This document shows, one piece after another, positions 1 through 64,000 of a DNA stretch of 64,000 nucleotides. The stretch is from assembly GCF_004766055.1 (NCBI RefSeq), contig NZ_SPQR01000010.1, positions 1 through 64,000 on the forward strand. Reading direction: 5' to 3'. Within the stretch, counting starts at the first letter, position 1. Each line of letters starts with the position of its first letter. The DNA is from Desulfosporosinus sp. Sb-LF (GTDB lineage Bacteria; Bacillota; Desulfitobacteriia; Desulfitobacteriales; Desulfitobacteriaceae). Below the pieces are notes generated by a model. The model had not been told where the DNA came from and did no database searches. It saw only the letters and a list, made by a program, of their open reading frames with translations. Both the position numbers and the translations under genes were made by a program.

Positions 1-112
1 ATTCTACTATTCGTACCATCTCATCTACTGGAATTTTTCTCTGTTGTGACATAATTACCCCCAGACTGAACAGTTTTTTATTTCACTGTCCTATCTGGGG
101 GTAGCATACCAG
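1..112 (-). mobile_element. End of an insertion sequence with the start of its transposase
   Basis: The reverse strand has an ATG at 52 that opens a frame beginning MSQQRKIPVDEMVRIVE and running off the window at base 1. It is preceded by a GGGGG Shine-Dalgarno-like run. The opening resembles the OrfA helix-turn-helix protein of IS3/IS150-type elements. Bases 57-103 contain facing copies of a CCCCCAGA/TCTGGGGG motif, as expected for an IS end or a hairpin near one. The exact terminus cannot be set because the other end lies outside the window. Confidence 0.5.
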
Positions 113-185
113 AAATTCTCACACCAACGCATTTTGTTTTTGGAGTTGAAGAGTTGGATGAGGGAGGAGGAAATAGTTAGCTGAG

Positions 186-235
186 TTGACATACCTAATA
201 CATCTAGGTATAGTATACCTAGATGTATTAGGTAT
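186..235 (+). promoter_or_regulatory. Promoter with a 21-bp-arm perfect palindromic operator for the PadR gene
   Basis: A TTGACA box (186-191) and a TATAGT box (209-214) are 17 bases apart. Bases 191-211 and 215-235 are perfect reverse complements (21-bp arms, 3-base spacer). Each arm is itself an imperfect palindrome of the ATACCTA...TAGGTAT kind. The repeat covers the -10 box and the start region, so a bound dimer would block transcription. The layout fits autorepression by the PadR protein encoded 15 bases downstream. Confidence 0.8.
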
Positions 236-249
236 AGCGGGTGGATTGA

Positions 250-588
250 ATGAATGTATCTAAAGACTTGATGGCCGCCTCTGCGACTCCTCTCATTTTG
301 GCCATTCTCAAGGAAAATGACAGTTATGGCTATGCGATTATCAAGCGGGTGAAAGAGATGTCTGAGAATCAACTAATTTGGACGGAAGGTATGTTGTATC
401 CGGTATTACATCGTCTAGAAGAACATCTATTAATTGAATCTTACTTGCGTAAATCGGAGTTAGGCCGGCAGCGTAAATATTACAGGATTAAAGAGAGTGG
501 GTTAGCCGAGTTGGAACTGCAAAGAAAACAGTGGAAAATAGTTCATAATGCTCTTGCCAGGACCTGGAATGAAGAAAGTAATTCGTAA
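250..588 (+). CDS. PadR family transcriptional regulator
   Basis: This is a 112-residue PadR-type repressor, the usual length for the short PadR-s2 class. Residues 10-85 form the winged helix, with the characteristic 'YGYAI' helix (about 26-30), 'EGMLYPVLHRLE' recognition segment (about 46-57) and the wing 'GRQRKYYRI'. The protein probably binds the palindrome just upstream and represses itself together with the next gene, a membrane protein. PadR genes are very often paired with such partners. Its stop overlaps neither neighbour; the next ribosome binding site starts immediately after it, so the two are likely co-transcribed. The ligand is unknown. Confidence 0.92.
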   Translation: MNVSKDLMAASATPLILAILKENDSYGYAIIKRVKEMSENQLIWTEGMLYPVLHRLEEHLLIESYLRKSELGRQRKYYRIKESGLAELELQRKQWKIVHNALARTWNEESNS

Positions 589-601
589 GGGGGATATCAA
601 G

Positions 602-1963
602 ATGTTCGATTTGGAAACACAGATTCATTTGTGGAGCGATCATTTGAGAGCTCATGGTAAGTTAAGTGATGCCGATATTGATGAATTGGAGAATCATTTG
701 CGAGACGAAATCGAGGACTTAATAGCAACCGGACTTACGCCAGATGAAGCATTTTTAATTAGTGTCAAACGTTTAGGAAATGTAGACGCAATCTCACATG
801 AGTTTGCCAAAGTAAATACCGAGAACCTGTGGAGACATTTATTAGTAGAAACAGTAGATTCACAAGCCAAGCAGCAAAATCGTCGCGATATTACCCTGGT
901 GGTGATTTTTGCGTTGTTAGCTGGGACACTATTCAAAATTCCTGAACTTTTTGGTTTCGGATTACTCGATCAGGACGGTGAAATTAAAATATTCTTCATT
1001 AAAAACTTTAGTTTCTTTATTTTACCATTCATAGCGGCGTTTTTCTTGATCAAGAGGAAATCAGAGTTAAAAACATGGGCAACGATCCTGGGGATTTTTA
1101 TCCTAGCAGCGGTGATTATCAATGTGTATCCGTCATTTGATCATCACAATACAGAATTTCTTACCAACGTTCATCTTCCTTTGTTTTTGTGGTTGGTCGT
1201 CGGAGCAACTTATATAGGCAGGGAGTGGCAGGGTAGTCAAGGAAGAATGAATTTTATACGCTTCACAGGTGAGGCCTTTATCTATGGTGTATTAGTCATG
1301 GCAGGTGTAATGGTGTTATTCCTGTTCACGATGGTTATTTTCAAAGCCATCCAAATTGACGTCGGAAAATTTCTTACAGAGTATTTTCTGATTTATGGAG
1401 GGTGTGCGGCAGCCATGATTACTGTTTATTTAGTCGAGGCCAAAAAAAGCGTGGTGGAGAACTTTGCACCCATTTTGGCCAAAATATTCAGTCCGCTCTT
1501 CCTGATAATTATGGTTGCTTTCTTAATAGTTATGATTATTACCGGTAAAAGTCCATTTATGGAAAGAGATTTCCTCATTGGCTTCGATTTTATGCTGGCT
1601 TTAGTACTGGGGTTAGTTTTGTACGTCATTTCGGCGCGAGATATTCGCCAGCCAGCCAACCTGTTTGATTACTTGAATCTAGCCCTGATTATGGCGGCAC
1701 TGGTTATCGACGGGGTTGCTTTATCGGCAATACTTTTCCGTTTGTCCGCCTTTGGCATTACCCCCAATAAGCTGGCCGCACTAGGGGAGAATCTGGCATT
1801 GCTGGGCAACCTGGCCGGACTTGCCTGGTTATATATCGGGTATTTCAATAAGAAATTTGATTTCACCAAGATAATAAAATGGCAGACAGATTATCTCTAT
1901 GTTTATTTTATTTGGACAGCAATTGTTGCCTTCATATTTCCGATTATTTTCAAGTTTAATTAA
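602..1963 (+). CDS. Permease-prefix-domain membrane protein, PadR partner
   Basis: The product has 453 residues. Residues 1-75 are soluble and helical ('DELENHLRDEIEDLIATGLTPDEAFLISVKRLG' region) and match the 'permease prefix domain 1' found in membrane proteins next to PadR regulators. Roughly ten hydrophobic segments follow from residue 100 to the end. I chose the ATG at 602 because a GGGGGAT ribosome binding site sits just before it and the prefix domain starts there; an in-frame ATG at 548 lies inside the padR gene. Function is not known. Related proteins are linked to envelope stress or drug response by their regulators only. Likely an operon with padR. Confidence 0.82.
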   Translation: MFDLETQIHLWSDHLRAHGKLSDADIDELENHLRDEIEDLIATGLTPDEAFLISVKRLGNVDAISHEFAKVNTENLWRHLLVETVDSQAKQQNRRDITLVVIFALLAGTLFKIPELFGFGLLDQDGEIKIFFIKNFSFFILPFIAAFFLIKRKSELKTWATILGIFILAAVIINVYPSFDHHNTEFLTNVHLPLFLWLVVGATYIGREWQGSQGRMNFIRFTGEAFIYGVLVMAGVMVLFLFTMVIFKAIQIDVGKFLTEYFLIYGGCAAAMITVYLVEAKKSVVENFAPILAKIFSPLFLIIMVAFLIVMIITGKSPFMERDFLIGFDFMLALVLGLVLYVISARDIRQPANLFDYLNLALIMAALVIDGVALSAILFRLSAFGITPNKLAALGENLALLGNLAGLAWLYIGYFNKKFDFTKIIKWQTDYLYVYFIWTAIVAFIFPIIFKFN

Positions 1964-2160
1964 TCCCTTACCTAGGGCAACAGTCGAAAAGTGACGTTGA
2001 CGTTACTTCATAGTAAGTTTTTTTAGTGGAGATTATATCTCCGTGACAGGGCGCGTCGAGGTCTTAGTGCAGTTGACTTGATATTATTAGGTCAGTACCT
2101 TCATATTTTATATTTAAAATGAAAACCGGAAGATATTTTTAATACAAGAAAAGGCAATGG

Positions 2161-2186
2161 ACGCACTCGGAAATGAGTGCGTTTTT
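2161..2186 (+). terminator. Rho-independent terminator
   Basis: The stem ACGCACTC/GAGTGCGT with a six-base loop is followed by five T. It lies about 200 bases after the padR-membrane protein operon. Bases 1964-2160 hold no gene. Confidence 0.7.
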
Positions 2187-2248
2187 GATATACTTGCTAG
2201 GTATATAGGCTAATGCATTCACATCAACATCAACGCACGTGGAGACGA

Positions 2249-2335
2249 TAATAGTGCTATATCGGTGTTGAGTGAAAGCCTTGATATAAGCGGGACGTAG
2301 AGTAGGATATTAATTTTATCGCGTCGTGGTGTGTG
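2249..2335 (+). repeat. Intergenic repeat, copy 1
   Basis: About 85 bases match the segment at 7895-7980 with only a few changes, including the core TAATAGTGCTATATCGGTG. Neither copy has an open reading frame. It could be a decayed mobile element end or a structured RNA. Both copies are preceded at some distance by a shared GTGACAGGGC[AG]CGT motif (2042 and 7872). Confidence 0.75.
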
Positions 2336-2482
2336 AGGAAAGATATTTGCCAGGTCATTTTGACGGTTTGCTTTTGTACCAAGCAATAAGTTGCATTAGT
2401 TCACAAATACAGAAAATGTTGGATTTGTCTTTCTTTGCATTGTTCCTGAAGAAGGAGATAAGTAGTCTCCTTATCCAGTCAC

Positions 2483-2573
2483 CCCATCATTCGAAGATGG
2501 GGCAAGAGTGTAATCGGGGCTTAGCAAAGAAGAACTGTCGAAGTTAAGGGATATTCTGGGTGGGTGTGATTTT
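2483..2573 (+). pseudogene. Remnant of a YdbC/PC4-like protein, C-terminal part
   Basis: Read with one frameshift, this stretch gives HHSKMGQ followed by LSKEELSKLRDILGG. That matches the 'PDHEKMGKGITL..EE' tail of YdbC-type PC4-like single-strand DNA-binding proteins. Three more damaged copies of the same tail occur at 11424, 12083 and 14272. No intact N-terminal half is visible upstream, so this is debris. Confidence 0.6.
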
Positions 2574-2753
2574 GAAAAATTAAGGCCAAGGATGTGACCG
2601 ATTACATACGGGTATAACTAATTAAGAAGTTGCTTGGTACGGAAATGGTAGGTTAGATTTTCAAATCTCAGATGTTGCGCCAAGTGGGTATGAATTCATG
2701 GCGAAAGTCGAAATTAGTACGGCTTACTTGCGGATGACGTACTATATTTTAAG

Positions 2754-2993
2754 GTGGATGACTCCAATAAGTCTGACTATGAAAGAGCAGGAATGGAACC
2801 ATTCCAAGCATTTGAGGACAAACCTATGGTAATGCCCTATTATGAGGTTCCTATTGATATTTTGGAAAACAGAGAACTGTTAGCGGAATGGGCTAAGAAA
2901 TCTTTATTTGCATCTAGAAATACTGACACAAAGCCCAAAAAGCAAAGACTTGAAAAGGTGGTCAATAATCCTCTAATAGGCTTATTTATTTAG
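2754..2993 (+). CDS. Hypothetical protein, 79 aa, possibly truncated
   Basis: The frame opens after a stop at 2715 and starts at a GTG (2754) with only a weak AAGG upstream. The product is acidic in its first half (MDDSNKSDYERAGMEPFQ...) and basic near the end, with no signal peptide, membrane segment or motif I recognise. Its last codons (IGLFI and stop) lie inside a terminator stem. It may be the surviving end of a longer gene, because the surrounding 700 bases are degraded sequence. Confidence 0.4.
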   Translation: MDDSNKSDYERAGMEPFQAFEDKPMVMPYYEVPIDILENRELLAEWAKKSLFASRNTDTKPKKQRLEKVVNNPLIGLFI

Positions 2994-3004
2994 TAAATAA
3001 GCCT
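2978..3004 (+). terminator. Stem-loop overlapping the end of the preceding frame
   Basis: AGGCTTATTT and AAATAAGCCT form a perfect 10-bp stem with a seven-base loop. The stop codon of the 79-residue frame lies inside it. No T run follows, so termination strength is uncertain. Confidence 0.55.
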
Positions 3005-3075
3005 GGTTACGAGCAGAGTGGGGAGTTATATGTTTTTAGTATTCTTTAAGTGAATGATAAATAGAGGTGAATCTG

Positions 3076-3222
3076 ATGAATTTTGCTAAAGTACTAGCAC
3101 CAATGATTGTGGTTTTTACACTTTTAGGATGTAGGCTTTCTTGCAGGAAATCAGAAGAATGGATCGACATCTCCTGTAGAAACTTTTTTCATAGAAAGAT
3201 TATTTTCAGATGGGAGAATTAG
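3076..3222 (+). pseudogene. Truncated lipoprotein gene
   Basis: A GAGGTG ribosome binding site precedes an ATG coding MNFAKVLAPMIVVFTLLGC, a textbook lipoprotein signal with lipobox LLGC. After the Cys the frame becomes Arg/Lys/Cys-rich and stops at 48 residues. In another frame the same DNA reads GFLAGNQKNGSTSPVETFF, which looks more like a mature lipoprotein start. A frameshift right after the lipobox is the simplest reading. Only a stub remains before the next gene. Confidence 0.5.
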
Positions 3223-3225
3223 AGC

Positions 3226-3672
3226 TTGTTTCATAACAATGTTTTACTATTTACCGCTTTGTTTTCAGCGATATTTGCTCAAATCATAAAAGTACCAATA
3301 AATTATTGGCGTAATAGAATTTGGGATTGGAAGGCAGTTTTTCAACCTGGCGGAATGCCTAGTTCACACACAGCCCTTATGGTGGGTTTAACTACTGGAT
3401 GTTTATTCGAATATGGTTGGGGTGATCCCTATTTTGCAATTAGTTTTTCAATAACGCTAATTGTAATGTATGATGCCGCCGGTGTTCGAAGACAAGCGGG
3501 TCAGCATGCGGTTGTCTTAAATAAACTTACCTCGATGTTTCAAAATAGTCGTGGGAACATAGAGGCAAAAACAGGTGATACCCCACTAAAGGAGGTTCTT
3601 GGTCATAACCCAGTGGAAGTAGTAGGTGGAATTATAGTAGGAATAATCACGGCTATAGTGTTGGCTATCTAA
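3226..3672 (+). CDS. Divergent PAP2 family membrane protein (DUF212/YuiD-like)
   Basis: The 148-residue protein has the family hallmarks: an N-terminal 'AQIIKVP' helix, the 'GGMPSSHTA' phosphatase-like motif (residues 43-51), 'YDAAGVRRQAGQHA' (about 84-97) and the C-terminal 'LGHNPVEVVGG'. It has four predicted membrane spans and is at full family length (B. subtilis YuiD about 150 residues). The start is TTG, supported by GGAG eight bases upstream; the nearby ATG at 3239 is out of frame. The family is related to acid phosphatase/vanadium haloperoxidase enzymes but its substrate is unknown. It stands alone. Confidence 0.9.
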   Translation: MFHNNVLLFTALFSAIFAQIIKVPINYWRNRIWDWKAVFQPGGMPSSHTALMVGLTTGCLFEYGWGDPYFAISFSITLIVMYDAAGVRRQAGQHAVVLNKLTSMFQNSRGNIEAKTGDTPLKEVLGHNPVEVVGGIIVGIITAIVLAI

Positions 3673-3745
3673 CTTTCAAGTTTCTCCTGTTTAAATAGAG
3701 CTTAAAATAACACCTATGATGACAATACAAGACAGGAGGTTTTTT

Positions 3746-3952
3746 ATGGCTATAGATTTAGCCCTAGAACAGCGTTGGCGAGACCGCATTGAAGAATGCC
3801 CCCAGAGCGGACTGAGTGTTCAGGCGTGGTGCCTGCAAAACGGACTGAAGAATACCGCTTACCATTACTGGGTTAAAAAGTTTAAATTTCTGGAACAGCA
3901 AGAGGCAGGAGATAATACATTCGCAGAAGTGGTTCTGCTGCCGGGCGTGTGA
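3746..3952 (+). CDS. IS66-family accessory protein TnpA-like, in a degraded element
   Basis: A strong AGGAGGT site precedes an ATG coding a 68-residue protein, beginning MAIDLALEQRWRDRIEECPQ and containing 'GLSVQAWCLQNGLKNTAYHYWVKKFK'. This is the helix-turn-helix 'W...S..S.R.FC..NGI...TFYYW' pattern of IS66 OrfA. It ends in LLPGV where a full copy would normally continue, so it is probably clipped. The TnpB and TnpC genes expected downstream on the same strand are missing; a TnpC scrap lies on the other strand instead. The element is therefore rearranged and dead. Confidence 0.6.
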   Translation: MAIDLALEQRWRDRIEECPQSGLSVQAWCLQNGLKNTAYHYWVKKFKFLEQQEAGDNTFAEVVLLPGV

Positions 3953-3961
3953 GGGCGCATC

Positions 3962-4100
3962 AGTCATTCTATTCCAGTATACCCGTACCTGGGCAGGCAA
4001 AATGCCCGAAAATTTCCGGACGGTTTTTCCGGCTACCGTTATGGTTTCCACCTTTTCGTATCCGGCATAGGCATCCGTGATCAGGCGCTGTTTATGTTGG
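3962..4100 (-). pseudogene. IS66 TnpC fragment, inverted relative to TnpA
   Basis: The reverse strand reads QRLITDAYAGYEKVETITV from about 4090 to 4034. This matches the conserved 'L.TDGYAGYN.V' block in the IS66 transposase catalytic region. The frame continues towards 3962 without other recognisable motifs. TnpA and TnpC point in the same direction in intact IS66 elements, so their opposite orientation here shows rearrangement. Confidence 0.5.
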
Positions 4101-4738
4101 TCGCACCTGAGGCGATACTACCTGGAAGCTATTCCACTGAACAACAGAAAAAAAGAGATTCCAGGTTCCGCCGGTGCCAATATTATTACTCCATACGGTG
4201 ATTAAACTCAAAAACTGTATTTGTAGAAGATAGGTCCATATAGTTAATAACAACCCTCGCTTCAATCCCTTACACAAACCTCGTTTGAGATATAAGTCAC
4301 TTGATTTCCTACAAGGACCTTGATCACAGGCCCCTCCAAACATAAGGCAGACTCCGCAGAGGGTGCCTGATCAATGTCACTAAGCCTAGCTTCTGGAAAA
4401 TGTTCAAGAAGTCTTTTTCGAAGTCTATTCTCCCCATACAACAGCAGGAATTCCGATCAATGAGAATGCGGACCCAGATGTGCAAAGAGATATTAGATGT
4501 GATTTATCCATGGGATATGGCTGAAGACCTCAAGATCAAGGAAATCCCGCTGTTTCCATAGGCATTTTTCAACGAGGATAGGAAAAGGACTAAAGAAAAC
4601 GGAATAGAACCTATGAAATTATTAAGAGGCTACCACCCCTAATAATATAACTCCCGATAATTTAGTTCGATGATGGGTAATATTCACTTTCTATTCCAGT
4701 GTTAAGTTTGCAAGTAGTTTTTGTCTAAAATATAAAAA
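4101..4738. other. Non-coding or degraded stretch
   Basis: No convincing gene is present. A plus-strand frame at about 4465-4560 (MRTQMCKEILDVIYPWDMAEDLK...) looks protein-like but has no start signals and ends quickly. It is probably a fragment carried along with the IS66 debris. Confidence 0.5.
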
Positions 4739-4772
4739 AGGGAGAGCAAGTTCCGTTAAACTCTCCATTTTC
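4739..4772 (-). terminator. Terminator for the small-protein cluster
   Basis: On the reverse strand a GGAGAG/CTCTCC-type stem is followed by a run of six T. It lies downstream of the three minus-strand mini-genes between 4839 and 5271. Confidence 0.65.
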
Positions 4773-4838
4773 TATAATCAATACATAAAAAATCTCTCGC
4801 CCAACTAAAACCAACACCGATCTTTACATTACCTCGAA

Positions 4839-4958
4839 TTAGAAACGTCGGCGGCGCCGCCTTTCGAATGGTTCAAAAAAAAATGGGAAGAAAGGGAAAA
4901 ATGGGAAGAAAGGGAAAAACGGAAATCGCCGAAATTCAGAACGATTAAATCTTGGCAT
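4839..4958 (-). CDS. 39-aa Phe/Pro-repeat, Arg-rich small protein
   Basis: A GGAGGA ribosome binding site lies 8 bases before an ATG at 4958. The product starts MPRFNRSEFRRF, continues with a PFF repeat (about four turns), then FEPFE, and ends in six Arg and a Phe before TAA. It has no acidic stretch and no signal peptide. The aromatic repeat flanked by Arg patches suggests a spore-coat or self-assembling structural peptide, but I know no characterised family for it. Two YjcZ-like mini-genes lie just upstream on the same strand and share the terminator at 4739. Confidence 0.65.
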   Translation of the reverse strand: MPRFNRSEFRRFPFFPFFPFFPFFPFFFEPFERRRRRRF

Positions 4959-5007
4959 ATATATCTGTCCTCCTTCGTAATAGAAGTGTGCTTTTACAAA
5001 TTCGTTA

Positions 5008-5100
5008 TTAAAAGATAACTCCCAATGCTATCAGGATTAAGATAGCTATAGCAATGATACCTACTCCTGCTCCTGCTCCGTCTCCACCATAACCGTACAT
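5008..5100 (-). CDS. YjcZ-like small sporulation membrane protein
   Basis: The 30-residue product starts MYGYGGDGAGAGVG and continues as one hydrophobic helix, 'IIAIAILILIALGVIF'. A Gly/Tyr-rich head with a single membrane helix is the pattern of the YjcZ family of sporulation mini-proteins. A strong AGGAGG site lies 6 bases before the ATG. It is placed between a second family member (5155-5271) and the Phe/Pro peptide gene, all on the same strand. It is too short for standard gene callers. Confidence 0.75.
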   Translation of the reverse strand: MYGYGGDGAGAGVGIIAIAILILIALGVIF

Positions 5101-5154
5101 TATTTCTCCTCCTTTTTAACTAGAATTCAGTAGCGAATTTGAAAGAGTATAGAA

Positions 5155-5271
5155 TTAAAAAACAATACCCATAGCGATAAGCAAAAGAATGATCACGACT
5201 ACAATCGCTATTCCTTCTCCAAAACGGTTTTTTGGTCTGCAATCATCTAGATCAACACCACTGAATGCCAT
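5155..5271 (-). CDS. YjcZ-like small membrane protein, second copy
   Basis: The 38-residue product has a polar head, MAFSGVDLDDCRPKNRFGEG, followed by one hydrophobic helix of about 18 residues ending GIVF. The helix is clearly related to that of the neighbour at 5008-5100 ('IAI...ILL.IAMGIVF' versus 'IAI...LILIALGVIF'). This points to a tandem duplication with a diverged head. AGGAGG lies upstream of the ATG at 5271. The likely setting is the spore membrane or coat. Confidence 0.72.
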   Translation of the reverse strand: MAFSGVDLDDCRPKNRFGEGIAIVVVIILLLIAMGIVF

Positions 5272-5550
5272 TTGTATTTCCTCCTTTGCTAAAGATAGTA
5301 CATAATATGCACAAGTTAGGGTATTGGTACAATATGGTAAAATATTGTCCTACTCGTTTTGCTCTCATCTGAGGTGTTGGGAACCTTTTGGCTTTACAGT
5401 GCCTTTATTGAACCTAAATATAATATATATTTATATATGCCTTTTAACGTAACAGGGCACGTTGGCGTTACCTCATTGTAAGGTATGGTTTGGGCTCAGA
5501 ACTTGATAAGAAATTTTTGCGTTGGTTGGATAAACATTGATACATATTGC

Positions 5551-5618
5551 AAGGTACCTGAGAAATAAATCTTGACAAAACAATAAGGTACCTGTATTAT
5601 GCAGTATATAAGGTACCT
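5551..5618 (+). promoter_or_regulatory. marR promoter with three identical AAGGTACCT operators
   Basis: TTGACA (5572-5577) and TATTAT (5595-5600) are 17 bases apart. The 9-base AAGGTACCT, with palindromic core AGGTACCT, occurs three times: 5551-5559 upstream of -35, 5585-5593 in the spacer, and 5610-5618 over the start region. This arrangement predicts autorepression by the MarR protein encoded at 5654. Confidence 0.82.
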
Positions 5619-5653
5619 TATAAGAAACTTACTCTACTAAAAGGAGGGTATAT

Positions 5654-6286
5654 ATGAACGAAGAGAACGAGCAGAACTACGACTTGACTGAACAATTTAC
5701 ACGTATGGAGTGGTTACTCCATCGATACCATCAACAAAATCATACGCATCATGGGCCGATGGGGGATCCTCGCAAAGGGCAAGGCAGAGTGCTAGCTGTC
5801 CTTAAGATGCAGCCGGAAATTAGCCAAAAAGAGTTATTGTTCCTGCTAGACATGCGCCCCCAATCCTTGGGCGAGCTTCTTACTAAGTTGGAAAAGAACG
5901 GATACATTACCCGTACTCAATCGGAAACTGACCGCCGAATTATGAATATTAAGCTCACTAAAGAGGGAACCGAGGCAACAACTGAGCAAGAATTCAGCTT
6001 TGACAAGCTGTTTGAATGTCTGAGTGAAGAAGAGCAAATAAATTTGAGTATCTATCTCAACCGTATCATCGAAACGATTGAAGCTCAGCTTGGCGACGAA
6101 CAACCCGGACCTGGTTTCGATCCGCGCCAACGTGGTGGCAATCCGTTTGACCCTCGCTTTGGCTTTGATCCTCATTCAGAAATGGGTCATGGTCCGGGAA
6201 TGATGCCTTTTGGTCGCAGTCCTGGTATGAACCGAGGACACGGAGAATGGCCTGCCCCACCACAAAAGAAACCTGACGAAGAATAA
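5654..6286 (+). CDS. MarR family regulator with a Gly/Pro/His-rich tail
   Basis: The 210-residue regulator has a MarR winged helix at about residues 45-110 ('ISQKELLFLLDMRPQSLGELLTKLEKNGYI' with wing 'SETDRRIMNIKLTKEG'). The start follows AAGGAGG. Residues 148-210 are an extra tail rich in Gly, Pro, Phe, His and Met ('FDPRFGFDPHSEMGHGPGMMPFG...'). Most MarR proteins are about 140-160 residues, so the tail is unusual; its His/Met content could bind metal, but that is conjecture. It sits directly before a MATE pump gene and probably controls it and itself through the three upstream operators. Similar MarR-MATE pairs are common in Clostridia. Confidence 0.9.
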   Translation: MNEENEQNYDLTEQFTRMEWLLHRYHQQNHTHHGPMGDPRKGQGRVLAVLKMQPEISQKELLFLLDMRPQSLGELLTKLEKNGYITRTQSETDRRIMNIKLTKEGTEATTEQEFSFDKLFECLSEEEQINLSIYLNRIIETIEAQLGDEQPGPGFDPRQRGGNPFDPRFGFDPHSEMGHGPGMMPFGRSPGMNRGHGEWPAPPQKKPDEE

Positions 6287-6307
6287 GCAGAATTACACCA
6301 CATAATA

Positions 6308-6352
6308 TGAAGGCATTGCCGCGAAACAATGGCATTAAAGCATTGCCTTTAT
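6308..6352 (+). terminator. Stem-loop between marR and the MATE gene
   Basis: AAGGCATTG and CATTGCCTT-type arms flank a loop of about 20 bases and are followed by TATTTTTTT. It would terminate or attenuate read-through from marR into the pump gene. Confidence 0.6.
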
Positions 6353-6401
6353 TTTTTTATGCCAATTTTAGGACGCGTACAACGTGGAAGGAGTTTTTAA
6401 T

Positions 6402-7814
6402 ATGGAAAATACAGATCAGAAATCGCTCTATTACCTCGAAAAAGCGCCTGTATCTAAAGCAATTATGCACATGGTTATTCCCATGATGCTGAGTTTTATC
6501 GCTACGATTATTTATAATATCACCGATGCCTTTTTTATTGGTAAACTTGATAATACAGCCATGATGGCAGCGGTCACACTTGCCTTACCGTTTTCAACGT
6601 TCCTGATGGCGCTTAGTAACCTATTCGGGGTAGGCTCGGGAACCTATGTGTCGAGACTTTTGGGCGAGGGTAATGCGGACGGAGCAAAAAAAGTTTCGTC
6701 TGTGAACTTTTGGTCATCCATGCTCACTGGAGTCATTTTTATGGCAATATGTCTACCGCTGCTAACTCCCCTTTTACAGCTTTTGGGAGCAAGCGGTGAC
6801 ACGTTGTGGTATACAAGAGATTATATCCTGATCTTTGTCATCGGCGCTCCGTTTATTATTGCCAATTTCTCGCTGGGGGAAAGTGTTCGTGCAGAGGGTG
6901 CATCCACCGCAGCCATGATTGGAATGTTAGCCGGCATCATAATCAACATCCTACTCAACCCTGTTTTCATTTTTTTCCTGCACATGGGCATCAGGGGATC
7001 CGCACTGGCCTCAGTCTTTGGCAATGTGGTTTCTGTTGCATGGTTCCTCTATTATCTGCAGAAGAAAAGTGCCGTTCAAAGTGTGTCAATTAAGGACTTT
7101 AAACCAAGTAAAGAGATATATTCTAATATTTTTAAAGTAGGAGTTTCAGCCTTTTTGCTTGATGGATTTATGGTAATTACCTGCTTGCTTTTCAACAATT
7201 TTGCTGTTCTCTACGGCAACAACGTTGTCGCAGGACTTGGTATCGCCCAGAGAGTTGTTCAAATTGCAGACTTTATCAGCATGAGTTTTGCAGTGGGAGC
7301 CGTACCGCTGATTGCCTTTGCCTATTCTGCCAAGAATTATATGCGCTTAATGGAGATTATCAAGACAACCACACTCTACATGATGGGCATTACAATGGGG
7401 ATCACGGCGATTCTCTTTGTTCTCAGAGTGCAGGTCATGGGTGCCTTTAGTATTGATGCTGAGGTTATTGCCATCGGGCAAACCATTCTCGTGGCGCAGC
7501 TTTGCTCCACCATTTTTGCTGGCTTATCCGCACTGTTTACAGGCGTCTTTCAAGCGTTTGGAAAAGGTGTGCAATCCTCAGTTATGTCTGTTATTAGGGG
7601 CATTGCCTTTATTCCTATTTTGTTTTTAGGAAATAGGCTATTTGCAGTTAATGGAGTTATTTGGGCTAATACGATTTCCGAAGCATTAGCCTGTATAGTC
7701 GGGCTTATCCTGTTTCTGGGAATCTGGAGAAACAGCTTGGGGAATACGCAAACGATGAGGGAAACAATAACGCCGATAACCGATTTTAAGGACAATGTCC
7801 TAGGGAGTGATTAG
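6402..7814 (+). CDS. MATE family multidrug efflux transporter
   Basis: This is a 470-residue integral membrane protein of the MATE (MatE) family with about twelve spans. The N-terminal 'MVIPMMLSFIATIIYNITDAFFIGKLDN' and 'LALPFSTFLMALSNLFGVGSGTYVSR' blocks are typical of the DinF/NorM-like group in Firmicutes. MATE pumps expel drugs or toxic compounds using Na+ or H+ gradients. I chose the ATG at 6402, which follows GGAAGGAG, over the in-frame GTG at 6384. It is most likely under control of the upstream MarR protein. A second, broken MATE copy lies at 43877-44002. Confidence 0.92.
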   Translation: MENTDQKSLYYLEKAPVSKAIMHMVIPMMLSFIATIIYNITDAFFIGKLDNTAMMAAVTLALPFSTFLMALSNLFGVGSGTYVSRLLGEGNADGAKKVSSVNFWSSMLTGVIFMAICLPLLTPLLQLLGASGDTLWYTRDYILIFVIGAPFIIANFSLGESVRAEGASTAAMIGMLAGIIINILLNPVFIFFLHMGIRGSALASVFGNVVSVAWFLYYLQKKSAVQSVSIKDFKPSKEIYSNIFKVGVSAFLLDGFMVITCLLFNNFAVLYGNNVVAGLGIAQRVVQIADFISMSFAVGAVPLIAFAYSAKNYMRLMEIIKTTTLYMMGITMGITAILFVLRVQVMGAFSIDAEVIAIGQTILVAQLCSTIFAGLSALFTGVFQAFGKGVQSSVMSVIRGIAFIPILFLGNRLFAVNGVIWANTISEALACIVGLILFLGIWRNSLGNTQTMRETITPITDFKDNVLGSD

Positions 7815-7894
7815 CATTTATTGTACAGTGGTCATGGCAATATGACTAAAATAAAACTATAGCTCTTTTGGGGTGACAGGGCACGTTGAGTGCG

Positions 7895-7980
7895 TAATAG
7901 TGCTATATCGGTGTTGAGTGAAAGCCTTGATATGAGCGGAATGTAGAGTAGGATATTACTTTTATGGTTTCGTCGTGTCT
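7895..7980 (+). repeat. Intergenic repeat, copy 2
   Basis: This copy matches 2249-2335 over about 85 bases with scattered substitutions and no coding potential. The GTGACAGGGCACGTTG motif precedes it at 7872; a variant at 5448 lacks the rest of the repeat. Confidence 0.75.
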
Positions 7981-8003
7981 GGGGAATATATTCAATTTGT
8001 CTC

Positions 8004-8048
8004 GCCAGATCGTTCATATTTTGGACGGTCTGGCTCGCTTGTTTTTTA
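8004..8048 (+). terminator. Terminator-like hairpin downstream of the MATE gene
   Basis: GCCAGA..CGT and ACG.TCTGGC arms enclose a loop of about 11 bases. TCGCTTGTTTTTT follows. Confidence 0.6.
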
Positions 8049-8531
8049 CTAATGACAAATTGATAAAGGAATAAGAACTTCTGGTAATTTTCTACATATG
8101 GGATATATTTGATTGGCCAACGAGAGTAGTTTGGATTCGACATCTAATAGTTGGTCAATAATTTGAAGAGGTGGTATACTCAAGTCTGGTTTGTGGATTA
8201 AAATGTCAGGTGTAACATGCTCCTCGGACTCGATGCCCATTCTTTCATATTTCGTATTTAAGAGGAAGCATTAGAGAAAATATGGGGATAGCAGCAGGTG
8301 GAGGACAGGCCAGGGAATCATGACGGAAGACAAGATTACTTTAAGGCTAGATTTAAGTCTACCAGTATAAGATTATCGGATCCATTAAAGTTATGAAGTA
8401 AAGTCCTTCGAGGAACAGCTTTAGATCTTTTTGCAACTCATCTTAAGTGGCTTTCTGAAGGGAAACACTGGATAAATTGCATTAGGAAATCTTTTTACTT
8501 AGATAATACAAGAATGAAGACGGTGAGAAAA
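8049..8531. other. Degraded intergenic stretch before rtcB
   Basis: I see no supported gene. A minus-strand 63-residue frame (8049-8240) lacks a ribosome binding site. A plus-strand frame from about 8403 (VLRGTALDLFATHLKWLSEGKHW) reads in phase into rtcB but matches nothing I know and has no start. It is probably decayed coding sequence. Confidence 0.4.
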
Positions 8532-9740
8532 ATGTTGAAGATTAATGGGAAATATAATATAGCGAAAGTGTATACCGATATTCTGGAAGAAGGTGCTGCT
8601 ACTCAGATTGAAACCCTTTGCAATCAGGAGTTTGTAAAAGAGAGCAAAATCCGGATCATGCCGGACGTTCATGCAGGGGCCGGTTGTACAATTGGAACCA
8701 CCATGACCATTGCAGACAAAGTGGTACCTAATTTAGTGGGTGTGGATATCGGTTGCGGTATGGAAACCATCTTGCTCAGCAACAAACGCCTGGAAATGCA
8801 AAAGCTTGATAAGTTAATTTACGAGAATATTCCGTCAGGATTTGAGGTGCGGAAGACGCCACATCGCTATAACGAGCAGATCGATTTAACGCAGATCCGT
8901 TGTCACAAGGCAGTAAAACTGGACAGGGCACAAAAGAGTATTGGGACATTAGGAGGCGGCAATCATTTTATTGAGGTCAATAAGGATGAGGAGGGCAGCC
9001 TGTATGTTGTCGTTCACTCGGGCAGCCGTCATCTAGGCCTTGAAGTGGCCAAATATTACCAAGAAGCTGGCTATAATCAGTTAAACCATAATGACAAATC
9101 AGACATGGAGACACTCATTGCCCACTACAAGTCTGAAGGACGTGATAATGAAATCCAGAATGCTTTAAAGGAATTCAAAAATCAGGTGCTGACAGATATT
9201 CCGTTTCCTCTTGCTTATGTAACTGGCAGTCTCTTTGAGGACTATATTCATGATATGAAGATCGTCCAGCGGTTTGCAGAGCTGAACCGTAAAGCGATGA
9301 TTACTGAGATCGTAAAAGGAATGAAATTTAACGTAGTGGAGCAGTTCACTACTACTCATAATTACATCGATACCGATACGATGATCTTACGGAAAGGCGC
9401 GGTATCCGCTAAGAAAGGGGAAAGGCTTTTAATTCCGATCAATATGAGGGATGGCAGTCTTATCTGTGTCGGCAAAGGTAATGAGGATTGGAACTGCTCT
9501 GCTCCCCATGGCGCAGGCAGGCTCATGAGTAGGACCAAAGCAAAACAAAGTTTTACCGTTTCAGAATTTAAAACACAGATGAAGGATGTCTATACGACAT
9601 CTGTCAATAAGGAAACTTTGGATGAGTGTCCGATGGCCTATAAGAATATGGATGACATCGTAAACAATATCGGGCCTACGGCAGATATTGTTAAAGGTAT
9701 TAAACCGATTTATAACTTTAAGGCTGGAGAAGAGGATTAA
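8532..9740 (+). CDS. rtcB: RtcB family RNA ligase
   Basis: The 402-residue protein carries the RtcB signatures: 'MPDVHAGAGCTIGTTM' and 'VGVDIGCGME' (metal-binding Asp/Cys), 'GGGNHFIEV', 'VVHSGSRHLG', 'TTTHNYID' and the guanylylation region 'LRKGAVSAKKGERLLIPINMRDG', plus a C-terminal 'SAPHGAGR'. RtcB joins 2',3'-cyclic phosphate or 3'-phosphate RNA ends to 5'-OH ends using GTP and Mn2+. It repairs tRNA or rRNA. I prefer the ATG at 8532 (GGTGAG just upstream; homologues start with a short 'M..I.GKYN') to the ATG at 8514. No archease or RtcR regulator is adjacent, so its role here is open. Confidence 0.92.
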   Translation: MLKINGKYNIAKVYTDILEEGAATQIETLCNQEFVKESKIRIMPDVHAGAGCTIGTTMTIADKVVPNLVGVDIGCGMETILLSNKRLEMQKLDKLIYENIPSGFEVRKTPHRYNEQIDLTQIRCHKAVKLDRAQKSIGTLGGGNHFIEVNKDEEGSLYVVVHSGSRHLGLEVAKYYQEAGYNQLNHNDKSDMETLIAHYKSEGRDNEIQNALKEFKNQVLTDIPFPLAYVTGSLFEDYIHDMKIVQRFAELNRKAMITEIVKGMKFNVVEQFTTTHNYIDTDTMILRKGAVSAKKGERLLIPINMRDGSLICVGKGNEDWNCSAPHGAGRLMSRTKAKQSFTVSEFKTQMKDVYTTSVNKETLDECPMAYKNMDDIVNNIGPTADIVKGIKPIYNFKAGEED

Positions 9741-10190
9741 GAAAGAGAACAACTAAAGAATAGCGTCGGTATTTTGGAAACAGAATGCCGGTTTTTTTAA
9801 TATATCAGAAAGTATAAGTTTTTGGGGGTTCCCCCTTTGCTTGCTCCTTTGGTATTTGTAGTTTTATTGAAACAAATATTTTGAGACGAATAGTTTTATC
9901 GTGAAAGAAAGTGAAGCAAGGATATCGCGATGAAAGGGCTACAAATACATGTAATCGAGGATGACAACCGGCGGCTTTGAAGGAAGATGGCGCAAAAAAA
10001 CAGTTCCAGAGTATTGTTTAACCCTAAAACTCAGTTTTCGAAAATTAAAGTATGATGTTGTATATGATATATAAAAAATCTGCCGTAGCAATTTTAAATT
10101 AAAAATCCTCTTGCAAAAGTACGTGCACAGGAAAATCTTTCCCGCAATAAAATGAGTATGGGTAATTTTGGGAAAGAAAGGATGTTTGTA

Positions 10191-10478
10191 ATGTACTATA
10201 TAGTTCAACCAGGAGATTCTCTGCATAATGTTGCTATGCAGTATCATACAACGGTTAGACATTTGCTGGATTTAAATCCTCGAATCAGTAATCCTAATAG
10301 AATTCATGTTGGTGAAAGAATTGAAGTTGGTAATCAATGGAGTGGTCTCAATCCATGGAGGGGAAACGAATATATGAGGGGCCAGAAAGAATATCAAAGG
10401 GGTCGTGAAGAATATCGAAAGGGCCGCGCCGAGTATCACAAGGGTCGTGAGGAATACTCAAGACATCATGGTCGGTAA
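10191..10478 (+). CDS. LysM protein with a heptad-repeat tail
   Basis: This 95-residue protein has an N-terminal LysM domain (residues 1-46, 'YIVQPGDSLHNVAMQYHTTV...LNP.I.NPN.I.VGERI'), which binds peptidoglycan or chitin-like glycans. Residues 61-95 are five turns of a seven-residue repeat, Y-x-R/K-G-x-x-E, giving alternating basic and acidic positions; the DNA shows matching 21-base repeats. There is no signal peptide, so it may act inside the forespore or mother cell, for example on the coat or cortex. The ATG at 10191 has an AAAGGA site and starts exactly at the LysM fold; earlier in-frame ATGs would add unrelated residues. A terminator follows at 10537. Confidence 0.8.
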   Translation: MYYIVQPGDSLHNVAMQYHTTVRHLLDLNPRISNPNRIHVGERIEVGNQWSGLNPWRGNEYMRGQKEYQRGREEYRKGRAEYHKGREEYSRHHGR

Positions 10479-10536
10479 AAGGATTGAAATCAGTTAGGTA
10501 ATCAATGGGGCGATTGCTGATGGTAGATATATAAAA

Positions 10537-10562
10537 GGATCGTAAAGTTACGGTCCTTTTCG
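10537..10562 (+). terminator. Terminator of the LysM gene
   Basis: AAGGA.CGTAA and TTACGGTCCTT arms are followed by TTCGCTTT, 58 bases after the LysM stop codon. Confidence 0.7.
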
Positions 10563-10632
10563 CTTTGGCAGATAAAGGTTATTTACTACACCTTGGCGAA
10601 CCACTTACCAAGATATAGGAGGTAATCCTCTA

Positions 10633-10944
10633 AAAAAGTATATAAACTGCTACTACTTTTCTGCGCATTAAACATTGTAGATTACATAACAACCATCCTA
10701 GCAATAAGCCACGGAGCATTAGAAGTAAATCCAATAGCAAATTACTTCGTCAGCAATAATTCTCTTCATTATTTCAACTCGTTGGAGTTGGCTTACTTTG
10801 TATTTATCTAATTTATATGGCAAAAAGGAATCTGGAGGCCAGTTAAGTGTGCTAAGGGCGCTGTGGGCGACAAATTTGGCATTTAGCTTGCTATGTATTT
10901 ATAACGTGGTTGGGTTTTTATCAAGAAGTATGAAAGCACTTTAA
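10633..10944 (+). pseudogene. DUF5658-like membrane protein, frameshifted
   Basis: The first frame gives LLLLFCALNIVDYITTILAI followed by GALEVNPIANYFV and a stop at about 10809. Another frame continues with VLRALWATNLAFSLLCIYN up to 10944. The 'LN..DY.TT..AI..GA.E.NP' pattern is that of short DUF5658-type membrane proteins. At least two frame changes and no start codon with a ribosome binding site mark it as a pseudogene. Part of the same gene recurs at 12121-12205. Confidence 0.65.
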
Positions 10945-10970
10945 TTCCAAAGTGCTTTCATACTTCTTGA
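10921..10970. terminator. Perfect 22-bp stem-loop
   Basis: Bases 10921-10942 and 10949-10970 are exact reverse complements around a 6-base loop. The first arm overlaps the end of the DUF5658-like remnant. No T run follows directly, so it is a strong hairpin of uncertain function. Confidence 0.6.
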
Positions 10971-11017
10971 CGAATAGACTGAGCTGAGCTATACTAATAT
11001 TCGATCGAATTATCAAT

Positions 11018-11095
11018 CGGGGCATAGCGCAGCTTGGCTAGCGCGCCTGCCTTGGGAGCAGGAGGCCGGGGGTTCGAATCCCTCTGCCCCGACCA
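11018..11095 (+). tRNA. tRNA-Pro (anticodon TGG)
   Basis: The cloverleaf is clear. Acceptor strands CGGGGCA/TGCCCCG carry discriminator A and an encoded CCA. The anticodon stem CCTGC/GCAGG holds loop CTTGGGA, which gives anticodon TGG. The T-arm is the canonical GGGGGTTCGAATCCCTC. UGG reads the CCN proline codons by wobble. It is a single gene, not in a cluster. Debris starts right after it, as is common next to tRNA integration sites. Confidence 0.95.
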
Positions 11096-11144
11096 TGAAT
11101 TTCCCAATCTTCCTCGGTTGATATGGTAACTTGGGTTGACTATA

Positions 11145-11172
11145 CGGGGGTTTGAATCCCTCCAGTGCACCA
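11145..11172 (+). other. tRNA 3'-end-like fragment downstream of tRNA-Pro
   Basis: CGGGGGTTTGAATCCCTCC followed by AGTGCACCA looks like a T-arm plus acceptor 3' strand with CCA, but no 5' half pairs with it. It begins 50 bases after the tRNA-Pro gene and may be the scar of an integration or a decayed tRNA copy. Confidence 0.4.
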
Positions 11173-11252
11173 ATATTATAAAATATTATGATGTTCGAGA
11201 CCCATCTTACACCGCATACTTCACACTTATGTTCTAGATGTTCAATTACATA

Positions 11253-11310
11253 CAACATTAACGCGCAAGTCATTCTGATCTAGTCAGAAGGGTCTTGCGC
11301 GTTAATGTTG
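11253..11310. repeat. Inverted repeat with 17-bp perfect arms
   Basis: Bases 11253-11269 and 11294-11310 are exact reverse complements, and the 24-base interior pairs in part (TTCTGA/TCAGAA). It forms a long hairpin with no adjoining T run, just downstream of the tRNA scar. Confidence 0.65.
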
Positions 11311-11423
11311 ATATGGACTATCGGGCCATCTTGTAACTATGTATTCCATGATTACCGATCCCCTTCGGATGCGCTTAGTCTAACGGGTACCGTATAACCA
11401 AAGGATGACTATCGCATCCAACT

Positions 11424-11516
11424 GCCGGATCATTCCAAGATTGGGTAAAGGGCGTAACGCTCACCAAAGAGGAACTGAAGCTGTTAAGGGATGCTTTGAG
11501 TGGGTTGAATCTGTAA
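11424..11516 (+). pseudogene. YdbC/PC4-like remnant, second copy
   Basis: The stretch reads PDHSKIGKG, then (after a one-base insertion) VTLTKEELKLLRDALSGLNL and a stop. This is nearly a full C-terminal tail of a YdbC-type PC4-like protein. Upstream sequence is not recognisable. It is the best preserved of the four copies. Confidence 0.65.
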
Positions 11517-11559
11517 AATTAAAGTTAGTACCGTGGGCAGAATGTCTGATAATCAGTAA

Positions 11560-11592
11560 CCCCTACACTCTATTGAGTGTAGGGGATTTTTT
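11560..11592 (+). terminator. Strong Rho-independent terminator
   Basis: CCCCTACACTC and GAGTGTAGGGG form a perfect 11-bp stem with loop TATT, followed by ATTTTTT. It probably once ended the gene now reduced to the PC4-like remnant at 11424-11516. Confidence 0.85.
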
Positions 11593-11752
11593 GACATCAG
11601 TTCGTTTTTTCGCTATGTTTCGCCGTCATTCTGGAATATAGTTGTGCTGATTGAAATAGTCAACAGGTTCTTAGTGGTTTATAATCAATATTTAAAAGTA
11701 TTCCCCGTTTAAGTGCTCTCTTTTTTGATTTGTTTTTTTAAATGATGGAAGG

Positions 11753-11953
11753 TTAACTTGTTTGTCCTTGTCCTTGTCCTTGTCCTTGTTGTTGCGGTTG
11801 AGCCTGCTGTTGAATCGGTACTAATCCTTGTGTTTCATGTAATAGAGCCTGCCTTTTTAACTCGCTATAACTATCTTCCATCTGCGAATATTTATCTTTA
11901 AGTTGTTCTGATTTACTGGCTGAAGCCACTATTTCAATTTCTTTATTGATCAA
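11753..11953 (-). CDS. Small coiled-coil protein with a Gln/Gly tail
   Basis: The 66-residue protein starts at a TTG (11953) behind a GGGAGG site. Residues 1-45 are charged and helical (KEIEIVASASKSEQLKDKY...) and likely form a coiled coil. Residues 48-66 are QQQAQPQQQGQGQGQGQ-like, encoded by a hexanucleotide tandem repeat (about 11762-11790) that could change length by slippage. There is no signal peptide. The function is unknown; similar short Gln/Gly-tailed proteins in spore formers are often coat-associated, which is only a suggestion here. Confidence 0.6.
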   Translation of the reverse strand: MINKEIEIVASASKSEQLKDKYSQMEDSYSELKRQALLHETQGLVPIQQQAQPQQQGQGQGQGQTS

Positions 11954-12082
11954 GAAAGAACGCCTCCCTTAAATTTTTTAACTTATTACCTATAAAGTCT
12001 TCCCTGAATTGCAGGAATCATGTTTGGAATTTTATAGTGATATTATTTAACTGATTACAAAAAGAAGTTCGGAATGATGTTG

Positions 12083-12205
12083 CTCGCCGGATCATGCGAA
12101 GATGGGGAAGGGTGTAACGTCAGAAGTAAATCCAATAACAAATTAACTTTGTCAGCAATAATGCTCTTCATTATTTCAAGCTGATTGGGGTTGGCTCACA
12201 CAGAA
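12083..12205 (+). pseudogene. Chimeric debris: PC4-like tail joined to DUF5658-like sequence
   Basis: One continuous frame reads PDHAKMGKGVT (YdbC/PC4-like) and then directly SEVNPITN and a stop (DUF5658-like). The following 60 bases are about 80 percent identical to the DUF5658-like remnant at 10740-10800. The two remnants occur separately at 10.6-11.5 kb, so this is a recombined and decayed copy of that stretch. Confidence 0.55.
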
Positions 12206-12254
12206 AATCATGCCATTATGATGTATGAACTATTGCTGAGAGAAGGGACAAAGA

Positions 12255-12383
12255 ATGTTCAAGCATGAATTTGCAGCTAATGAGCTTCCCATTGGTGGCC
12301 GTCAGGAATGTTGGTACTGTTGCCAACATCCTGATTATTACGGGGCTATTCTTGCTGAAATAGAACGTGTTACTCTGAAGTAA
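12255..12383 (+). CDS. 42-aa Cys-containing small protein
   Basis: An ATG at 12255 follows GAAGGGAC. The product reads MFKHEFAANELPIGGRQECW followed by YCCQHPDYYG and a short helical end. The C-x2-CC with a nearby His could bind a metal. It ends 12 bases before the DUF6544-like gene, so co-transcription is likely. I recognise no family. Confidence 0.5.
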   Translation: MFKHEFAANELPIGGRQECWYCCQHPDYYGAILAEIERVTLK

Positions 12384-12395
12384 ATTAAGAGAGGA

Positions 12396-13262
12396 ATGAT
12401 GAAAGTGCCTAAATTCGTACCGATAATCTTGGGAATACTCATAATGTTCTTTTGCCTATCGCTTATAGTCACGTTTGTTGCAAATAGCTTATTTACAAAA
12501 AAGGTAGAAAGTGAAGTAGAAGCACTCTTCGCTAATCATAAACAGCAAGAAAAAGGCCTTGTTAGCAAGGCAGAGTTAGTAGGCCTGCCTTCTCCGGTAC
12601 AAAAATGGTTGGAATACTCCCAATTGGTTGGGAAGGAGAGAATCAGCACAGTTCGTTTGAAACAAGTTGGATCTTTGCGCATGAAAATAGAGCAGCCTTG
12701 GATGGCTGAAGAGGCGGAACAATATTTTACTACTGTAGAACCGGGGTTTATTTGGAAAGCCAAGATTAAGCCTGCTCGGGTTCTATTCATCGCGGGAAGA
12801 GACAGATACTCTAACGGCCAGGGAAATATGCTTATTAGGCTTCTTTCGTTAATCACTGTGGCCAACGGCTCGGGCCCGGAAATCGACCAGGGTACCATGC
12901 TGAGATACCTGGCTGAAACTGTGTGGTTTCCATCGGCTGCCTTAAGCGACTACATAACCTGGGAAGCGATTAATGAAACTTCTGCGAGGGCAAGTATGAG
13001 TTACGGTGGAGTAACCGCATCAGGTGTATTTACCTTTAACGAAAAGGGTGAGGCCGTTAACTTTACTGCTAAAAGATATATGGACAACAACGGGAAGTAT
13101 TCCTTGGAAACGTGGTCTGTATCCATGAGAGATTATAAAGTGTTTGAGGGAATAAAAATCCCTACCAAGGGAGAGCTGACCTGGAAATTACAATCTGGAG
13201 ATTTCACTTGGTTTAATTGGGAGATCACCGATATTGAGTACAACAAGCCTATCGCTTATTAA
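12396..13262 (+). CDS. DUF6544/DUF6920-like membrane-anchored protein
   Basis: The 288-residue protein has one N-terminal membrane helix (residues 8-30, 'FVPIILGILIMFFCLSLIVTF'). A soluble domain follows with the family's 'LP.PVQ.WL..S.LVGKE.I..VRLKQ.G..R' opening and a central 'ARVLFIAGRD.Y..G.G.M.I..LSL' block. This fold appears in many Firmicutes as an uncharacterised exported or membrane-bound protein. The start is one of two adjacent ATGs behind GAGAGG. It follows the 42-residue Cys protein by 12 bases. Function unknown; the family name is from memory and moderately sure. Confidence 0.72.
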   Translation: MMKVPKFVPIILGILIMFFCLSLIVTFVANSLFTKKVESEVEALFANHKQQEKGLVSKAELVGLPSPVQKWLEYSQLVGKERISTVRLKQVGSLRMKIEQPWMAEEAEQYFTTVEPGFIWKAKIKPARVLFIAGRDRYSNGQGNMLIRLLSLITVANGSGPEIDQGTMLRYLAETVWFPSAALSDYITWEAINETSARASMSYGGVTASGVFTFNEKGEAVNFTAKRYMDNNGKYSLETWSVSMRDYKVFEGIKIPTKGELTWKLQSGDFTWFNWEITDIEYNKPIAY

Positions 13263-13409
13263 AAAAGTGTGGTTTTTGCGACTGATTTTTAGCTCGATGT
13301 TAACGCTTACAAAAGTCCACCTATAGAAGATCATAGTTCTGGGAACGATAGTGTTAGCTTAGCGTTGAATGAAATATGTTACTAACTATTTTAAGGAGGG
13401 TTTTAAAAT

Positions 13410-14114
13410 ATGTTTACAACGGAAAATAGGATCGGAGACATTGTCGCGCAATTTCCAAAGTCTGCAGACGTGTTAAAGGCTTATAGTATTGACTTTTGCT
13501 GCGGCGGTGATCGTCCCTTAGCAGAAGCATTAAAAGAAAAAAATTTAGATGACCAAGAGGTACTGACTAAAATTAATCAAATGTACGTAAACTCCAAGAA
13601 TATCAAATCCAAAGATACAGACTGGACTAAAGCAACTTTAGCCACACTGACAGATCATATAGTACAAAAACATCATCGTTATCTGAATGAAGAGTTACCC
13701 AAAATCAGTGAATATGTAACTAGAATTCTAAATGTTCATGGCGATCACCATCCCGAATTGAAACAAGTCAATACGCTCTTTCACAAGCTTAAAGACGAAT
13801 TAGAGGAGCATCTTGTTAAAGAAGAACAGATTGAATTCCCGTTAATAAAGGCTTATGAGGAAAACCCTTCCCACGACAAGCTAAACCGCGCTTTGATCGT
13901 GATGGGCGATTTGGAAAAGGAACATGTTGGAGCAGGCGATATCCTCAAAGAGCTGCAGCGAATAACAGATAACTTCAAGATCCCAGCTGATGGCTGTAAT
14001 AGTTACGGACTTACGTATGCAAAGCTTTCCGAACTCATGAACGATACCTTTCAGCACATTCATCTGGAAAATAACATTTTATTCCCACGTCTTAAGGCGA
14101 AGCAATTGCATTAA
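13410..14114 (+). CDS. ric: Iron-sulfur cluster repair di-iron protein (RIC/ScdA/YtfE)
   Basis: The 234-residue product has an N-terminal DUF542 domain (residues 1-60) with the signature 'YSIDFCCGG' (Cys30-Cys31). A hemerythrin-like domain follows from about residue 75, with metal-ligand His/Glu in 'LTDHIVQKHHRYL', 'HGDHHPEL', 'LEEHLVKEEQIEFPL', 'EKEHVGAG' and 'HIHLENNILFPRL'. RIC proteins restore Fe-S clusters damaged by NO or oxidants, acting in the cytoplasm. Length and domain order match ScdA/YtfE. It is a single gene behind AAGGAGG; no clear NO-regulator box is visible. In a strict anaerobe it would protect Fe-S enzymes such as those at 51-58 kb. Confidence 0.93.
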   Translation: MFTTENRIGDIVAQFPKSADVLKAYSIDFCCGGDRPLAEALKEKNLDDQEVLTKINQMYVNSKNIKSKDTDWTKATLATLTDHIVQKHHRYLNEELPKISEYVTRILNVHGDHHPELKQVNTLFHKLKDELEEHLVKEEQIEFPLIKAYEENPSHDKLNRALIVMGDLEKEHVGAGDILKELQRITDNFKIPADGCNSYGLTYAKLSELMNDTFQHIHLENNILFPRLKAKQLH

Positions 14115-14271
14115 CGCATTGTCCCGACGCATACCAATTTTAATAATAGGTTAACGCTTAAAAAGTAAGGGTTAAATGGCCCCTTATCTTGAATTCGGGA
14201 TATGGGGCCATTTGACGCTTACCAATGAGAATCAAACTAATAGTTATGAGAAAGACTCAAATATAAATGAT

Positions 14272-14335
14272 CTTGTGGATCATTCTAAGATGGGGAGAGC
14301 GTAATGCTTTCTGATGAAGTTAAGCTAGGGGCACG
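14272..14335 (+). pseudogene. YdbC/PC4-like remnant, fourth copy
   Basis: DHSKMG is followed, after a frame change, by VMLSDEVKLG. It is the shortest copy of the repeated PC4-like tail and lies 100 bases before the Ada-like gene. Confidence 0.45.
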
Positions 14336-14435
14336 GTCATTGGTTTAGGTAAACAGTGGGTAAAAGTTCTCCCATGAAGATAGGTAATCCTAGTCACTCA
14401 AATGACTAACAATTATTCAAAGAAAGGGTATCAGA

Positions 14436-14744
14436 TTGGCTGATAATAATTCCACAAAAAATTATAGACTTCTAGATGCAAATGGAAAAGCCTATGAAAG
14501 TGACACTAAGGGAACCTTAGGAGGTCATCGTAAACACAAAATATATGGTCGTTTAGATTGTCCATCAGCCTTACGTTACATAGCTAAGAGGCAACATGTG
14601 AAAAATCGCGTGTTTTTTGCAGACGAAGGGACAGCGATTGCGGCGGGATATCGTCCATGTGCGAAATGTATGCCAAAAGAGTATGCTGTATGGAAAACAA
14701 AGAAATTAATTGTGATTTCCCTCCTCTTTCATGGTGACAAGTAA
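14436..14744 (+). CDS. Ada-type metal-binding domain mini-protein
   Basis: The 102-residue protein matches the N-terminal Zn domain of Ada without any methyltransferase or AraC part. Cys42 ('GRLDCPSA') and Cys75/Cys78 ('GYRPCAKCMP') are present. The first ligand Cys of Ada (in FC) is replaced by Gly, so only three Cys remain and a His may fill in. Ada's Zn-Cys accepts methyl groups from DNA phosphotriesters; stand-alone domains of this kind are uncharacterised. It starts at TTG behind GAAAGGG. A strong terminator follows at once. A degraded copy of its middle part lies at 18538-18615. Confidence 0.75.
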   Translation: MADNNSTKNYRLLDANGKAYESDTKGTLGGHRKHKIYGRLDCPSALRYIAKRQHVKNRVFFADEGTAIAAGYRPCAKCMPKEYAVWKTKKLIVISLLFHGDK

Positions 14745-14786
14745 TTAATCAACAGGTTTTAAAACCATTGATTAATTACTTTTTGC
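14739..14786 (+). terminator. Terminator of the Ada-like gene
   Basis: AAGTAATTAATCAA and TTGATTAATTACTT form a perfect 14-bp stem with an internal GGTTTTAAAACC second stem, followed by TTT. The stop codon of the Ada-like gene (TAA, 14742-14744) lies in the first arm. Confidence 0.75.
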
Positions 14787-14878
14787 ACTATATAATTTAT
14801 TTTGTCGAGTTTTTGAAGTACGGTTTTTTTGATTTAGGTAATTCTTTGGTTTGTTGGAAGAACGGGAGGAAAGAGAAA

Positions 14879-16513
14879 ATGCCGATCACGGAACTACTAT
14901 TGCGCAATGCCAAGACCTATGGCCAGGAACTATGCCTAACCGAGATTAATTTGGATCTCCAGGAAAGACATAATATCACCTGGCGTGAATATGAACTGAT
15001 TGAAAACAACCCGGCAGGCGAATACCGACGAGAAATGACTTGGAGTGTTTTTGACGAGAAAGCAAATCGACTGGCCAATCTGCTGCTGAAGAGGGGAATA
15101 AAAAAAGGGGATAAGGTTGCTATTCTGTTAATGAATTGCCTGGAGTGGTTGCCGATTTATTTTGGAATCTTAAAAACGGGAGCCATCGCAGTACCCTTGA
15201 ATTTTCGCTACACCGCTGAGGAAATAAAATATTGTTTAGGGTTATCCGAAACTAACGCCTTAATTTTCGGGCCTGAATTTATCGGCCGGGTGGAAATGAT
15301 TTATGATCAGATACCTGAAGTGAGGGCTCTTCTTTTTGCAGGCGAGAACCGTCCTTCTTTTGCTGAAAGCTATGACCGTCTTACCGCCAATTGTTCCTCC
15401 GAGGCGCCTAAGATCAAGCTTACGGATGAAGATGATGCGGCAGTCTATTTCTCCTCGGGGACGACGGGATTTCCGAAGGCCATACTGCATACGCACCAAA
15501 GCCTGATGTCGTCATGTTATACGGAAAACAAACACCATAGTCAAGAGCGGGAAGACAATTTTTTGTGCATTCCGCCGCTGTACCATACTGGCGCTAAGAT
15601 GCATTGGTTCGGGAGTTTACTGTCCGGAAGCAAAGCAGTATTGCTTCGTGGTGTTAAGCCTGAATGGATACTCAAAACTGTTTCTGAAGAAAAAATTACG
15701 ATTGTCTGGCTTTTGGTCCCTTGGGCACAGGACATTCTGGATGCCTTAGAAAGAGGAGATGTGAAGCTGGAAGATTATGATCTTGCTCAGTGGAGACTAA
15801 TGCATATCGGTGCTCAGCCTGTTCCACCCAGCTTAATTCGCCGCTGGAAAAAATATTTTCCCGACCATCTTTATGATACGAACTATGGTCTGAGCGAATC
15901 TATTGGTCCCGGATGTGTCCATTTAGGGACTGAGAATATTCATAAAGTCGGCGCTATAGGGATACCCGGACACAATTGGGAAGTCAAGATTACCGATGAG
16001 ATTGGATGCTCTGTAACCCAGGGACAGGTTGGCGAATTAGTTGTCAAGGGGCCGGGCGTAATGAAATGCTACTACAACGACCCTGAGGCGACTGCGGCTG
16101 CGATCAAAGGTGACTGGTTGTATACCGGAGATATGGCTCGGATGGATGAAGACGGCTTTATTTATTTGGTTGACCGGAAAAAAGATGTGATTATTAGCGG
16201 CGGAGAAAATTTATATCCGGTACAAATTGAGGATTTTATCCGTGCGCATAAGGCAATTAAGGATGTCGCAGTCATTGGATTGCCGGATGACCGTCTAGGT
16301 GAAATCGCGGCTGCTATCATAGAACTAAAACCGGGCTACAAGTGTACAAAAGAAGAAATAAAGTCATTCTGTGCTCCAATGCCGCGTTACAAACGACCGA
16401 GCAAAATTATTTTTGACGAAGTCCCGCGCAACCCTACTGGAAAGATTGAAAAACCCCGTTTGAGGGATAAATTCGGTGGGTCAAGTTTAGTGGCTACTCA
16501 AACGCAGAGATAA
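14879..16513 (+). CDS. AMP-forming acyl-CoA synthetase
   Basis: The 544-residue enzyme belongs to the ANL adenylating superfamily. Motifs are the P-loop 'YFSSGTTGFPK' (190-200), 'YGLSES' (about 340), 'YTGDMARMDEDGFIYLVDRKKDVIISGGENLYP' (hinge and A8 region) and the C-terminal 'PRNPTGKIEKPRLR' with the catalytic Lys. It activates a carboxylic acid to acyl-AMP and then acyl-CoA. Full family length. The ATG at 14879 has a GGGAGGAAAGAG site; upstream in-frame codons add a hydrophobic stretch overlapping the previous terminator and are unlikely. It stands alone, so the substrate (medium/long-chain or aryl acid) cannot be told. Confidence 0.9.
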   Translation: MPITELLLRNAKTYGQELCLTEINLDLQERHNITWREYELIENNPAGEYRREMTWSVFDEKANRLANLLLKRGIKKGDKVAILLMNCLEWLPIYFGILKTGAIAVPLNFRYTAEEIKYCLGLSETNALIFGPEFIGRVEMIYDQIPEVRALLFAGENRPSFAESYDRLTANCSSEAPKIKLTDEDDAAVYFSSGTTGFPKAILHTHQSLMSSCYTENKHHSQEREDNFLCIPPLYHTGAKMHWFGSLLSGSKAVLLRGVKPEWILKTVSEEKITIVWLLVPWAQDILDALERGDVKLEDYDLAQWRLMHIGAQPVPPSLIRRWKKYFPDHLYDTNYGLSESIGPGCVHLGTENIHKVGAIGIPGHNWEVKITDEIGCSVTQGQVGELVVKGPGVMKCYYNDPEATAAAIKGDWLYTGDMARMDEDGFIYLVDRKKDVIISGGENLYPVQIEDFIRAHKAIKDVAVIGLPDDRLGEIAAAIIELKPGYKCTKEEIKSFCAPMPRYKRPSKIIFDEVPRNPTGKIEKPRLRDKFGGSSLVATQTQR

Positions 16514-16542
16514 AATAGACACATTTTGGCGCAACTATGTTT

Positions 16543-16580
16543 GAAAAGACTGTTTCCCTTAGTTGGGGAACAGTCTTCGT
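16543..16580 (+). terminator. Terminator of the acyl-CoA synthetase gene
   Basis: AAGACTGTTTCCC and GGGGAACAGTCTT arms (one mismatch) flank a short loop, with a modest T-rich tail. Confidence 0.65.
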
Positions 16581-16607
16581 TCGTTAGGGGAAGGTGGTTC
16601 TTGATGA

Positions 16608-16627
16608 TGTATCAATATATTGATACA
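16608..16627. promoter_or_regulatory. Perfect 20-bp palindrome
   Basis: TGTATCAATATATTGATACA reads the same on both strands and sits in a 400-base gap without an intact gene. It has the form of a dimeric repressor site, but no regulator or clear promoter is adjacent. Confidence 0.45.
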
Positions 16628-16715
16628 ATTACATATAATAAAGTGAGATGTGCGAGCCACCTATTGCAACAATTATGAGCGAAAGAACAAAGAAATATCG
16701 GGTCCAATGTAAAAA

Positions 16716-16736
16716 GCCTAGGTATTTCACCTAGGC
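16716..16736 (-). terminator. Stem-loop after the small hydrophobic peptide gene
   Basis: GCCTAGGT and ACCTAGGC arms enclose a 5-base loop, with A/T runs on both sides. On the reverse strand it follows the small gene remnant at 16745-16839. Confidence 0.65.
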
Positions 16737-16744
16737 AAAAACCA

Positions 16745-16839
16745 TTAGGTTACTGCAGGGACTGCGATCAATAGCCATAATGCAACTAAAAACCTAATAA
16801 TCCCAATAATCCTAATAGCCCGAATAGCCATATAGGCAT
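16745..16839 (-). pseudogene. Small hydrophobic protein gene with a homopolymer frameshift
   Basis: An ATG at 16839, preceded by GGCAGGTGAACAGG, codes MPIWLFGLLGLLGLLGF and then TAG. Adding one T to the run of five T at that point restores a frame continuing LVALWLLIAVPAVT to a TAA at 16745, giving a 31-residue membrane peptide. The Gly-Leu-Leu repeat and one-helix length resemble spore-associated mini-proteins. Its own hairpin follows. Either a slippage mutation or an assembly error is possible. Confidence 0.5.
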
Positions 16840-17046
16840 TCCTGTTCACCTGCCAATTTAGAATGCCATAGTCAGAGAAGGTTCTTGATGTATATTATTC
16901 AGAATGTCCATTGAATGTTCTTGGATCAGAATGCGCGATAACTGATGACAAAAGCACCTTTATCGAAAAACATGATGTAACAGATTTTCTAGATATGGCA
17001 AAGAACCTAAGTATGTGCCTAAGTAAACTTAAAAGAGGAAGAACGT

Positions 17047-17685
17047 ATGGTAATAAGGTCAATACAAAACGAGGACTTATTTATAATAAAGGATGAAGTT
17101 GCCCAGAATACTTTTTATGGTTGTGATCAAGAATGGTATACCACTGAATGGCAGCGTCGATCTGGATGTGGCCCGACTGTTGTGGCAAATATTTTGTATT
17201 ATCTCAACCGTACGCTTAGAGGTTCCAGAACAGGCAGTCTCCCATTGACTAAGAGCGAGGCTCTTTCACTAATGGAAGAAGTCTATCAATATGTAACTCC
17301 GACACCGCGAGGAATTCCCTCAACAGAACTTCTCTATGATGATGTGCTTAATTATGCTAAAGTAATGGCGCTGAATATGAAACTTGCTATTTTCAATGTA
17401 CCAAAAAATCGGGTATTACGCCCGCTATTTCACCAGCTCATATTATTTTTGGACAAAGCGTTGTGTAATGATACACCTATTGCCTTCCTCAATTTAGATA
17501 ATGGAGCAGAGAAACGACTGGATTCTTGGCACTGGGTGACAATCATCTCATTAGAATACGTATTAGATGGAAGCATCGCCATCATAAGCATCCTGGATGG
17601 AGGAACCATTAAAAAAATAGATTTAGCTCAATGGTTCTTCACTACAACACTTGGTGGTGGGTTTGTAAGTTTTGATTTTGTTTAG
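17047..17685 (+). CDS. C39-like cysteine peptidase fold protein
   Basis: The 212-residue protein has a papain-like pattern: 'WQRRSGCGPTVVANILYYL' (Cys about 39, helix after it, as in peptidase C39) and 'DSWHWVTIISLEY' (His about 162). A further acidic position in 'ISILDGG' could complete a triad. There is no signal peptide and no ABC transporter, so it is not a bacteriocin exporter. Related proteins in Clostridia are uncharacterised. The ATG at 17047 is preceded by AGAGGAAG. It ends 115 bases before adk. Activity is inferred from the motif alone. Confidence 0.65.
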   Translation: MVIRSIQNEDLFIIKDEVAQNTFYGCDQEWYTTEWQRRSGCGPTVVANILYYLNRTLRGSRTGSLPLTKSEALSLMEEVYQYVTPTPRGIPSTELLYDDVLNYAKVMALNMKLAIFNVPKNRVLRPLFHQLILFLDKALCNDTPIAFLNLDNGAEKRLDSWHWVTIISLEYVLDGSIAIISILDGGTIKKIDLAQWFFTTTLGGGFVSFDFV

Positions 17686-17773
17686 ATAAAATCTTCCACT
17701 CCAAGGAGGAATTACCTCTTTTTCCGTCGAAGATGTTGTAATGCAGGAAGGGGTATCACTGTGTTGCACTTGA

Positions 17774-18442
<669 letters not shown>

Positions 18443-18479
18443 TAACATAAAAAATAATTGCCAAATGCTTTGACGGAAA

Positions 18480-18513
18480 AGAAAGGGAGAGCTCAACTGC
18501 TCTCCCTTTTTGT
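18480..18513 (+). terminator. Terminator of adk
   Basis: AAAGGGAGAGC and GCTCTCCCTTT arms around a short loop are followed by TTTTTG. Confidence 0.85.
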
Positions 18514-18537
18514 ATAGCTAAAAATAGGCATGGTTAA

Positions 18538-18615
18538 TTGTATCGTGTGTATTTTGCAGACGAAGAGACATCAATTACGGCGGGGTCCGTAGTACTGATG
18601 CGGTTTGTAGATAAG
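18538..18615 (+). pseudogene. Fragment of an Ada-type metal-binding domain
   Basis: The stretch reads VYFADEETSITAG and is about 80 percent identical in DNA to 14608-14665 of the intact Ada-like gene. The Cys-x2-Cys end is destroyed. It is a partial duplication 4 kb away from the parent. Confidence 0.6.
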
Positions 18616-18698
18616 TAGTAGAAAAATGCTTTTACTGTATATACTACAACTATCTACTTGTTGTCGCTAGATATTACACAGAAAGTTAGGGAAATCCT

Positions 18699-19523
18699 AT
18701 GAATGACTTAAAGTTTAAAGCCTATGCAGTGACCAATGAAATCGATCTTAATAAGATTGCCGTAGAATGCAACATCAGGAAAAAGTATACCTGGGAGGAG
18801 CCTCTTCTTCTTCAGGACGAAGTGCTTGGAAAAATTATCGGAGAGAAACCCGGGGAAGATGAGAATATCCTAGTTTTTTCGTTTGGGAGTATTGTTTTTA
18901 TTAACTCGACCCAACAGCATACTGAACCATTAATGCGCTATCTGAAAAGTATAAAGTCTGATATCGATATCGGACATTATGACAGGTTTCAGGAAGACTA
19001 TATACTTCATCCGGTTGAGGGTGAAGAAATTGAGTTTACGGACCGCTATGTTCAGATTTCAAATATGGCGTTATTTCATCCTCAGCTAGTTTCAATCGTG
19101 ATTGCCAAATCTGTAGCGCTTGAAAGGATAGAAGAGCAGCTGGGCAAAATTCTTGATGATCTTGAAAGCAAAATTGATAATCTGGAAAAGGGTAAATTAA
19201 ATATTGGCAACAGAGAACTGGCCAAGACAACTTCAAGGATTGTCAGGCATGAATACAATACTATTGCGTATATCATGATTCTTGACAAACCCGACATTAC
19301 CTGGATCAACAGTGATGCAGCAGATTTTTACGAAAAGATGTCAGAGTTTTTTGAGCTAAATGACCGGTACGAGGTTATAAAAAGCAAGACTGAAATCCTT
19401 AAAAGTATCATTGACGGATTGGCATCCATAAGCCATTCAATACGTGGATTGTTTGTTGAGTGGGTGATTGTTCTGCTGATTGTTATTGAAGTGGTGCTTA
19501 TGGTGTTGGATTTAATCAGGTGA
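18699..19523 (+). CDS. RMD1/DUF155 family membrane protein, copy A
   Basis: The 274-residue protein has the DUF155 layout. An N-terminal alpha/beta domain carries the 'ILVFSFGSIVFIN' strand pair (about 66-78) and an acidic stretch 'EEIEFTDRYVQI'. Next comes a long helical region with 'AKSVALERIEEQL...LE' and 'EFFELNDRYEVIKSKTEILKSI'. One C-terminal membrane helix (about 252-272) ends it. Yeast RMD1 relatives are linked to meiotic division and mitochondrial translation; bacterial members are uncharacterised and tail-anchored. It ends 15 bases before a second family member, so the pair is one operon. Confidence 0.85.
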   Translation: MNDLKFKAYAVTNEIDLNKIAVECNIRKKYTWEEPLLLQDEVLGKIIGEKPGEDENILVFSFGSIVFINSTQQHTEPLMRYLKSIKSDIDIGHYDRFQEDYILHPVEGEEIEFTDRYVQISNMALFHPQLVSIVIAKSVALERIEEQLGKILDDLESKIDNLEKGKLNIGNRELAKTTSRIVRHEYNTIAYIMILDKPDITWINSDAADFYEKMSEFFELNDRYEVIKSKTEILKSIIDGLASISHSIRGLFVEWVIVLLIVIEVVLMVLDLIR

Positions 19524-19538
19524 AGACAGGTGTAATAT

Positions 19539-20351
19539 ATGGAAAGAATAATCCTTAATACATATAAAGTTGCGACAAGACTTCCTCTCGTGCAGATAGC
19601 CTCATTTATTAATCTAAGGCAAGACGTAGGCTGGAAGGAATATATTAAATTCGACAGGGCAGAAACTGAGAAGATCTTATCATATGCTTCAGAAAACAAG
19701 GTGGTGTACTTATATAAATACGGATGTATAACCTTTTTAAACTTCAATCAAGATGAGATCTCTATATTTCTTGACTATTTGGGGACGTTGTTCATTGATT
19801 TAGATTATAAATTGCTTTCAAAATTTAATGAGACCCATGAGATGATCCTTTCAGACGATGTCTATGTAAACCTGTGGGAAGGCGATGAGGTCAAATTTCA
19901 TTATCAACAGCACATAGATGATATAGCAGCAACAGTTTTAGCAAAATCCACCGAACTTTACAAGATTGAAACCGAGCTTTCGGAGGTTTTAGATGAGGCA
20001 GGTACTTTCATACATCAACTAAATAAGGGGTATCTAAGGGCAAATTCCAAAAAGGTGGCTTCAACCCTTGCCAAAAGTATCCGGTTTAGATACAGAAGTA
20101 TTGAGAGTGTAAGGCTTCTTGATAGACCCTCAGAGTTTAAAAGGACCCTTGAATCAAGACAGCTATTTGACAAGATGAGTGAGTATTTCGAGCTCAATGA
20201 ACGATATGCTGTTTTATCAAATCAGATGGATGTTTTAGACTCAATAACGGGAGAATATCTTAGCTTTAGAAGCAAACAATCAGAAAGGAGACTTCTGCTA
20301 TTCGAAATTTTACTTCTTGCTAGCTTTCCACTTCTGCACATCCTGTCTTAA
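19539..20351 (+). CDS. RMD1/DUF155 family membrane protein, copy B
   Basis: The 270-residue protein shares the order of copy A: 'VVYLYKYGCITFLNF' strand pair, 'VNLWEGDEVKFHYQQ', 'AKSTELYKIETELSEVLDEA' coiled helix, 'EYFELNERYAVLSNQMDVLDSI' and a C-terminal hydrophobic end (about 253-270). Identity to copy A looks low outside these blocks, so the duplication is old or the two work as a hetero-pair. The start has only a weak GACAGGTG site. It converges on the lactate dehydrogenase operon across a shared terminator. Confidence 0.82.
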   Translation: MERIILNTYKVATRLPLVQIASFINLRQDVGWKEYIKFDRAETEKILSYASENKVVYLYKYGCITFLNFNQDEISIFLDYLGTLFIDLDYKLLSKFNETHEMILSDDVYVNLWEGDEVKFHYQQHIDDIAATVLAKSTELYKIETELSEVLDEAGTFIHQLNKGYLRANSKKVASTLAKSIRFRYRSIESVRLLDRPSEFKRTLESRQLFDKMSEYFELNERYAVLSNQMDVLDSITGEYLSFRSKQSERRLLLFEILLLASFPLLHILS

Positions 20352-20425
20352 TAAAACCAAGTTGTGAAAGGTTTATTGTAAGGGTAAAGTATAATTCTCC
20401 CTTTTGTAACGTTTGAGTCTTATAG

Positions 20426-20474
20426 CAAAGGGTCCTACTCGGCGTAACCACCGTTACGTGAGTAGGACCCTTTG
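20426..20474. terminator. Bidirectional terminator between convergent operons
   Basis: Bases 20426-20440 and 20460-20474 are perfect 15-bp complements, and the loop has its own GTAAC/GTTAC stem. It serves both the RMD1 pair and the minus-strand dehydrogenase operon. Confidence 0.85.
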
Positions 20475-20492
20475 GCTTAATGCGATAATGTT

Positions 20493-21893
20493 CTACTCGC
20501 AAACTTTACCAGGATTGAGTATATTTTTAGGGTCAAAAGCCAATTTGATCTCTCTCATAAGTTCTACATACGCTGGTTCATATTGGTCAAACATATAGCT
20601 TTTTTTAGCATAGCCAATTCCATGTTCCCCTGATACTAGTCCTTCGAGTTCTTGAGACTTTCGATACATTGCATCAAATACTTCGGCAAGTTTCTGTTTC
20701 CATTCCCCATCCGAAAGCTCATCCTTTAAGACATAGACGTGTAAATTACCATCGCCAGCATGGCCGAAACTTCTAATTCTAATATTGAACTCTTCCTGAA
20801 GAAGATGGGTGTATTTTATAAATTCAGCGACTTTATTGCGTGGAACAACGACATCACATTCATCCATGTCGGTGGTTGAGGCCTTTACCGCCTCCAAGAA
20901 AGCACCTCGCGCCGACCAAACGGCTTCTTTTCGTTCATCCGTGTCGATGATTAAGGCATCAAGAGCCCCTTCTTCAAGGCAGATGTTTGCGACTTTCTCA
21001 TAGTCTTTTTCCAGTTCTTCCGTGCTATTGCCATCAAAGGTCAACAAGAGATAGGCGTCGGAAGAGTTGTCGGGGAACTTTTTGCCTAGAAATTCCTCGG
21101 CTGCAAGAATGACTTCTCTCTGCATAAATTCGATGGCTGTAGGAATGGATTTTGATTTAATAATTTTAGGAACCGTGCCAATGGCGCTATCAAGGTCGGG
21201 AAAGGGAAGTAACAGAGAAATTGCTTTCTTTGGCAGAGGAATAATTTTTAGGATCGCTTTGGTAACGATACCCAACGTTCCTTCTGATCCGCAGATTAAG
21301 TCTTTTACACTGTAACCTGACGAATTCTTGACGACTTTTCCTCCCATATTAATGACGTTACCGTTCGGCAGAACAACTTCAAGCCCTCGGATATAATCTC
21401 TAGTCACTCCATACTTTACAGCTCTCATGCCGCCGGCATTGGTATTGATATTTCCAGCAATCGTGGCGGATTTTTCACCAGGGTCTGGTGGATAGAAAAA
21501 ATCACGGTCTTCGACATATTTACTAATTTCCATTAATAACACTCCGGGTTCTACGGTGAGGGTTAAGTTTTCTTCATCGAGTTCAAGGATCTTATTCATG
21601 CCGCACATATTCAGCATGATTCCCCCGAAGATAGGAACGGATGCACCAACGAGCCCGGTCCCTGATCCTCTTGCTACGACTGGAATATTGTTTTCATAGG
21701 CATAGTTCATAATTTTAGAGACTTCATCGGTGGATAGAACGTCCACTAAAACGTCCGGTCGTTTGCTGATACCACCCAATTCGTCATGGCTAAAATCGTC
21801 ACTGATGGCTTCTCCGGTAAAAACTCGCTCTTCTCCTAAGAGTGACACTAAAAACTCTCTATCCTTAGCATCCAGCGTTTTATAGTTATTCAT
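20493..21893 (-). CDS. lctD: FAD-binding D-lactate/glycolate dehydrogenase (LctD/GlcD-like)
   Basis: The 466-residue flavoprotein has the PCMH-type FAD domain ('[17 protein letters not shown]' about residues 74-90, '[21 protein letters not shown]' about 150-170). The C-terminal FAD-oxidase domain has '[14 protein letters not shown]' and ends '[11 protein letters not shown]...[11 protein letters not shown]'. It oxidises lactate (or another 2-hydroxy acid) to the keto acid. Its place directly after etfB and etfA matches the electron-confurcating lactate dehydrogenase of acetogens (LctBCD), which couples lactate oxidation with NAD+ to reduced ferredoxin. The start has a GAGGTAATTTC site. A glycolate substrate cannot be ruled out from sequence. 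Confidence 0.85.
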
Positions 21894-21940
21894 GAAATTA
21901 CCTCCGCTATTTTCTATCAGTTCTCGGCGTCACTCAATCA

Positions 21941-23149
21941 TTAACGCGCACAAGCAAGAACCTTTGAGCTTTTGATTTCTTCAATGAGTTGAGGAACGAC
22001 TTCATAGAGATCTCCGATAATTCCATAATGAGCTATATTAAAGATTGAAGCATGGGGGTCTTTATTGATGGCAAAGATTTGTTCTGAGCTGTTCATGCCT
22101 GCAGTAAACTGAACTGCGCCTGAAATTCCAAGAGTTATGATCAGCTTGGGTTTAACGGTTCTACCGGATAAACCGATTTGCTGCTTGGCCTTAATCCAAC
22201 CAGCTTCAACTAAGGGTCGAGTACCTGCTATTTGAGCGTCTAACAATTGAGCTAATTCCTCAATCAATGCCATGTCTTTCTCGGATTTTAAAGCTCTTCC
22301 AACAGCAATGATCACTTCTGCATCTGAGATGTTTTCTTCGATTTCTTTCCGTGTTACCTTCAGTACTTTAATAGAAGAGACTAATTGTTTTGGCTCTAAT
22401 TCGCAGAGAGTAATCTTACCACTTGGATCACACTGTTTTTCGGGAGCATTCATAACCTTATATCTTACGGTCGCCATTTGAGGCCTCGTGTTCGGACAAA
22501 TGATCTGGGCCATAATGTTACCACCGAAAGCAGGTCTGATTTGAACAAGATCGGTATTTTCCTTCATTTCAAGGGTTGTACAATCGGCGGTTAATCCAGT
22601 TCGAAATCTGGCCGCTACTCTTGGTGCCAAGGAGCGGCCAATCGTTGTCGCTCCGACAAGTAAAGATGAAGGTTTAACTTTCTGAACAAAATCCTCAAAT
22701 GTTGCCGTATAAGGTTCTATACGGAAATGGTTTAATTCTTCGTAGTCATAGACAAAGACCTCGTCGACTCCATAATGAAGCAACTCTTGGGCTTTATGTT
22801 TAATGTTATGGCCAATAAAAACGCAATAAACTGGAAAATTGACGACTGCCGCAAGTTCCTTGGCCTTACCGATTAACTCCAGGGTTACTGGATGTATTTC
22901 ACCTTCCACATGATCAACGTAGACTCCAATGCCTTTCCATAGACCTTTATCAACGGCAGTGGCCGCTTCATCAATAAATTCCATGACCCCTTCGGGCCCC
23001 TTTTTAACACAGAGTTTGCACATTTTGCAGCCTGCGGTGATTTCTAGGGTCCCATTCTTAGCTTCGAGTGCACTAAATGGACAAATATCTACTAAAGCTT
23101 GAATGTTGGATTCGTTCAACTTTTCTTGGTGACAAATTAACTTACTCAT
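21941..23149 (-). CDS. lctC: Electron transfer flavoprotein alpha subunit with ferredoxin-like N-terminus
   Basis: The 402-residue subunit has an extra N-terminal domain with Cys23, Cys41, Cys44 and Cys47 ('DICPFSAL' and 'GCKMCKLCVKKGPEG'), as in LctC-type EtfA, which carries a [4Fe-4S] cluster. EtfA proper starts at about residue 70, and the C-terminal FAD site includes 'SGRTVKPKLIITLGISGAVQFTAGM' and 'IFNIAHYGIIGD'. The Fe-S extension supports electron confurcation with ferredoxin rather than simple respiratory transfer. It lies 13 bases after etfB and 47 bases before the dehydrogenase gene. Confidence 0.88.
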   Translation of the reverse strand: MSKLICHQEKLNESNIQALVDICPFSALEAKNGTLEITAGCKMCKLCVKKGPEGVMEFIDEAATAVDKGLWKGIGVYVDHVEGEIHPVTLELIGKAKELAAVVNFPVYCVFIGHNIKHKAQELLHYGVDEVFVYDYEELNHFRIEPYTATFEDFVQKVKPSSLLVGATTIGRSLAPRVAARFRTGLTADCTTLEMKENTDLVQIRPAFGGNIMAQIICPNTRPQMATVRYKVMNAPEKQCDPSGKITLCELEPKQLVSSIKVLKVTRKEIEENISDAEVIIAVGRALKSEKDMALIEELAQLLDAQIAGTRPLVEAGWIKAKQQIGLSGRTVKPKLIITLGISGAVQFTAGMNSSEQIFAINKDPHASIFNIAHYGIIGDLYEVVPQLIEEIKSSKVLACAR

Positions 23150-23162
23150 AAATCTACCCCCT

Positions 23163-23951
23163 CTAAATGAACTTCAATTGTTTAAGTTTATTGGCTATTT
23201 GAAAACTGAGCTCTGCTGAGGTGCCTGTCCAAGTTTCTCGGTCCATATTAATCGAAGGGGGAAAGATTCTTTCAACTTGAGTTGGTGATCCACTAAGCCC
23301 ATATTTATTTTCATCGTTATCTTCAAAGTCCTTGAACGTGATCATTTTAATTTCACGGTCCTTTGTACTCAGCTTTTTCTTGTAAGAGGGAAGACGGGGC
23401 TGGAAAATGTCTTTTTCTACGGTTAAGAGGCAGGGGAATTGAATTTCGGCAACTTCTATAGTATCGGCCATATCCATTTCCACAAAGATGGAAGTGTCTT
23501 TAACTTCTACTATGCTCAAAACGTTGGCAATGTGAGGTATGCCCAGATATTCAGCCATTTCAGGACCAACTTGGGCAGTGTCTCCATCGGTGGTTTGCTT
23601 ACCACAAAGTATTAGATCGAAGTCGCCTAGTTGACGAACCCCTTGAGAAATCGTGTAAGAGGTTGCCAGAACATCTGCACCCGCGAATTTTCGGTCCGAA
23701 ACTAAGGCACCTTCGTCGACACCCATCATGAAGGCTTCTTTAATAACGTCCTTGGCTTGTGGTGGTCCCATACTTATAACCTGTATCGTTCCGCCTTTTT
23801 GTTCTTTAAGTCTCAATGCTGTTTCTATAGCAAATAGATCAAACGGATTCATTTTGGAATCTACGCCATCTCGTCTTAAGACACCTGTAATTGGATCAAC
23901 GTCTATCTTTGAGGTTCCTGGAACTTGTTTAATACATACGAGAATTTTCAT
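23163..23951 (-). CDS. lctB: Electron transfer flavoprotein beta subunit
   Basis: The 262-residue subunit opens [20 protein letters not shown] and contains '[11 protein letters not shown]', '[43 protein letters not shown]' and '[16 protein letters not shown]', all typical of EtfB. It binds nucleotide and, in confurcating complexes, the flavin that splits electrons. I take the ATG at 23951, seven bases after GGAGG; the longer frame adds a spurious leader. It is the first gene of the three-gene operon, downstream of a promoter with a GntR-like operator. Confidence 0.9.
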
Positions 23952-24003
23952 GTTCAAACCTCCTATAAATGTAATATGTATTAATTTAAAAATGTTTAAA
24001 ATG

Positions 24004-24066
24004 TGGTCAGGCCGCTTGACCATTTGGCCGCATTTCCATGATAGCATAAGATTCAGAGCTGTTCAA
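24004..24066 (-). promoter_or_regulatory. Promoter and GntR/LldR-like operator of the lctBCD-like operon
   Basis: On the reverse strand TTGAAC (24066-24061) and TATCAT (24043-24038) are 17 bases apart. Just downstream, 24022-24004 hold TGGTCA-N7-TGACCA, an inverted repeat of the kind bound by FadR-type GntR regulators of lactate genes. Its place at the transcription start implies repression relieved by lactate. The regulator gene is not next to it in this window. Confidence 0.65.
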
Positions 24067-24224
24067 AGATTAACTTTTCACAAGCGTACTTGATTTAGTT
24101 GTAGTTATACCAGAATTTATTGTGCAAAATCAGGAGTGCTTGTACAAAGCCATGAAATGGGCAGATAAGGATGTAATACCCACCCTACATTGGGGGCCTT
24201 GCTGTTAAAAATTATCCGTAAACT

Positions 24225-24300
24225 ATAATGCCCTCGCTTGTAGAACGAAATTGGATTTGTCTTAGTAAATCCAATTTCGTGCTACAAGCGAGGGCATTAT
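24225..24300. repeat. Long 34-bp-arm inverted repeat
   Basis: Bases 24225-24258 and 24267-24300 are reverse complements with one mismatch, around an 8-base loop. There is no T run. It lies between the amidohydrolase gene end and the etfB promoter. The arms are far longer than a usual terminator, so it may be a miniature mobile element or a structured RNA as well as a transcription barrier. Confidence 0.75.
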
Positions 24301-24406
24301 ATCCACTCATTAAATTACACGATCTATGCTCGGTTGCGACCAAAACTTCAGTAAATTATAACTGTTTGTGAGAACTGTTGTATATTAGGCATTTTTAATG
24401 CGAAGT

Positions 24407-25411
24407 CTATACTTTAAGCTTGAGTAGCTTACGAGCATTTCCTTCGTAAATAGCATAACGGTCAGCTTCGGAAATGTTTAAGCTGTCGATAACTTCGATA
24501 GTCCAGCGAATAAAGGCAGTTCCCTTCTCAGGATCAAAAGGCGCGTCAGAGGCGAACAGTACCTTTTCCACACCGAAGAAATCCAAGCCACATTCTGTGG
24601 CACCTTTTGCCCCACTGAGTGCGGTATCACCGTAAAACATATGGAAATAGTCTATCGGTCGCTTCTTCAGCCTCTTGAGTACTAACGTTAAATCTTCATC
24701 AGAAGTTCTAGCACCTAGTTGATCCCAGCCTGGACCGATTCTACCCGCAAAGTATGGGATCATTCCCCCAAGATGGTGAGTAACAATTTTAATATTAGGG
24801 TGCTTGTCGAAAAGCCCCGAGAATACTAACCGAGCACAAGCCGCGCTTGTCTCATACGGCCAGCCAAAGGTCCACCAGATTTCATAGTTGCTTTTTGTCT
24901 CACTCTGATAATCTGAGAAACTAGCCGTACGGGTCGGGTGAAGAAAAATGGGCAGGTCAAATTCAGCCATGAGATCAAATAGCGGTGCGAATTCTGGTGC
25001 ATCTAGTGGTTTACCAAGAACATTAGTGTAAATCTGAATACCCACCGCACCTAAGTCATTTATAGCTCGTTTCGCCTCTACAACGCATCCTTCTGGATCG
25101 TTCATTGCCACTCCAGCAATAAATCCAGGGAACCGATCCGGATATTTTGCTATTAAGTCCGCCATACAATCGTTACCTAGTCTCGCCATGTCATTAGCAT
25201 TTGAACCAAAAATTTCTATTGGTGGTGCGGCTATGGTTAATACTTGCCTATAATCGTCACCAAACAGGTCCATGTGGCGGAAATGAAGATCAAGGTCAAC
25301 CATGCAAGGTATTTCACTCACTCGTTTGACCATACCATGTTTAGGGACTAATTCAACCATCCTGTCGAAATATTTTTTAGGTAAGAAGTGATTAAAGATG
25401 TCGATTTTCAT
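24407..25411 (-). CDS. Amidohydrolase-2 (ACMSD-like) family protein
   Basis: The 334-residue TIM-barrel protein belongs to the amidohydrolase_2/ACMSD group of metal-dependent decarboxylases and hydrolases. The N-terminal metal motif reads 'DIFNHFLP', so the first His of the usual H-x-H is Phe. The other ligands look present: 'IFLHPTR' (about 175), 'IVTHHLGGMIPYFAGRI' (about 222) and 'LFASDAPFDPEKG' (about 290, catalytic Asp). Substrates of this family are mostly cyclic or aromatic acids. It is a single gene with AAAGGGGG before the ATG. The missing His makes activity uncertain, though such variants are common in the family. Confidence 0.8.
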   Translation of the reverse strand: MKIDIFNHFLPKKYFDRMVELVPKHGMVKRVSEIPCMVDLDLHFRHMDLFGDDYRQVLTIAAPPIEIFGSNANDMARLGNDCMADLIAKYPDRFPGFIAGVAMNDPEGCVVEAKRAINDLGAVGIQIYTNVLGKPLDAPEFAPLFDLMAEFDLPIFLHPTRTASFSDYQSETKSNYEIWWTFGWPYETSAACARLVFSGLFDKHPNIKIVTHHLGGMIPYFAGRIGPGWDQLGARTSDEDLTLVLKRLKKRPIDYFHMFYGDTALSGAKGATECGLDFFGVEKVLFASDAPFDPEKGTAFIRWTIEVIDSLNISEADRYAIYEGNARKLLKLKV

Positions 25412-25707
25412 ATAATTCCCCCTTTCGATTCTCTAAGCAACTGTTAACTTTGGAGTGTTTTTTTCCTTAGATCGGTTCTACCTGAATTTAATAAGGGCAA
25501 TATTCATAACGGAACATTTATTTTAAATAAATTCTCTACTATGGTATGTTATTGAAACAATAATGTTCCTTATATCTTGCATTAATCAAAGAAAATTCCA
25601 TTTGTCCTATTGTAACATCTGAATTTGGTTTTCCCGAGACGCATTAGGACGTGTCTTTTGAGTGTAATTTCTCCAAGCTTTTTAAGTGAAGTTGGAAGAG
25701 AGAATAC

Positions 25708-25756
25708 AAAACCCAAAGTTGGTCCTGATCTATGAGCAGGGCCAACTTTGGGTTTT
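25708..25756 (-). terminator. Terminator of the diguanylate cyclase gene
   Basis: AAAACCCAAAGTTGGTCCTG pairs with 25737-25756 apart from one G-U, around a 9-base loop. On the reverse strand it follows the cyclase stop by 80 bases and ends in TTTTGTATT. Confidence 0.8.
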
Positions 25757-25835
25757 GATTTAATTACATTAACCAGACAAGAACTACCTTTTATATTTCT
25801 TCTCAAAGAAAGCACATCATTCTATGGTGTTTTTC

Positions 25836-26564
25836 CTATGCACAAGACTCTTCATTCCATTTAACAACGGTATTTTTTGATACTTTGGCTCTATACAAAG
25901 CTTTGTCGGCTAAGTTAACGAAGACGTCTAAAGGGTTTGACTCTAGGGTATCTGTTTGCATGACTTTGGATAAGTTTGAGTAGGATACCACACCAGAGCT
26001 GAACGTAATTTGTTTTGAGTTTATCTTAGGACCAAAATTATAAGATTCAATTATTGTTCTAATCCGTTCCAGTAGGGTATAAGCTCCCTGCATATTAGTA
26101 CAGGGCATTATGATTGCAAACTCTTCGCCACCCCACCTAACTACCGAATCTGTACCCCGTGTATTTTGTTTCAATAGTTCAGCCAGTTTCTTTAAAACAA
26201 CATCTCCAGCGATGTGACCAAAGGTATCGTTTATTTGTTTAAAGTTGTCTATGTCTAGCATCGCTAGACATAAGTCTTCGTCTTGTATCTGGGCCATTTC
26301 CATTTTAAGGCTGTAATTAAACATGCCTTTGTTTCCTAAACCAGTGAGAGTGTCCCTATATACATTGAAAAATAATTTTTGAATTATTGAACCCAAAAGC
26401 AATCCGTTGGCAACAAGGATGCCAGATAATATAAGAAAGAAATACAAATGTAATGGAGTTGGAACAAATTTATCGATTAAACATATTACAACTCCTGTAC
26501 AAGCACCAAGTACAGCTAAAATAACATGAGGGAACTTTTGTAGAATATTTAAAGATTTAGCCAT
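25836..26564 (-). CDS. Membrane-bound diguanylate cyclase (GGDEF)
   Basis: The 242-residue protein has two N-terminal membrane helices (about 13-30 and 38-58) and then a GGDEF domain from residue 68 ('YRDTLTGLGNKGMFNYSL', 'LDIDNFKQINDTFGH'). The active site is GGEEF at 145-149, and the inhibitory I-site R-x-x-D is at 136-139 (RGTD). It should make cyclic di-GMP from two GTP and be feedback-inhibited. No sensor domain is visible outside the membrane helices. The ATG at 26564 has an AAGGAAGGGGC site. Its 3' end and downstream flank share about 35 bases with 33818-33851. Confidence 0.9.
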   Translation of the reverse strand: MAKSLNILQKFPHVILAVLGACTGVVICLIDKFVPTPLHLYFFLILSGILVANGLLLGSIIQKLFFNVYRDTLTGLGNKGMFNYSLKMEMAQIQDEDLCLAMLDIDNFKQINDTFGHIAGDVVLKKLAELLKQNTRGTDSVVRWGGEEFAIIMPCTNMQGAYTLLERIRTIIESYNFGPKINSKQITFSSGVVSYSNLSKVMQTDTLESNPLDVFVNLADKALYRAKVSKNTVVKWNEESCA

Positions 26565-26812
26565 CGTAAAAATGCCCCTTCCTTTAAAACTGCTATAAGT
26601 ACAAATCAAACTAAACCACTATGGTACATATATGAACGATGACGAAGTAATGCATTTTTCCTTTCACAAAAGGAATACGAAAACTGTCAGGCTTTTTAAG
26701 GGGGAATTCAACTTTTTTTCAGGTTTACTGTCGTTTTGCGTCTGGCCCAGGTATTTCCTGGAACGGCAAGTTCCCCCGAATGAAGGGGTGGGATCAGGCA
26801 ACAATATCACTA

Positions 26813-26893
26813 GCGGGTTGAGCTAATGTTGAGGGGCTGGAGTAATTGAATAAGAGGATATGAAAAAGCCACCTGTATAAAATGAGGTGGCTT
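26813..26893 (+). repeat. 81-bp intergenic repeat with hairpin, copy 1
   Basis: This copy matches 34503-34583 at roughly 80 percent over 81 bases and ends in a GCCACCT/AGGTGGC hairpin. Both copies lie in gaps between genes and have the same orientation. Confidence 0.8.
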
Positions 26894-26990
26894 GACGTCA
26901 AGGCCTACAGGGGCTTACAGATGTGAGAAATAGAACTTCCTTGGGTAAATACCTTTCTAATTCAAAAAGTAAGGAGGAAAGGAGTATTCG

Positions 26991-28157
26991 CTAATAAATA
27001 GTATTTCTATATGTTTGTAAGGTATTTAACGGGATAGTCGGAATGGCCCCTTCAGTATATCCAATATACCAGGCTTTCTTCTTCGAACAGGCAGAATACC
27101 AAATCCGAAATTTAGTCGCATCTCCGGGTTCCAGAACAAAACTGCTCCGATAAATGTAACCATTGTCCCATTGACCTATGGCACCAGGCCCAAGTAACGA
27201 TCCCAGTAGTGGCATACTGAGCTCTTTGGGTTGGGATATCGGTGCCGTTGCATAGAGCAATTGACAATCATTTATTGTCCCATTTATTGGCCATCCGGCA
27301 ATTAAAAAATCGATTCTTTGCTCAATGTGATTAGGTTTTGCTACTACATGCCAAGGAATATATCCGCCATTCCATGTAACCCAGGGAGCGCTACAAGGTT
27401 GTCCTGTACTCCAGGTTAGGCCATCCGTCGATGTCTGTAAATGCATTGTTGACTTTCCGTCAGTAGTCCAAAGATACCACTCTTTTGCATTTTTTCGCCA
27501 AACCGTTGGGGATAAAACTAAACCGGTTTTTTTGTAATCCCATGTCTTTTCAAAGCAGAGGATTTTAGTGCTTTGTTTATGATTTGAACTGATTTTTATA
27601 GCCCATATTTTTTCAAAAGCACCATCGCTATATTCACGCCAGTATAAGATTAATTTATTTTGATCTGGGTCATAAACCAATTCTGGGTCAGAATTGTAGT
27701 TGCGGCTTAAGAAACTTAAGACGCCCAAGGGTCTTGGAGCCAAGGGATTTTTTATGCCGGGTGGGTTAATCCAGTTTAATCCATCTTTGCTAACTAAAAT
27801 GCTCGGATTCTCAACGGTACTATTGAAGTTGGGATAAGGGGTAATGGCCATCCAATAACGAAACTCTCCCCAAGTTTCAATACCATACTCTGTTTTGAAA
27901 TCGATAACGCTCGGATGAACCGCTTGACCAGAACGATCATAAGTGGGGGTTACTATGTGATTAAATGCATTAATAAACGGCTTGTTAGATATAAGATGAG
28001 AAAGATGGTCAGGTTGGACTTCGTCCGCTATGGCTGAAGCAGCAGATAATGGTTTAAGTACTCGTTTGGCGTTATTCTCTAATGAGAACAACTTGAAACA
28101 GTAAAGACTTGCAACAGTTCCGAAGAGTGTTTTTAGAAAAATTCTTCTTGTTGTCAT
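26991..28157 (-). CDS. Exported beta-propeller protein, glycosidase-like
   Basis: The 388-residue protein begins MTTRRIFLKTLFGTVASLY, a twin-Arg-type signal with a short hydrophobic core. The rest has repeated blades with Trp/Tyr and Asp motifs: 'ENPSILVSKDGLNWINPPG', 'NSDPELVYDPDQNKLILYWREY', 'LSPTVWRKNAKEWYLWTT', 'LQTSTDGLTWS' and 'FRIWYSACSKKKAWYIGYTE'. This is the five-bladed GH43/GH32-like propeller seen in exported proteins of unknown substrate. The ATG at 28157 follows AGGAG. No sugar operon surrounds it; neighbours are envelope proteins (peptidase-like, deacetylase), which suggests a cell-surface role. Confidence 0.7.
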   Translation of the reverse strand: MTTRRIFLKTLFGTVASLYCFKLFSLENNAKRVLKPLSAASAIADEVQPDHLSHLISNKPFINAFNHIVTPTYDRSGQAVHPSVIDFKTEYGIETWGEFRYWMAITPYPNFNSTVENPSILVSKDGLNWINPPGIKNPLAPRPLGVLSFLSRNYNSDPELVYDPDQNKLILYWREYSDGAFEKIWAIKISSNHKQSTKILCFEKTWDYKKTGLVLSPTVWRKNAKEWYLWTTDGKSTMHLQTSTDGLTWSTGQPCSAPWVTWNGGYIPWHVVAKPNHIEQRIDFLIAGWPINGTINDCQLLYATAPISQPKELSMPLLGSLLGPGAIGQWDNGYIYRSSFVLEPGDATKFRIWYSACSKKKAWYIGYTEGAIPTIPLNTLQTYRNTIY

Positions 28158-28404
28158 GTAAACACAACTCCTAGTATTTCGAAATATTGACTGCGTTTTG
28201 TAGCGAATAATTAATTTCGACAAATTTCACCATTCGTTAAATAGTATATCGCTAAATTGAAACTCGTATATGATCCAAATGTTGGCAAATATGCTCTGGG
28301 CGAAAGGAGTAATCATGACTTCCCAGCTTCCGTGGTAATTGAACAATAACGAGTATTTGGCGGATTGTTGCTAATTACAACGAGTAATACACTAAAGAAT
28401 AATA

Positions 28405-28444
28405 AACACCGAAATCAGACATCAAGTCTGATTTCGGTGTTTTT
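28405..28444 (-). terminator. Terminator of the HExxH protein gene
   Basis: AACACCGAAATCAGAC and its complement form a perfect 16-bp stem with loop ATCAA. T-rich flanks occur on both strands, so it may work in both directions. Confidence 0.85.
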
Positions 28445-28479
28445 GAACGCAAGAATATTACTGTGCCAAGTTTGCAGAA

Positions 28480-29526
28480 TCATCCACCAGCGGAAGAATA
28501 AGAAATGTGAAAGTTGGTTTTTATAAAGTTGTTCTGAAATTTATCTATTGTAGTATTGAAGGAGTTCTGGAAATTTGTACTCACGCTTTCAGTTTTCAGA
28601 TTTTGAATAAAGGTCTTGTAGCTAGATATACCATATTGTTTTACTAGTTGCTCAACAGCCATAAAGTCTTCGTATTCAACGTTATATTGAGCGTTAAGAA
28701 TATCGCTTTCTGAAGCAGTCAAGGGGAGTATTAGTCCGTTTTTGGCAGCATTCCTTACATCACTTTCAAAATAGGTCATTTCGAGAGATGCCTTTCGTGG
28801 ATTTACTTTTTGCATTGCCGTAAGCCCAATTCGCCAAGCTGTTCCTTCGTTTAGCCAAGTTGGCAGTTGATCGCCATATCCCTGACTTGATGCACAAGCA
28901 TGGAAAAGTTCATGACTAAGAACATTTGCAAGGTCACTATTATCTGCGAGATTGTATAACGGAATCCATATTGTTGTGTTGACCGTTAGACCTCCGGTAT
29001 TGGCAACGATTGATTGTATAGAGTTAGGATCTATATTTGCTTGAACTAAAGCATTAGCATAGGTTTTAGGTGATGAGAATAAGACAACTTCAATGTTTTT
29101 TGCAGGAGATAATCCAACAACCGCATTTAATGTTGGCAAAGATATGTCTTCGATTATTTGACTAGCTTTAGTAAGACGTGCAGTAGGCACAGCGCTATCG
29201 CCCGCTTTAATATAAACATTTGTTGCAGCCTTATGGCTTGCAGCAATTTGCGTAGTCGGAAGAGTACGCAATTTTTTGGCAATATGTTCTACTTGCCTAT
29301 TTTTAATTGAGTTATGATTTGGTTGTTGAAGGTTGGAATTGGACGTTGAACTGCTACCTTGCTGATTGCTTTGGGTCGTGGTTTGAAGAGGTGGAGTTAC
29401 CTGCCATAAGGCTTGAAGAGAGTTGGAGGTAGGAAGTGTGCCGTGAAGCAAAGAAGAAACAATGAATCCAATAGTTACAGCTAAAATCTTAATTACGTTC
29501 AAAAGGTGATTTAATAAGTCATTCAT
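28480..29526 (-). CDS. Membrane-anchored gluzincin-like (peptidase MA) protein
   Basis: The 348-residue protein has one N-terminal hydrophobic helix (about 10-30), a Gln/Ser/Thr/Asn-rich linker to about residue 75, and an extracellular domain. The zinc motif is 'LSHELFHACASSQGYGDQLPTWLNEGTA': HELFH plus a downstream Glu in 'LNEGTA', as in gluzincins. There is no other catalytic domain. The ATG at 29526 is preceded by AAGGGAG; an upstream in-frame ATG has no site. It lies between a polysaccharide deacetylase and a propeller protein on the same strand, each with its own spacing. The substrate is unknown; it could be envelope or spore protein. Confidence 0.72.
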   Translation of the reverse strand: MNDLLNHLLNVIKILAVTIGFIVSSLLHGTLPTSNSLQALWQVTPPLQTTTQSNQQGSSSTSNSNLQQPNHNSIKNRQVEHIAKKLRTLPTTQIAASHKAATNVYIKAGDSAVPTARLTKASQIIEDISLPTLNAVVGLSPAKNIEVVLFSSPKTYANALVQANIDPNSIQSIVANTGGLTVNTTIWIPLYNLADNSDLANVLSHELFHACASSQGYGDQLPTWLNEGTAWRIGLTAMQKVNPRKASLEMTYFESDVRNAAKNGLILPLTASESDILNAQYNVEYEDFMAVEQLVKQYGISSYKTFIQNLKTESVSTNFQNSFNTTIDKFQNNFIKTNFHISYSSAGG

Positions 29527-29726
29527 CGATGTTACTCCCTTGCAAGATAATAAGAAGCTTAACACTCAGAGATTACACCTACATGTTAACATAAGTTTTA
29601 GTATGATACATAATCTCTCTGTACTGAATAGCTCTGAGCACCGAGCGTTCGGGAAGTAAACAGGGGATGAGTTGAAACGAAGGGATGGAATCTAGGGCGA
29701 ATTTTATTGAGAAGGAAATCGAGTAC

Positions 29727-30599
29727 TTATGGAAACAGCTTTTGAAAGGAAGCAAGCGGCATACCACCAGAAATACGAATCCGTTTCAGTGTCGATAGGT
29801 CGTCACTCAAATGTACTTTACCCGGATGTGTCGTAAAACCGAGTTTATAGCCTAGTTTTGACATCAATTTCGGCGTTGTTTTGTTATAACGTCCGGAAGG
29901 AAAGCAAAGCGCCTGAACACTAATGTCAAGATGGTTCACTAGTTCCTGCTTTGAGATGCTAAGCTCGTTTTCTTGTTGTTTGCTAGAAAGCTTCGATAGA
30001 TCTAAGTGATGTACCGTATGACTACCTATAGAGTTTCCTTGGCTAGCAAGGTCATTAATCTGATCCCAGTTCATCATCCCAGGGCCAACGGAATTCGTAA
30101 CAATAAAAAACGTAGCCCTGTAGCCATTTTGGTGTAAGATTGGCCAGGCTGAACTATAATTATCTTCATACCCGTCATCAAATGTTAGTAAAATGGGTTT
30201 TTCCGGGATAGGAGCTTTATTAGTCAATGCTTGATTAAACTCTTCGAGGGATAAAGAATGATAATTTTGCTGGTGAAGCCACTCTATCTCTTCAGTAAAT
30301 TGTTTTACTGGAACACCAAGGGAATTGCCAGGAATCGTACTGATCGAATGATACATAAGAACAGGAACGCCTTCTTCGGGAAACTTACTCATTTTGGGCT
30401 CGTTTAGGTTATTTGAGGGTAGAGGAGGAGGTGAAGCTGGATTTGAAGTCGGATTTAAAATAGGGGTAATGGCTACATTAGGTTTTGCTTCTTGATTATG
30501 ACGCCCGAAATCAATGTTTAAAGGCCATTTGAGGGTTACTGAAATTATTATTAAGATTGTGACACAGACTGTTAAAATTAAACTTCTTTTTGGATTCAT
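29727..30599 (-). CDS. Polysaccharide deacetylase, membrane-anchored
   Basis: The 290-residue protein has an N-terminal signal anchor (about 5-22), a Pro/Asn-rich linker and a NodB domain from about residue 78. Motifs are 'PVLMYHSI', MT1 'ILLTFDDGYEDNY' (catalytic Asp and metal Asp), MT2 'SIGSHTVHHLDLS' (metal His pair) and 'CFPSGRYN', where Arg replaces the usual 'PYG' pattern. It removes acetyl groups from peptidoglycan or surface glycans, often during sporulation. GAGGAGGT precedes the ATG at 30599. The late MT5 His is not obvious, so activity is likely but not certain. Confidence 0.87.
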   Translation of the reverse strand: MNPKRSLILTVCVTILIIISVTLKWPLNIDFGRHNQEAKPNVAITPILNPTSNPASPPPLPSNNLNEPKMSKFPEEGVPVLMYHSISTIPGNSLGVPVKQFTEEIEWLHQQNYHSLSLEEFNQALTNKAPIPEKPILLTFDDGYEDNYSSAWPILHQNGYRATFFIVTNSVGPGMMNWDQINDLASQGNSIGSHTVHHLDLSKLSSKQQENELSISKQELVNHLDISVQALCFPSGRYNKTTPKLMSKLGYKLGFTTHPGKVHLSDDLSTLKRIRISGGMPLASFQKLFP

Positions 30600-30746
30600 T
30601 TCGAGATACCTCCTCCCGATGATATCCAAAGTATTAGTATAATGACCTCTATAAATGAGTGGAAATATATGTATAACGTAACTATAGTCAAAGTAAAATG
30701 ATCGATGAACTAAGCAAGCACTAACGGAGCTGGTTGAACATTGAGA

Positions 30747-30772
30747 GAGCAGTACCTAGTTAGGTACTGCTC
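30747..30772. terminator. Stem-loop upstream of the deacetylase gene
   Basis: GAGCAGTACCTA and TAGGTACTGCTC are perfect 12-bp complements separated by two bases. It lies in the divergent gap before the PBP gene; no T run is attached. Confidence 0.55.
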
Positions 30773-31019
30773 CAGAGCGAAGAAGAAAGACTTAAGATAG
30801 TTTGTTGTATGGTGTATATTTCCAGTGGAATTTGCAGGATTTTGTAGATTTATAATCGAATATTCATCAAATCAAAGAAAAGCTAAATCCAAGCTTAATG
30901 AACTTGGAACGGGGGATTCTTTTGGAGTGAATCACGTGTTCTTTCGTACTACAATAACATTTAGGTAAAACTAAGGGACTCCATGCTTAATGCAATTAAC
31001 GTTTAAATTTTATAAAGTA

Positions 31020-31062
31020 ACGGAGGCAAATTGTGATTAATAGGCAATAAGCCTCCGTCGCT
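31020..31062 (+). terminator. Terminator-like hairpin before the PBP gene
   Basis: ACGGAGGC and GCCTCCGT arms around a 23-base loop are followed by CGCTTTT. No gene on this strand ends just before it, so it may stop antisense or leader transcription. Confidence 0.5.
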
Positions 31063-31344
31063 TTTGTAAATGCCCTAGGGTTAGAAACCGTTTTTTCTGG
31101 ATGATATACACCTCATTTTTGGAAATAGTCTGGGTATCTAATTATGTCAAAAACTTAGAAACTTGTTTAAACAGTTTGTAAATTCCAATAAGAACAAGTA
31201 AAAATCCCCAAAATGCAGGATTTGCCACATGTCTTTTTCTGCACTAACTATGGTAAAATTATCGAAAATTGTTGTATCATATGTTTGTAACGTTGTAAGC
31301 GAGTTAGCGATGATCAATATTGATAATGCAAAGAGGCGTACTTA

Positions 31345-33363
31345 TTGAAAAAGCGAAAGAAAATAACCTATTTTTCTAGGGAATATTTTGTTTATGTCCC
31401 CCTTGTTCTTTGCGTTTTCTTGATAGTCGGACGATTAGTTTGGCTGCAAGTAATTCAAGCAAATGGATTAAATGCTAAAGGAATAGCTAACCGAATGATA
31501 AGTCAAACATTGTTACCCGAACGAGGAATTATTTACGATAGTAAAGGCAATGTATTAAGTCAAAGTGCGCATGTTCAAGAAATCTATGCTGATCCAAAAA
31601 CGCTTACCCAACTTATCAATAAACATCAATATACAAAAATGTCCAAAGACGATATTGCCAAAACTGTGGGAGGTATCCTTGGTCAAGATTCTAAGACTAT
31701 CCTAGACAAACTTAATAAGGATGCTCAATGGATTAGTCTAGCTCATCAAGTAGACATTAATAGTGCGGATAAGATTCGTAATTTGAATATTCCAGGCTTC
31801 GGTTTTGTCGATGAATCAAAACGGGTATACCCCCAAAACGCATGGGCTTCATCGGTTCTAGGATTTGTAAATCAGACGGGCCATGGCATAGGTGGAGTAG
31901 AAGCTTATTATGATAAATTTCTTTTTGGAACCCTTGGCCAATCCACGTCGGAAGAAACGTCTAATCATCAGTTAATTCCCGATACTCCTTCTGATATTCA
32001 ACCTCCTAAACAGGGAGACAACTTAACATTAACGCTAAATACTACGATTCAGTCTTTAGTAGAAAAACAATTAACGGCTTTGGAAACCTCAACTCAGGCA
32101 AAAAGTGTCACAATTATAGCGATGGATCCTCAGACGGGTAAGGTATTGGGGATGGGAACAAATCCTACATTTGACCCTAACAATTTTGCTAATACGCCCC
32201 CTGAAAATTGGACCAACAGAGCGATAAGCATGAACTATGAGCCTGGATCGACTTTTAAAGTGGTGACAGGTTCGGCTGCTCTAGAGGAAAAGTCAATTTC
32301 CCCCAATGAATTATTTGCTGACCCAGGGTACATAAAGGTTGGAAATCACACTATCATGAACTGGGACTATGGAATAAGACCCGCTGGTGATATTACCTTT
32401 ACCAAAGGAATGGAGCAATCGTCCAATGTTGTACTATCTCAAGTAGGCTTAAGACTTGGATTGGTGAACTTTTATCGTTATCTTAAGTCCTTCGGATTTG
32501 GTACAAAAACAGGGATTGATATTACAGGAGAGGAAAGCGGGTTAATCATTCCTCAAAACAATGTAAAAGAAGTTGAATTGGCAACAATGTCTTTTGGACA
32601 ATCTAATATGGTAACCCCTATCCAATTAATGACGGCACTGTGCGCTGTAGCTAATGGTGGCACACTTTATAAGCCCTATGTCGTGGATAAAGTCACAGCT
32701 CCCGATGGCACGATTGTCCAACAAAATCAACCCACAAAAATCCGAAGTGTTATTTCCGCAGAGACATCGAACGAGATGACAAAAATAATGGAAAGCGTCG
32801 TTACAAACGGAACAGGGAAATTAGCAGCTATACCAGGGATTAACGTTGCCGGAAAATCAGGCACTGCCCAAAAAATTGACCCACAAACCAAAGGTTACTC
32901 ATCCTCTTCATTTATAGCATCATTTGAAGCATTCGCACCAGCAGACAATCCCAAGATTGCCGTTTTAGTGGTAGTCGATAGCCCTAAGGGTGGGGAACAC
33001 GAAGGCGGACCGTTATGTAGTCCTTATGCTAAAATAATTCTTCAGGGGGCTCTTGAAGAATTTAACATTTCGTTAGCGACAGAAGTACAAAATTCAGTCC
33101 CAATAACTCCTAATGATGCACCGGTTAGACCTGTTGCACAGCCAGTAACTCCTGAACGTCTGCCACTACCCAGTGAGACGGTCGTTCCTAATCTTATCGG
33201 AGAAAATATGCGACAAGTTGGGGAAACTATAAGTAAATCGGAATTACACTTTAACTTTAGTGGAAGTGGCCTTGTAAGTCAGCAAAATCCTGCAGGAGGT
33301 AAGGTAGTGACGAAAGGATCCGTAGTAGATGTGATATTTGCGCCAATATCACAATCTCCTTGA
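31345..33363 (+). CDS. Penicillin-binding transpeptidase with PASTA domain (SpoVD/FtsI-like)
   Basis: The 672-residue class B PBP has a short cytoplasmic tail and one membrane anchor (about 14-35), then a dimerisation domain. The transpeptidase domain has the three penicillin-binding motifs: S302-T-F-K305, S359-S-N361 and K504-S-G-T507. Residues about 614-672 are one PASTA domain ('VVPNLIGENMRQVGETISKS'). PASTA-bearing SpoVD crosslinks spore cortex and FtsI the septum; the lone position, away from the mraW-ftsL-mraY cluster, argues for a spore or accessory role. The start is TTG with GAGG 8 bases upstream. Confidence 0.9.
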   Translation: MKKRKKITYFSREYFVYVPLVLCVFLIVGRLVWLQVIQANGLNAKGIANRMISQTLLPERGIIYDSKGNVLSQSAHVQEIYADPKTLTQLINKHQYTKMSKDDIAKTVGGILGQDSKTILDKLNKDAQWISLAHQVDINSADKIRNLNIPGFGFVDESKRVYPQNAWASSVLGFVNQTGHGIGGVEAYYDKFLFGTLGQSTSEETSNHQLIPDTPSDIQPPKQGDNLTLTLNTTIQSLVEKQLTALETSTQAKSVTIIAMDPQTGKVLGMGTNPTFDPNNFANTPPENWTNRAISMNYEPGSTFKVVTGSAALEEKSISPNELFADPGYIKVGNHTIMNWDYGIRPAGDITFTKGMEQSSNVVLSQVGLRLGLVNFYRYLKSFGFGTKTGIDITGEESGLIIPQNNVKEVELATMSFGQSNMVTPIQLMTALCAVANGGTLYKPYVVDKVTAPDGTIVQQNQPTKIRSVISAETSNEMTKIMESVVTNGTGKLAAIPGINVAGKSGTAQKIDPQTKGYSSSSFIASFEAFAPADNPKIAVLVVVDSPKGGEHEGGPLCSPYAKIILQGALEEFNISLATEVQNSVPITPNDAPVRPVAQPVTPERLPLPSETVVPNLIGENMRQVGETISKSELHFNFSGSGLVSQQNPAGGKVVTKGSVVDVIFAPISQSP

Positions 33364-33883
33364 AGATTGCTCTGCATATTGTGGAGATGCTCTTAATGTC
33401 GTAGATGGGCGATTGGTTGAAAGTCATTGGGAAAATTCACTCAATATGACGTTAAAACAGTGATCTGCTATTACGGCGGAGTTTATCACGAAAATGTAAA
33501 TCGCAACTACTGGAGCTAGCTAACGAGAAAACATATAATGAGGCCGCCTGTTTGAAAGTCAGGCGGCCTTACGAATCTACAGTAGACCGTTTCAACGTCT
33601 TACAATACGATTGTTTAAAGGGGTACCCAGCAGCTTTGAATGAACTTTGCTGGAATTGGTTTTCTTAGTAACTTAACTGTGTAACCAACTGTAGTAACAG
33701 GGAAGGTTTCAGCTATTAAACGTAATGTGGACACAACACCTAGATGAAACCCTCGGACGAGAAGAAGCTCTGGTCAATAAAAATGGTAACCCCAATGTTA
33801 TTGACAGTGTAATAACTCTATGGAGTTTTCCTATGCACAATACTCTTCATTAACTGATTTGGCCCCGCCAGCAGGTACATTGT
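33364..33883. other. Intergenic debris between PBP and NlpC genes
   Basis: No intact gene is present. Bases 33541-33569 hold a GC-rich hairpin (see separate entry). Bases 33818-33851 repeat the 3' end and flank of the diguanylate cyclase gene (25822-25856), so part of that locus was copied here. Confidence 0.55.
33541..33569 (+). terminator. GC-rich hairpin downstream of the PBP gene
   Basis: AGGCCGCCTG and CAGGCGGCCT form a perfect 10-bp stem with a 9-base loop. It is the likely end of the PBP transcript even though few T follow. Confidence 0.6.
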
Positions 33884-34348
33884 TTACTTGATCACTCTCT
33901 TTGCACCAACATAGGCATTCCACCAATACGGGCTAAAGTTACTAGTTGTTACACCTTTATGGCTAGTGGCATTAATAAATTTCCCGTTGCCGAGATAGAT
34001 CCCTACATGAGTTACAGTATGACGTGAATTAAAGCTGAAGAAAACCAAATCTCCTGGAAGAAGTCGACTAACTGGGACATAAGTTCCTACTTTATACTGA
34101 CTGGTACTAGTTCTCGGAAGGTAAATCCCGGCGGCCTTGTATGCATTCATCGTAAGTCCGGAGCAATCAATACCTCGATAGCTTGTCCCACCTAAAACAT
34201 AGTTAGTTCCAGTATAACTTTCAGCTTTCGCTATAACTCGATGAACTGCTGCTGAACGAGTAGTACTCGTAGAAGCATTTGCTACTGGAACGAAACATAA
34301 AACACCCATTAAGACTGATATAATCATTGTTGTAAATTTGTTTTTCAT
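33884..34348 (-). CDS. Secreted NlpC/P60 peptidoglycan endopeptidase
   Basis: The 154-residue protein has a Sec signal peptide (1-29, cleaved near 'VANA-ST') and one NlpC/P60 domain. Cys is in 'GTSYRGIDCSGLTMNAY', His in 'TVTHVGIYLGNGKFINA', and a third polar residue in 'ATSHKG'. It should cut the D-Glu to diaminopimelate bond of peptidoglycan stems. No separate wall-binding domain is present, so it is a minimal enzyme. TTGGAGGT lies before the ATG at 34348. It may serve growth, spore cortex or germination. Confidence 0.9.
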   Translation of the reverse strand: MKNKFTTMIISVLMGVLCFVPVANASTSTTRSAAVHRVIAKAESYTGTNYVLGGTSYRGIDCSGLTMNAYKAAGIYLPRTSTSQYKVGTYVPVSRLLPGDLVFFSFNSRHTVTHVGIYLGNGKFINATSHKGVTTSNFSPYWWNAYVGAKRVIK

Positions 34349-34502
34349 GTTAACCTCCAAGATGTGAATTTGTTCTTAAGAGAACGTTACCTAGCATAAC
34401 ATACTAACAACTTGATTATAAATACTAAGTTGTTGGATGTTTTGCCATTTCTTAGCTAAACAGTGACTCCGATTCCCTAGAAACAAAGCACATATGAATC
34501 CG

Positions 34503-34583
34503 GCGGGTTGGGTTATGTTGAGAGGCTGGAGTAACCGGGGTAAGAGGATATTAAAAAGCCACCTGCGTAAAATCAGGTGGCTT
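34503..34583 (+). repeat. 81-bp intergenic repeat with hairpin, copy 2
   Basis: This copy matches 26813-26893. It includes an AAGCCACCTG/CAGGTGGCTT stem (34556-34583) that can act as a terminator. Nothing coding is visible from here to 34866. Confidence 0.8.
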
Positions 34584-34866
34584 CTTAATTATATGTTTAA
34601 ATGTTGTTAGGTCCGTGCTAAAGTCCGTCTTTCTCTCGCTTACGCCGATTTATTATGGTGTTTGTTACGGGATTTTCCAAGGTCTGCTGTGTTAAGCGTA
34701 TGGATGAATGCGAATAAAATTTGCGAAATTAATACTGAGAGGTGTTTGAGTTTTCACATCACAAGGAGAACAATGGCGGCAAATTCGAGGTTTTTGTTGC
34801 ATCAATCCTGCACCATATCAGTTAACTCTAATAAAATAAAATAAACTATGATTAATGAGGTGTGCA

Positions 34867-35433
34867 ATGTCAGATTTATTGGACTCAATTATACTACCCA
34901 AACGACTACCCGAAGTAGTGAGTGTGCCTAATCCCCTGTATAAATCTCTCCAAGGTAAATACTTTGTCGGTCAGACAGAACAATTGACTTTTAGCAACAC
35001 TACGAACGCCTGGGGAGCATTAATTAATCCGAATGGTTCTGGTGTCAATCTATTTGCAAATGTGTTTACCATTACGAATTTATCTGATAAACCGTTTTTA
35101 GTAAAAATATGGTTTAACACTAATCTACCTGGAACAGGATCTGTATCTTCAGAGGTCAGCCCCGCTAATACAGCGCTGATTCCGCCTCCGGTACCGAAAG
35201 TGCAGATACAATTTAACCAAAATGTTAATGGAATTCCGGTTGGCGGTGTTAATGTCTTTGACCGGATAGTTCCTTCAGGCGCAACCCTTGTCAGTGAAGA
35301 GGATGGAAAGTTTATCTTTCCTCAAGGAGGTAACTGGAGCCTCTTTTTGACCTCTCCTGGGCCGGTAGCAGTTTCACTTTCTGCGATAGTTGCATTTGGT
35401 TGGTATGAAGAAAAAACTAAGCGTTTCAAGTGA
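34867..35433 (+). CDS. DUF6143 family protein
   Basis: The 188-residue protein has the family opening 'SVPNPLYKSLQGKYFVGQTEQLTFSNTTNAWGALINPNGSGVNLFANVFTITNLSDKPF'. It is an all-beta fold with no signal peptide, found in spore-forming Firmicutes. The function is unknown; coat or exosporium association has been a common guess. The ATG at 34867 follows GAGGTG. It is followed by an inverted repeat (about 35460-35503, CCTCCCTCTCTT...AAGAGAGGGAAGG) that may terminate it, and then an amidase gene. Confidence 0.75.
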   Translation: MSDLLDSIILPKRLPEVVSVPNPLYKSLQGKYFVGQTEQLTFSNTTNAWGALINPNGSGVNLFANVFTITNLSDKPFLVKIWFNTNLPGTGSVSSEVSPANTALIPPPVPKVQIQFNQNVNGIPVGGVNVFDRIVPSGATLVSEEDGKFIFPQGGNWSLFLTSPGPVAVSLSAIVAFGWYEEKTKRFK

Positions 35434-35512
35434 TTTTTTGGTATAAGGTAAAGGAAATTCCTCCCTCTCTTCCAAGGAAAGGAAAGAGAGGGAAGGCAGG
35501 GAGGAAAACTCA

Positions 35513-35563
35513 ATGAACTTTCTTCGAGCATTACGGAACTTGCCAAGGCCGTTGCCGTCCTGA
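35513..35563 (+). CDS. Possible 16-aa leader peptide
   Basis: GGGAGG lies seven bases before an ATG coding MNFLRALRNLPRPLPS and a stop. It ends 26 bases before the amidase start. The good ribosome site and Arg/Pro/Leu content suit a leader peptide, but chance is possible at this length. Confidence 0.3.
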   Translation: MNFLRALRNLPRPLPS

Positions 35564-35589
35564 GAGCCTAAAGAAGAGGGGGAGTATAG

Positions 35590-36039
35590 TTGGATTGGCA
35601 AAAGATCGTAATCCACCACACGGCAAGTCCTAGGGAAGTGCGTCGTTCAGGAAGAACCGTCCCAGTCGACGCTGCCATGATTCGGGAGTGGCATAAAACC
35701 AAGGGGTGGAGCGATATCGGCTATCACTTTGTGATTATGCCGGATGGTCGCTGTGAAGAAGGAAGACCCCTATCCAAGCAAGGAGCACATTGCAATGTAG
35801 CTCATCGTAATTCTATTGGAATAGGAGTCTGTCTAGTGGGGAATTTTAGCGAGACTGAAGTTCCGGACACCCAATTTGCCGGCTTAGTGACCAAAGTCGT
35901 TCAGCTTCTAGAAACGTTTAAGCTTGGACTCGGAGACGTTGAACTGCACCGAGGCGTGCCTGGAGCAGCTACAGAATGTCCAGGACGGTATTTTCCAGGG
36001 GATGTTTTCATGAAGAAATTGAAAGAAAGCCTTAGTTGA
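35590..36039 (+). CDS. N-acetylmuramoyl-L-alanine amidase (Amidase_2)
   Basis: The 149-residue protein is one Amidase_2/PGRP domain. Zn ligands are in 'IVIHHTAS' (His 8/9), 'VELHRGVPGAATECPGRYFPG' (His and Cys), and a Tyr/His region 'WSDIGYHFVIMPDGRCEEGRP' supports catalysis. It cleaves the amide between muramic acid and L-Ala. There is no signal peptide or wall-binding domain, as in prophage or spore-mother-cell amidases. The start is TTG behind GGGGGAG. No phage genes are nearby, so a sporulation role or a domesticated phage lysin is plausible. Confidence 0.9.
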   Translation: MDWQKIVIHHTASPREVRRSGRTVPVDAAMIREWHKTKGWSDIGYHFVIMPDGRCEEGRPLSKQGAHCNVAHRNSIGIGVCLVGNFSETEVPDTQFAGLVTKVVQLLETFKLGLGDVELHRGVPGAATECPGRYFPGDVFMKKLKESLS

Positions 36040-36065
36040 AAGCTACAGGCTGAATTAGATTATCT

Positions 36066-36108
36066 AGAGAGTCCTAGTCGGTACACGCCGAATGAAGGAC
36101 TCTCTTTG
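36066..36108 (+). terminator. Terminator of the amidase gene
   Basis: AGAGAGTCC and GGACTCTCT arms flank a 22-base loop and are followed by TTTG. Confidence 0.7.
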
Positions 36109-36179
36109 TCGTTAATATAGGTCATTCACTCCAATAGAATCTACAGATAGGGTGGACTCCTTCATCATTGCGGCTTTGA

Positions 36180-36374
36180 CTACTTTTTCTCTATTACCGC
36201 TATTAAACCATAGCAACTGTTGCACATCTTAATCTTTTCTCCATCGGGATGATTTAGATCTAGCCAGTCATTGGAGTGCGTTGCTAGCATCGTTGTATCG
36301 CATCTTGCACATTTATAGGCTTCTATTTTTTCCGCTTTCTTGAATCTTAGCATTCCATTCTCGTCATGGATCAT
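36180..36374 (-). CDS. Small zinc-ribbon protein
   Basis: The 64-residue protein has C-x2-C at 'YKCARCDTTM' (about 22-25) and a second C-x2-C at 'KMCNSCYGLI' (about 51-54), a complete zinc ribbon. The rest is charged. The ATG at 36374 has an AAGG-containing site upstream. It is a single gene on the opposite strand to its neighbours. Such ribbons bind nucleic acid or protein partners; nothing more can be said. Confidence 0.65.
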   Translation of the reverse strand: MIHDENGMLRFKKAEKIEAYKCARCDTTMLATHSNDWLDLNHPDGEKIKMCNSCYGLIAVIEKK

Positions 36375-36628
36375 TGACTTATCGCCTTCTTTCCTCTTCT
36401 TCGGGGAGACCGATTGTTATATGCATTATTTCCATTTTGGGGGATAGATATTTGGGATTGAAATTATGGAAGTGTTCGATTGGTTCGTTGGAAGTACATA
36501 ATCTTCTTTATAAAAAAGCCCGCGATACGTTAGCAGCAATTTTCTTTGCAGGCCACTTAGCCTTCTTTTTCAATACATTAGGGGGTAGGGTAGCCGCCTG
36601 GAGTAACAACAGGTTGCATAAACTCTTG

Positions 36629-36657
36629 TTGACAAAATACATGAATTATTCTATTAT
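36629..36657 (+). promoter_or_regulatory. Sigma-A type promoter of the riboswitch-ECF operon
   Basis: TTGACA (36629-36634) and TATTAT (36652-36657) are 17 bases apart, about 25 bases before the cobalamin riboswitch. Confidence 0.8.
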
Positions 36658-36682
36658 TAGGTCAATCGAATATATATTATTT

Positions 36683-36828
36683 ATAGGTGCCCGTAAGGGA
36701 TAATAGGGAACCAGGTATTAATCCTGGACGGACCCACCACTGTAATTAGGCGTTAAAAATGTACATATGCCACTGGGATAACTGGGAAGGCGTACATTTA
36801 GTCTATAAGTCAGGAGACCTGCCTATTG
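36683..36828 (+). promoter_or_regulatory. Cobalamin (B12) riboswitch
   Basis: The segment has the order of a cobalamin element: an AGGTGCC start, AAGGGATAATAGGGAACC, the GGACGGACCCACCACTGTA core, GCCACTGGG, GGGAAGGCG, and the B12 box AGTCAGGAGACCTGCC near the 3' end. A terminator follows 24 bases later. It should switch off the ECF transporter operon when adenosyl- or methylcobalamin is plentiful. This tells that the transported compound is a corrinoid or its precursor. Confidence 0.92.
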
Positions 36829-36851
36829 AATAATCGCAAGAGGACAATGGT

Positions 36852-36896
36852 AAAGTTCTAGCTTTTTATTAAGCTAGAACTTTTTTATTTTTTAAT
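36852..36896 (+). terminator. Riboswitch-controlled terminator
   Basis: AAAGTTCTAGCTT and AAGCTAGAACTTT form a 13-bp stem followed by TTTATTTTTT, 15 bases before the first transporter start. Confidence 0.88.
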
Positions 36897-36911
36897 ACTT
36901 TAGGAGTGGCT

Positions 36912-38450
36912 ATGGAAACGATTGCAAAAATTAAAATTGAAAAACTCGTATTTCCACACGAAGAAAAACCTGCGCTCAAAAACATTGATTTCGAGATAAA
37001 TCAGGGAGATTTCATCGTCATTACCGGGGGTGTAGCTTCTGGAAAATCGATTTTACTGCATGCCATCACGGGCGCTATCCCACACTACCATAACGCTGAA
37101 TTAACAGGAAACGTCACAATCATGGGGCAAGATATTAAGGACATGCGCCTCAACAGAATGTCCGATTATGTGGGATACATGATGCAGGAACCCCATAATC
37201 AAATTATTAGTTTGGATGTCTACGAAGACGTTGCTTTCGGTCTTGGCAATCTGGAAATTCCCTTTAACCAAATTGATCAGATGGTTAAAGATACTTTGGA
37301 ATTTGTGGGTCTAACGGGCTATGAAAACAGACGAACCGCTTCTCTTTCAGGCGGGCAGGCCCAACGTGTTGTTTTGGCGGGTGTTTTAGCCCTCAATGCC
37401 CCTATCTTGATTCTTGATCAGCCGACCGCTGAACTGGATCCGAAGGGCCGCTATGAGCTTTATCATCGGCTGGGTCAGTTGAATAAAGCTCAGAATCTAA
37501 CCATTGTTTTGGTCATGGACCGAATTGAAGAAGTCCTTAACTATGCCAACAGAGTCTTCTATATTAGGGACGGTGAAATTGTCAAACAGTATTCGCCTGA
37601 GGAATATTACAAGGACCAAATCGAGCATCGAAAAGGAAGGTTAAACTATAACACTTCCTTCAATACCGATCACCGTAAGTCCAATGAAATTATTGCAGAA
37701 ATGACCAATGTCTCCTACCAGTACAAAAACAATTTACTAGGTTGTGAAGACATTCGTTTAGAAATCTTCAAGAGTGACTTTTTATCGATTATTGGTTTAA
37801 ATGGCTCTGGAAAATCAACGTTGGCTAAACTACTTATCGGTCTGTTAAAGCCTTCTAAGGGTGAGATTAAAGTGTTTAACCGGCCTCTGAATAAAGAAAA
37901 CCTGACAGAGATCCGTACACATGTGGGCTTTCTATTTCAAAACCCCGACTATCAGATCTTTGCAAGCACCTTGGAAGAAGAGGTTGGATTTTCACTGAAG
38001 CTAAGAGGTGAACAAAATGAAGTAATCAATCAAAAAATTGATGAGTGCCTAAACTTTGTGGGACTGCTGGATTACAAGAAAATGCACCCTCATCGCTTAA
38101 GCCGCGGCCAGCGCCAGCTTTTGGCACTAGCCTCCATTCTCGTCAGTGATCCGGATTTCATCATCGCCGATGAACCGACCTCGGGCCTTGACGAAAATCA
38201 AGGGTATATGATCATGGATAAACTCTTCGATTTATCGAAAAATGGCAAAACAATTCTGCTTATCACCCACGATCTGACCATGGCTAAAATCTATTCAAAC
38301 CGGTTAGTTGCCCTGCATAACCATCGCATTCAACTTGATATTTCGACGAAAGATCTCAATCAATATTTCGATACGCTTACAGCTATTGGCTTGAATTCCC
38401 ATAATAATATTTCATTCAGGGAGGTTGAAAATGGGACTTTCTATGCTTGA
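36912..38450 (+). CDS. ECF transporter ATPase, two fused ATP-binding domains
   Basis: The 512-residue protein joins two ABC ATPase domains, like an EcfA-EcfA' fusion (YkoD-type). Domain 1 has Walker A 'GGVASGKS' (about 40-47), signature 'LSGGQAQR' and Walker B 'LILDQPTAELD', where Gln replaces the catalytic Glu. Domain 2 has Walker A 'GLNGSGKS', signature 'LSRGQRQ' and Walker B 'FIIADEPTSGLD' with Glu. So one site looks weak and one competent. The ATG at 36912 is preceded by AGGAG. It powers uptake through the next two gene products and is controlled by the B12 riboswitch. Its end overlaps the next gene by 20 bases. Confidence 0.9.
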   Translation: METIAKIKIEKLVFPHEEKPALKNIDFEINQGDFIVITGGVASGKSILLHAITGAIPHYHNAELTGNVTIMGQDIKDMRLNRMSDYVGYMMQEPHNQIISLDVYEDVAFGLGNLEIPFNQIDQMVKDTLEFVGLTGYENRRTASLSGGQAQRVVLAGVLALNAPILILDQPTAELDPKGRYELYHRLGQLNKAQNLTIVLVMDRIEEVLNYANRVFYIRDGEIVKQYSPEEYYKDQIEHRKGRLNYNTSFNTDHRKSNEIIAEMTNVSYQYKNNLLGCEDIRLEIFKSDFLSIIGLNGSGKSTLAKLLIGLLKPSKGEIKVFNRPLNKENLTEIRTHVGFLFQNPDYQIFASTLEEEVGFSLKLRGEQNEVINQKIDECLNFVGLLDYKKMHPHRLSRGQRQLLALASILVSDPDFIIADEPTSGLDENQGYMIMDKLFDLSKNGKTILLITHDLTMAKIYSNRLVALHNHRIQLDISTKDLNQYFDTLTAIGLNSHNNISFREVENGTFYA

Positions 38451-39168
38451 TCCCCGGACAAAGCTTGCCTGGTATGCTCTGATGATCTATTTTTCACTGA
38501 GTTGTGGAACCGCTGCACAATTGTGTATCGTTTTATTGGTAAGCATTATGGCCTCTCTAATTTTAACTGGTTCACTGAAGCAGTATAAGGTAATGATTAT
38601 GATGCTCTTGCTTTTGGGACTGCAGATACTGATCGTTCAGCTGCTCTTCTGCCGGGAAGGCGTACTAATCTACCAATGGGGAATCCTTAAAATCTACAGT
38701 GAAGCCCTACCACTAGCGGTCACTGGCATACTGAAGGCTAGCATTATTTTTTTCGCAAGTATGCAATTTTTCACCTCAGCCTCACCCCTGGAATTTACCT
38801 TAATGCTCATGAAATTCAAAATCCCCTACCGCTTCGCAATGCTGGTGGGACTAAGTGTCCGCTTCCTCCCTCTGATGAAAGAAGAATATGTATCCATAAT
38901 CGATAGCCAGCGTACCCGGGGCCTTAAAACCGAAAGCGTCTGGGACAATCTCAAAAGTATCATTCCAACCTTCCTGCCTTTTTTATATCGAGCCGTCCGA
39001 CGCTCAACAGAAACGGCCTTAGCCATGGAGCTAAGAGGGTATGGACGAAGCAAAACCAGAACATTTTCCTCAAATTTGGCAATTAAGCATTACGATATTG
39101 CGTTAATCGCTAGCATGTTATTGGTAATAATCATCAGCCTTGCAAGCAGGATATTACCATTAATATAA
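38431..39168 (+). CDS. ECF transporter transmembrane subunit EcfT (CbiQ-like)
   Basis: The 245-residue protein has five or six membrane spans and the two EcfT coupling motifs: 'RRSTETALAMELRGYG' (about 191-206, the 'A-x-x-x-RG' type) and the earlier 'SQRTRGLKTES' segment (about 160-170). These contact the ATPase. Start ATG at 38431 follows GGAGGTTGAAA, giving a 20-base overlap with the ATPase gene and so translational coupling. Confidence 0.9.
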   Translation: MGLSMLDPRTKLAWYALMIYFSLSCGTAAQLCIVLLVSIMASLILTGSLKQYKVMIMMLLLLGLQILIVQLLFCREGVLIYQWGILKIYSEALPLAVTGILKASIIFFASMQFFTSASPLEFTLMLMKFKIPYRFAMLVGLSVRFLPLMKEEYVSIIDSQRTRGLKTESVWDNLKSIIPTFLPFLYRAVRRSTETALAMELRGYGRSKTRTFSSNLAIKHYDIALIASMLLVIIISLASRILPLI

Positions 39169-39202
39169 ATATAATCACTATAAATTTAGGAGGAGATAAA
39201 AA

Positions 39203-39736
39203 ATGAAAGAAAAGTTATTCAGAACTGATACAAAAGCACTTGTGGGCGCCGTCATCATAGGGATCGTATTTGTAATTATGGAGCAGGTAACAGGACGTAT
39301 TGACGCTATTTTGGACCCAACCCTCTTACTTCTTAATGGCACATGCTGGGCATTCTTTACAGGCCTTATTGTCTTAATGTACAAACAACCAGCGGGTATT
39401 ATTGCCGGATTAGTAGAGGCCATTGTAGCCATGGCAACAGCTTATTCACCGCTGGCCTTTTTCTTCATCTTTGCCAATACCATTGGATCCATTACGTACT
39501 CATTAATTGCCAGGAATTTTTCCATGGAGAAATTAAGCCACCATATATTAGCCATGATCGGGTGTAATATTACCGGAAACCTTTGCGTGATGGCAGGCTT
39601 GATTTATGTTATTCATCTTGACTGGAAGATCGCACTTTTAAGTTCATCCATCACCGCTCTCGTGGGAACAATTGTTGCAGGTATCCTGACGAAGAGTGTT
39701 TACGGAGCTTTACAAAAATCGTCCTTGCTCTCATAA
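39203..39736 (+). CDS. ECF transporter substrate-binding (S) subunit, probably corrinoid-specific
   Basis: The 177-residue membrane protein has about five or six spans ('ALVGAVIIGIVFVIMEQVTG', 'LLLLNGTCWAFFTGLIVLMY', 'AGIIAGLVEAIVAMATAYSPLAFFFIFANTIGSITYSL', 'CNITGNLCVMAGLIYVI', 'ITALVGTIVAGILTKSVYGAL'). Size and Gly/Ala-rich helices fit an S component; the fused ATPase and operon order resemble the YkoEDC group. The B12 riboswitch upstream points to cobalamin or a precursor rather than a thiamine precursor. It does not look like BtuM, and likeness to CbrT is not clear by eye. AGGAGGAG precedes the ATG. Confidence 0.75.
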   Translation: MKEKLFRTDTKALVGAVIIGIVFVIMEQVTGRIDAILDPTLLLLNGTCWAFFTGLIVLMYKQPAGIIAGLVEAIVAMATAYSPLAFFFIFANTIGSITYSLIARNFSMEKLSHHILAMIGCNITGNLCVMAGLIYVIHLDWKIALLSSSITALVGTIVAGILTKSVYGALQKSSLLS

Positions 39737-39764
39737 TTACATTCTGGTTCCGAGCCGAAGCCTA

Positions 39765-39807
39765 AAAAAGAAACAATCCCATTTATCGTATGGGATTGTT
39801 TCTTTTT
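39765..39807 (+). terminator. Terminator of the ECF operon
   Basis: Bases 39765-39782 and 39790-39807 are perfect 18-bp complements around a 7-base loop, ending in TTTTT. Confidence 0.9.
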
Positions 39808-39946
39808 GAATTTGCTAGTAAATAATAATGTGGTTTAGGTGTGAATCCACATTTCCTCTATTAATAATGGTTTTCCAATTGGTCTGGATACCCCACAAGA
39901 CCAAGCACAGTATATCTCGAAATATCTACTTTTTACTCATTTAACG

Positions 39947-41212
39947 TCACTTAGGAGGGAATCTTGGGGTTTGGAAGTATGCCTTTTCTAAGGCGTTTAT
40001 TCTAGTTTGGGCTGGTGGATGGCTATAGCTAAACCAGACGATGAAGCGTGGAGGAGACAAATCCGATAAACCAGAGTAAGCCAGTTTTTTTTGTAACTGG
40101 ATTTCTCCAGTGAGGTCTCCTGTGAGTTCAAGAGAAAAATGATCCGCACGTATCTCCATTTCTCTGGATATTGCATTCTGGAGAGGATTGCTTACGAAGA
40201 GAAGAAGGATAAGTGCCAGTTGTAAGGCTGCCCAGAGTTGGGGCGGCTTTTTGCTGTTTTTGGGTAACCAAGGCTTTAATAGAAAATTCAATAGACCGAA
40301 GACAATGAAACTTCCTACCATCCCATAGAAAAGCCCATGGATGATATCGTTATATCGCCAATGTCCCATCTCGTGAGCAAGCACGGCTTTGACCTCGGGT
40401 AAGGAAAAATTGCTTAAGAGGGTGTCGTAAATGACAATTCGTTTAGTAGTCCCTACCCCGGTAAAATAGGCGTTGGGTAATGTCGTCTGCCTGCTGGCGT
40501 CCATCACAAAGATAGCGTCAATGTTTAGTCCGGCTCGTTGAGCAAGATCATCGACCATAGTAACGACAGCGGGATCGGTCAAGGGTTCGAAATGGTTGAA
40601 AAGCGGGGATATAATAATGGGCCAACAAAGGTACGTTATAACAAGCCAGATGCTTAAGAGACCAGCACTGACCATCCACCAATGGCGTGATAACCGGTCG
40701 ACCAGCCAGAAAAAAATTAGCCCACCCACTAGAGAAATGAGGAGGTCAATGCCGGAATTTTTAAAGTAATCAATCCACCAAGCCACTTGGCTTTGAGTAC
40801 TAAATCCCCAGATTTTTTGCCAGTAGTATCCGGTGTAATAAGAAAAAGGTAGGGACAGAACTTTGAATAGAAGCCACAGGCTCAGGATGGATAAAGCAGA
40901 GACCACCCAATAATTCCGGCTGATTTTCTGGAGGCGCCGAAAGTAAGTCTGTCCCGTAGAACTAAAGAGCAACCAAAATAAAAGGAAGGTTTGGAGAAAA
41001 AACTTTAATATATAGAGGATGCGGGGAGTTGAATTGTATAGTCTAGCCTTCTCAGCCATAGCTAGCGAAAAATACTTAGTTGCCGAAGGATCAATAGGTC
41101 CGGGAAAGAGGGCGGACCTAAGGAATAAGAGAGCAAAAACAGCGGCTAATCCTATAAGAAGAAGCCAGCCGATTTTGGTGCGATCTGCGTTGCTATTATT
41201 CAGATAATACAT
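39947..41212 (-). CDS. M48 family membrane metalloprotease (Ste24/CAAX-like)
   Basis: The 421-residue protein has an N-terminal M48_N membrane region (five or six spans) followed by the peptidase domain. The zinc motif 'VLAHEMGHWRYNDIIHG' (HEMGH) and third ligand 'EIRADHFSLELTGD' (Glu) are present. 'LPNAYFTG.G.TKRIVIYDTLL' is the typical Ste24 strand. Length fits eukaryotic-like Ste24 homologues in bacteria. It cleaves membrane or small peptide substrates; the bacterial targets are not known. The ATG at 41212 has GGTGGAG upstream. Confidence 0.9.
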   Translation of the reverse strand: MYYLNNSNADRTKIGWLLLIGLAAVFALLFLRSALFPGPIDPSATKYFSLAMAEKARLYNSTPRILYILKFFLQTFLLFWLLFSSTGQTYFRRLQKISRNYWVVSALSILSLWLLFKVLSLPFSYYTGYYWQKIWGFSTQSQVAWWIDYFKNSGIDLLISLVGGLIFFWLVDRLSRHWWMVSAGLLSIWLVITYLCWPIIISPLFNHFEPLTDPAVVTMVDDLAQRAGLNIDAIFVMDASRQTTLPNAYFTGVGTTKRIVIYDTLLSNFSLPEVKAVLAHEMGHWRYNDIIHGLFYGMVGSFIVFGLLNFLLKPWLPKNSKKPPQLWAALQLALILLLFVSNPLQNAISREMEIRADHFSLELTGDLTGEIQLQKKLAYSGLSDLSPPRFIVWFSYSHPPAQTRINALEKAYFQTPRFPPK

Positions 41213-41429
41213 TTTTGATTCTCCACCTCTAAACATTAAAACGTCCTTTCATTATTATAGTCCCAATCCGGAGTGCAATGCTTAAAAAGCACAATAAATC
41301 CAAACCACTGTCAAGCTACATTATAAACTCATAGAACGGGCCCGTTTTCCTGGATTGAAAATCGGTAGTTTCTAATGGTAATTAGAATGGAGAAAGGATA
41401 AACTTAAATCGTGAAGGAAGGTGAGACGT

Positions 41430-42131
41430 TTGGCGGTCATAGGAGGGCGGGCACATATCAATGGAATTACCTTTGTCACCAATACGCACGTTGTCCGTGG
41501 GAGGATATCAAAAGGAGCTTTATCCATTAATGCGCGTCGCCTACCCGGGATTCGGATATTTAAACTCATGGACAGAATTCCTTTCTTACGTGGAGTTTCT
41601 AAGTTAGCGAAGCTTAATCTTAAGGTGTTTCTTGGCAGCATCCTTATTCTCGCCATACCGTGGGATTGGATACTTCCTAATGATGATTTCGTAGTTTCTG
41701 AGTCAATCGGGTTCGAGCTTGCTATCGATGGTTTGGTCCTTATTGTTCTAGTGGTACTCTTAAAGCGACTCTGGCAGTTTCATGGGGCGGAACATAAAGC
41801 TTTTAACATCTATATGAGTGGGGTCGATCTCTCACTCAGCGCGGTAAGGGAAGCTAGTCGAGTTAGTGAACGTTGTGGAACTAATTTGGCGGTAATATCG
41901 TTTCCCATTGTTGTTTTGCTATCTTCAGCAACAATGCCCTTGCTCATACTTGTAGTAGGCCTCCCAATTGGCTATGAGATTTTTAATTGGAGTTCCCGCA
42001 GTAACCGTTTAAAACCTGCGTTTTGGATTGCTTCATTCATTCAGCAATATATTGTAACGGCAGAACCGACTGAAGAACAAATACAGCTAGCTACTGCTAC
42101 CTTATCTAGAGCAATAGAATGTGATGGCTAA
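41430..42131 (+). CDS. DUF1385 family membrane protein (YqhQ-like)
   Basis: The 233-residue protein shows the DUF1385 signatures 'GGRAHINGITFVT' at the start, 'LWQFHGAEHKAFNIYMSG' (about 121-138), 'SERCGTNLAV' (about 150-160) and a C-terminal 'EPTEEQIQLATATL'. It has three or four spans. YqhQ of B. subtilis is about 320 residues, so this is a shorter member that lacks part of the middle. I take a TTG at 41430 because AAGGTGAG is well placed before it; the GTG at 41421 has no spacing for one. Function unknown; a metal-dependent membrane enzyme has been supposed from the conserved His. Confidence 0.82.
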   Translation: MAVIGGRAHINGITFVTNTHVVRGRISKGALSINARRLPGIRIFKLMDRIPFLRGVSKLAKLNLKVFLGSILILAIPWDWILPNDDFVVSESIGFELAIDGLVLIVLVVLLKRLWQFHGAEHKAFNIYMSGVDLSLSAVREASRVSERCGTNLAVISFPIVVLLSSATMPLLILVVGLPIGYEIFNWSSRSNRLKPAFWIASFIQQYIVTAEPTEEQIQLATATLSRAIECDG

Positions 42132-42219
42132 AGTACGATGATGTGGCAGCAAGATAGGATGTATTATGAACAACTAAAAAGAGCTACCCTGTGGGCGGGC
42201 GGCTCTCTTTGGATTAGAT

Positions 42220-42363
42220 CTAAATCTTAGGGTCATTATTAGCATTTGCATGATTATCATTCTCTTCTGTAAGATAAGGGACATAGTAAGAAAATGGATT
42301 TGAGTAGGGATCACACCTGGCTATATATGATAGCATTTTAGAAAATGATGTTTTAAAAGACAT
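42220..42363 (-). CDS. 47-aa Asn/Tyr-rich small protein
   Basis: A GGGGAGGTGATGAA site precedes an ATG coding MSFKTSFSKMLSYIARCDPY, then SNPFSYYVPYLTEENDNHAN and a short Asn-rich end. The ribosome site is strong and the frame is clean. No homology that I recognise. Size and composition resemble small spore proteins. It is too short for common gene callers. Confidence 0.6.
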   Translation of the reverse strand: MSFKTSFSKMLSYIARCDPYSNPFSYYVPYLTEENDNHANANNDPKI

Positions 42364-42591
42364 TTCATCACCTCCCCAAGTTTTGTTATAGTTTAATGTT
42401 TACTGTAATCATCAAACTATGCAGAAAATAAGTTTGCATGTCGATAGCTCAGACAATATAGCGAGGTTCGAGTATATGTTTCGCACCTGTTTGCTTTCCA
42501 AAAGTCAACTCATTGAGTTAATGGGTATCGTAAGATCCGGTGTCTAAGGTGAGGTGGGATTAGATCAATGAATAGACTAAAAAACGAAAAA

Positions 42592-42633
42592 GCGAAACGG
42601 GTGAATTGCTTAATTGTTTACTCCCCGTTTCGC
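42592..42633 (-). terminator. Terminator of the Gln/Gly-rich protein gene
   Basis: GCGAAACGGG and CCCGTTTCGC form a perfect stem around a 22-base loop. On the reverse strand it is followed by TTTTTCGTTTTTT. Confidence 0.82.
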
Positions 42634-42719
42634 GGTCATTATAGGAAATGAGATACTAATCCCCATGTTTGCGAATGTGATAAGATCATGAGGATGTTTC
42701 TGTTGAGGGCTGATATAAA

Positions 42720-43208
42720 CTACCTCTTGCGTTTAGCCATAAGATTACTGATGAACCCTTTAATTCCGCTCTTTTTAGGTTCCTCCCAGGCTGGTTGAAC
42801 TGGCATTTGTCCTCCATACCCTTGGTTGTACCCCTGAGGTGCATACTGTTGGAGAGGATAACCTTGGGACGGGAATCCTTGCGACGGGAGATTTTGATGG
42901 GGCATAGGCCTCATTTGTTGCTGTTGCTGCCCGAAGCCTTGACCACCCGCATTTTGTGGCCCAGCACCCCAACCTGGATTCCATCCAGGATTTACTTGGG
43001 GCCTTGTCATACCTCTGTCCAGACCGCCTCCGAGACCATCTATAGATCGACCAAGTCCTGGTGTCATCGGTAACCCGCCTTGCCCTCCCATTGAGGGCGG
43101 AAATCTATGAAGAATTTGGCCCGGTGCAGCCGGGGGTTGAAAGAATTGATTCTGTTGCTGTGACATGGGTTGTTGATTCCAGTACATATTCATTTTATTA
43201 AAAGGCAT
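42720..43208 (-). CDS. Gln/Gly/Pro-rich low-complexity protein
   Basis: The 162-residue protein is nearly all low-complexity: Gln, Gly, Pro, Met and Asn, with short motifs such as 'PSQGFPSQGYPLQQYAPQGY' and 'NPGWNPGW'. It ends in a conserved-looking basic helix, 'KKSGIKGFISNLMAKRKR'. There is no signal peptide. The layout, a disordered repeat body with a short C-terminal 'G-[LI]-x-x-FLSxLL'-type helix, occurs in spore-coat-associated proteins of Bacillus and Clostridia (YppG/VrrA-like), but similarity by eye is weak. The ribosome site is GGAGGTG. It has its own terminator. Confidence 0.65.
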   Translation of the reverse strand: MPFNKMNMYWNQQPMSQQQNQFFQPPAAPGQILHRFPPSMGGQGGLPMTPGLGRSIDGLGGGLDRGMTRPQVNPGWNPGWGAGPQNAGGQGFGQQQQQMRPMPHQNLPSQGFPSQGYPLQQYAPQGYNQGYGGQMPVQPAWEEPKKSGIKGFISNLMAKRKR

Positions 43209-43423
43209 TAGCTAATCACCTCCGCAAACTTAACGAAAAGGAAATATATGGTATATAATATTCGGATTCTTCTATTTCGCTACCTGAGAAGGTTGTTCCG
43301 TCTTACTCTATTTTTTCAAGTGGAGAAATGAATGCTGATAATTTGAGACCATTGCGAATATACGCATCTACAGTCATAGGTTGCGTTTCAATGGAGAATA
43401 TATATTCCTTCCTTATACTGAGA

Positions 43424-43451
43424 AAAATCCCGCCGTGAATGGTGGGATTTT
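43424..43451. terminator. Hairpin terminator
   Basis: AAAATCCCGCC and GGTGGGATTTT arms (one G-U) enclose a 6-base loop. It marks the edge of the debris zone that follows. Confidence 0.65.
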
Positions 43452-43475
43452 AAAAATATGTACAATGAACGAGTG

Positions 43476-43595
43476 CAGATCGGAAGCCCTGTTTCACATG
43501 CAGCAATTGTAGCCAGGGAATACAGCATCCTCGTGGTTGTCGCAGTTGATACTGTAACCAATATACTGAGATGGACAAAAAATTCGTGTGGATAG
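43476..43595 (+). pseudogene. Fragment of a PEP-utilising enzyme (PEP synthase/PPDK mobile domain)
   Basis: The frame reads SPVSHAAIVAREYSILVVVA and then VDTVTNILRWTK and a stop. This matches the phosphohistidine loop 'GG..SHAAIVAREYGIPAVVG...AT..L..G' of PEP-utilising enzymes, with the catalytic His kept. Only about 39 codons remain, with no start. Confidence 0.7.
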
Positions 43596-43631
43596 CACTC
43601 GGGGCGTCGTTACTATCCTTGAATAAATCTG

Positions 43632-43865
43632 TTGGGCAAGATTACCAACCTTCAAGTCGAGCGGGTCTTCATCCTCATCGGGAACGGTGGGGCCTTTTTT
43701 GGTGGGCCATTGGTGATACCAAAAGACTCGTATTTTGTATTAGGTGATAATCGCAATGATAGTCATTATTGGGGCGTATTACCAGAAGAAAATGTTGTGG
43801 GCAAAGTCTTATTTAGATACTGGCCACTTAAGCATTTTGGATTACTGGCTTACGACCAACCTTGA
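43632..43865 (+). pseudogene. Signal peptidase I, C-terminal fragment
   Basis: The last 45 residues read 'VIPKDSYFVLGDNRNDSHYWG' and 'GKVLFRYWPL', the conserved box D/E of type I signal peptidases. The catalytic Ser and Lys boxes upstream are absent; the start of the frame (MGKITNLQVERVFILIG) is unrelated. So it is a dead 3' end. Confidence 0.8.
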
Positions 43866-43876
43866 TCTGAGTTGTA

Positions 43877-44002
43877 TTACCTTGATATATAAGTCCCACA
43901 GCCTACGCCAACGATGTTTGATGTGGCCATAAATATTGTGAACATTGGCAAGGCAAGCATAACTGCAGCCACCAGGTTTGCGTCATTTAACTGTCCAAGA
44001 AG
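43877..44002 (-). pseudogene. MATE efflux pump fragment
   Basis: The reverse strand codes LLGQLNDANLVAAVMLALP and then MFTIFMATSNIVGVGCGTYISR, which aligns without gaps to residues near 40-95 of the intact MATE protein at 6402-7814. Nothing else of the gene remains. Confidence 0.75.
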
Positions 44003-44426
44003 GTGTTCACATCTGTAATTATGGCCGTGAAAATGATTTTTGCACCGTATTATGGAACGGCTTGGCATTATTCTCGAGATTCTTTTTATCATCCAAATAA
44101 GGTTTATCCTGTTCAGGCAATCCAGTCGGTTCTCTGGTTTTCCACATCTCAAATGAATGATAGATGCCGTTAAGGCCCTGTAATCTGAATTTGAAATGCA
44201 GTACATTTAATTTAAACTTATGAACTTGTAAGTATAGTTATCAAAGTATCAGTTTTGTGTAACTACTGAAATGATTACATGGCAATATATAGTAACATAT
44301 CCAATACATTGCCTTACTAATCAATAAATCTTCATTAGTTATTCACATATTCTTTCTTTTAATGTGTTAATATCTGTCTTGTGCCACACATTGTTTAACA
44401 AAAATGCTAAATAGGAGAGTGCAATA
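44003..44426. other. Intergenic region before the macA-like gene
   Basis: No gene is visible. The last 200 bases are AT-rich and probably hold the promoter of the efflux operon; I cannot fix its boxes with confidence. Confidence 0.5.
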
Positions 44427-45899
44427 ATGAATAGAAAATCTATTAAGTGGATATCTGGTGGATTGTTAGTGACTGTTTTATTTGCAGGCGGACTTTGGTT
44501 CTATGATACTAAAAATGCGAATGCCTCTACTATTAGTTATATTACTGGAATGGTCAGAAACGGCACGGTTGAAAAGGCGGTTAGTGCTACAGGAACCATT
44601 CAACCCATCAATCAATACAACTTGTCTTCGAGCAGTGGTGGGAAAATAACTGAAATAGATGTCAAGATAGGTGATCAGGTTAAATCCGGCCAGATCTTAG
44701 CTAAATTGGATCCCACTCAGGCTCAGCAACAAGTGACCCAAGCTCAGAACGGGTTAACTCAAGCTCAATTAAAGTTAAACCAGCTCAATGCCCCACCATC
44801 ACAAGTGAGTGTCTTAAACGCTCAGAGTGCCGTCCTTAAAGCCCAATCCAACGAGTCAAACGCTCTAAATAATCTCCGAACACTTCAAAGTTATAAAAAT
44901 ACTTCTATACTAAAGGCGGCGATTAGTAAACTTCAGACTTCAAGTAATCAGGGCTCAACCTTACAAGATTACGTTAGTAATCCTAGTGATTTAGATGCAG
45001 CGATAGACCAAGCCACGATCACTTACCAAATTGCCCAAGCAGATTTGAATGTGGCCAAGGCACAGCAAACTCAGACTAAGGCGGGTACTAGCAACACAGA
45101 CATTCAACTTGCCCAAAGTCAAGTCACTCAGGCCCAAACCTCACTAAATAGTGCTCAAACGACGTTGAACAGCGCAGTTATCACAGCTCCTGCTGACGGA
45201 ACGATTACAGCCATCAACGGTCAAGTCGGAGCAAGCCCTTCAGGCAGCCAAGGAAGCAGTAGTAGTACAAGTAATCAATCGAGCAGTGCTTTTATCTCAA
45301 TGATTGGTGCTTCTGACACTATGCAGGTTGTCGTACCTGTCAATCAAGTCGATATCGGTAAAATCAGCGCAGGACTGTCTGCGGACATAACGCTCGATGC
45401 TTTTTCGAATAAGAAATTTCAGGGAACTGTTGTCCAAGTTAGTCCGACCGGTACAACCCAAAGCGGTGTGACAACGTTTAATGTTACGGTCAATGTGACT
45501 AATACCGATAATGCCATGAAATCTGGAATGAGTGCAAATGTGTCAATTATTATTGCCCAAAAGAAAAACGTCGTAACCGTACCAAGTATTGCTGTTCATA
45601 GTAAAGGATCTACCCAAACGGTTTCTTTGGCGCCTGTTGGCCAAGCTACCCCGGTCGTTCGCACGGTTCAGATCGGGCTTGACGATGGAAAAAATGCAGA
45701 AGTCATCCAAGGACTACAAGAGGGTGACAAAGTCGTTATAGGTACTAAAACTCCACAAGCCAAAACTACGACAACCAATAATTCCTTGAATTCTGCCTTG
45801 AGTGGAGGAAACATGGGAGGCTTCGGTGGCGGTAACGGCGGTGGCAGAGGGAACTATTCGGGTGCAGCTGGCGGTTCCAGTGGTCGAACCCAAAATTAG
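44427..45899 (+). CDS. Efflux periplasmic-adaptor-type protein (MacA/HlyD-like)
   Basis: The 490-residue protein has a single N-terminal membrane anchor (about 8-26). It then has the barrel-sandwich half 'VEKAVSATGTIQPINQYNLSSSSGGKITEIDVKIGDQVKSGQILAKLD' and a long coiled-coil hairpin full of 'TQAQ' repeats (about 90-245). The second half-lipoyl 'ITAPADGTITAINGQVG' and beta-barrel/MP domains follow, and a Gly/Ser/Asn-rich tail from about 450 ends it. It links an ABC efflux pump across the envelope. It is the first gene of an operon with the MacB-like ATPase (15 bases) and permease. Gram-positive versions export peptides or drugs. Confidence 0.9.
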   Translation: MNRKSIKWISGGLLVTVLFAGGLWFYDTKNANASTISYITGMVRNGTVEKAVSATGTIQPINQYNLSSSSGGKITEIDVKIGDQVKSGQILAKLDPTQAQQQVTQAQNGLTQAQLKLNQLNAPPSQVSVLNAQSAVLKAQSNESNALNNLRTLQSYKNTSILKAAISKLQTSSNQGSTLQDYVSNPSDLDAAIDQATITYQIAQADLNVAKAQQTQTKAGTSNTDIQLAQSQVTQAQTSLNSAQTTLNSAVITAPADGTITAINGQVGASPSGSQGSSSSTSNQSSSAFISMIGASDTMQVVVPVNQVDIGKISAGLSADITLDAFSNKKFQGTVVQVSPTGTTQSGVTTFNVTVNVTNTDNAMKSGMSANVSIIIAQKKNVVTVPSIAVHSKGSTQTVSLAPVGQATPVVRTVQIGLDDGKNAEVIQGLQEGDKVVIGTKTPQAKTTTTNNSLNSALSGGNMGGFGGGNGGGRGNYSGAAGGSSGRTQN

Positions 45900-45914
45900 G
45901 AAGCAGGTGAGTTG

Positions 45915-46658
45915 ATGATTACTCTTAAAGATATCGTCAAAGTCTATAAAACGGGTGATCTCGAGTTAAAAGCGTTAGCTGGTGTCAATTTGACGGTAGA
46001 AGCAGGAGAATTTGTGGCCATCATGGGCCCTTCCGGCTCAGGAAAGTCGACTATGATGAATATTCTTGGCTGTTTGGATACGGCTTCCTCCGGGGATTTC
46101 TTTTTAGATGACTTGAATATAAACGTAGCAAGTGAGGACGAATTAGCGGAAATACGCAATCGCAAAATAGGGTTCGTCTTCCAAAGCTTCAATCTTTTAT
46201 CTCGCACAACAGCTTTAGAAAATGTAGAATTACCCATGCTTTATAACGGTGTGAACGCGCGGGAAAGACGGTCCAAAGCGTTGAATGCTTTGGGAATTGT
46301 GGGTTTATCTAAACGTATCCACCATAAGCCGAATGAACTATCAGGGGGGCAGCAGCAAAGAGTTGCTATTGCCCGCTCCCTGGTCAACAATCCTGTGATC
46401 ATCATGGCCGACGAGCCAACTGGGAATCTCGACAGTAAGTCTAGTATCGAAATCATGAGTATATTTCAGCAGCTTAACGCTATGGGAATAACGATTATCT
46501 TAGTGACGCACGAGCCGGATATTGCTCAGTACAGCAAGCGTATTATCCATTTTAAAGATGGGCTGATCGATCGTGATGAGCTTGTCCAGAATAGAAGTAT
46601 GGCCGAAGGTGAACAACTCAACCTAGATTTCAATAGGAGAGCGGAGGTGGCCAGCTAA
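45915..46658 (+). CDS. MacB-type ABC transporter ATP-binding protein
   Basis: The 247-residue ATPase has Walker A 'GPSGSGKST' (about 38-46), Q-loop 'FQSFNLL', signature 'LSGGQQQRVAIARSL' and Walker B 'IIMADEPTGNLDSKS', followed by the H-loop 'LVTHEPDIA'. This is the LolD/MacB class that pairs with FtsX-type permeases. The ATG at 45915 has GCAGGTG upstream. Its stop overlaps the permease start (TAATG), so the two are coupled. Confidence 0.93.
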   Translation: MITLKDIVKVYKTGDLELKALAGVNLTVEAGEFVAIMGPSGSGKSTMMNILGCLDTASSGDFFLDDLNINVASEDELAEIRNRKIGFVFQSFNLLSRTTALENVELPMLYNGVNARERRSKALNALGIVGLSKRIHHKPNELSGGQQQRVAIARSLVNNPVIIMADEPTGNLDSKSSIEIMSIFQQLNAMGITIILVTHEPDIAQYSKRIIHFKDGLIDRDELVQNRSMAEGEQLNLDFNRRAEVAS

Positions 46659-47878
46659 TGAATTTTATTGAAAATATTAGAATTGCCATGCGTGGCCTGA
46701 AATCGAATAAGCTCCGCTCAGTTCTCACGATGTTGGGAATCATTATCGGTGTGGGCGCGGTCATTATCATGGTTGCCATCGGACAGGGGGCGAAGGCCTC
46801 GGTCGCTGGTCAGATCCAAGGGTTGGGTTCCAACTTACTCATTGTGTCCCCTGGTCAGTCCAACACGGGCGGAGTTAAAGGGGGAATCGGTAGTTTAACC
46901 AATATGACGATGGATGACGTTAATGCGATTAAAAGCGGAGCGGACGCAGTGGCCAACGTTGCCCCTTCGACCAGTAAGCAAGTACAAGTTGTTTTCGGAA
47001 GCCAAAATACCAGTACGCAGGTCATTGGTACAACGCCTTCCTATGCGGATGCACGTAATCAACAAGCAAGCATTGGGCGATTTTTAACAGATCAGGATGT
47101 TTCGGACAATGCTCAGGTTGCCGTAGTGGGTACTTCTGTTGTCCAAAACTTACTGGGGAATGCTAATGCAAACATTGTTGGACAAACCATTAACATTAAT
47201 CAGGTTCCGTTCCAAGTCATTGGAGTTTTACAAAGTAAGGGATCGAGCGGGACAAGTAATAACGATGACCAAATTTTGGTGCCGATCTCCTCTGCTCAGA
47301 CGCGACTCATTGGTTCCAAAAGCATCCGAACTATCTATGTTGAAGCTAAAAGCTCCGATTTGATGGGAACGGCTAGTACAGAAATTAGCCAAATTCTAAG
47401 ACAGCAGCATGCCCTTAGTTTCAGTGTAGCCAATGACTTTACTGTGACCAGTCAATCCGATATTCTGTCAACCGCCGAGGGTGTTTCTCAATCATTGACT
47501 CTCTTACTCAGTGGAGTGGCGGCGATATCCCTCTTAGTTGGGGGAATCGGCATTATGAACATCATGTTGGTTTCCGTAACGGAGCGAACCAGAGAAATCG
47601 GGATTCGCAAAGCGATTGGGGCGAAACGAAAAGCCATTATGCTTCAGTTCTTAATTGAAGCAGTTATCTTAAGTATGTTGGGCGGCGTCATGGGCATTTT
47701 ATTCGGGGCAGGTGGTTCTTCCTTATTGAATAAATTTGCTGGCATGTCGACCCAAATCACAACGTCTCCCGTGATTATGGCGTTTGCCTTTTCAGTAGTC
47801 ATCGGGATCATTTTCGGAGTGTTTCCAGCCCAAAAAGCAGCGAAACTAAACCCTATTGATGCTCTGCGATTTGAATAG
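46658..47878 (+). CDS. MacB-type ABC transporter permease (FtsX domain)
   Basis: The 406-residue permease has the MacB layout: one N-terminal span ('LRSVLTMLGIIIGVGAVIIMVAIGQGA'), a large extracytoplasmic MacB_PCD domain (about 50-260), and three C-terminal spans with the FtsX motif 'GGIGIMNIMLVSVTERTREIGIRKAIGAK'. It drives mechanotransmission across the envelope together with the adaptor and ATPase. Full length. Confidence 0.93.
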   Translation: MNFIENIRIAMRGLKSNKLRSVLTMLGIIIGVGAVIIMVAIGQGAKASVAGQIQGLGSNLLIVSPGQSNTGGVKGGIGSLTNMTMDDVNAIKSGADAVANVAPSTSKQVQVVFGSQNTSTQVIGTTPSYADARNQQASIGRFLTDQDVSDNAQVAVVGTSVVQNLLGNANANIVGQTININQVPFQVIGVLQSKGSSGTSNNDDQILVPISSAQTRLIGSKSIRTIYVEAKSSDLMGTASTEISQILRQQHALSFSVANDFTVTSQSDILSTAEGVSQSLTLLLSGVAAISLLVGGIGIMNIMLVSVTERTREIGIRKAIGAKRKAIMLQFLIEAVILSMLGGVMGILFGAGGSSLLNKFAGMSTQITTSPVIMAFAFSVVIGIIFGVFPAQKAAKLNPIDALRFE

Positions 47879-47935
47879 TGAATGGATTCATAGCAAACCA
47901 AGCAAAGCAGGAGCAGTTTTACAATTCCTAGGTCA

Positions 47936-48046
47936 ATGTTGGGTACGGGTTACACTTACGGGTTTGGACCTGAAGCATCGATCGGAGGATATAACTTTAT
48001 TCCGGATGATCGCCAAATTTCTGAGATGACGTTTACAGTACGTTAA
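47936..48046 (+). pseudogene. Short protein-like remnant
   Basis: A 36-residue frame reads MLGTGYTYGFGPEASIGGY followed by NFIPDDRQISEMTFTVR. It is clean and ends just before a terminator. There is no ribosome site, so it looks like the surviving C-terminus of an extracellular beta-rich protein. I do not recognise the family. Confidence 0.4.
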
Positions 48047-48084
48047 CCTTTGTGAACTCTAGACCCTTTTAAACGATATGAGAA

Positions 48085-48119
48085 AGGCTCGGCATAATTC
48101 TGCTGAGCCTGATTTTTTT
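48085..48119 (+). terminator. Terminator after the efflux operon
   Basis: AGGCTCGGCA and TGCTGAGCCT arms (one G-U) are followed by GATTTTTTT. Confidence 0.85.
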
Positions 48120-48212
48120 ATACCTGAAGATGGGCAAGTGAATTATTATCAAACCTTCGCTTCTGGAATAGTCTGACGTTTGATATAATACTACGATAGA
48201 GTAAGAGAGGAA

Positions 48213-49388
48213 ATGGGGGACAGATATAGTTGTCTCCAGCTTGTGGATGAGAATATGCGTGCAACCACTCGAATGATTGGACATTACCTATTTATATATG
48301 GGGCGATTGGTATTTATCTGCCATTTTTGCCGCTGTTCTTGGCCGCTAATGGTTTGGACAGCTTGCAAATCGGGTTCCTTATGGCGATTGGACCAAGTAC
48401 AAGTATTTTTACTCAAATTGCCTGGGGCAATTTTGCTGATAAACATAATCGGCGTAAAGAGTATTTAGTAATAGCGGTAACGGGTACGGCGTTAGTTTGT
48501 ATAACTCTTACTTTTTTTAAGAGTTTATCATGGCTTGCTTTACTTCTGTTCTTCTACGCCTTGTTTAATTCAGCAACCTCTCCGTTGACGGATAGCTTGG
48601 CACTTGATACCGTTGCAGATACACGTCATTTTGGGTTGTTTCGCCGATGGGGATCGTTGGGTTTTGCAGTTACGGCAGTGACTGGAGGTTTGCTTTTTTC
48701 TTATCTACCAGTTAGTTTATTCGGAGCAGTAGCCGGAAGCTTATATGCTATGACGTTGCTCTGGACTGTGAGTTTACCTAATCCACGTAAGTGGAACCGC
48801 CCAGCAAGGGCGGCTTTTCCCCTTATCGAAGTTTTGAAGGTGCCAGGAGTTAAGCAATTGTTATTCGTTTTGTTACTGGTAATGGTCCCATATGCTGCCT
48901 ATAGTTCTTTTCTGGGTTGGCATTTACAGTCCTTGGGGGCATCGCGCCTATGGGTGGGTATCGCCTGGACGGTTGCGGCGATCAGTGAAGTGCCGATATT
49001 TGGAATGGGTAGCCGGTGGTTAATACGGACCCCTGCTAGGAGCCTAATGGCTGGCGCAGCATTGATATTTTCCGTTCGCTGGTTGGCTTATGCTTATATC
49101 CAGAGCTATCCAATCATTGTCTTTTTGCAGTTGGCCCAAAGCTTAAGTTTTGCGTTGTTCTATCTGGCGGCAGTCGAGTACCTGACAAAGCTTGTTTCTG
49201 ACGAGTTGCGCAGTAGTGCCCAAAGTTTGATGCAGTGTATCGGATTTGGTGTGAGTGCAATTGTGGGATCAACCATTGGAGGTTGGTTAGTTAAGACTGG
49301 CGGAATCTTTAATCTTTATATAGTGATGGCAGTATTGTCAGGGCTCGGGGCCTTAGGCAGTTTTACATGGCTACGTTATAAATCTTAG
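48213..49388 (+). CDS. MFS transporter (MFS_1-like, nucleoside/sugar symporter type)
   Basis: The 391-residue protein has twelve predicted spans and the MFS loop 2-3 motif 'GNFADKHNRRKEYL' (about 85-98). The 'GLFRRWGSLGFAV' block in the first half and 'QSLSFALFYLAAVEYLTKLVSDELRSSAQSLMQ' in the second are typical of the MFS_1_like/PPP family, which includes sugar and nucleoside H+ symporters. The substrate is unknown. The start could be the ATG at 48213 or the ATG at 48255, where the first membrane helix lies closer; ribosome sites are poor for both. It is a single gene. Confidence 0.85.
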   Translation: MGDRYSCLQLVDENMRATTRMIGHYLFIYGAIGIYLPFLPLFLAANGLDSLQIGFLMAIGPSTSIFTQIAWGNFADKHNRRKEYLVIAVTGTALVCITLTFFKSLSWLALLLFFYALFNSATSPLTDSLALDTVADTRHFGLFRRWGSLGFAVTAVTGGLLFSYLPVSLFGAVAGSLYAMTLLWTVSLPNPRKWNRPARAAFPLIEVLKVPGVKQLLFVLLLVMVPYAAYSSFLGWHLQSLGASRLWVGIAWTVAAISEVPIFGMGSRWLIRTPARSLMAGAALIFSVRWLAYAYIQSYPIIVFLQLAQSLSFALFYLAAVEYLTKLVSDELRSSAQSLMQCIGFGVSAIVGSTIGGWLVKTGGIFNLYIVMAVLSGLGALGSFTWLRYKS

Positions 49389-49506
49389 GACTAGCAGTAT
49401 CACTGCTAATAACATAATTTATAATTGTTAATGGTTTCTCAATTGACTGTAAATATACGAGGGGATGGTTCATTAGGCTCTGCCAGGTATCAAGCTGATA
49501 TTGCAT

Positions 49507-49561
49507 AACCTAATAATGGAGAACTGGCTCACTGCCTGGGCCAGTTCTCCATTATTAGGTT
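49507..49561. terminator. Perfect 22-bp stem-loop after the MFS gene
   Basis: Bases 49507-49528 and 49540-49561 are exact complements around an 11-base loop. It is longer than usual for a terminator and has no T run. Confidence 0.65.
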
Positions 49562-49769
49562 TAACCTATTCTTAAAACAAAGGTCATGGAACGGTAGCAA
49601 ATTTGTAAAAGCAGCCCTTATCTCAAAGGATAACAAAATTCCTAATTGCCCAACGGGCGCCAAGTAAGGAGTGAAAGAAGCCTTGATTGTCGGGTATAAT
49701 GCAGAAAATTAGGCAGGAATTCGCGAATAGAAGGAGAATAGTTCCGAATGAGATAAGGAGGGACGTTCA

Positions 49770-50768
49770 ATGGCTATAGTTATTGTGGATGATACGATTT
49801 TTAGTTTAAAAGTAATTGAAGCCTTTCTTATGTCTGCGGGTTATTTAGACGTTATCACCCTTAAATCGGCTAGAGAACTTTATCAGTTAGTAGACGGTTA
49901 TTCAGAACGAGGGATAGTCAAAATTGATTTAATTCTGATGGATATAGTAATGCCAGAGGTTGATGGAATCGAGGCATGCCGAAATGTTAAGAAGAGAGAA
50001 TGGCTGGTAGATGTACCAGTAATAATGGTGACCGCTACAACGGAAAAAGATGATCTGCAGATGGCTTTTGCCGCGGGTGCTATGGACTTCATTAAGAAAC
50101 CTCTCGATAAGATGGAGTTATTAGCACGGGTGCGTTCGGCATTGAGATTGAAACATGAAACGTATCGACGAAAAGCCCGAGAGACGGAACTGCTTGAGGT
50201 CACGCACCAATTGCAAGCGGCGAATGAGATGTTACAAAATCTTTCTTACTTAGACGGACTGACAGGAATAGCTAACCGCCGGCATTTTGACCAGGGATTG
50301 CTTCAAGAGAGTAGGCGTGCCAAGCGGGAAGGTAGTCCTCTTTCTTTGATAATGCTAGATATTGACTATTTTAAAGCTTTTAATGATACATACGGTCACC
50401 TTCAAGGCGATGACTGTCTAAAAACAGTAGCATCTACTCTTAAACAAACTTTGAAACGTCCCGGAGATTTTCCCGCACGTTATGGAGGGGAAGAGTTTGC
50501 CGTTGTTTTGCCAAACACAAACGACGTAGGGGCTGCCATTATAGCCGAGGAGTTACGGGCTAGTATCGAGAGGGCGGGCATTCCGCATATCAATTCTCCC
50601 AGCGAGGATCATGTTACAGTGAGTCTTGGAGTCGTAACCAGATTTCCGGGACAAGCTGACACACCGGATGATTTGATTTTAGCTGCTGATCGTGCTCTTT
50701 ACAGTTCAAAACATGAAGGCCGCAATCGGGTTAGTGTGGAACGGCTGCCGAAGATCGATGAAACATAA
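49770..50768 (+). CDS. Response regulator-diguanylate cyclase
   Basis: The 332-residue protein has a REC domain (1-125; acidic pair Asp7/Asp8, phospho-site Asp58, Thr88, Lys110), a helical linker (130-160) and a GGDEF domain. The active site is GGEEF (239-243), with inhibitory RxxD at 230-233 and 'DGLTGIANRRHFD' before it. Phosphorylation should promote dimerisation and cyclic di-GMP synthesis, as in PleD/WspR-like proteins. AAGGAGG precedes the ATG. No histidine kinase is next to it; the nearest is the H-cluster-type kinase 4-8 kb downstream, a possible but unproven partner. Confidence 0.92.
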   Translation: MAIVIVDDTIFSLKVIEAFLMSAGYLDVITLKSARELYQLVDGYSERGIVKIDLILMDIVMPEVDGIEACRNVKKREWLVDVPVIMVTATTEKDDLQMAFAAGAMDFIKKPLDKMELLARVRSALRLKHETYRRKARETELLEVTHQLQAANEMLQNLSYLDGLTGIANRRHFDQGLLQESRRAKREGSPLSLIMLDIDYFKAFNDTYGHLQGDDCLKTVASTLKQTLKRPGDFPARYGGEEFAVVLPNTNDVGAAIIAEELRASIERAGIPHINSPSEDHVTVSLGVVTRFPGQADTPDDLILAADRALYSSKHEGRNRVSVERLPKIDET

Positions 50769-50924
50769 CAGCGAGACGGATTTATTGTGGTTGGAGGAAA
50801 TAAGATTTCCAACTTAAACAAAAATCGCGAGAAATCCTAGTATTACTTCGGCTTGGTGGACGTTCAAAGCCACTATGGAAGAAGCCGGGGCGCTTTGATA
50901 CATTTAGAATAAGTAGCGCAATCG

Positions 50925-50964
50925 GCCTGGTATATAAATTTTTTATGAACCAGGCTCTTTTTTA
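50925..50964 (+). terminator. Terminator
   Basis: GCCTGGT and ACCAGGC arms are followed by TCTTTTTT, 160 bases after the response regulator gene. Confidence 0.7.
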
Positions 50965-51078
50965 AGAGTAGGATGCTTTTTTCGTTAGTATGAAGGAAGG
51001 AGATGTAAATGGATTGATGCTAATAAATTAAGAATTGTATAGTGTAATATGATTAATCATTTTGGAGGTGGCAGTTAA

Positions 51079-52986
51079 TTGTCTATATTTCAATCACACA
51101 TTTTGACGGATTATAACAAGTGCCAGGGGTGCAATAAATGCATAAGGGTTTGCCCGGTCGGGGCTAATTCTGCCTACCTTCTCGACGGTGAAGTTAAAGT
51201 AGAAATCAATACCGGAAAATGTATCGAATGTGGACGATGTATTACTGTCTGTGACCACGAGGCTCGATCATATATTGATGATACGGAAGTTTTTTTTCGC
51301 GATCTTAAGAAAGGCCGGAAAATTACAGTACTGGCGGCACCGTCTGTGCGGGTTAATTTTAACAATTACAACAAACTTTTCGGTTTCCTCCAATCGTTAG
51401 GTGTCCAATTCATTTATGATGTTTCGTTTGGCGCGGATATTACGACTTGGGCATATTTGAAAGTAATTAATGAGAAAAAGCTCTCAACGGTCATCGCCCA
51501 ACCCTGTCCAGCAATCGTCAACTATATCGAAAGATTTAAGCCGAATCTATTGGACCAGTTATCCCCTATTCACAGTCCAATGATGTGTACCGCAGTTTAT
51601 GTGAAGAAATATCTTAAAGACAGTTCGGATTTAGCCATGCTCTCACCCTGTATAGCCAAAAAGGGGGAATTCGAAAGTACCGACAATCTAATTAACTATA
51701 ATGTTACCTTCAAAAAACTTGCCCAATATTTGCATGAAAATCATATTTCATTGGATGCCCACAAGGAGAAAGAGTTTGACGATATTACCTGTTCATTGGG
51801 GTTTCTATTCAGTCGTCCAGGGGGATTGAAAGAAAATGTGGAGGCCTATGTTCCGGGGGCATGGGTGAGGCAGGTGGAAGGACAAGAAGCCGCTTATGAC
51901 TATTTAGAAGTTTATAGTGAACGGATTCATAAACAGAAACCAGTTCCTTTATTGGTCGATATCCTTAATTGCCCTCATGGTTGTAATATTGGTACAGGTG
52001 CATGCCTAACTGAAGATGTAATGGATGATATTGATCACGAGTTTAATTTGCTTAAACAGGGTAAATTAAGTGAAAAAGAGGGTAAAGGGTTTTCTAAAAA
52101 GTCTAGAAAGACGTGGATGGTAGATTACTTTGACAAGAATCTTAACATAAGGGATTTTTATAGAAATTACCATACGGATCGTAAAGTTGCAGATCTTAAA
52201 ATTCCTACGACTAAAGAACTCGACGAGATTTTTAAGTCCATGTACAAGTTCGACGATAAGGCATGTAATATTAACTGCACGGCATGTGGTAATAATACCT
52301 GTCGAGAAATGGCCATAGCTATTTATAATGGGGAAAATATACCGTTTAACTGCTTAGATTATACGAGAGGAGCGGTTTTGGCTCAGAACGCGAAAAATAC
52401 AGAGATCAATGAGATGATGAAGGAAATCGAGTTGCTCAGTGATCAACGCTTAAAGGATGCTAAGAATATCCAGAATCATTTTAGTTCCCTCAGGCTTTCC
52501 GTTAATGAAATTGCTAAAGCAAACGAGGAAAGTGCAACAAGCCTTAATAAGATGTCTGACCAAGTTCATAGAACGTTAGTCACCGCAACAATGTTAAGAG
52601 ATAGTGTTACTCAAATGAAATTAAAACTGGATGATTTCAGTAAGGCGTCCAGTAAAATCGTTGATATTGCAAGTCAGACAAATTTACTTTCGCTCAATGC
52701 GGCAATTGAGGCTGCGCGGGCAGGAGAAAATGGTCGCACTTTCTCAGTTGTGGCCCAAGAAGTTAAAAAGCTTGCTGAACAATCTGGTAATGTTGTGCGT
52801 TCGACTGTCGATGATGAACAGTCGATGTTAGCGCTGATTTCTGGGATTTCAGAAGTGTCGGTGCAATTAGAAAAAGAAATGAATAATATGACGGATGAAG
52901 TTTCTCGGATTTTGTCTTCCGTTGAGGAACTCACAGCAAAAGGCCAAGAAATTCTTGCCTCAGTTGAAGAATTTGGAGCAGAATAA
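51079..52986 (+). CDS. Chemoreceptor fused to ferredoxin and [FeFe]-hydrogenase-like domains
   Basis: The 635-residue soluble protein has two ferredoxin clusters (Cys15/18/21/25 and Cys48/51/54/58). A hydrogenase large-subunit-like domain (about 80-320) and a four-Cys Fe-S domain (Cys400, 403, 408, 425) follow. A coiled-coil leads to an MCP signalling hairpin (about 524-570, '[35 protein letters not shown]'). The four H-cluster ligand positions are kept: Cys143 (QPCPA), Cys191 ([11 protein letters not shown]), Cys298 and Cys302 (NCPHGCNIG). Residue 142, the proton-relay Cys in true hydrogenases, is Pro. No membrane span or periplasmic sensor. It should signal H2, CO or redox state to CheA/CheW-like partners. 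TTG start behind GGAGGTGG. Confidence 0.88.
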
Positions 52987-53088
52987 TTACGCTTATATTT
53001 TTGGCCGCGATCGAGCATAGGTCGTGTGGAGTGCTATACGGAAGGATTCGAGGTAGGGGAAAAGCAAGTAGTTTACGATTGAGGTTGA

Positions 53089-53117
53089 AAGGGAGTTCAA
53101 ATAATAGTATCTCCCTT
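53089..53117. terminator. Bidirectional terminator between convergent sensor genes
   Basis: AAGGGAG and CTCCCTT arms lie between the chemoreceptor stop (52986) and the stop of the minus-strand response regulator (53123). Confidence 0.55.
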
Positions 53118-53122
53118 CATAA

Positions 53123-54628
53123 TTATGCACGAATATCATGCATCCGGTCTCTAGCCGTTTCATTCATCACTTTGTTTCCACCTTTATGGACAATGGTATC
53201 GCGAAAATATTGCTGAGCTTCAGTCATTAAACCATTACGCACACAAAGTTCAGCCAGTAGCATAGTCATCCGCTGGTCCTGTTCAACTGTAGTTTGACTT
53301 CTACTGTTATGGAATAAATCTTTGTATAGAATTAAAGCCTTTTCTGAAGCCATTTTAGATAATTCCAACTCAGCTACATCATCGTAAAGCCAAGCTAATC
53401 GTAACCATAACTTACTTTCTTGGGACTTATTATTTAATCCCTCTATACAATGTAACGCTAAATAATATAGTGTAAATACTTGATCTATAGTACGTTTAGT
53501 GGTGAAGTCGCCATCTATCCCAGACTTTAGTTCAGAAAGTTTTTGTGGAATTGAGCTTTTTGCTTTTTCAGTAATTTTATCAAAATCCTCAACCAGACTG
53601 GCATACTTACAGTGCGAACAAATTTGGATACTGTACCAAAGTGGCTCAAAGCCAACAAAATGCCTTCGAAAGTCAAGGTCAACTTTATCTATAGCTAATT
53701 TAGTAAATCGTACAACTTGTATCTCAATAGAACTTTCACATACAGGACAAGTAGTTTTTTTCATAAAGATAAAGTTATCTATTGGTCCAGTTGAATCTAG
53801 AGAATACTGCTTATGCTCTGGAGGAAATAACTTGGTTGAAACAAAATTAGACTCAGCAATGGGAGCACAACTATTCTTAGCAATATCTACCACTGCAGAG
53901 CTAGTGCTTAATTCAGTGGTAAGTTGATCTAAAAGCCCATCAATTTTTTTATCCCTCAATAATTGTATAAAGTTAGCGTTTTTAGCAACTACCTTAGTAA
54001 CTCCGTTCACTGCTTTCATTGCTTTTACTATACCGCTAATTTTTTCTAGTAAGGACTGTGGAAGGAACTCAATATTACCAAAATCAATAGCGACATTAAG
54101 CGGTTTTACATATAAAAGCCCTTGCACAGCTTGGTATAATAATTTGAAATTTTCTTCAGTTAGAAATTTCGTTATTTTGATCTGGAATGTATTATTAATA
54201 GACTCAATTGCAAAGGGTTGTTGAGTTGTTGATCCTGAGTTTTCATTTTGTGCTTTTCTACCTGTTTCAACACCTAAAACCTTTTGAACAACAGTTACTA
54301 CAGAATCATATGTGACAGGTTTAATTAAGTAATGCTTAGCACCCAGTTCTAAAGCATCAAAAACCATGTTTCTTTGAGACAGAGCACTCACCATAATTAT
54401 CTTAGCTTTTGGGTACTCCTGCATTATAAGTCTAACAGCGTCAATTCCATTAATACCAGGCATAGTAATGTCCATAGTTACTAAATCTGGCAAATGAGTT
54501 CTGTACATAAGATGTGCATCTCCACCATTCGCTGCTTCGCCTACAACTGTATGCCCTGCTTTAATTAAAATGCTAGCTATGTTTTTACGCATTATATTAG
54601 AATCGTCTACCACTAAAATACGAGCCAT
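53123..54628 (-). CDS. Response regulator with STAS-like and DUF2225-like parts
   Basis: The 501-residue protein has a REC domain (1-120; Asp8/Asp9, phospho-site Asp53, Ser81, Lys103). Residues about 150-255 resemble a STAS/anti-anti-sigma fold ('PLNVAIDFGNIEFLPQSLLEKISGIVKAM'). From about 290 it is DUF2225-like: 'TCPVCESSIEIQVVR' and 'ICSHCKYASLVEDFD' give two C-x2-C pairs for zinc, with TPR-like helices to the end ('LWLRLAWLYDDVAELELSKMASEKALILYKD'). It has no DNA-binding domain, so output is through protein contacts. It lies 12 bases after the H-cluster kinase gene and is its likely phosphate acceptor. Confidence 0.85.
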   Translation of the reverse strand: MARILVVDDSNIMRKNIASILIKAGHTVVGEAANGGDAHLMYRTHLPDLVTMDITMPGINGIDAVRLIMQEYPKAKIIMVSALSQRNMVFDALELGAKHYLIKPVTYDSVVTVVQKVLGVETGRKAQNENSGSTTQQPFAIESINNTFQIKITKFLTEENFKLLYQAVQGLLYVKPLNVAIDFGNIEFLPQSLLEKISGIVKAMKAVNGVTKVVAKNANFIQLLRDKKIDGLLDQLTTELSTSSAVVDIAKNSCAPIAESNFVSTKLFPPEHKQYSLDSTGPIDNFIFMKKTTCPVCESSIEIQVVRFTKLAIDKVDLDFRRHFVGFEPLWYSIQICSHCKYASLVEDFDKITEKAKSSIPQKLSELKSGIDGDFTTKRTIDQVFTLYYLALHCIEGLNNKSQESKLWLRLAWLYDDVAELELSKMASEKALILYKDLFHNSRSQTTVEQDQRMTMLLAELCVRNGLMTEAQQYFRDTIVHKGGNKVMNETARDRMHDIRA

Positions 54629-54640
54629 TTCAACTGCCCC

Positions 54641-57600
54641 CTACTTATTAATTATTTTAGTGCCTCTAGGCATTACCAAATTCAGACTAATATTTCCCAG
54701 CTCAGTCTGCAGGTTACAACCCCAAATCTGAGAGTCTTTGTATCTAAATAGAGCATCTTCCGAAGAAAGTGAAATTGGTGTATCAATTATCAACAGTTCC
54801 TCAAGTCCTGGAAATTGTTTCAATGAATTGCCAATAATAATATTGACAACTTCGCCAAGAACATCTTCCATATAAGCTTCTTCTTCTTCCAGTGTTATTT
54901 CATCCAAAATAAAATTACGTACAACCTTCCGCAAAACAGGTTCAGAAAAACTTACAATGACGACAATATCCAGTGCTCCCCTGATATTAATGATTGCCGT
55001 TACTTTATTAAGTTCAATTTTTTTGAGCCTTTCGACTTGGAAATTGTCTTCACATGTAACAAGTAGGTCTGTTTGCTCCAACATAAATTTGCTTGTCGTA
55101 TCGACGAGTGGTTGCATTAATTCTGAAATAGTTACTTCCCAACCACCTTCAGTCTCTTTGGGTAGGCAAAAATAAAATTGACTTCCAGCACCTAACTCCG
55201 TCTTTACCACTACTGAACCACCGAGCTTATTCATCTCACTCAACACTGCTGCTAAACCAACTCCGCGACCTGATAAGTCGTTGACATCATCTTTAGTAGA
55301 TAAACCATCGTCAAATATAAGTTGGATAGCTTCCTCATCAGTCATTAGATTTACTTCTTCCATGGTTCTCAACCCGCTATCCACAGCCTTATTACGCAGA
55401 TTTTCAGCGTCAATTCCACGTCCATCATCGGTAATGGATAAGCATATTTGCTTTTCTGTCTCTGAAATCGAACACGTTATTTTACCGAATTCGTCTTTAC
55501 CCGCTTCCAATCGCTCATCTACTGATTCGAGTCCATGATCTACAGCATTTCGAAAAATGTGTACAAGGGATTTAGCAAAGCCGTAGAATCGATCGGGGTT
55601 AACTAATATTTGGTCCTCTTGTGTGATTAACACATAAACCGACTTTTCCAGCCTATCTGCCAGATTTGCCACATACTCTGGGTAGGATTTTAACAGCAAA
55701 TCAAATGATTTATAACGAAGTTTACGCAATTCAGGAATAAGTATTTTACACTCGACAGGGGTAAGAATCGTTTCTATTTTCTTTTCGATCTCTAGCAATT
55801 TGTTTCCATCAATAACCAATTCGTCGTCTTTAGAGAAGAAATCCCGACCTAGAATATCTTGTAACCCCGTTATATCTTCATCTAACCAAGTTAGTAATGA
55901 AAATTGGGCAAGAAATTCTTTGACATCGCCAATAGTTAATTCGTGCGACACTAAGTTTTTCTTTAGCATCTCAATTCGAGTTTCTAAGTTATGTAAATTA
56001 GCAACTACACTACTCAAACCTAATTGACCAAAACTTCCTTTAAACGTATGGATATGTCTAAAAATCTCAGTCACTTTCTCAACTAAGGAGGTTGCCTTAT
56101 TATCTAAAATTTCTTGCAGGCGTGCTTCACAGAAATAGGTATAATCTTTAGCCGTTTGATTAAAGTCAACATAATTTAATACAACATTGACGACCATTTT
56201 GAGTAAATTTCGCTCTTGTTCTATCTCAGTTTCTAATGTTCGGTGATTAGTTATATCTGTCAAGATGACCATATAATAACTTTCTATGCCATTTCCAGAA
56301 TCAATTAACTTATAGTCGATACTTATAACTCTACTGTCAATAGTTACTTCTGTTGGAAGTAACGGTAAATAAATCTCACGGAACAAAGGATCGCTGTTAT
56401 TCAAAACCTTAACTAATAACGACTTAAGAAAATTTTCTTGCTCAATATCATCTGGAAAGACTAACTGAGGAAAACTAAGTCCGTGAATATCTCTATTAAA
56501 AATCCTAGTACACTCAGAACTGTATTCATTATGAATTAATAGATCTGACCCAAAAGAAAGAAAGCCTTGCCCCGCGTTATCAAGTAAATTTCTAATAGAC
56601 TGAGTTCGTAAAACTACTGTCTGTTCCAAACCATCATTTAATAGTTCTAGTTCAGCGTTTGCTTCTTCAATTTCAATAGTCTGAGCTTCGACATTTCTTA
56701 GATTACGTTCGTTTTCTTTAAACAAGTAGTATTTACAGCTTTCTCTGTGGTTGAGTCCATTTAGTATAGCTAACATCATTCCATGACAATTGCCATAACC
56801 ACATGAGGAGCAATTAATTTTACGTTCTTCAGGTGTGAGTTTATGCATTAGCTCCCATATTTGCTCTTCTTCTTTTTCGTCTTTTGGATCGCATAAATGT
56901 TTATTTGATGACTTATCGGAATAAACCCTTGAGAAATCTATGTCTTGGGCATCGATCCAAGCATAGAAATCCTTGAATAGATTTTTAGCTCTTTCTGGGC
57001 TTGCACTATTATGTTTAATAATTAGATCTTTTTTACGTTTCTCAATAATCTTATCAATTTGATAATGAGTACGATTATGAGTAATCGCAGGTCCAACGTT
57101 GCAACCATGCAAACAGTTTAGGACGTCTATAAGTACTGGTGCTTCGCTACGAAGAATATCTTCTTTAAGCTCTGGCAAATATTTTGTGTATACTTCTTGA
57201 GGTCCTTCTATTCTTTGTATATCAGATTTTTTAAAAGGTATGCCAAAACGGTTGAATGTGTCAGTTAATCCACCTGGTTGAGAATAGCCAATACCTCTTT
57301 CGGCCTCGGGAGTGTCAAACCCAGAAGGCTCTAACTCCGCTAAGTTGATTCCTTGCTCTGAAAGATAGTTATCCAATGACTCAAAAGTTATATTATAAGA
57401 AACTACTCCTCCAGTATTTGGGTCGTGGAACTCCCTACGCTTAGCTAGGCATGGTCCAAGGAAAGCTAGTTTCAAGTGGCTAAATTCTGGCTGGTTTTTG
57501 AGCCAAATAGCAACATCAAGTGCTGGCGAGTGTGTAGGTGCTAAGAATGGTATGAGTTCTGTATGGTATATTTCAATAAAACTAACAACAGCTGGGCAGG

Positions 57601-58024
57601 GCTGAGCAATAATTGGCTGCTTGGCACCGTTTTTCAAGACCTGTAAGTATAGATAAGTTGTGATTTCTGCCCCAAAACTTACGTCAAAAACATTATAAAC
57701 GCCTATTTCACGTAAAGCAGTTAGCACGTTAGGCATCAATTCAGCATAATTTACAGCTGCCGCAGGTGCAACTAGTATACCTACAGGAACCCCTGATTCG
57801 ATATCACTAAGAAATTCCGAAAAATCGTCGATTCCAGAACGAGCATAATGACCTTTTTCTCTGCACGCCTTAATACACTCGCCGCAACCAATGCAAAGAT
57901 CCGCTTTAACTATAATACCGTCAGGCTCTACAATGTTGCACAATTTTACTGGACAAACTAAAATACAAGCGAGACAGTGTTGACACTTATTTTTATCTAC
58001 CCGAATTACTTCCGGCAACCCCAT
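54641..58024 (-). CDS. CheA-like histidine kinase with H-cluster-type sensor and CheX-like domain
   Basis: The 1127-residue protein has two ferredoxin clusters (Cys14/17/20/24 and Cys44/47/50/54) and a hydrogenase-like domain with ligands Cys143 (QPCPAVV), Cys192 (GPCLAKRREFH), Cys304 and Cys308 (NCLHGCNVG). The relay position 142 is Pro. Next are a four-Cys Fe-S domain (405, 408, 413, 430), a coiled-coil (440-475), a PAS domain (476-595) and an Hpt domain with His659 ('HTFKGS'). A CheA-type HATPase (N box 822-831, G1 866-872, G2 919-924) and a CheX-like C-terminus (about 965-1120, 'EDVLGEVVNIIIGNSLKQF') complete it. It should autophosphorylate in response to a gas or redox signal. GGTGGAG precedes the ATG. 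Confidence 0.88.
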   Translation of the reverse strand: MGLPEVIRVDKNKCQHCLACILVCPVKLCNIVEPDGIIVKADLCIGCGECIKACREKGHYARSGIDDFSEFLSDIESGVPVGILVAPAAAVNYAELMPNVLTALREIGVYNVFDVSFGAEITTYLYLQVLKNGAKQPIIAQPCPAVVSFIEIYHTELIPFLAPTHSPALDVAIWLKNQPEFSHLKLAFLGPCLAKRREFHDPNTGGVVSYNITFESLDNYLSEQGINLAELEPSGFDTPEAERGIGYSQPGGLTDTFNRFGIPFKKSDIQRIEGPQEVYTKYLPELKEDILRSEAPVLIDVLNCLHGCNVGPAITHNRTHYQIDKIIEKRKKDLIIKHNSASPERAKNLFKDFYAWIDAQDIDFSRVYSDKSSNKHLCDPKDEKEEEQIWELMHKLTPEERKINCSSCGYGNCHGMMLAILNGLNHRESCKYYLFKENERNLRNVEAQTIEIEEANAELELLNDGLEQTVVLRTQSIRNLLDNAGQGFLSFGSDLLIHNEYSSECTRIFNRDIHGLSFPQLVFPDDIEQENFLKSLLVKVLNNSDPLFREIYLPLLPTEVTIDSRVISIDYKLIDSGNGIESYYMVILTDITNHRTLETEIEQERNLLKMVVNVVLNYVDFNQTAKDYTYFCEARLQEILDNKATSLVEKVTEIFRHIHTFKGSFGQLGLSSVVANLHNLETRIEMLKKNLVSHELTIGDVKEFLAQFSLLTWLDEDITGLQDILGRDFFSKDDELVIDGNKLLEIEKKIETILTPVECKILIPELRKLRYKSFDLLLKSYPEYVANLADRLEKSVYVLITQEDQILVNPDRFYGFAKSLVHIFRNAVDHGLESVDERLEAGKDEFGKITCSISETEKQICLSITDDGRGIDAENLRNKAVDSGLRTMEEVNLMTDEEAIQLIFDDGLSTKDDVNDLSGRGVGLAAVLSEMNKLGGSVVVKTELGAGSQFYFCLPKETEGGWEVTISELMQPLVDTTSKFMLEQTDLLVTCEDNFQVERLKKIELNKVTAIINIRGALDIVVIVSFSEPVLRKVVRNFILDEITLEEEEAYMEDVLGEVVNIIIGNSLKQFPGLEELLIIDTPISLSSEDALFRYKDSQIWGCNLQTELGNISLNLVMPRGTKIINK

Positions 58025-58132
58025 TACTCTCCACCTCGTTGATCAGTTTTATAGTTAATTCTACACAATTCAAACTTATCCTTTTTTCGCCACCCCTTTC
58101 TTTTTACACCGTTTAAAAGCCTGAATTTGCTG

Positions 58133-58372
58133 ATGAGTTATCGTCTAAACATACTTATGCTCCTGGAGTTGTAGCAATAGCTAATTACGGGCCAAATACG
58201 AACTGCAGTCAATTCTATATCGGTTCTTAGTCAAAACGTTGCAAGTTCAAACCAAAACCCTGCTTATACGATTTTCGGTAAGGTAGATGGGGGTATAGAT
58301 ATTGTAGAGAAGATTGCCAGCGTCAGGGTTGGCCCGAACTCATCAGGCGAACAGAGTTCACCTCTCGGGTGG
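58133..58372 (+). pseudogene. Cyclophilin-type peptidyl-prolyl isomerase, broken
   Basis: The first frame reads [20 protein letters not shown] followed by [14 protein letters not shown] and a stop. After a frameshift the sequence continues NQNPAYTIFGKVDGGIDIVEKIA. These are the 'G.V.MAN.GPNTNGSQFFI' and 'T.FG.V..G.DVV..I' motifs of cyclophilin (PpiB). The N-terminal third is missing, so it is a pseudogene. Confidence 0.82.
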
Positions 58373-58543
58373 CTTTTCTTTTCATTGTAAGTATGGGTGG
58401 CCGTGTTCCAAGTTTTAATTTTTTAAAATCAAAAGCAGTAGGATAAGAATAGAGTGGGAAGTTTTATTCATAAGTTGTAAGATCAAGAGAAACACCCCCC
58501 TTATGGTTCTATCAACAGAAAAGGAAGGGATTAACAGAACGCC

Positions 58544-60280
58544 ATGGGTATTTATAAACATTATTTTAATAAGTATAGGTTGTCATTTATTATAGCTGTT
58601 AGTTGTGTATTCTTTGAAGCTATCTGTGATCTAATGCAGCCTACGATTATGGCCCACATTATTGACGAGGGTGTGCAGAACGGTCAGGTGGAAACCGTAA
58701 TGAAGCTAGGCTTGCTGATGCTAATGATAACAGCCATCGGAGCCTGTTTTGCGGCCACTCGAAGTATTCTGGCAAGTAAGGTCTCCCAAAGCTTCGGTGC
58801 AGATATAAGGTATGACGTATTTACAAAAATTATTGGTTTTTCTGAGATCAGCGCAGATAAAATAGAAAGCGGTTCGTTGATAACTCGGATGACCAATGAC
58901 ATCTCTCAAGTAACGCAATTCATCAATGGTTTGATGAGGATTTTTTTCAAAGCACCTATTACCTGTTTAGGAAGCCTAATTCTTGCAGTCATGTTAAGCC
59001 CCCAAATGAGTTTAATCCTGTTTGTCATTGTGGCAATCATCGGATTCTTCATTGTGATCAGCATGAAAATGAGTTATGTACGTTTTGCTAAGGTGCAGTA
59101 TGCCATCGATAAAGTCAACTCAGTTGTTCAAGAATACCTGATGGGAATAAGACTCGTAAAAGCGTTCGGACGATATGAAGATGAGGAAGAGAAGTTCGAT
59201 TATGCCAATTCGGATTTGTCCAATAAAACCGTATCTTCTCAGATTGTCATTGCTTATTTTTCACCCCTTATGTCCTTGACCATCAGCTTGGGAATTGCTT
59301 TAATCTTATATATAGGAAGCATTCTATTTGGAAACGGTAATATTGAGGTTGGAAGGGTCGCGGCTTTCATTAATTACATGACGCAGATGTTAGCTTCCTT
59401 TATTATGATAACCAACATATTTAATGTTTTTGTAAGGACAAAAGCATCGACTGAAAGAATCAATGAAGTGTTAAATAGTGAAGAGGATTTTAAAGGTTCC
59501 GGACAAACGGTAAAGCAAGGTTCATGGCAGCTTGAATTTAGCAATGTGACGTTCGCATATCCGAATGGAAGCGGTATACCGACGATAAAAAATCTTACCT
59601 TTAAGATTAATCGAGGTGAAACACTGGCCATTATCGGTCCCACTGGTTCGGGAAAATCAACGCTTGCTTGGCTTTGCCTCCATTTTTACGATGTGGAAGA
59701 AGGCATGATTTACTTAAATGGTACTGATATTAAAACCATTGACAGCAATAGCCTGAGAGATAATATCGCCTTAGCTCCCCAAAAGAGCATGCTGTTTACA
59801 GGGACTGTCTTTGAAAACATTGCCTGGGGTAATACGAATGCTTCAAAAGAGGAAATTATACAAGCAGCCAGGGTGGCTCAGGCTGATGAATTTATTCAAA
59901 CTATGCCTTTTCAATATGAAAGTAATCTAGGTCAGGGCGGGGTCAATCTTTCTGGTGGTCAGAAACAACGCATTTCCATCGCTAGGGCGTTGGTTAAAAA
60001 GGCACCTTTTTTGATTTTGGACGACTGCACAAGTGCACTTGATGCGGTCACAGAAGCGAAGGTTAGACATGCGTTAAAATCTGTGGATGTCCAAAAGACA
60101 GTAATTATGATAACGCAAAGGATAGGGACTGCAATGTTTGCCGATAAGATCCTCGTACTTGACAATGGTGTGAATGTCGGATTTGGGGACCATCAAGAAC
60201 TGCTTCATTCATGCAAAACTTATCGGGGAATTTTCGATTCGCAAATTGGCGGCGACTTGAAGGGTATTACTTATGGCTAA
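58544..60280 (+). CDS. Heterodimeric ABC exporter, subunit with degenerate ATPase site
   Basis: The 578-residue half-transporter has six membrane spans (about 15-310) and an ATPase domain from about 335. Walker A 'GPTGSGKST' and signature 'NLSGGQKQRISIARAL' are intact. Walker B reads 'FLILDDCTSALD', so Asp replaces the catalytic Glu, and the H-loop is 'MITQRIGT' with Gln for His. This is the pattern of the non-catalytic partner in heterodimeric exporters (TM287/288, BmrC type). It must pair with the next gene, which it overlaps by 8 bases. AAGGAAGG lies upstream. Probable drug or lipid export. Confidence 0.92.
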   Translation: MGIYKHYFNKYRLSFIIAVSCVFFEAICDLMQPTIMAHIIDEGVQNGQVETVMKLGLLMLMITAIGACFAATRSILASKVSQSFGADIRYDVFTKIIGFSEISADKIESGSLITRMTNDISQVTQFINGLMRIFFKAPITCLGSLILAVMLSPQMSLILFVIVAIIGFFIVISMKMSYVRFAKVQYAIDKVNSVVQEYLMGIRLVKAFGRYEDEEEKFDYANSDLSNKTVSSQIVIAYFSPLMSLTISLGIALILYIGSILFGNGNIEVGRVAAFINYMTQMLASFIMITNIFNVFVRTKASTERINEVLNSEEDFKGSGQTVKQGSWQLEFSNVTFAYPNGSGIPTIKNLTFKINRGETLAIIGPTGSGKSTLAWLCLHFYDVEEGMIYLNGTDIKTIDSNSLRDNIALAPQKSMLFTGTVFENIAWGNTNASKEEIIQAARVAQADEFIQTMPFQYESNLGQGGVNLSGGQKQRISIARALVKKAPFLILDDCTSALDAVTEAKVRHALKSVDVQKTVIMITQRIGTAMFADKILVLDNGVNVGFGDHQELLHSCKTYRGIFDSQIGGDLKGITYG

Positions 60281-62126
60281 AGGTATCAATAAAGCTTATG
60301 AAAACATGCCCAATTTAGGAAGAATGGGTGGCGGAGGGCCACGACGTTTTGCCCCGACAGCAAAGCCGCAAAATACAAAAGCAAGTCTACTTAGAATTCT
60401 TAAAATTTTCATGTTGTGGCGCAAATCGATCCTATTGTCAGTCGTGCTAACGATCATATCCTCCATGGTTTCCCTTTTCACACCCCTGTTATTGGGCAAA
60501 GCAATCAATACCTTCAATACAAAAACAAATTCAGTGGATACATCTCTTTTGACAGTCATTATTTTGGCGCTTGTCTCATGCTACCTGGTAAGCTGGTTTA
60601 TTGATACGTTTAATGGTCTTCTGATGGCAAAGGTCACACAGAAACTAGTCAAACATATAAGATCTGAATTCTTTTCCAAGCTTCAGAGGATTCCACTGAA
60701 CTTTTATGACACAAGGTCACACGGGGATACAATGAGCAGGGTAACCAATGATGTTGATAATATCAGCAGTACTATTTCTCAGACGACAACGCAGTTAATC
60801 GCGAGTATTTTTACAATAACAGGTTCATTTATAATGATGCTAGTTTTAAGCCCGATTTTAACGCTTGTTGCATTGGTGTCTATTCCGTTGTTTCTATTAC
60901 TGACTAAAACTATTGCTAGCCGAAGTCGGAGGTATTTTTTAGGCCAGCAGCATAAACTGGGCGCTTTAAATGGAGTAATTGAGGAAAACATCGTCGGACT
61001 TAAAATGGTAAAGGCGTTCAATCGACAACAGACTGTCTTAGCTGATTTTAACCGTATAAACCAAGAGCTCTGCAACTATTCCACAAAGGCTCAGATCTGG
61101 TCTGGTTTTATGATGCCGTTTATGAACGTCATTAATAATATAAGTTTTACGTTTATAGCGTGTGCAGGAGGAATACTATCACTAAAGGGAGCGATATCTG
61201 TCGGGGTGGTAGTTAGCTTTCTTACTTATTCGAAACAGTTTGGGATGCCGCTCAATAATCTAGCCGGGATGTTTAATAACATTCAGTCAGCTCTCGCAGG
61301 GGCGGAAAGAGTTTTTGAAATCATGGATGAAGAGGAGGAAGCCCCTGATAAAGCCGGTATTAAAAAGCTGATTAACCCTAAAGGAGAAGTCGAATTTTGC
61401 AATGTATCGTTTTTCTATAATCCCGGCAGGCCAGTTTTGAAACATGTAAATTTCAAAGTGAGCCCTGGAGAAGTCGTCGCTTTAGTCGGAGAAACCGGAG
61501 CGGGGAAAACAACCATTGTAAACCTTCTAACCCGCTTTTATGATTTGGACCAGGGGAAAATTCTGATTGACAAGACAGATATAAAGGACATTTCCAAAAA
61601 AAACCTGAGAAGCTGTTTTTCTGTCGTTTTACAGGACACTTGTCTTTTTACAGGTACGATCTATGACAATATAAGATACTCAAGGCCAAGTGCAACGGAT
61701 ATGGAAGTTAAAGAAGCCGCAAAACTGGCTCACGCCGATGACTTTATATCCCGCTTGCCGAAAGGCTATGATACGATGGTAACAGGTAGCACAGATAACC
61801 TCAGTCAGGGACAGCGGCAATTGCTGGCCATTGCCCGAGCTATTTTATGTAATGCTCCAATCTTAATTCTAGACGAAGCTACAAGCAGCGTTGATACAAA
61901 AACCGAAAAGGAAATTCAGCATGCGCTTCTTACGCTTATGAAAAGTCATACCAGTTTTTTAATCGCGCACCGTCTTTCAACCATTCGCGATGCCGATAAA
62001 ATAATGGTCATTGGCAGTGGGAAGATATTAGAGAGCGGAACACATGATGAACTCATGAAAGATAAAGGTACTTATTATGAGATGGTAATAAGTCAAATGG
62101 GATATAACAATAATTTGCAGATTTAG
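60273..62126 (+). CDS. Heterodimeric ABC exporter, subunit with canonical Walker B
   Basis: The 617-residue half-transporter has an N-terminal cytoplasmic extension with 'MGGGGPRRFAPTAKPQNTK' (typical of this half), six spans and an ATPase with Walker A 'GETGAGKTT', signature 'NLSQGQRQLLAIARAI', Walker B 'ILILDEATSSVD' (Glu intact) and H-loop 'LIAHRLST'. With the partner's LSGGQ it builds the one active ATP site; its own SQGQ signature faces the degenerate site. Function: export of drugs or amphipathic compounds. No regulator gene is adjacent. Confidence 0.93.
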   Translation: MAKGINKAYENMPNLGRMGGGGPRRFAPTAKPQNTKASLLRILKIFMLWRKSILLSVVLTIISSMVSLFTPLLLGKAINTFNTKTNSVDTSLLTVIILALVSCYLVSWFIDTFNGLLMAKVTQKLVKHIRSEFFSKLQRIPLNFYDTRSHGDTMSRVTNDVDNISSTISQTTTQLIASIFTITGSFIMMLVLSPILTLVALVSIPLFLLLTKTIASRSRRYFLGQQHKLGALNGVIEENIVGLKMVKAFNRQQTVLADFNRINQELCNYSTKAQIWSGFMMPFMNVINNISFTFIACAGGILSLKGAISVGVVVSFLTYSKQFGMPLNNLAGMFNNIQSALAGAERVFEIMDEEEEAPDKAGIKKLINPKGEVEFCNVSFFYNPGRPVLKHVNFKVSPGEVVALVGETGAGKTTIVNLLTRFYDLDQGKILIDKTDIKDISKKNLRSCFSVVLQDTCLFTGTIYDNIRYSRPSATDMEVKEAAKLAHADDFISRLPKGYDTMVTGSTDNLSQGQRQLLAIARAILCNAPILILDEATSSVDTKTEKEIQHALLTLMKSHTSFLIAHRLSTIRDADKIMVIGSGKILESGTHDELMKDKGTYYEMVISQMGYNNNLQI

Positions 62127-62226
62127 GCAGCAAGTATGTTAATATGAAGAATAGTAAGAAAATACGAATAAGTTTCTACTGGTCTATGGCAAATGAAACG
62201 GTAATAACAAATTGAGGTGAATAAAT

Positions 62227-64000
62227 ATGCTTCTTCAAGAAGGTACCAAAACCAAAATTTCATATTTGAACCTCGGTGATAATATAGCTAAAGCTGTGCG
62301 CATTTTCATGGATCTAAAGATTCCCATAATCCCGGTGTTAGATGGGGAAGGTGGATTATTGAGTGTTTTTAGTAGGAGCAGCCTTTATCGAGCAATCCTA
62401 GACGGTGCAACCTATAAAGACATAGTTGATCCCTACCTAATAAAAGAAGTGATCAGTATTTCGGACGATCTCACTGACGATCAGTTAGCTGATTTCGTGA
62501 AAGTGAGTCCTGTTGGGTCGGTGCCCGTTGTAAATAAAGAGGGAAAAGTTTACGGACTCTTATGCAAAGCTAATATGGTTATGACCTTATTTAGACACTC
62601 TGAACTACTGAACGTGCAGTTGAAAGCTATTTTAGACTCCATGCACAACGGTGTGATTGCTGTCGACAGTGAGGGAATGGTAACTCATATTAATATAGGA
62701 GCAAGCCGAATACTAGGCTTGAAGGTGGATACCTCCCTTGGCCAGCCTTTTAAAGAGTTTTTACCTAATTTAGACTTAAACCCGGCACTAATTCACGGAG
62801 AGGTTCAAATAGGGCTAAAGTACAAGCGCCACAACATTACAATGGTCGTAAATATTACTCCCTTAAACATTGGAGGGAACATCGCTGGAGGAATTGTGAT
62901 CTTTCAAGACCTTACGGACTTGGAGCAAGCCGCCAGAGAGTTAGAAACAGTTAAAGCTTTAAACAAGACCTTCGATACGGTTCTTAATATCATCCATGAC
63001 GGCATCATTGTGGTGGATGAAAGAGGAAAAACTACTCTTGTTAACCAAGCGATGGCGGATTTTTTAACGTTACGTCCTGAAGAGATTATTGGAAAACATA
63101 TTACTGATATCATGCAGACAAGCAGGTTACACATTGTGGCCAGAACTGGTATTTCGGAAACAAGTGATGTCCTGACAATTCAGGGCAAGCCGTTAATTGT
63201 TTCCCGGCTGCCCATAATAAGAGAAGGGGAGGTATTTGGCGCAGTAGGCAAAGCAGTATTTCCCCAACTCGCCGAAGTCCGGGAACTAGTGGAAAAACTA
63301 CGATTCTTAGAAAATAAAGTGACGTTTTTCCAGGAAGAATTACAAAAAAACAAGACTGCACAAGATATTATGAAAGGCATCGTTGCCGAAAGTACTGAAA
63401 TGAAAAAACTAAAGGAAGAGATATCGATTGTTGCCTCAAGTAGTTCTACTGTGTTAATTACCGGAGAAAGCGGTACTGGAAAAGAAGGAGTGGCCCACGC
63501 CGTTCATCTCTGTAGTGACAGATGCAAAGGACCATTTATTAAAGTGAACTGTGCCGCTATTCCAGAAAACCTAATGGAAGCGGAAATGTTTGGTTATGTT
63601 GGGGGCGCGTTTACTGGTGCAGCAAAGGCCGGTAAACCAGGACGCCTAGAGATGGCCGATGGTGGAACACTATTTTTAGATGAAATCGGGGACATGCCCC
63701 TGGCTCTACAATCCAAATTATTACGCGTGTTACAAGACCGTGAATTCGAACGTTTAGGTGGTACAAAAAGCATTAAAGTAAATGTCCGTATTTTAGCAGC
63801 TACCAATAAAAATCTCAATGAAGCTATTGCTGAAGGAGAGTTCCGAGCGGATCTTTATTATAGGTTAAATGTCATCAATTTGCATTTACCCCCGTTACGG
63901 GAGCGCACCGAGGATATAGAACCATTGACCCATTTTTTCATAACTAAATTCAACCATATTCTTAAAGGTAACGTCATGGGCATCGTCGACGATGCCATGA
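62227..64000 (+). CDS. Sigma-54 activator with CBS and PAS domains (3' end outside window)
   Basis: The frame is open from the ATG at 62227 (GAGGTG upstream) to the window end, so at least 591 residues are coded. Residues 1-120 look like a CBS pair ('IPIIPVLDGEGGLLSVFSRSSLYRAI', 'SVPVVNKEGKVYGLL'). Two PAS domains follow (about 130-240 and 255-370), then an AAA+ sigma-54 domain with Walker A 'GESGTGKE' (413-420) and the loop 'GAFTGA' (460-465), Walker B 'GTLFLDEIGDM' and 'FRADLYYRLNV'. The CBS pair suggests sensing of adenine nucleotides or another small ligand. It activates a -12/-24 promoter, probably of genes beyond the window. Confidence 0.92.
   Translation, partial: MLLQEGTKTKISYLNLGDNIAKAVRIFMDLKIPIIPVLDGEGGLLSVFSRSSLYRAILDGATYKDIVDPYLIKEVISISDDLTDDQLADFVKVSPVGSVPVVNKEGKVYGLLCKANMVMTLFRHSELLNVQLKAILDSMHNGVIAVDSEGMVTHINIGASRILGLKVDTSLGQPFKEFLPNLDLNPALIHGEVQIGLKYKRHNITMVVNITPLNIGGNIAGGIVIFQDLTDLEQAARELETVKALNKTFDTVLNIIHDGIIVVDERGKTTLVNQAMADFLTLRPEEIIGKHITDIMQTSRLHIVARTGISETSDVLTIQGKPLIVSRLPIIREGEVFGAVGKAVFPQLAEVRELVEKLRFLENKVTFFQEELQKNKTAQDIMKGIVAESTEMKKLKEEISIVASSSSTVLITGESGTGKEGVAHAVHLCSDRCKGPFIKVNCAAIPENLMEAEMFGYVGGAFTGAAKAGKPGRLEMADGGTLFLDEIGDMPLALQSKLLRVLQDREFERLGGTKSIKVNVRILAATNKNLNEAIAEGEFRADLYYRLNVINLHLPPLRERTEDIEPLTHFFITKFNHILKGNVMGIVDDAM

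Follow-up and report, generated by a model that had tools for sequence, protein, structure and literature searches.

Fe-S sensor domains of the H-cluster type in a chemoreceptor and a CheA-like kinase of Desulfosporosinus sp. Sb-LF

A soluble chemoreceptor and a CheA-like kinase that both begin with a hydrogenase-like sensor are encoded by neighboring genes in the window, the 64,000-nucleotide stretch of Desulfosporosinus sp. Sb-LF DNA under analysis. The locus raises the question of whether receptor and kinase signal together, what their sensors read and where the signal is directed.

Locus layout and the shared sensor plan

The receptor gene (51079–52986, + strand; 635 aa, TTG start) is convergent with the genes for the kinase (54641–58024, − strand; 1127 aa) and a response regulator (53123–54628, − strand; 501 aa), the latter starting 12 bases past the kinase stop. 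The open reading frame coordinates agree in both respects with the original prediction. A gene for a putative PleD-like diguanylate cyclase, REC-GGDEF with a GGEEF site (49770–50768, + strand), is located 310 bp upstream of the receptor gene, on the same strand as the latter and outside the kinase operon. A promoter and terminator scan gave counts near or below chance.

Pfam searches and motif scans bore out the common N-terminal plan that had been predicted for the two H-cluster-like sensor proteins: two ferredoxin clusters, an H domain and a four-Cys FeS domain. Pfam matches in the receptor were to Fer4 (twice), Fe_hyd_lg_C (5e-33), FeS (1.5e-5) and MCPsignal (7e-23). On the + strand the two [4Fe-4S] ferredoxin motifs (Cys15, 18, 21, 25, 48, 51, 54 and 58) span 51100–51264, the Fe_hyd_lg_C or H domain with ligands Cys143, 191, 298 and 302 spans 51319–51993, and the Cx2Cx4Cx16C FeS domain (Cys400, 403, 408 and 425) spans 52276–52353. 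The kinase matched Fer4 (twice), Fe_hyd_lg_C (6e-30), Hpt (1.5e-5), HATPase_c (9e-16) and CheX (1e-11). Its two [4Fe-4S] ferredoxin motifs, found by Pfam and motif scan, lie at 57851–58009, its H domain with ligands Cys143, 192, 304 and 308 at 57089–57778, and its Cx2Cx4Cx16C FeS domain (Cys405, 408, 413 and 430) at 56735–56812, all on the − strand; the Pfam score of the FeS domain (0.002) falls under the Pfam cut-off, and the full motif is present. The H-domain cysteines of both proteins are at the positions predicted.

All three H-domain ligand patterns were detected in 57 of the 59 rows scanned, the other two (L042 and L043) failing the third-loop pattern only, and the FeS motif was present in every row except a short open reading frame, L040 (58/59). 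The shared architecture is not due to chance, as the cysteines that bind the clusters are retained in homologues of receptor and kinase alike. The position of the proton-relay cysteine (Cys299 of CpI) is taken by proline in 54 of 59 rows, among them the kinase and the receptor (Pro142 in the latter), and these 54 rows form a clade. The M497 and M353 positions are also replaced, by Leu and Ser in the receptor and by Leu and Gly in the kinase. In a midpoint-rooted tree of the rows gathered in this analysis, with long outgroup branches flagged, the receptor and kinase sensors fell in two sister clades, and a recent origin of the two from a single duplicated sensor was rejected on that basis. Full-length architectures are conserved across genera and families; at E ≤ 1e-80 no more than two candidates were scored in each genome, which makes the count of homologues a lower bound. 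The relatives include a GGDEF-EAL protein, the EAL part of which was assigned from an EALLR motif.

Receptor, kinase and regulator modules

The receptor possesses an MCPsignal match and a conserved hairpin tip, as is characteristic of an MCP, and no PAS domain was found in it by Pfam. The signaling hairpin (52618–52974, + strand) has a canonical tip followed by a short C-terminal arm of 91 aa. This arm was 89–96 aa in 24 of 27 H-type receptors measured and 73–80 aa in three, a count that leaves out three more MCP rows of the tree that were missed by the tip pattern. The similar lengths in H-type receptors rule out a frameshift or truncation as the source of the short arm. The short arm-length class comprises five of 22 MCPs measured in the same genome, the receptor included; two members adjoin cheW genes, and two CheA proteins with CheW domains are encoded elsewhere in that genome. 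In genome G183, cheW and an H-type receptor gene share a strand and are three genes apart.

In the kinase, a predicted PAS fold is situated between coiled-coil helices (56249–56572, − strand). The best structural match was the FixL PAS domain (Z 11.3, rmsd 2.6, 112 aligned). The domain was recognized by fold only, as none of 14 kinase rows matched a Pfam PAS family at E ≤ 0.5. The Hpt domain (55973–56116, − strand; Pfam and motif), which was matched by Pfam in 14/14 kinase rows, contains the predicted phospho-acceptor His659. A CheA-type HATPase_c domain with intact N, G1 and G2 boxes (55154–55573, − strand) precedes a CheX phosphatase domain (54740–55003, − strand) with an intact D...E..N...GN motif. 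The E..N part, which we take to be the CheX active-site motif, was scored in the kinase, and the CheX motif was present in 11/11 CheX-bearing kinases. No CheW or P5 domain was matched by Pfam in the kinase at E ≤ 1, and the window locus is absent from the eight CheW matches of the genome. Thus, the protein has the Hpt (P1) domain of a CheA but not the pairing of HATPase_c with CheW (P5), and is CheA-like rather than a CheA. The three domains predicted for the kinase (Hpt, HATPase and CheX) were all recovered, although the prediction did not name the additional PAS domain and CheW/P5 is missing.

The regulator matched Response_reg (5e-26) and DUF2225 (1e-43). Its CheY-like receiver (54287–54619, − strand; Pfam and alignment) includes Asp53, invariant in 10/10 regulators; both this residue and His659 of the kinase are at the positions predicted. 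The DUF2225 region (53138–53767, − strand; Pfam and model) has a Cys-rich start and a helical remainder. Between these regions, a domain that is probably STAS-like and has no DSSG phosphosite (53909–54223, − strand) was assigned from model topology and a profile. An hhalign comparison of residues 136–240 with STAS covered 92 of the 105 columns at E 0.0039 and a probability of 8.6, and STAS topology was apparent in a low-confidence model (mean pLDDT 62.6). No STAS match was obtained by Pfam at E ≤ 1, a PDB sequence search with this part returned one STAS chain at a non-significant E of 0.29, and fold searches with the same model (mean pLDDT 62.6) were filled by receiver domains. The DUF2225 half of the predicted STAS/DUF2225 regulator therefore stands (1e-43), whereas the model and profile (E 0.004) make STAS no more than probable, there being no Pfam match.

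The regulator adjoins the kinase at 9/9 intact loci, the window included, as REC-STASlike-DUF2225 (two), REC-STASlike (six) or REC-GGDEF (one). This tally leaves out the kinase of G028 (L051), a split open reading frame on a 3.6-kb contig, which also is followed by a partial REC. The pairing of kinase with regulator is conserved.

Signal, partners and outputs: the readings weighed

Loss of the proton-relay Cys299 position in both proteins might suggest degenerate metabolic hydrogenases or chance fusions that have no signaling role, but the conserved full-length architectures and the intact kinase, CheX and MCP motifs render this reading highly improbable. The same proline substitution in 54 of 59 rows, along with replacement at M353 and M497, is compatible with another reading, that the H domain is a redox or gas sensor with a [4Fe-4S] cluster only, that never holds a [2Fe] subsite and for which H2 is not the signal; Nar1-type relatives provide a model for such a domain. 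HydF was not found at E ≤ 1e-60 in 10 of 45 sensor-bearing genomes, or in eight of 36 with ≥90% completeness and ≤5% contamination. These include the single-contig genome G044 as well as G069 and G155, which encode a full kinase, and ligands and pocket were not relaxed in the HydF-less hosts compared. H2 binding thus does not appear to be required in the sensor family, and gene content argues against H2 sensing as its rule. HydF was present in 35/45 sensor-bearing genomes vs. 13/21 controls, which are sensor-less only at search thresholds of 1e-30 or 1e-80, and the difference was not significant (p 0.24); the HydF match in G057 and G457 was limited to the C-terminal part. Against the [4Fe-4S]-only reading, HydE, HydF and HydG are all encoded in the genome of the window, and in G265 hydG, hydE and hydF directly precede the kinase and REC-GGDEF genes on one strand with gaps of 65, 9, 145 and 38 bases; each of the three maturases scored above its curated cut-off. 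Moreover, TamHydS and TmHydS, which likewise lack Cys299, displayed activity or H-cluster FTIR states after artificial maturation (PMC8163306, PMC10055695). A domain that never holds [2Fe] is accordingly a possibility of perhaps one chance in a few. Of similarly tentative standing is the broader proposal that the 54-row proline clade is an Fe-S module that can be exchanged as the input of MCPs, P5-less CheX kinases, HisKA hybrids and GGDEF/EAL proteins. Such a module may read H2 with a full H-cluster where HydEFG are available and operate with the [4Fe-4S] part where HydF is lacking. If so, a hydrogenase has become a plug-in sensor, and the change of cofactor is visible across living relatives.

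The original prediction united receptor and kinase in one dedicated cytoplasmic array in which the receptor tip controls the neighboring kinase. The two genes are adjacent and convergent in the window, but the kinase has its own sensor and no CheW/P5 domain, a domain present in 100% of the CheA set surveyed in PMC10782961, and the sensors belong to two sister clades. An H-type receptor was present in the fetched flanks at one of nine kinase loci, the window itself, and conserved synteny therefore held for kinase and regulator but not for receptor and kinase. Receptor and kinase did not co-occur significantly (3/7 vs. 11/53 genomes, p 0.34; 13/53, p 0.37, when short-type MCPs of G047 and G053 are included), a comparison which assumes that the 60 kinase-search genomes lie within the 110 receptor-search genomes, the 63 unmatched genomes being unlisted. 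The array was rejected on these grounds and is improbable for the window pair. The concept is partly rescued by receptor relatives whose neighbor is a HisKA kinase with this kind of sensor: in G014 the two are convergent, and in G026 REC, HK, HD-GYP and MCP genes on one strand, with gaps of 15, 60 and 45 bases, form an apparent operon. The outputs raise a further alternative, that c-di-GMP rather than flagellar taxis is the sole output of kinase and receptor, by a Wsp-like route that leads from the receptor through a Wsp-like CheA to REC-GGDEF. The REC-GGDEF gene adjoining the receptor and a Wsp-like cluster in the same genome (about C8:164.7–173.8 kb, from local BLAST labels) favor this route, as does a GGDEF or HD-GYP gene near seven of 30 H-type receptor loci (the window, L053, L054, L120, L123, L124 and L158, where in L158 the gene is at a distance of three open reading frames; mostly local BLAST labels). 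However, no c-di-GMP gene was labeled within four open reading frames at 21 of 22 receptor loci in one set, and a c-di-GMP neighborhood is not claimed as a rule for H-type receptors from 7/30 loci. The CheX domain also points to motility, as does the context in G021, where cheR, motB and motA, all on the opposite strand, and flgK are found in the 6 kb downstream of the pair. A c-di-GMP-only output is thus unlikely, if slightly less so than the array. Among the matches listed, GGDEF was found within 5 kb of the kinase at 6/9 loci and in 4/6 independent contexts, in excess of expectation under a uniform model (p about 3e-4); in G265 the GGDEF protein counted is the cognate regulator itself. The GGDEF pattern is absent from the kinase-adjacent proteins of G005 and G027, which therefore may not make c-di-GMP. 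The predicted control of taxis or c-di-GMP is upheld to the extent of these links with motility and c-di-GMP.

Proposed signaling route and known systems

The preferred reading, to which we assign about an even chance, is that two separate signaling proteins are equipped with variants of a single modular Fe-S sensor derived from a hydrogenase, the kinase and regulator signaling to motility or c-di-GMP and the receptor to a CheA encoded elsewhere. Kinase and regulator would constitute a soluble two-component pair, as their domains, intact catalytic motifs and conserved pairing indicate. The state of the H-type cluster, set by H2 or redox and involving either a full H-cluster or its [4Fe-4S] part, may alter the FeS domain, and the coiled-coil PAS domain could relay this change to the Hpt and ATPase domains. 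His659 would then be phosphorylated and the phosphoryl group passed to Asp53 of the CheY-like regulator, from which the CheX domain of the kinase might remove it again. With its own CheX domain, one protein may therefore be both CheY-type kinase and phosphatase. Output to motility or c-di-GMP would proceed through the STAS-like/DUF2225 part here and through GGDEF in one relative. Through its MCP tip the receptor, predicted to be a cytoplasmic chemoreceptor, is expected to convey a signal of this kind to CheW/CheA(P5), the genes of which lie at another place in the genome, and not to the neighboring kinase. As a whole, the cluster may tune swimming and sessility to the H2 or redox state of the anaerobe.

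The Wsp chemosensory system similarly has neighboring MCP and REC-GGDEF proteins, but its CheA possesses P5, which the window kinase lacks. In common with CheA, the kinase combines Hpt with a CheA-type ATPase, and it differs in the absence of CheW/P5 and in its own PAS domain and H-type sensor. A CheC/CheX fusion is reported for F1 CheAs of Leptospirae (PMC10782961). Ppr of Rhodocista centenaria also is a sensor kinase protein linked to a chemotaxis pathway, with photoactive yellow protein and bilin-binding sensors in place of Fe-S sensors (PMC2993699). The prediction that no such system had been described was too strong, as HydDB already lists putative sensory [FeFe] groups linked to histidine kinases (C1) or to MCPs and chemotaxis (C2) (PMC5037454). 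The association of C2 with an MCP takes the form of a fusion in the receptor, judging from its sequence, and the HydDB table rows consulted name, for [FeFe] groups, neither a P5-less Hpt kinase with CheX nor a GGDEF/EAL output (PMC5037454). In the open-access literature searched, no earlier description was found of three apparently new features: the P5-less kinase with CheX, proline at the proton-relay cysteine in the 54-row clade, and the hydG-hydE-hydF-kinase-REC-GGDEF order of one relative.

Traits described for putative sensory [FeFe] hydrogenases of groups C and D recur in both window proteins, namely two N-terminal [4Fe-4S] motifs, a four-Cys H domain, loss of Cys299 and a C-terminal Cx2Cx4Cx16C motif; the PAS domain of group C is present, by fold, in the kinase only. 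TamHydS has Leu and Ser at M497 and M353 as in the window receptor, whereas the kinase has Leu and Gly. Sensory [FeFe] hydrogenases were proposed years ago, yet their role is still called putative and the signaling step is disputed (PMC8924675, PMC13104023). Matched relatives with and without HydF could test the need for the [2Fe] subsite. In contrast to the alanine that mostly occupies the Cys299 position in the literature, the window proteins have proline, and here the sensors are soluble, full length and fused to complete signaling outputs that can be assayed as phosphotransfer, CheA coupling and c-di-GMP, so that whether an H-cluster domain signals H2 becomes a testable question.

Domain composition of the three proteins

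The three predicted open reading frames were confirmed as a receptor of 635 amino acids (51079-52986, plus strand), a regulator of 501 amino acids (53123-54628, minus strand) and a kinase of 1127 amino acids (54641-58024, minus strand). Receptor and kinase both begin with two ferredoxin domains, an [FeFe]-hydrogenase-like (H) domain and an FeS domain, followed by an MCP hairpin in the receptor and by PAS, Hpt, CheA-type ATPase and CheX domains in the kinase. The original prediction named these kinase domains correctly except for PAS, which it omitted. PAS gave no Pfam match, but was recognized by fold: the predicted structure of residues 455-800 of the kinase (mean pLDDT 82) resembles PAS domains, including that of FixL (Z 11.3, rmsd 2.6, 112 aligned). 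The Hpt, ATPase and CheX motifs are all intact. Within the named genome collection, a Desulfosporosinus MAG encodes the most similar kinase (91% identity). The regulator consists successively of a receiver, nearest to archaeal and Thermotoga CheY, a STAS-like domain and DUF2225. The STAS assignment is probable only, and draws on the topology of a low-confidence regulator model and a weak end-to-end profile alignment with four STAS proteins (E 0.0039 by hhalign, probability 8.6).

Signaling partners of the kinase and receptor

Full-length kinase relatives were found in 6 of 60 relatives including the Sb-LF genome, with one further kinase in pieces, and in at least 4 of 398 phylum genomes, Sb-LF included, at E≤1e-80. 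The predicted pairing of kinase and regulator was borne out, as the next gene encodes a cognate receiver protein at all nine intact loci. DUF2225 is fused to this receiver only in the window genome and genome G021; GGDEF replaces it in G265. A separate DUF2225 protein of G265 (L198:970-2166) joins this domain to one that binds cyclic nucleotides, suggesting that DUF2225 is a signaling output. By local BLAST labels, genomes G073 and G191 possess a PAS-Hpt-ATPase-CheX kinase without the H sensor beside a REC-STASlike neighbor.

The proposal that receptor and kinase form one array was not sustained: an H-type receptor lies in the fetched flanks of one of the nine intact kinase loci, that of the window. 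H-type receptors are present in many relatives, and those in G014 and G026 adjoin HisKA-type kinases bearing the same kind of sensor. In G026, genes for REC, kinase, HD-GYP and the receptor relative share one strand in this order, with gaps of 15, 60 and 45 bases. The receptor MCP arm past the tip is 91 amino acids, like those of four other short MCPs of the Sb-LF genome (87-88) and unlike the long arms (160-162) in 12 of the 22 MCPs measured there. Two short MCP-like proteins in this genome have their own cheW (L060:7094-8642, L061:5209-6523), and in G183 cheW and an H-type receptor occur within the same gene run. The short arm shared with MCPs that have their own cheW, and the G183 arrangement, favor a model in which the receptor would couple through CheW to a genuine CheA.

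Other arrangements also were observed. The surroundings of the L061 pair include an HD-GYP protein as well as a hybrid kinase. At L178:5934-10307 and L186:5534-9352 an H-type receptor neighbors a lone HATPase and an H protein of 435-438 amino acids that is group D-like in build, with a SACP motif in L178, where CheW also is present. Local BLAST labels further indicate a Wsp-like cluster in the Sb-LF genome (L059:4711-13822, contig C8) in the order CheW, 500-amino acid protein, CheW, MCP, CheA-REC, REC protein and REC-GGDEF.

The sensor module, its possible ligand and its likely outputs

The H-cluster ligand cysteines are present as predicted in the receptor (143, 191, 298, 302) and kinase (143, 192, 304, 308), and both proteins keep the Cx2Cx4Cx16C motif described for [FeFe] groups C and D (PMC8163306). 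The position of the proton-relay Cys299 of the reference hydrogenase CpI is Pro in 54 of 59 sensor rows, whereas groups C and D mostly have Ala (PMC10407848). The M353 and M497 positions are Ser and Leu in the receptor, and Gly and Leu in the kinase. In a 62-row tree the 54 Pro rows form one clade (100/99) with receptor-type and kinase-type halves. MCP output requires at least five changes on the sensor tree, and the kinase-CheX architecture is compatible with one origin on a weak branch (87/45). As judged from these repeated changes of output, the hydrogenase-derived sensor is a swappable module exchanged between outputs. A third copy in the Sb-LF genome is a GGDEF-EAL fusion (G000:C11:7953-10553; L056, L006) with both GGDEF and EALLR motifs, EAL being assigned by motif only; relatives occur in G003, G021 and G028. 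In G087 (L167:5996-7756) a GGDEF domain is fused directly to an H-type sensor by local BLAST label.

The Sb-LF genome encodes the maturases HydE, HydF and HydG, and in G265 (L112:6104-14448) hydG, hydE, hydF, kinase and REC-GGDEF genes follow in this order on the same strand. In contrast, 10 of the 45 genomes with such sensors (G027, G035, G044, G047, G053, G069, G078, G155, G376, G381), eight of which are ≥90% complete and ≤5% contaminated, gave no HydF match at E≤1e-60; the same was true of 8 of the 21 controls (p 0.24). G057 and G457 gave a match to the C-terminal part of HydF alone. In the matched comparisons (L112 vs L113 and L114; L185 vs L164; L170 vs L115; L159 vs L158; L048 vs L049), the sensor ligands are identical and the pocket segments nearly so, whether or not the host has HydF. 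Weighed together, the maturases and the G265 gene order make H2 sensing plausible at the window locus, whereas the HydF-less hosts indicate that it probably is not a trait of the whole sensor family.

A GGDEF gene is located ≤5 kb from the kinase at six of nine loci, one of which, in G265, is the cognate regulator itself. Four of six independent contexts include GGDEF (p ~3e-4 under a simple uniform model). The GGDEF signature is present in the proteins of the window, G014, G055 and G265, and is absent by pattern from the protein neighboring the kinase in G005 and G027. In G021, cheR, motB, motA (other strand) and flgK lie ≤6 kb after the kinase-regulator pair. We infer that motility and c-di-GMP are likely targets of the system.

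Comparison with known systems

The view that no such system had been described does not extend to the receptor or the general concept, as HydDB includes putative [FeFe] groups C1 (kinase-linked) and C2 (chemotactic) (PMC5037454) and both are therefore known in outline. For the P5-less Hpt kinase with CheX, no earlier description was found in the open-access papers searched, nor for the Pro clade of sensors, the hydG-hydE-hydF-kinase gene order or HydF-less sensors. The CheW-like (CheW/P5) domain is absent from the window kinase, but occurs in 100% of the CheA set of one survey (PMC10782961). Given this difference, the kinase is predicted to function like a CheA/CheX fusion, yet is not a CheA.
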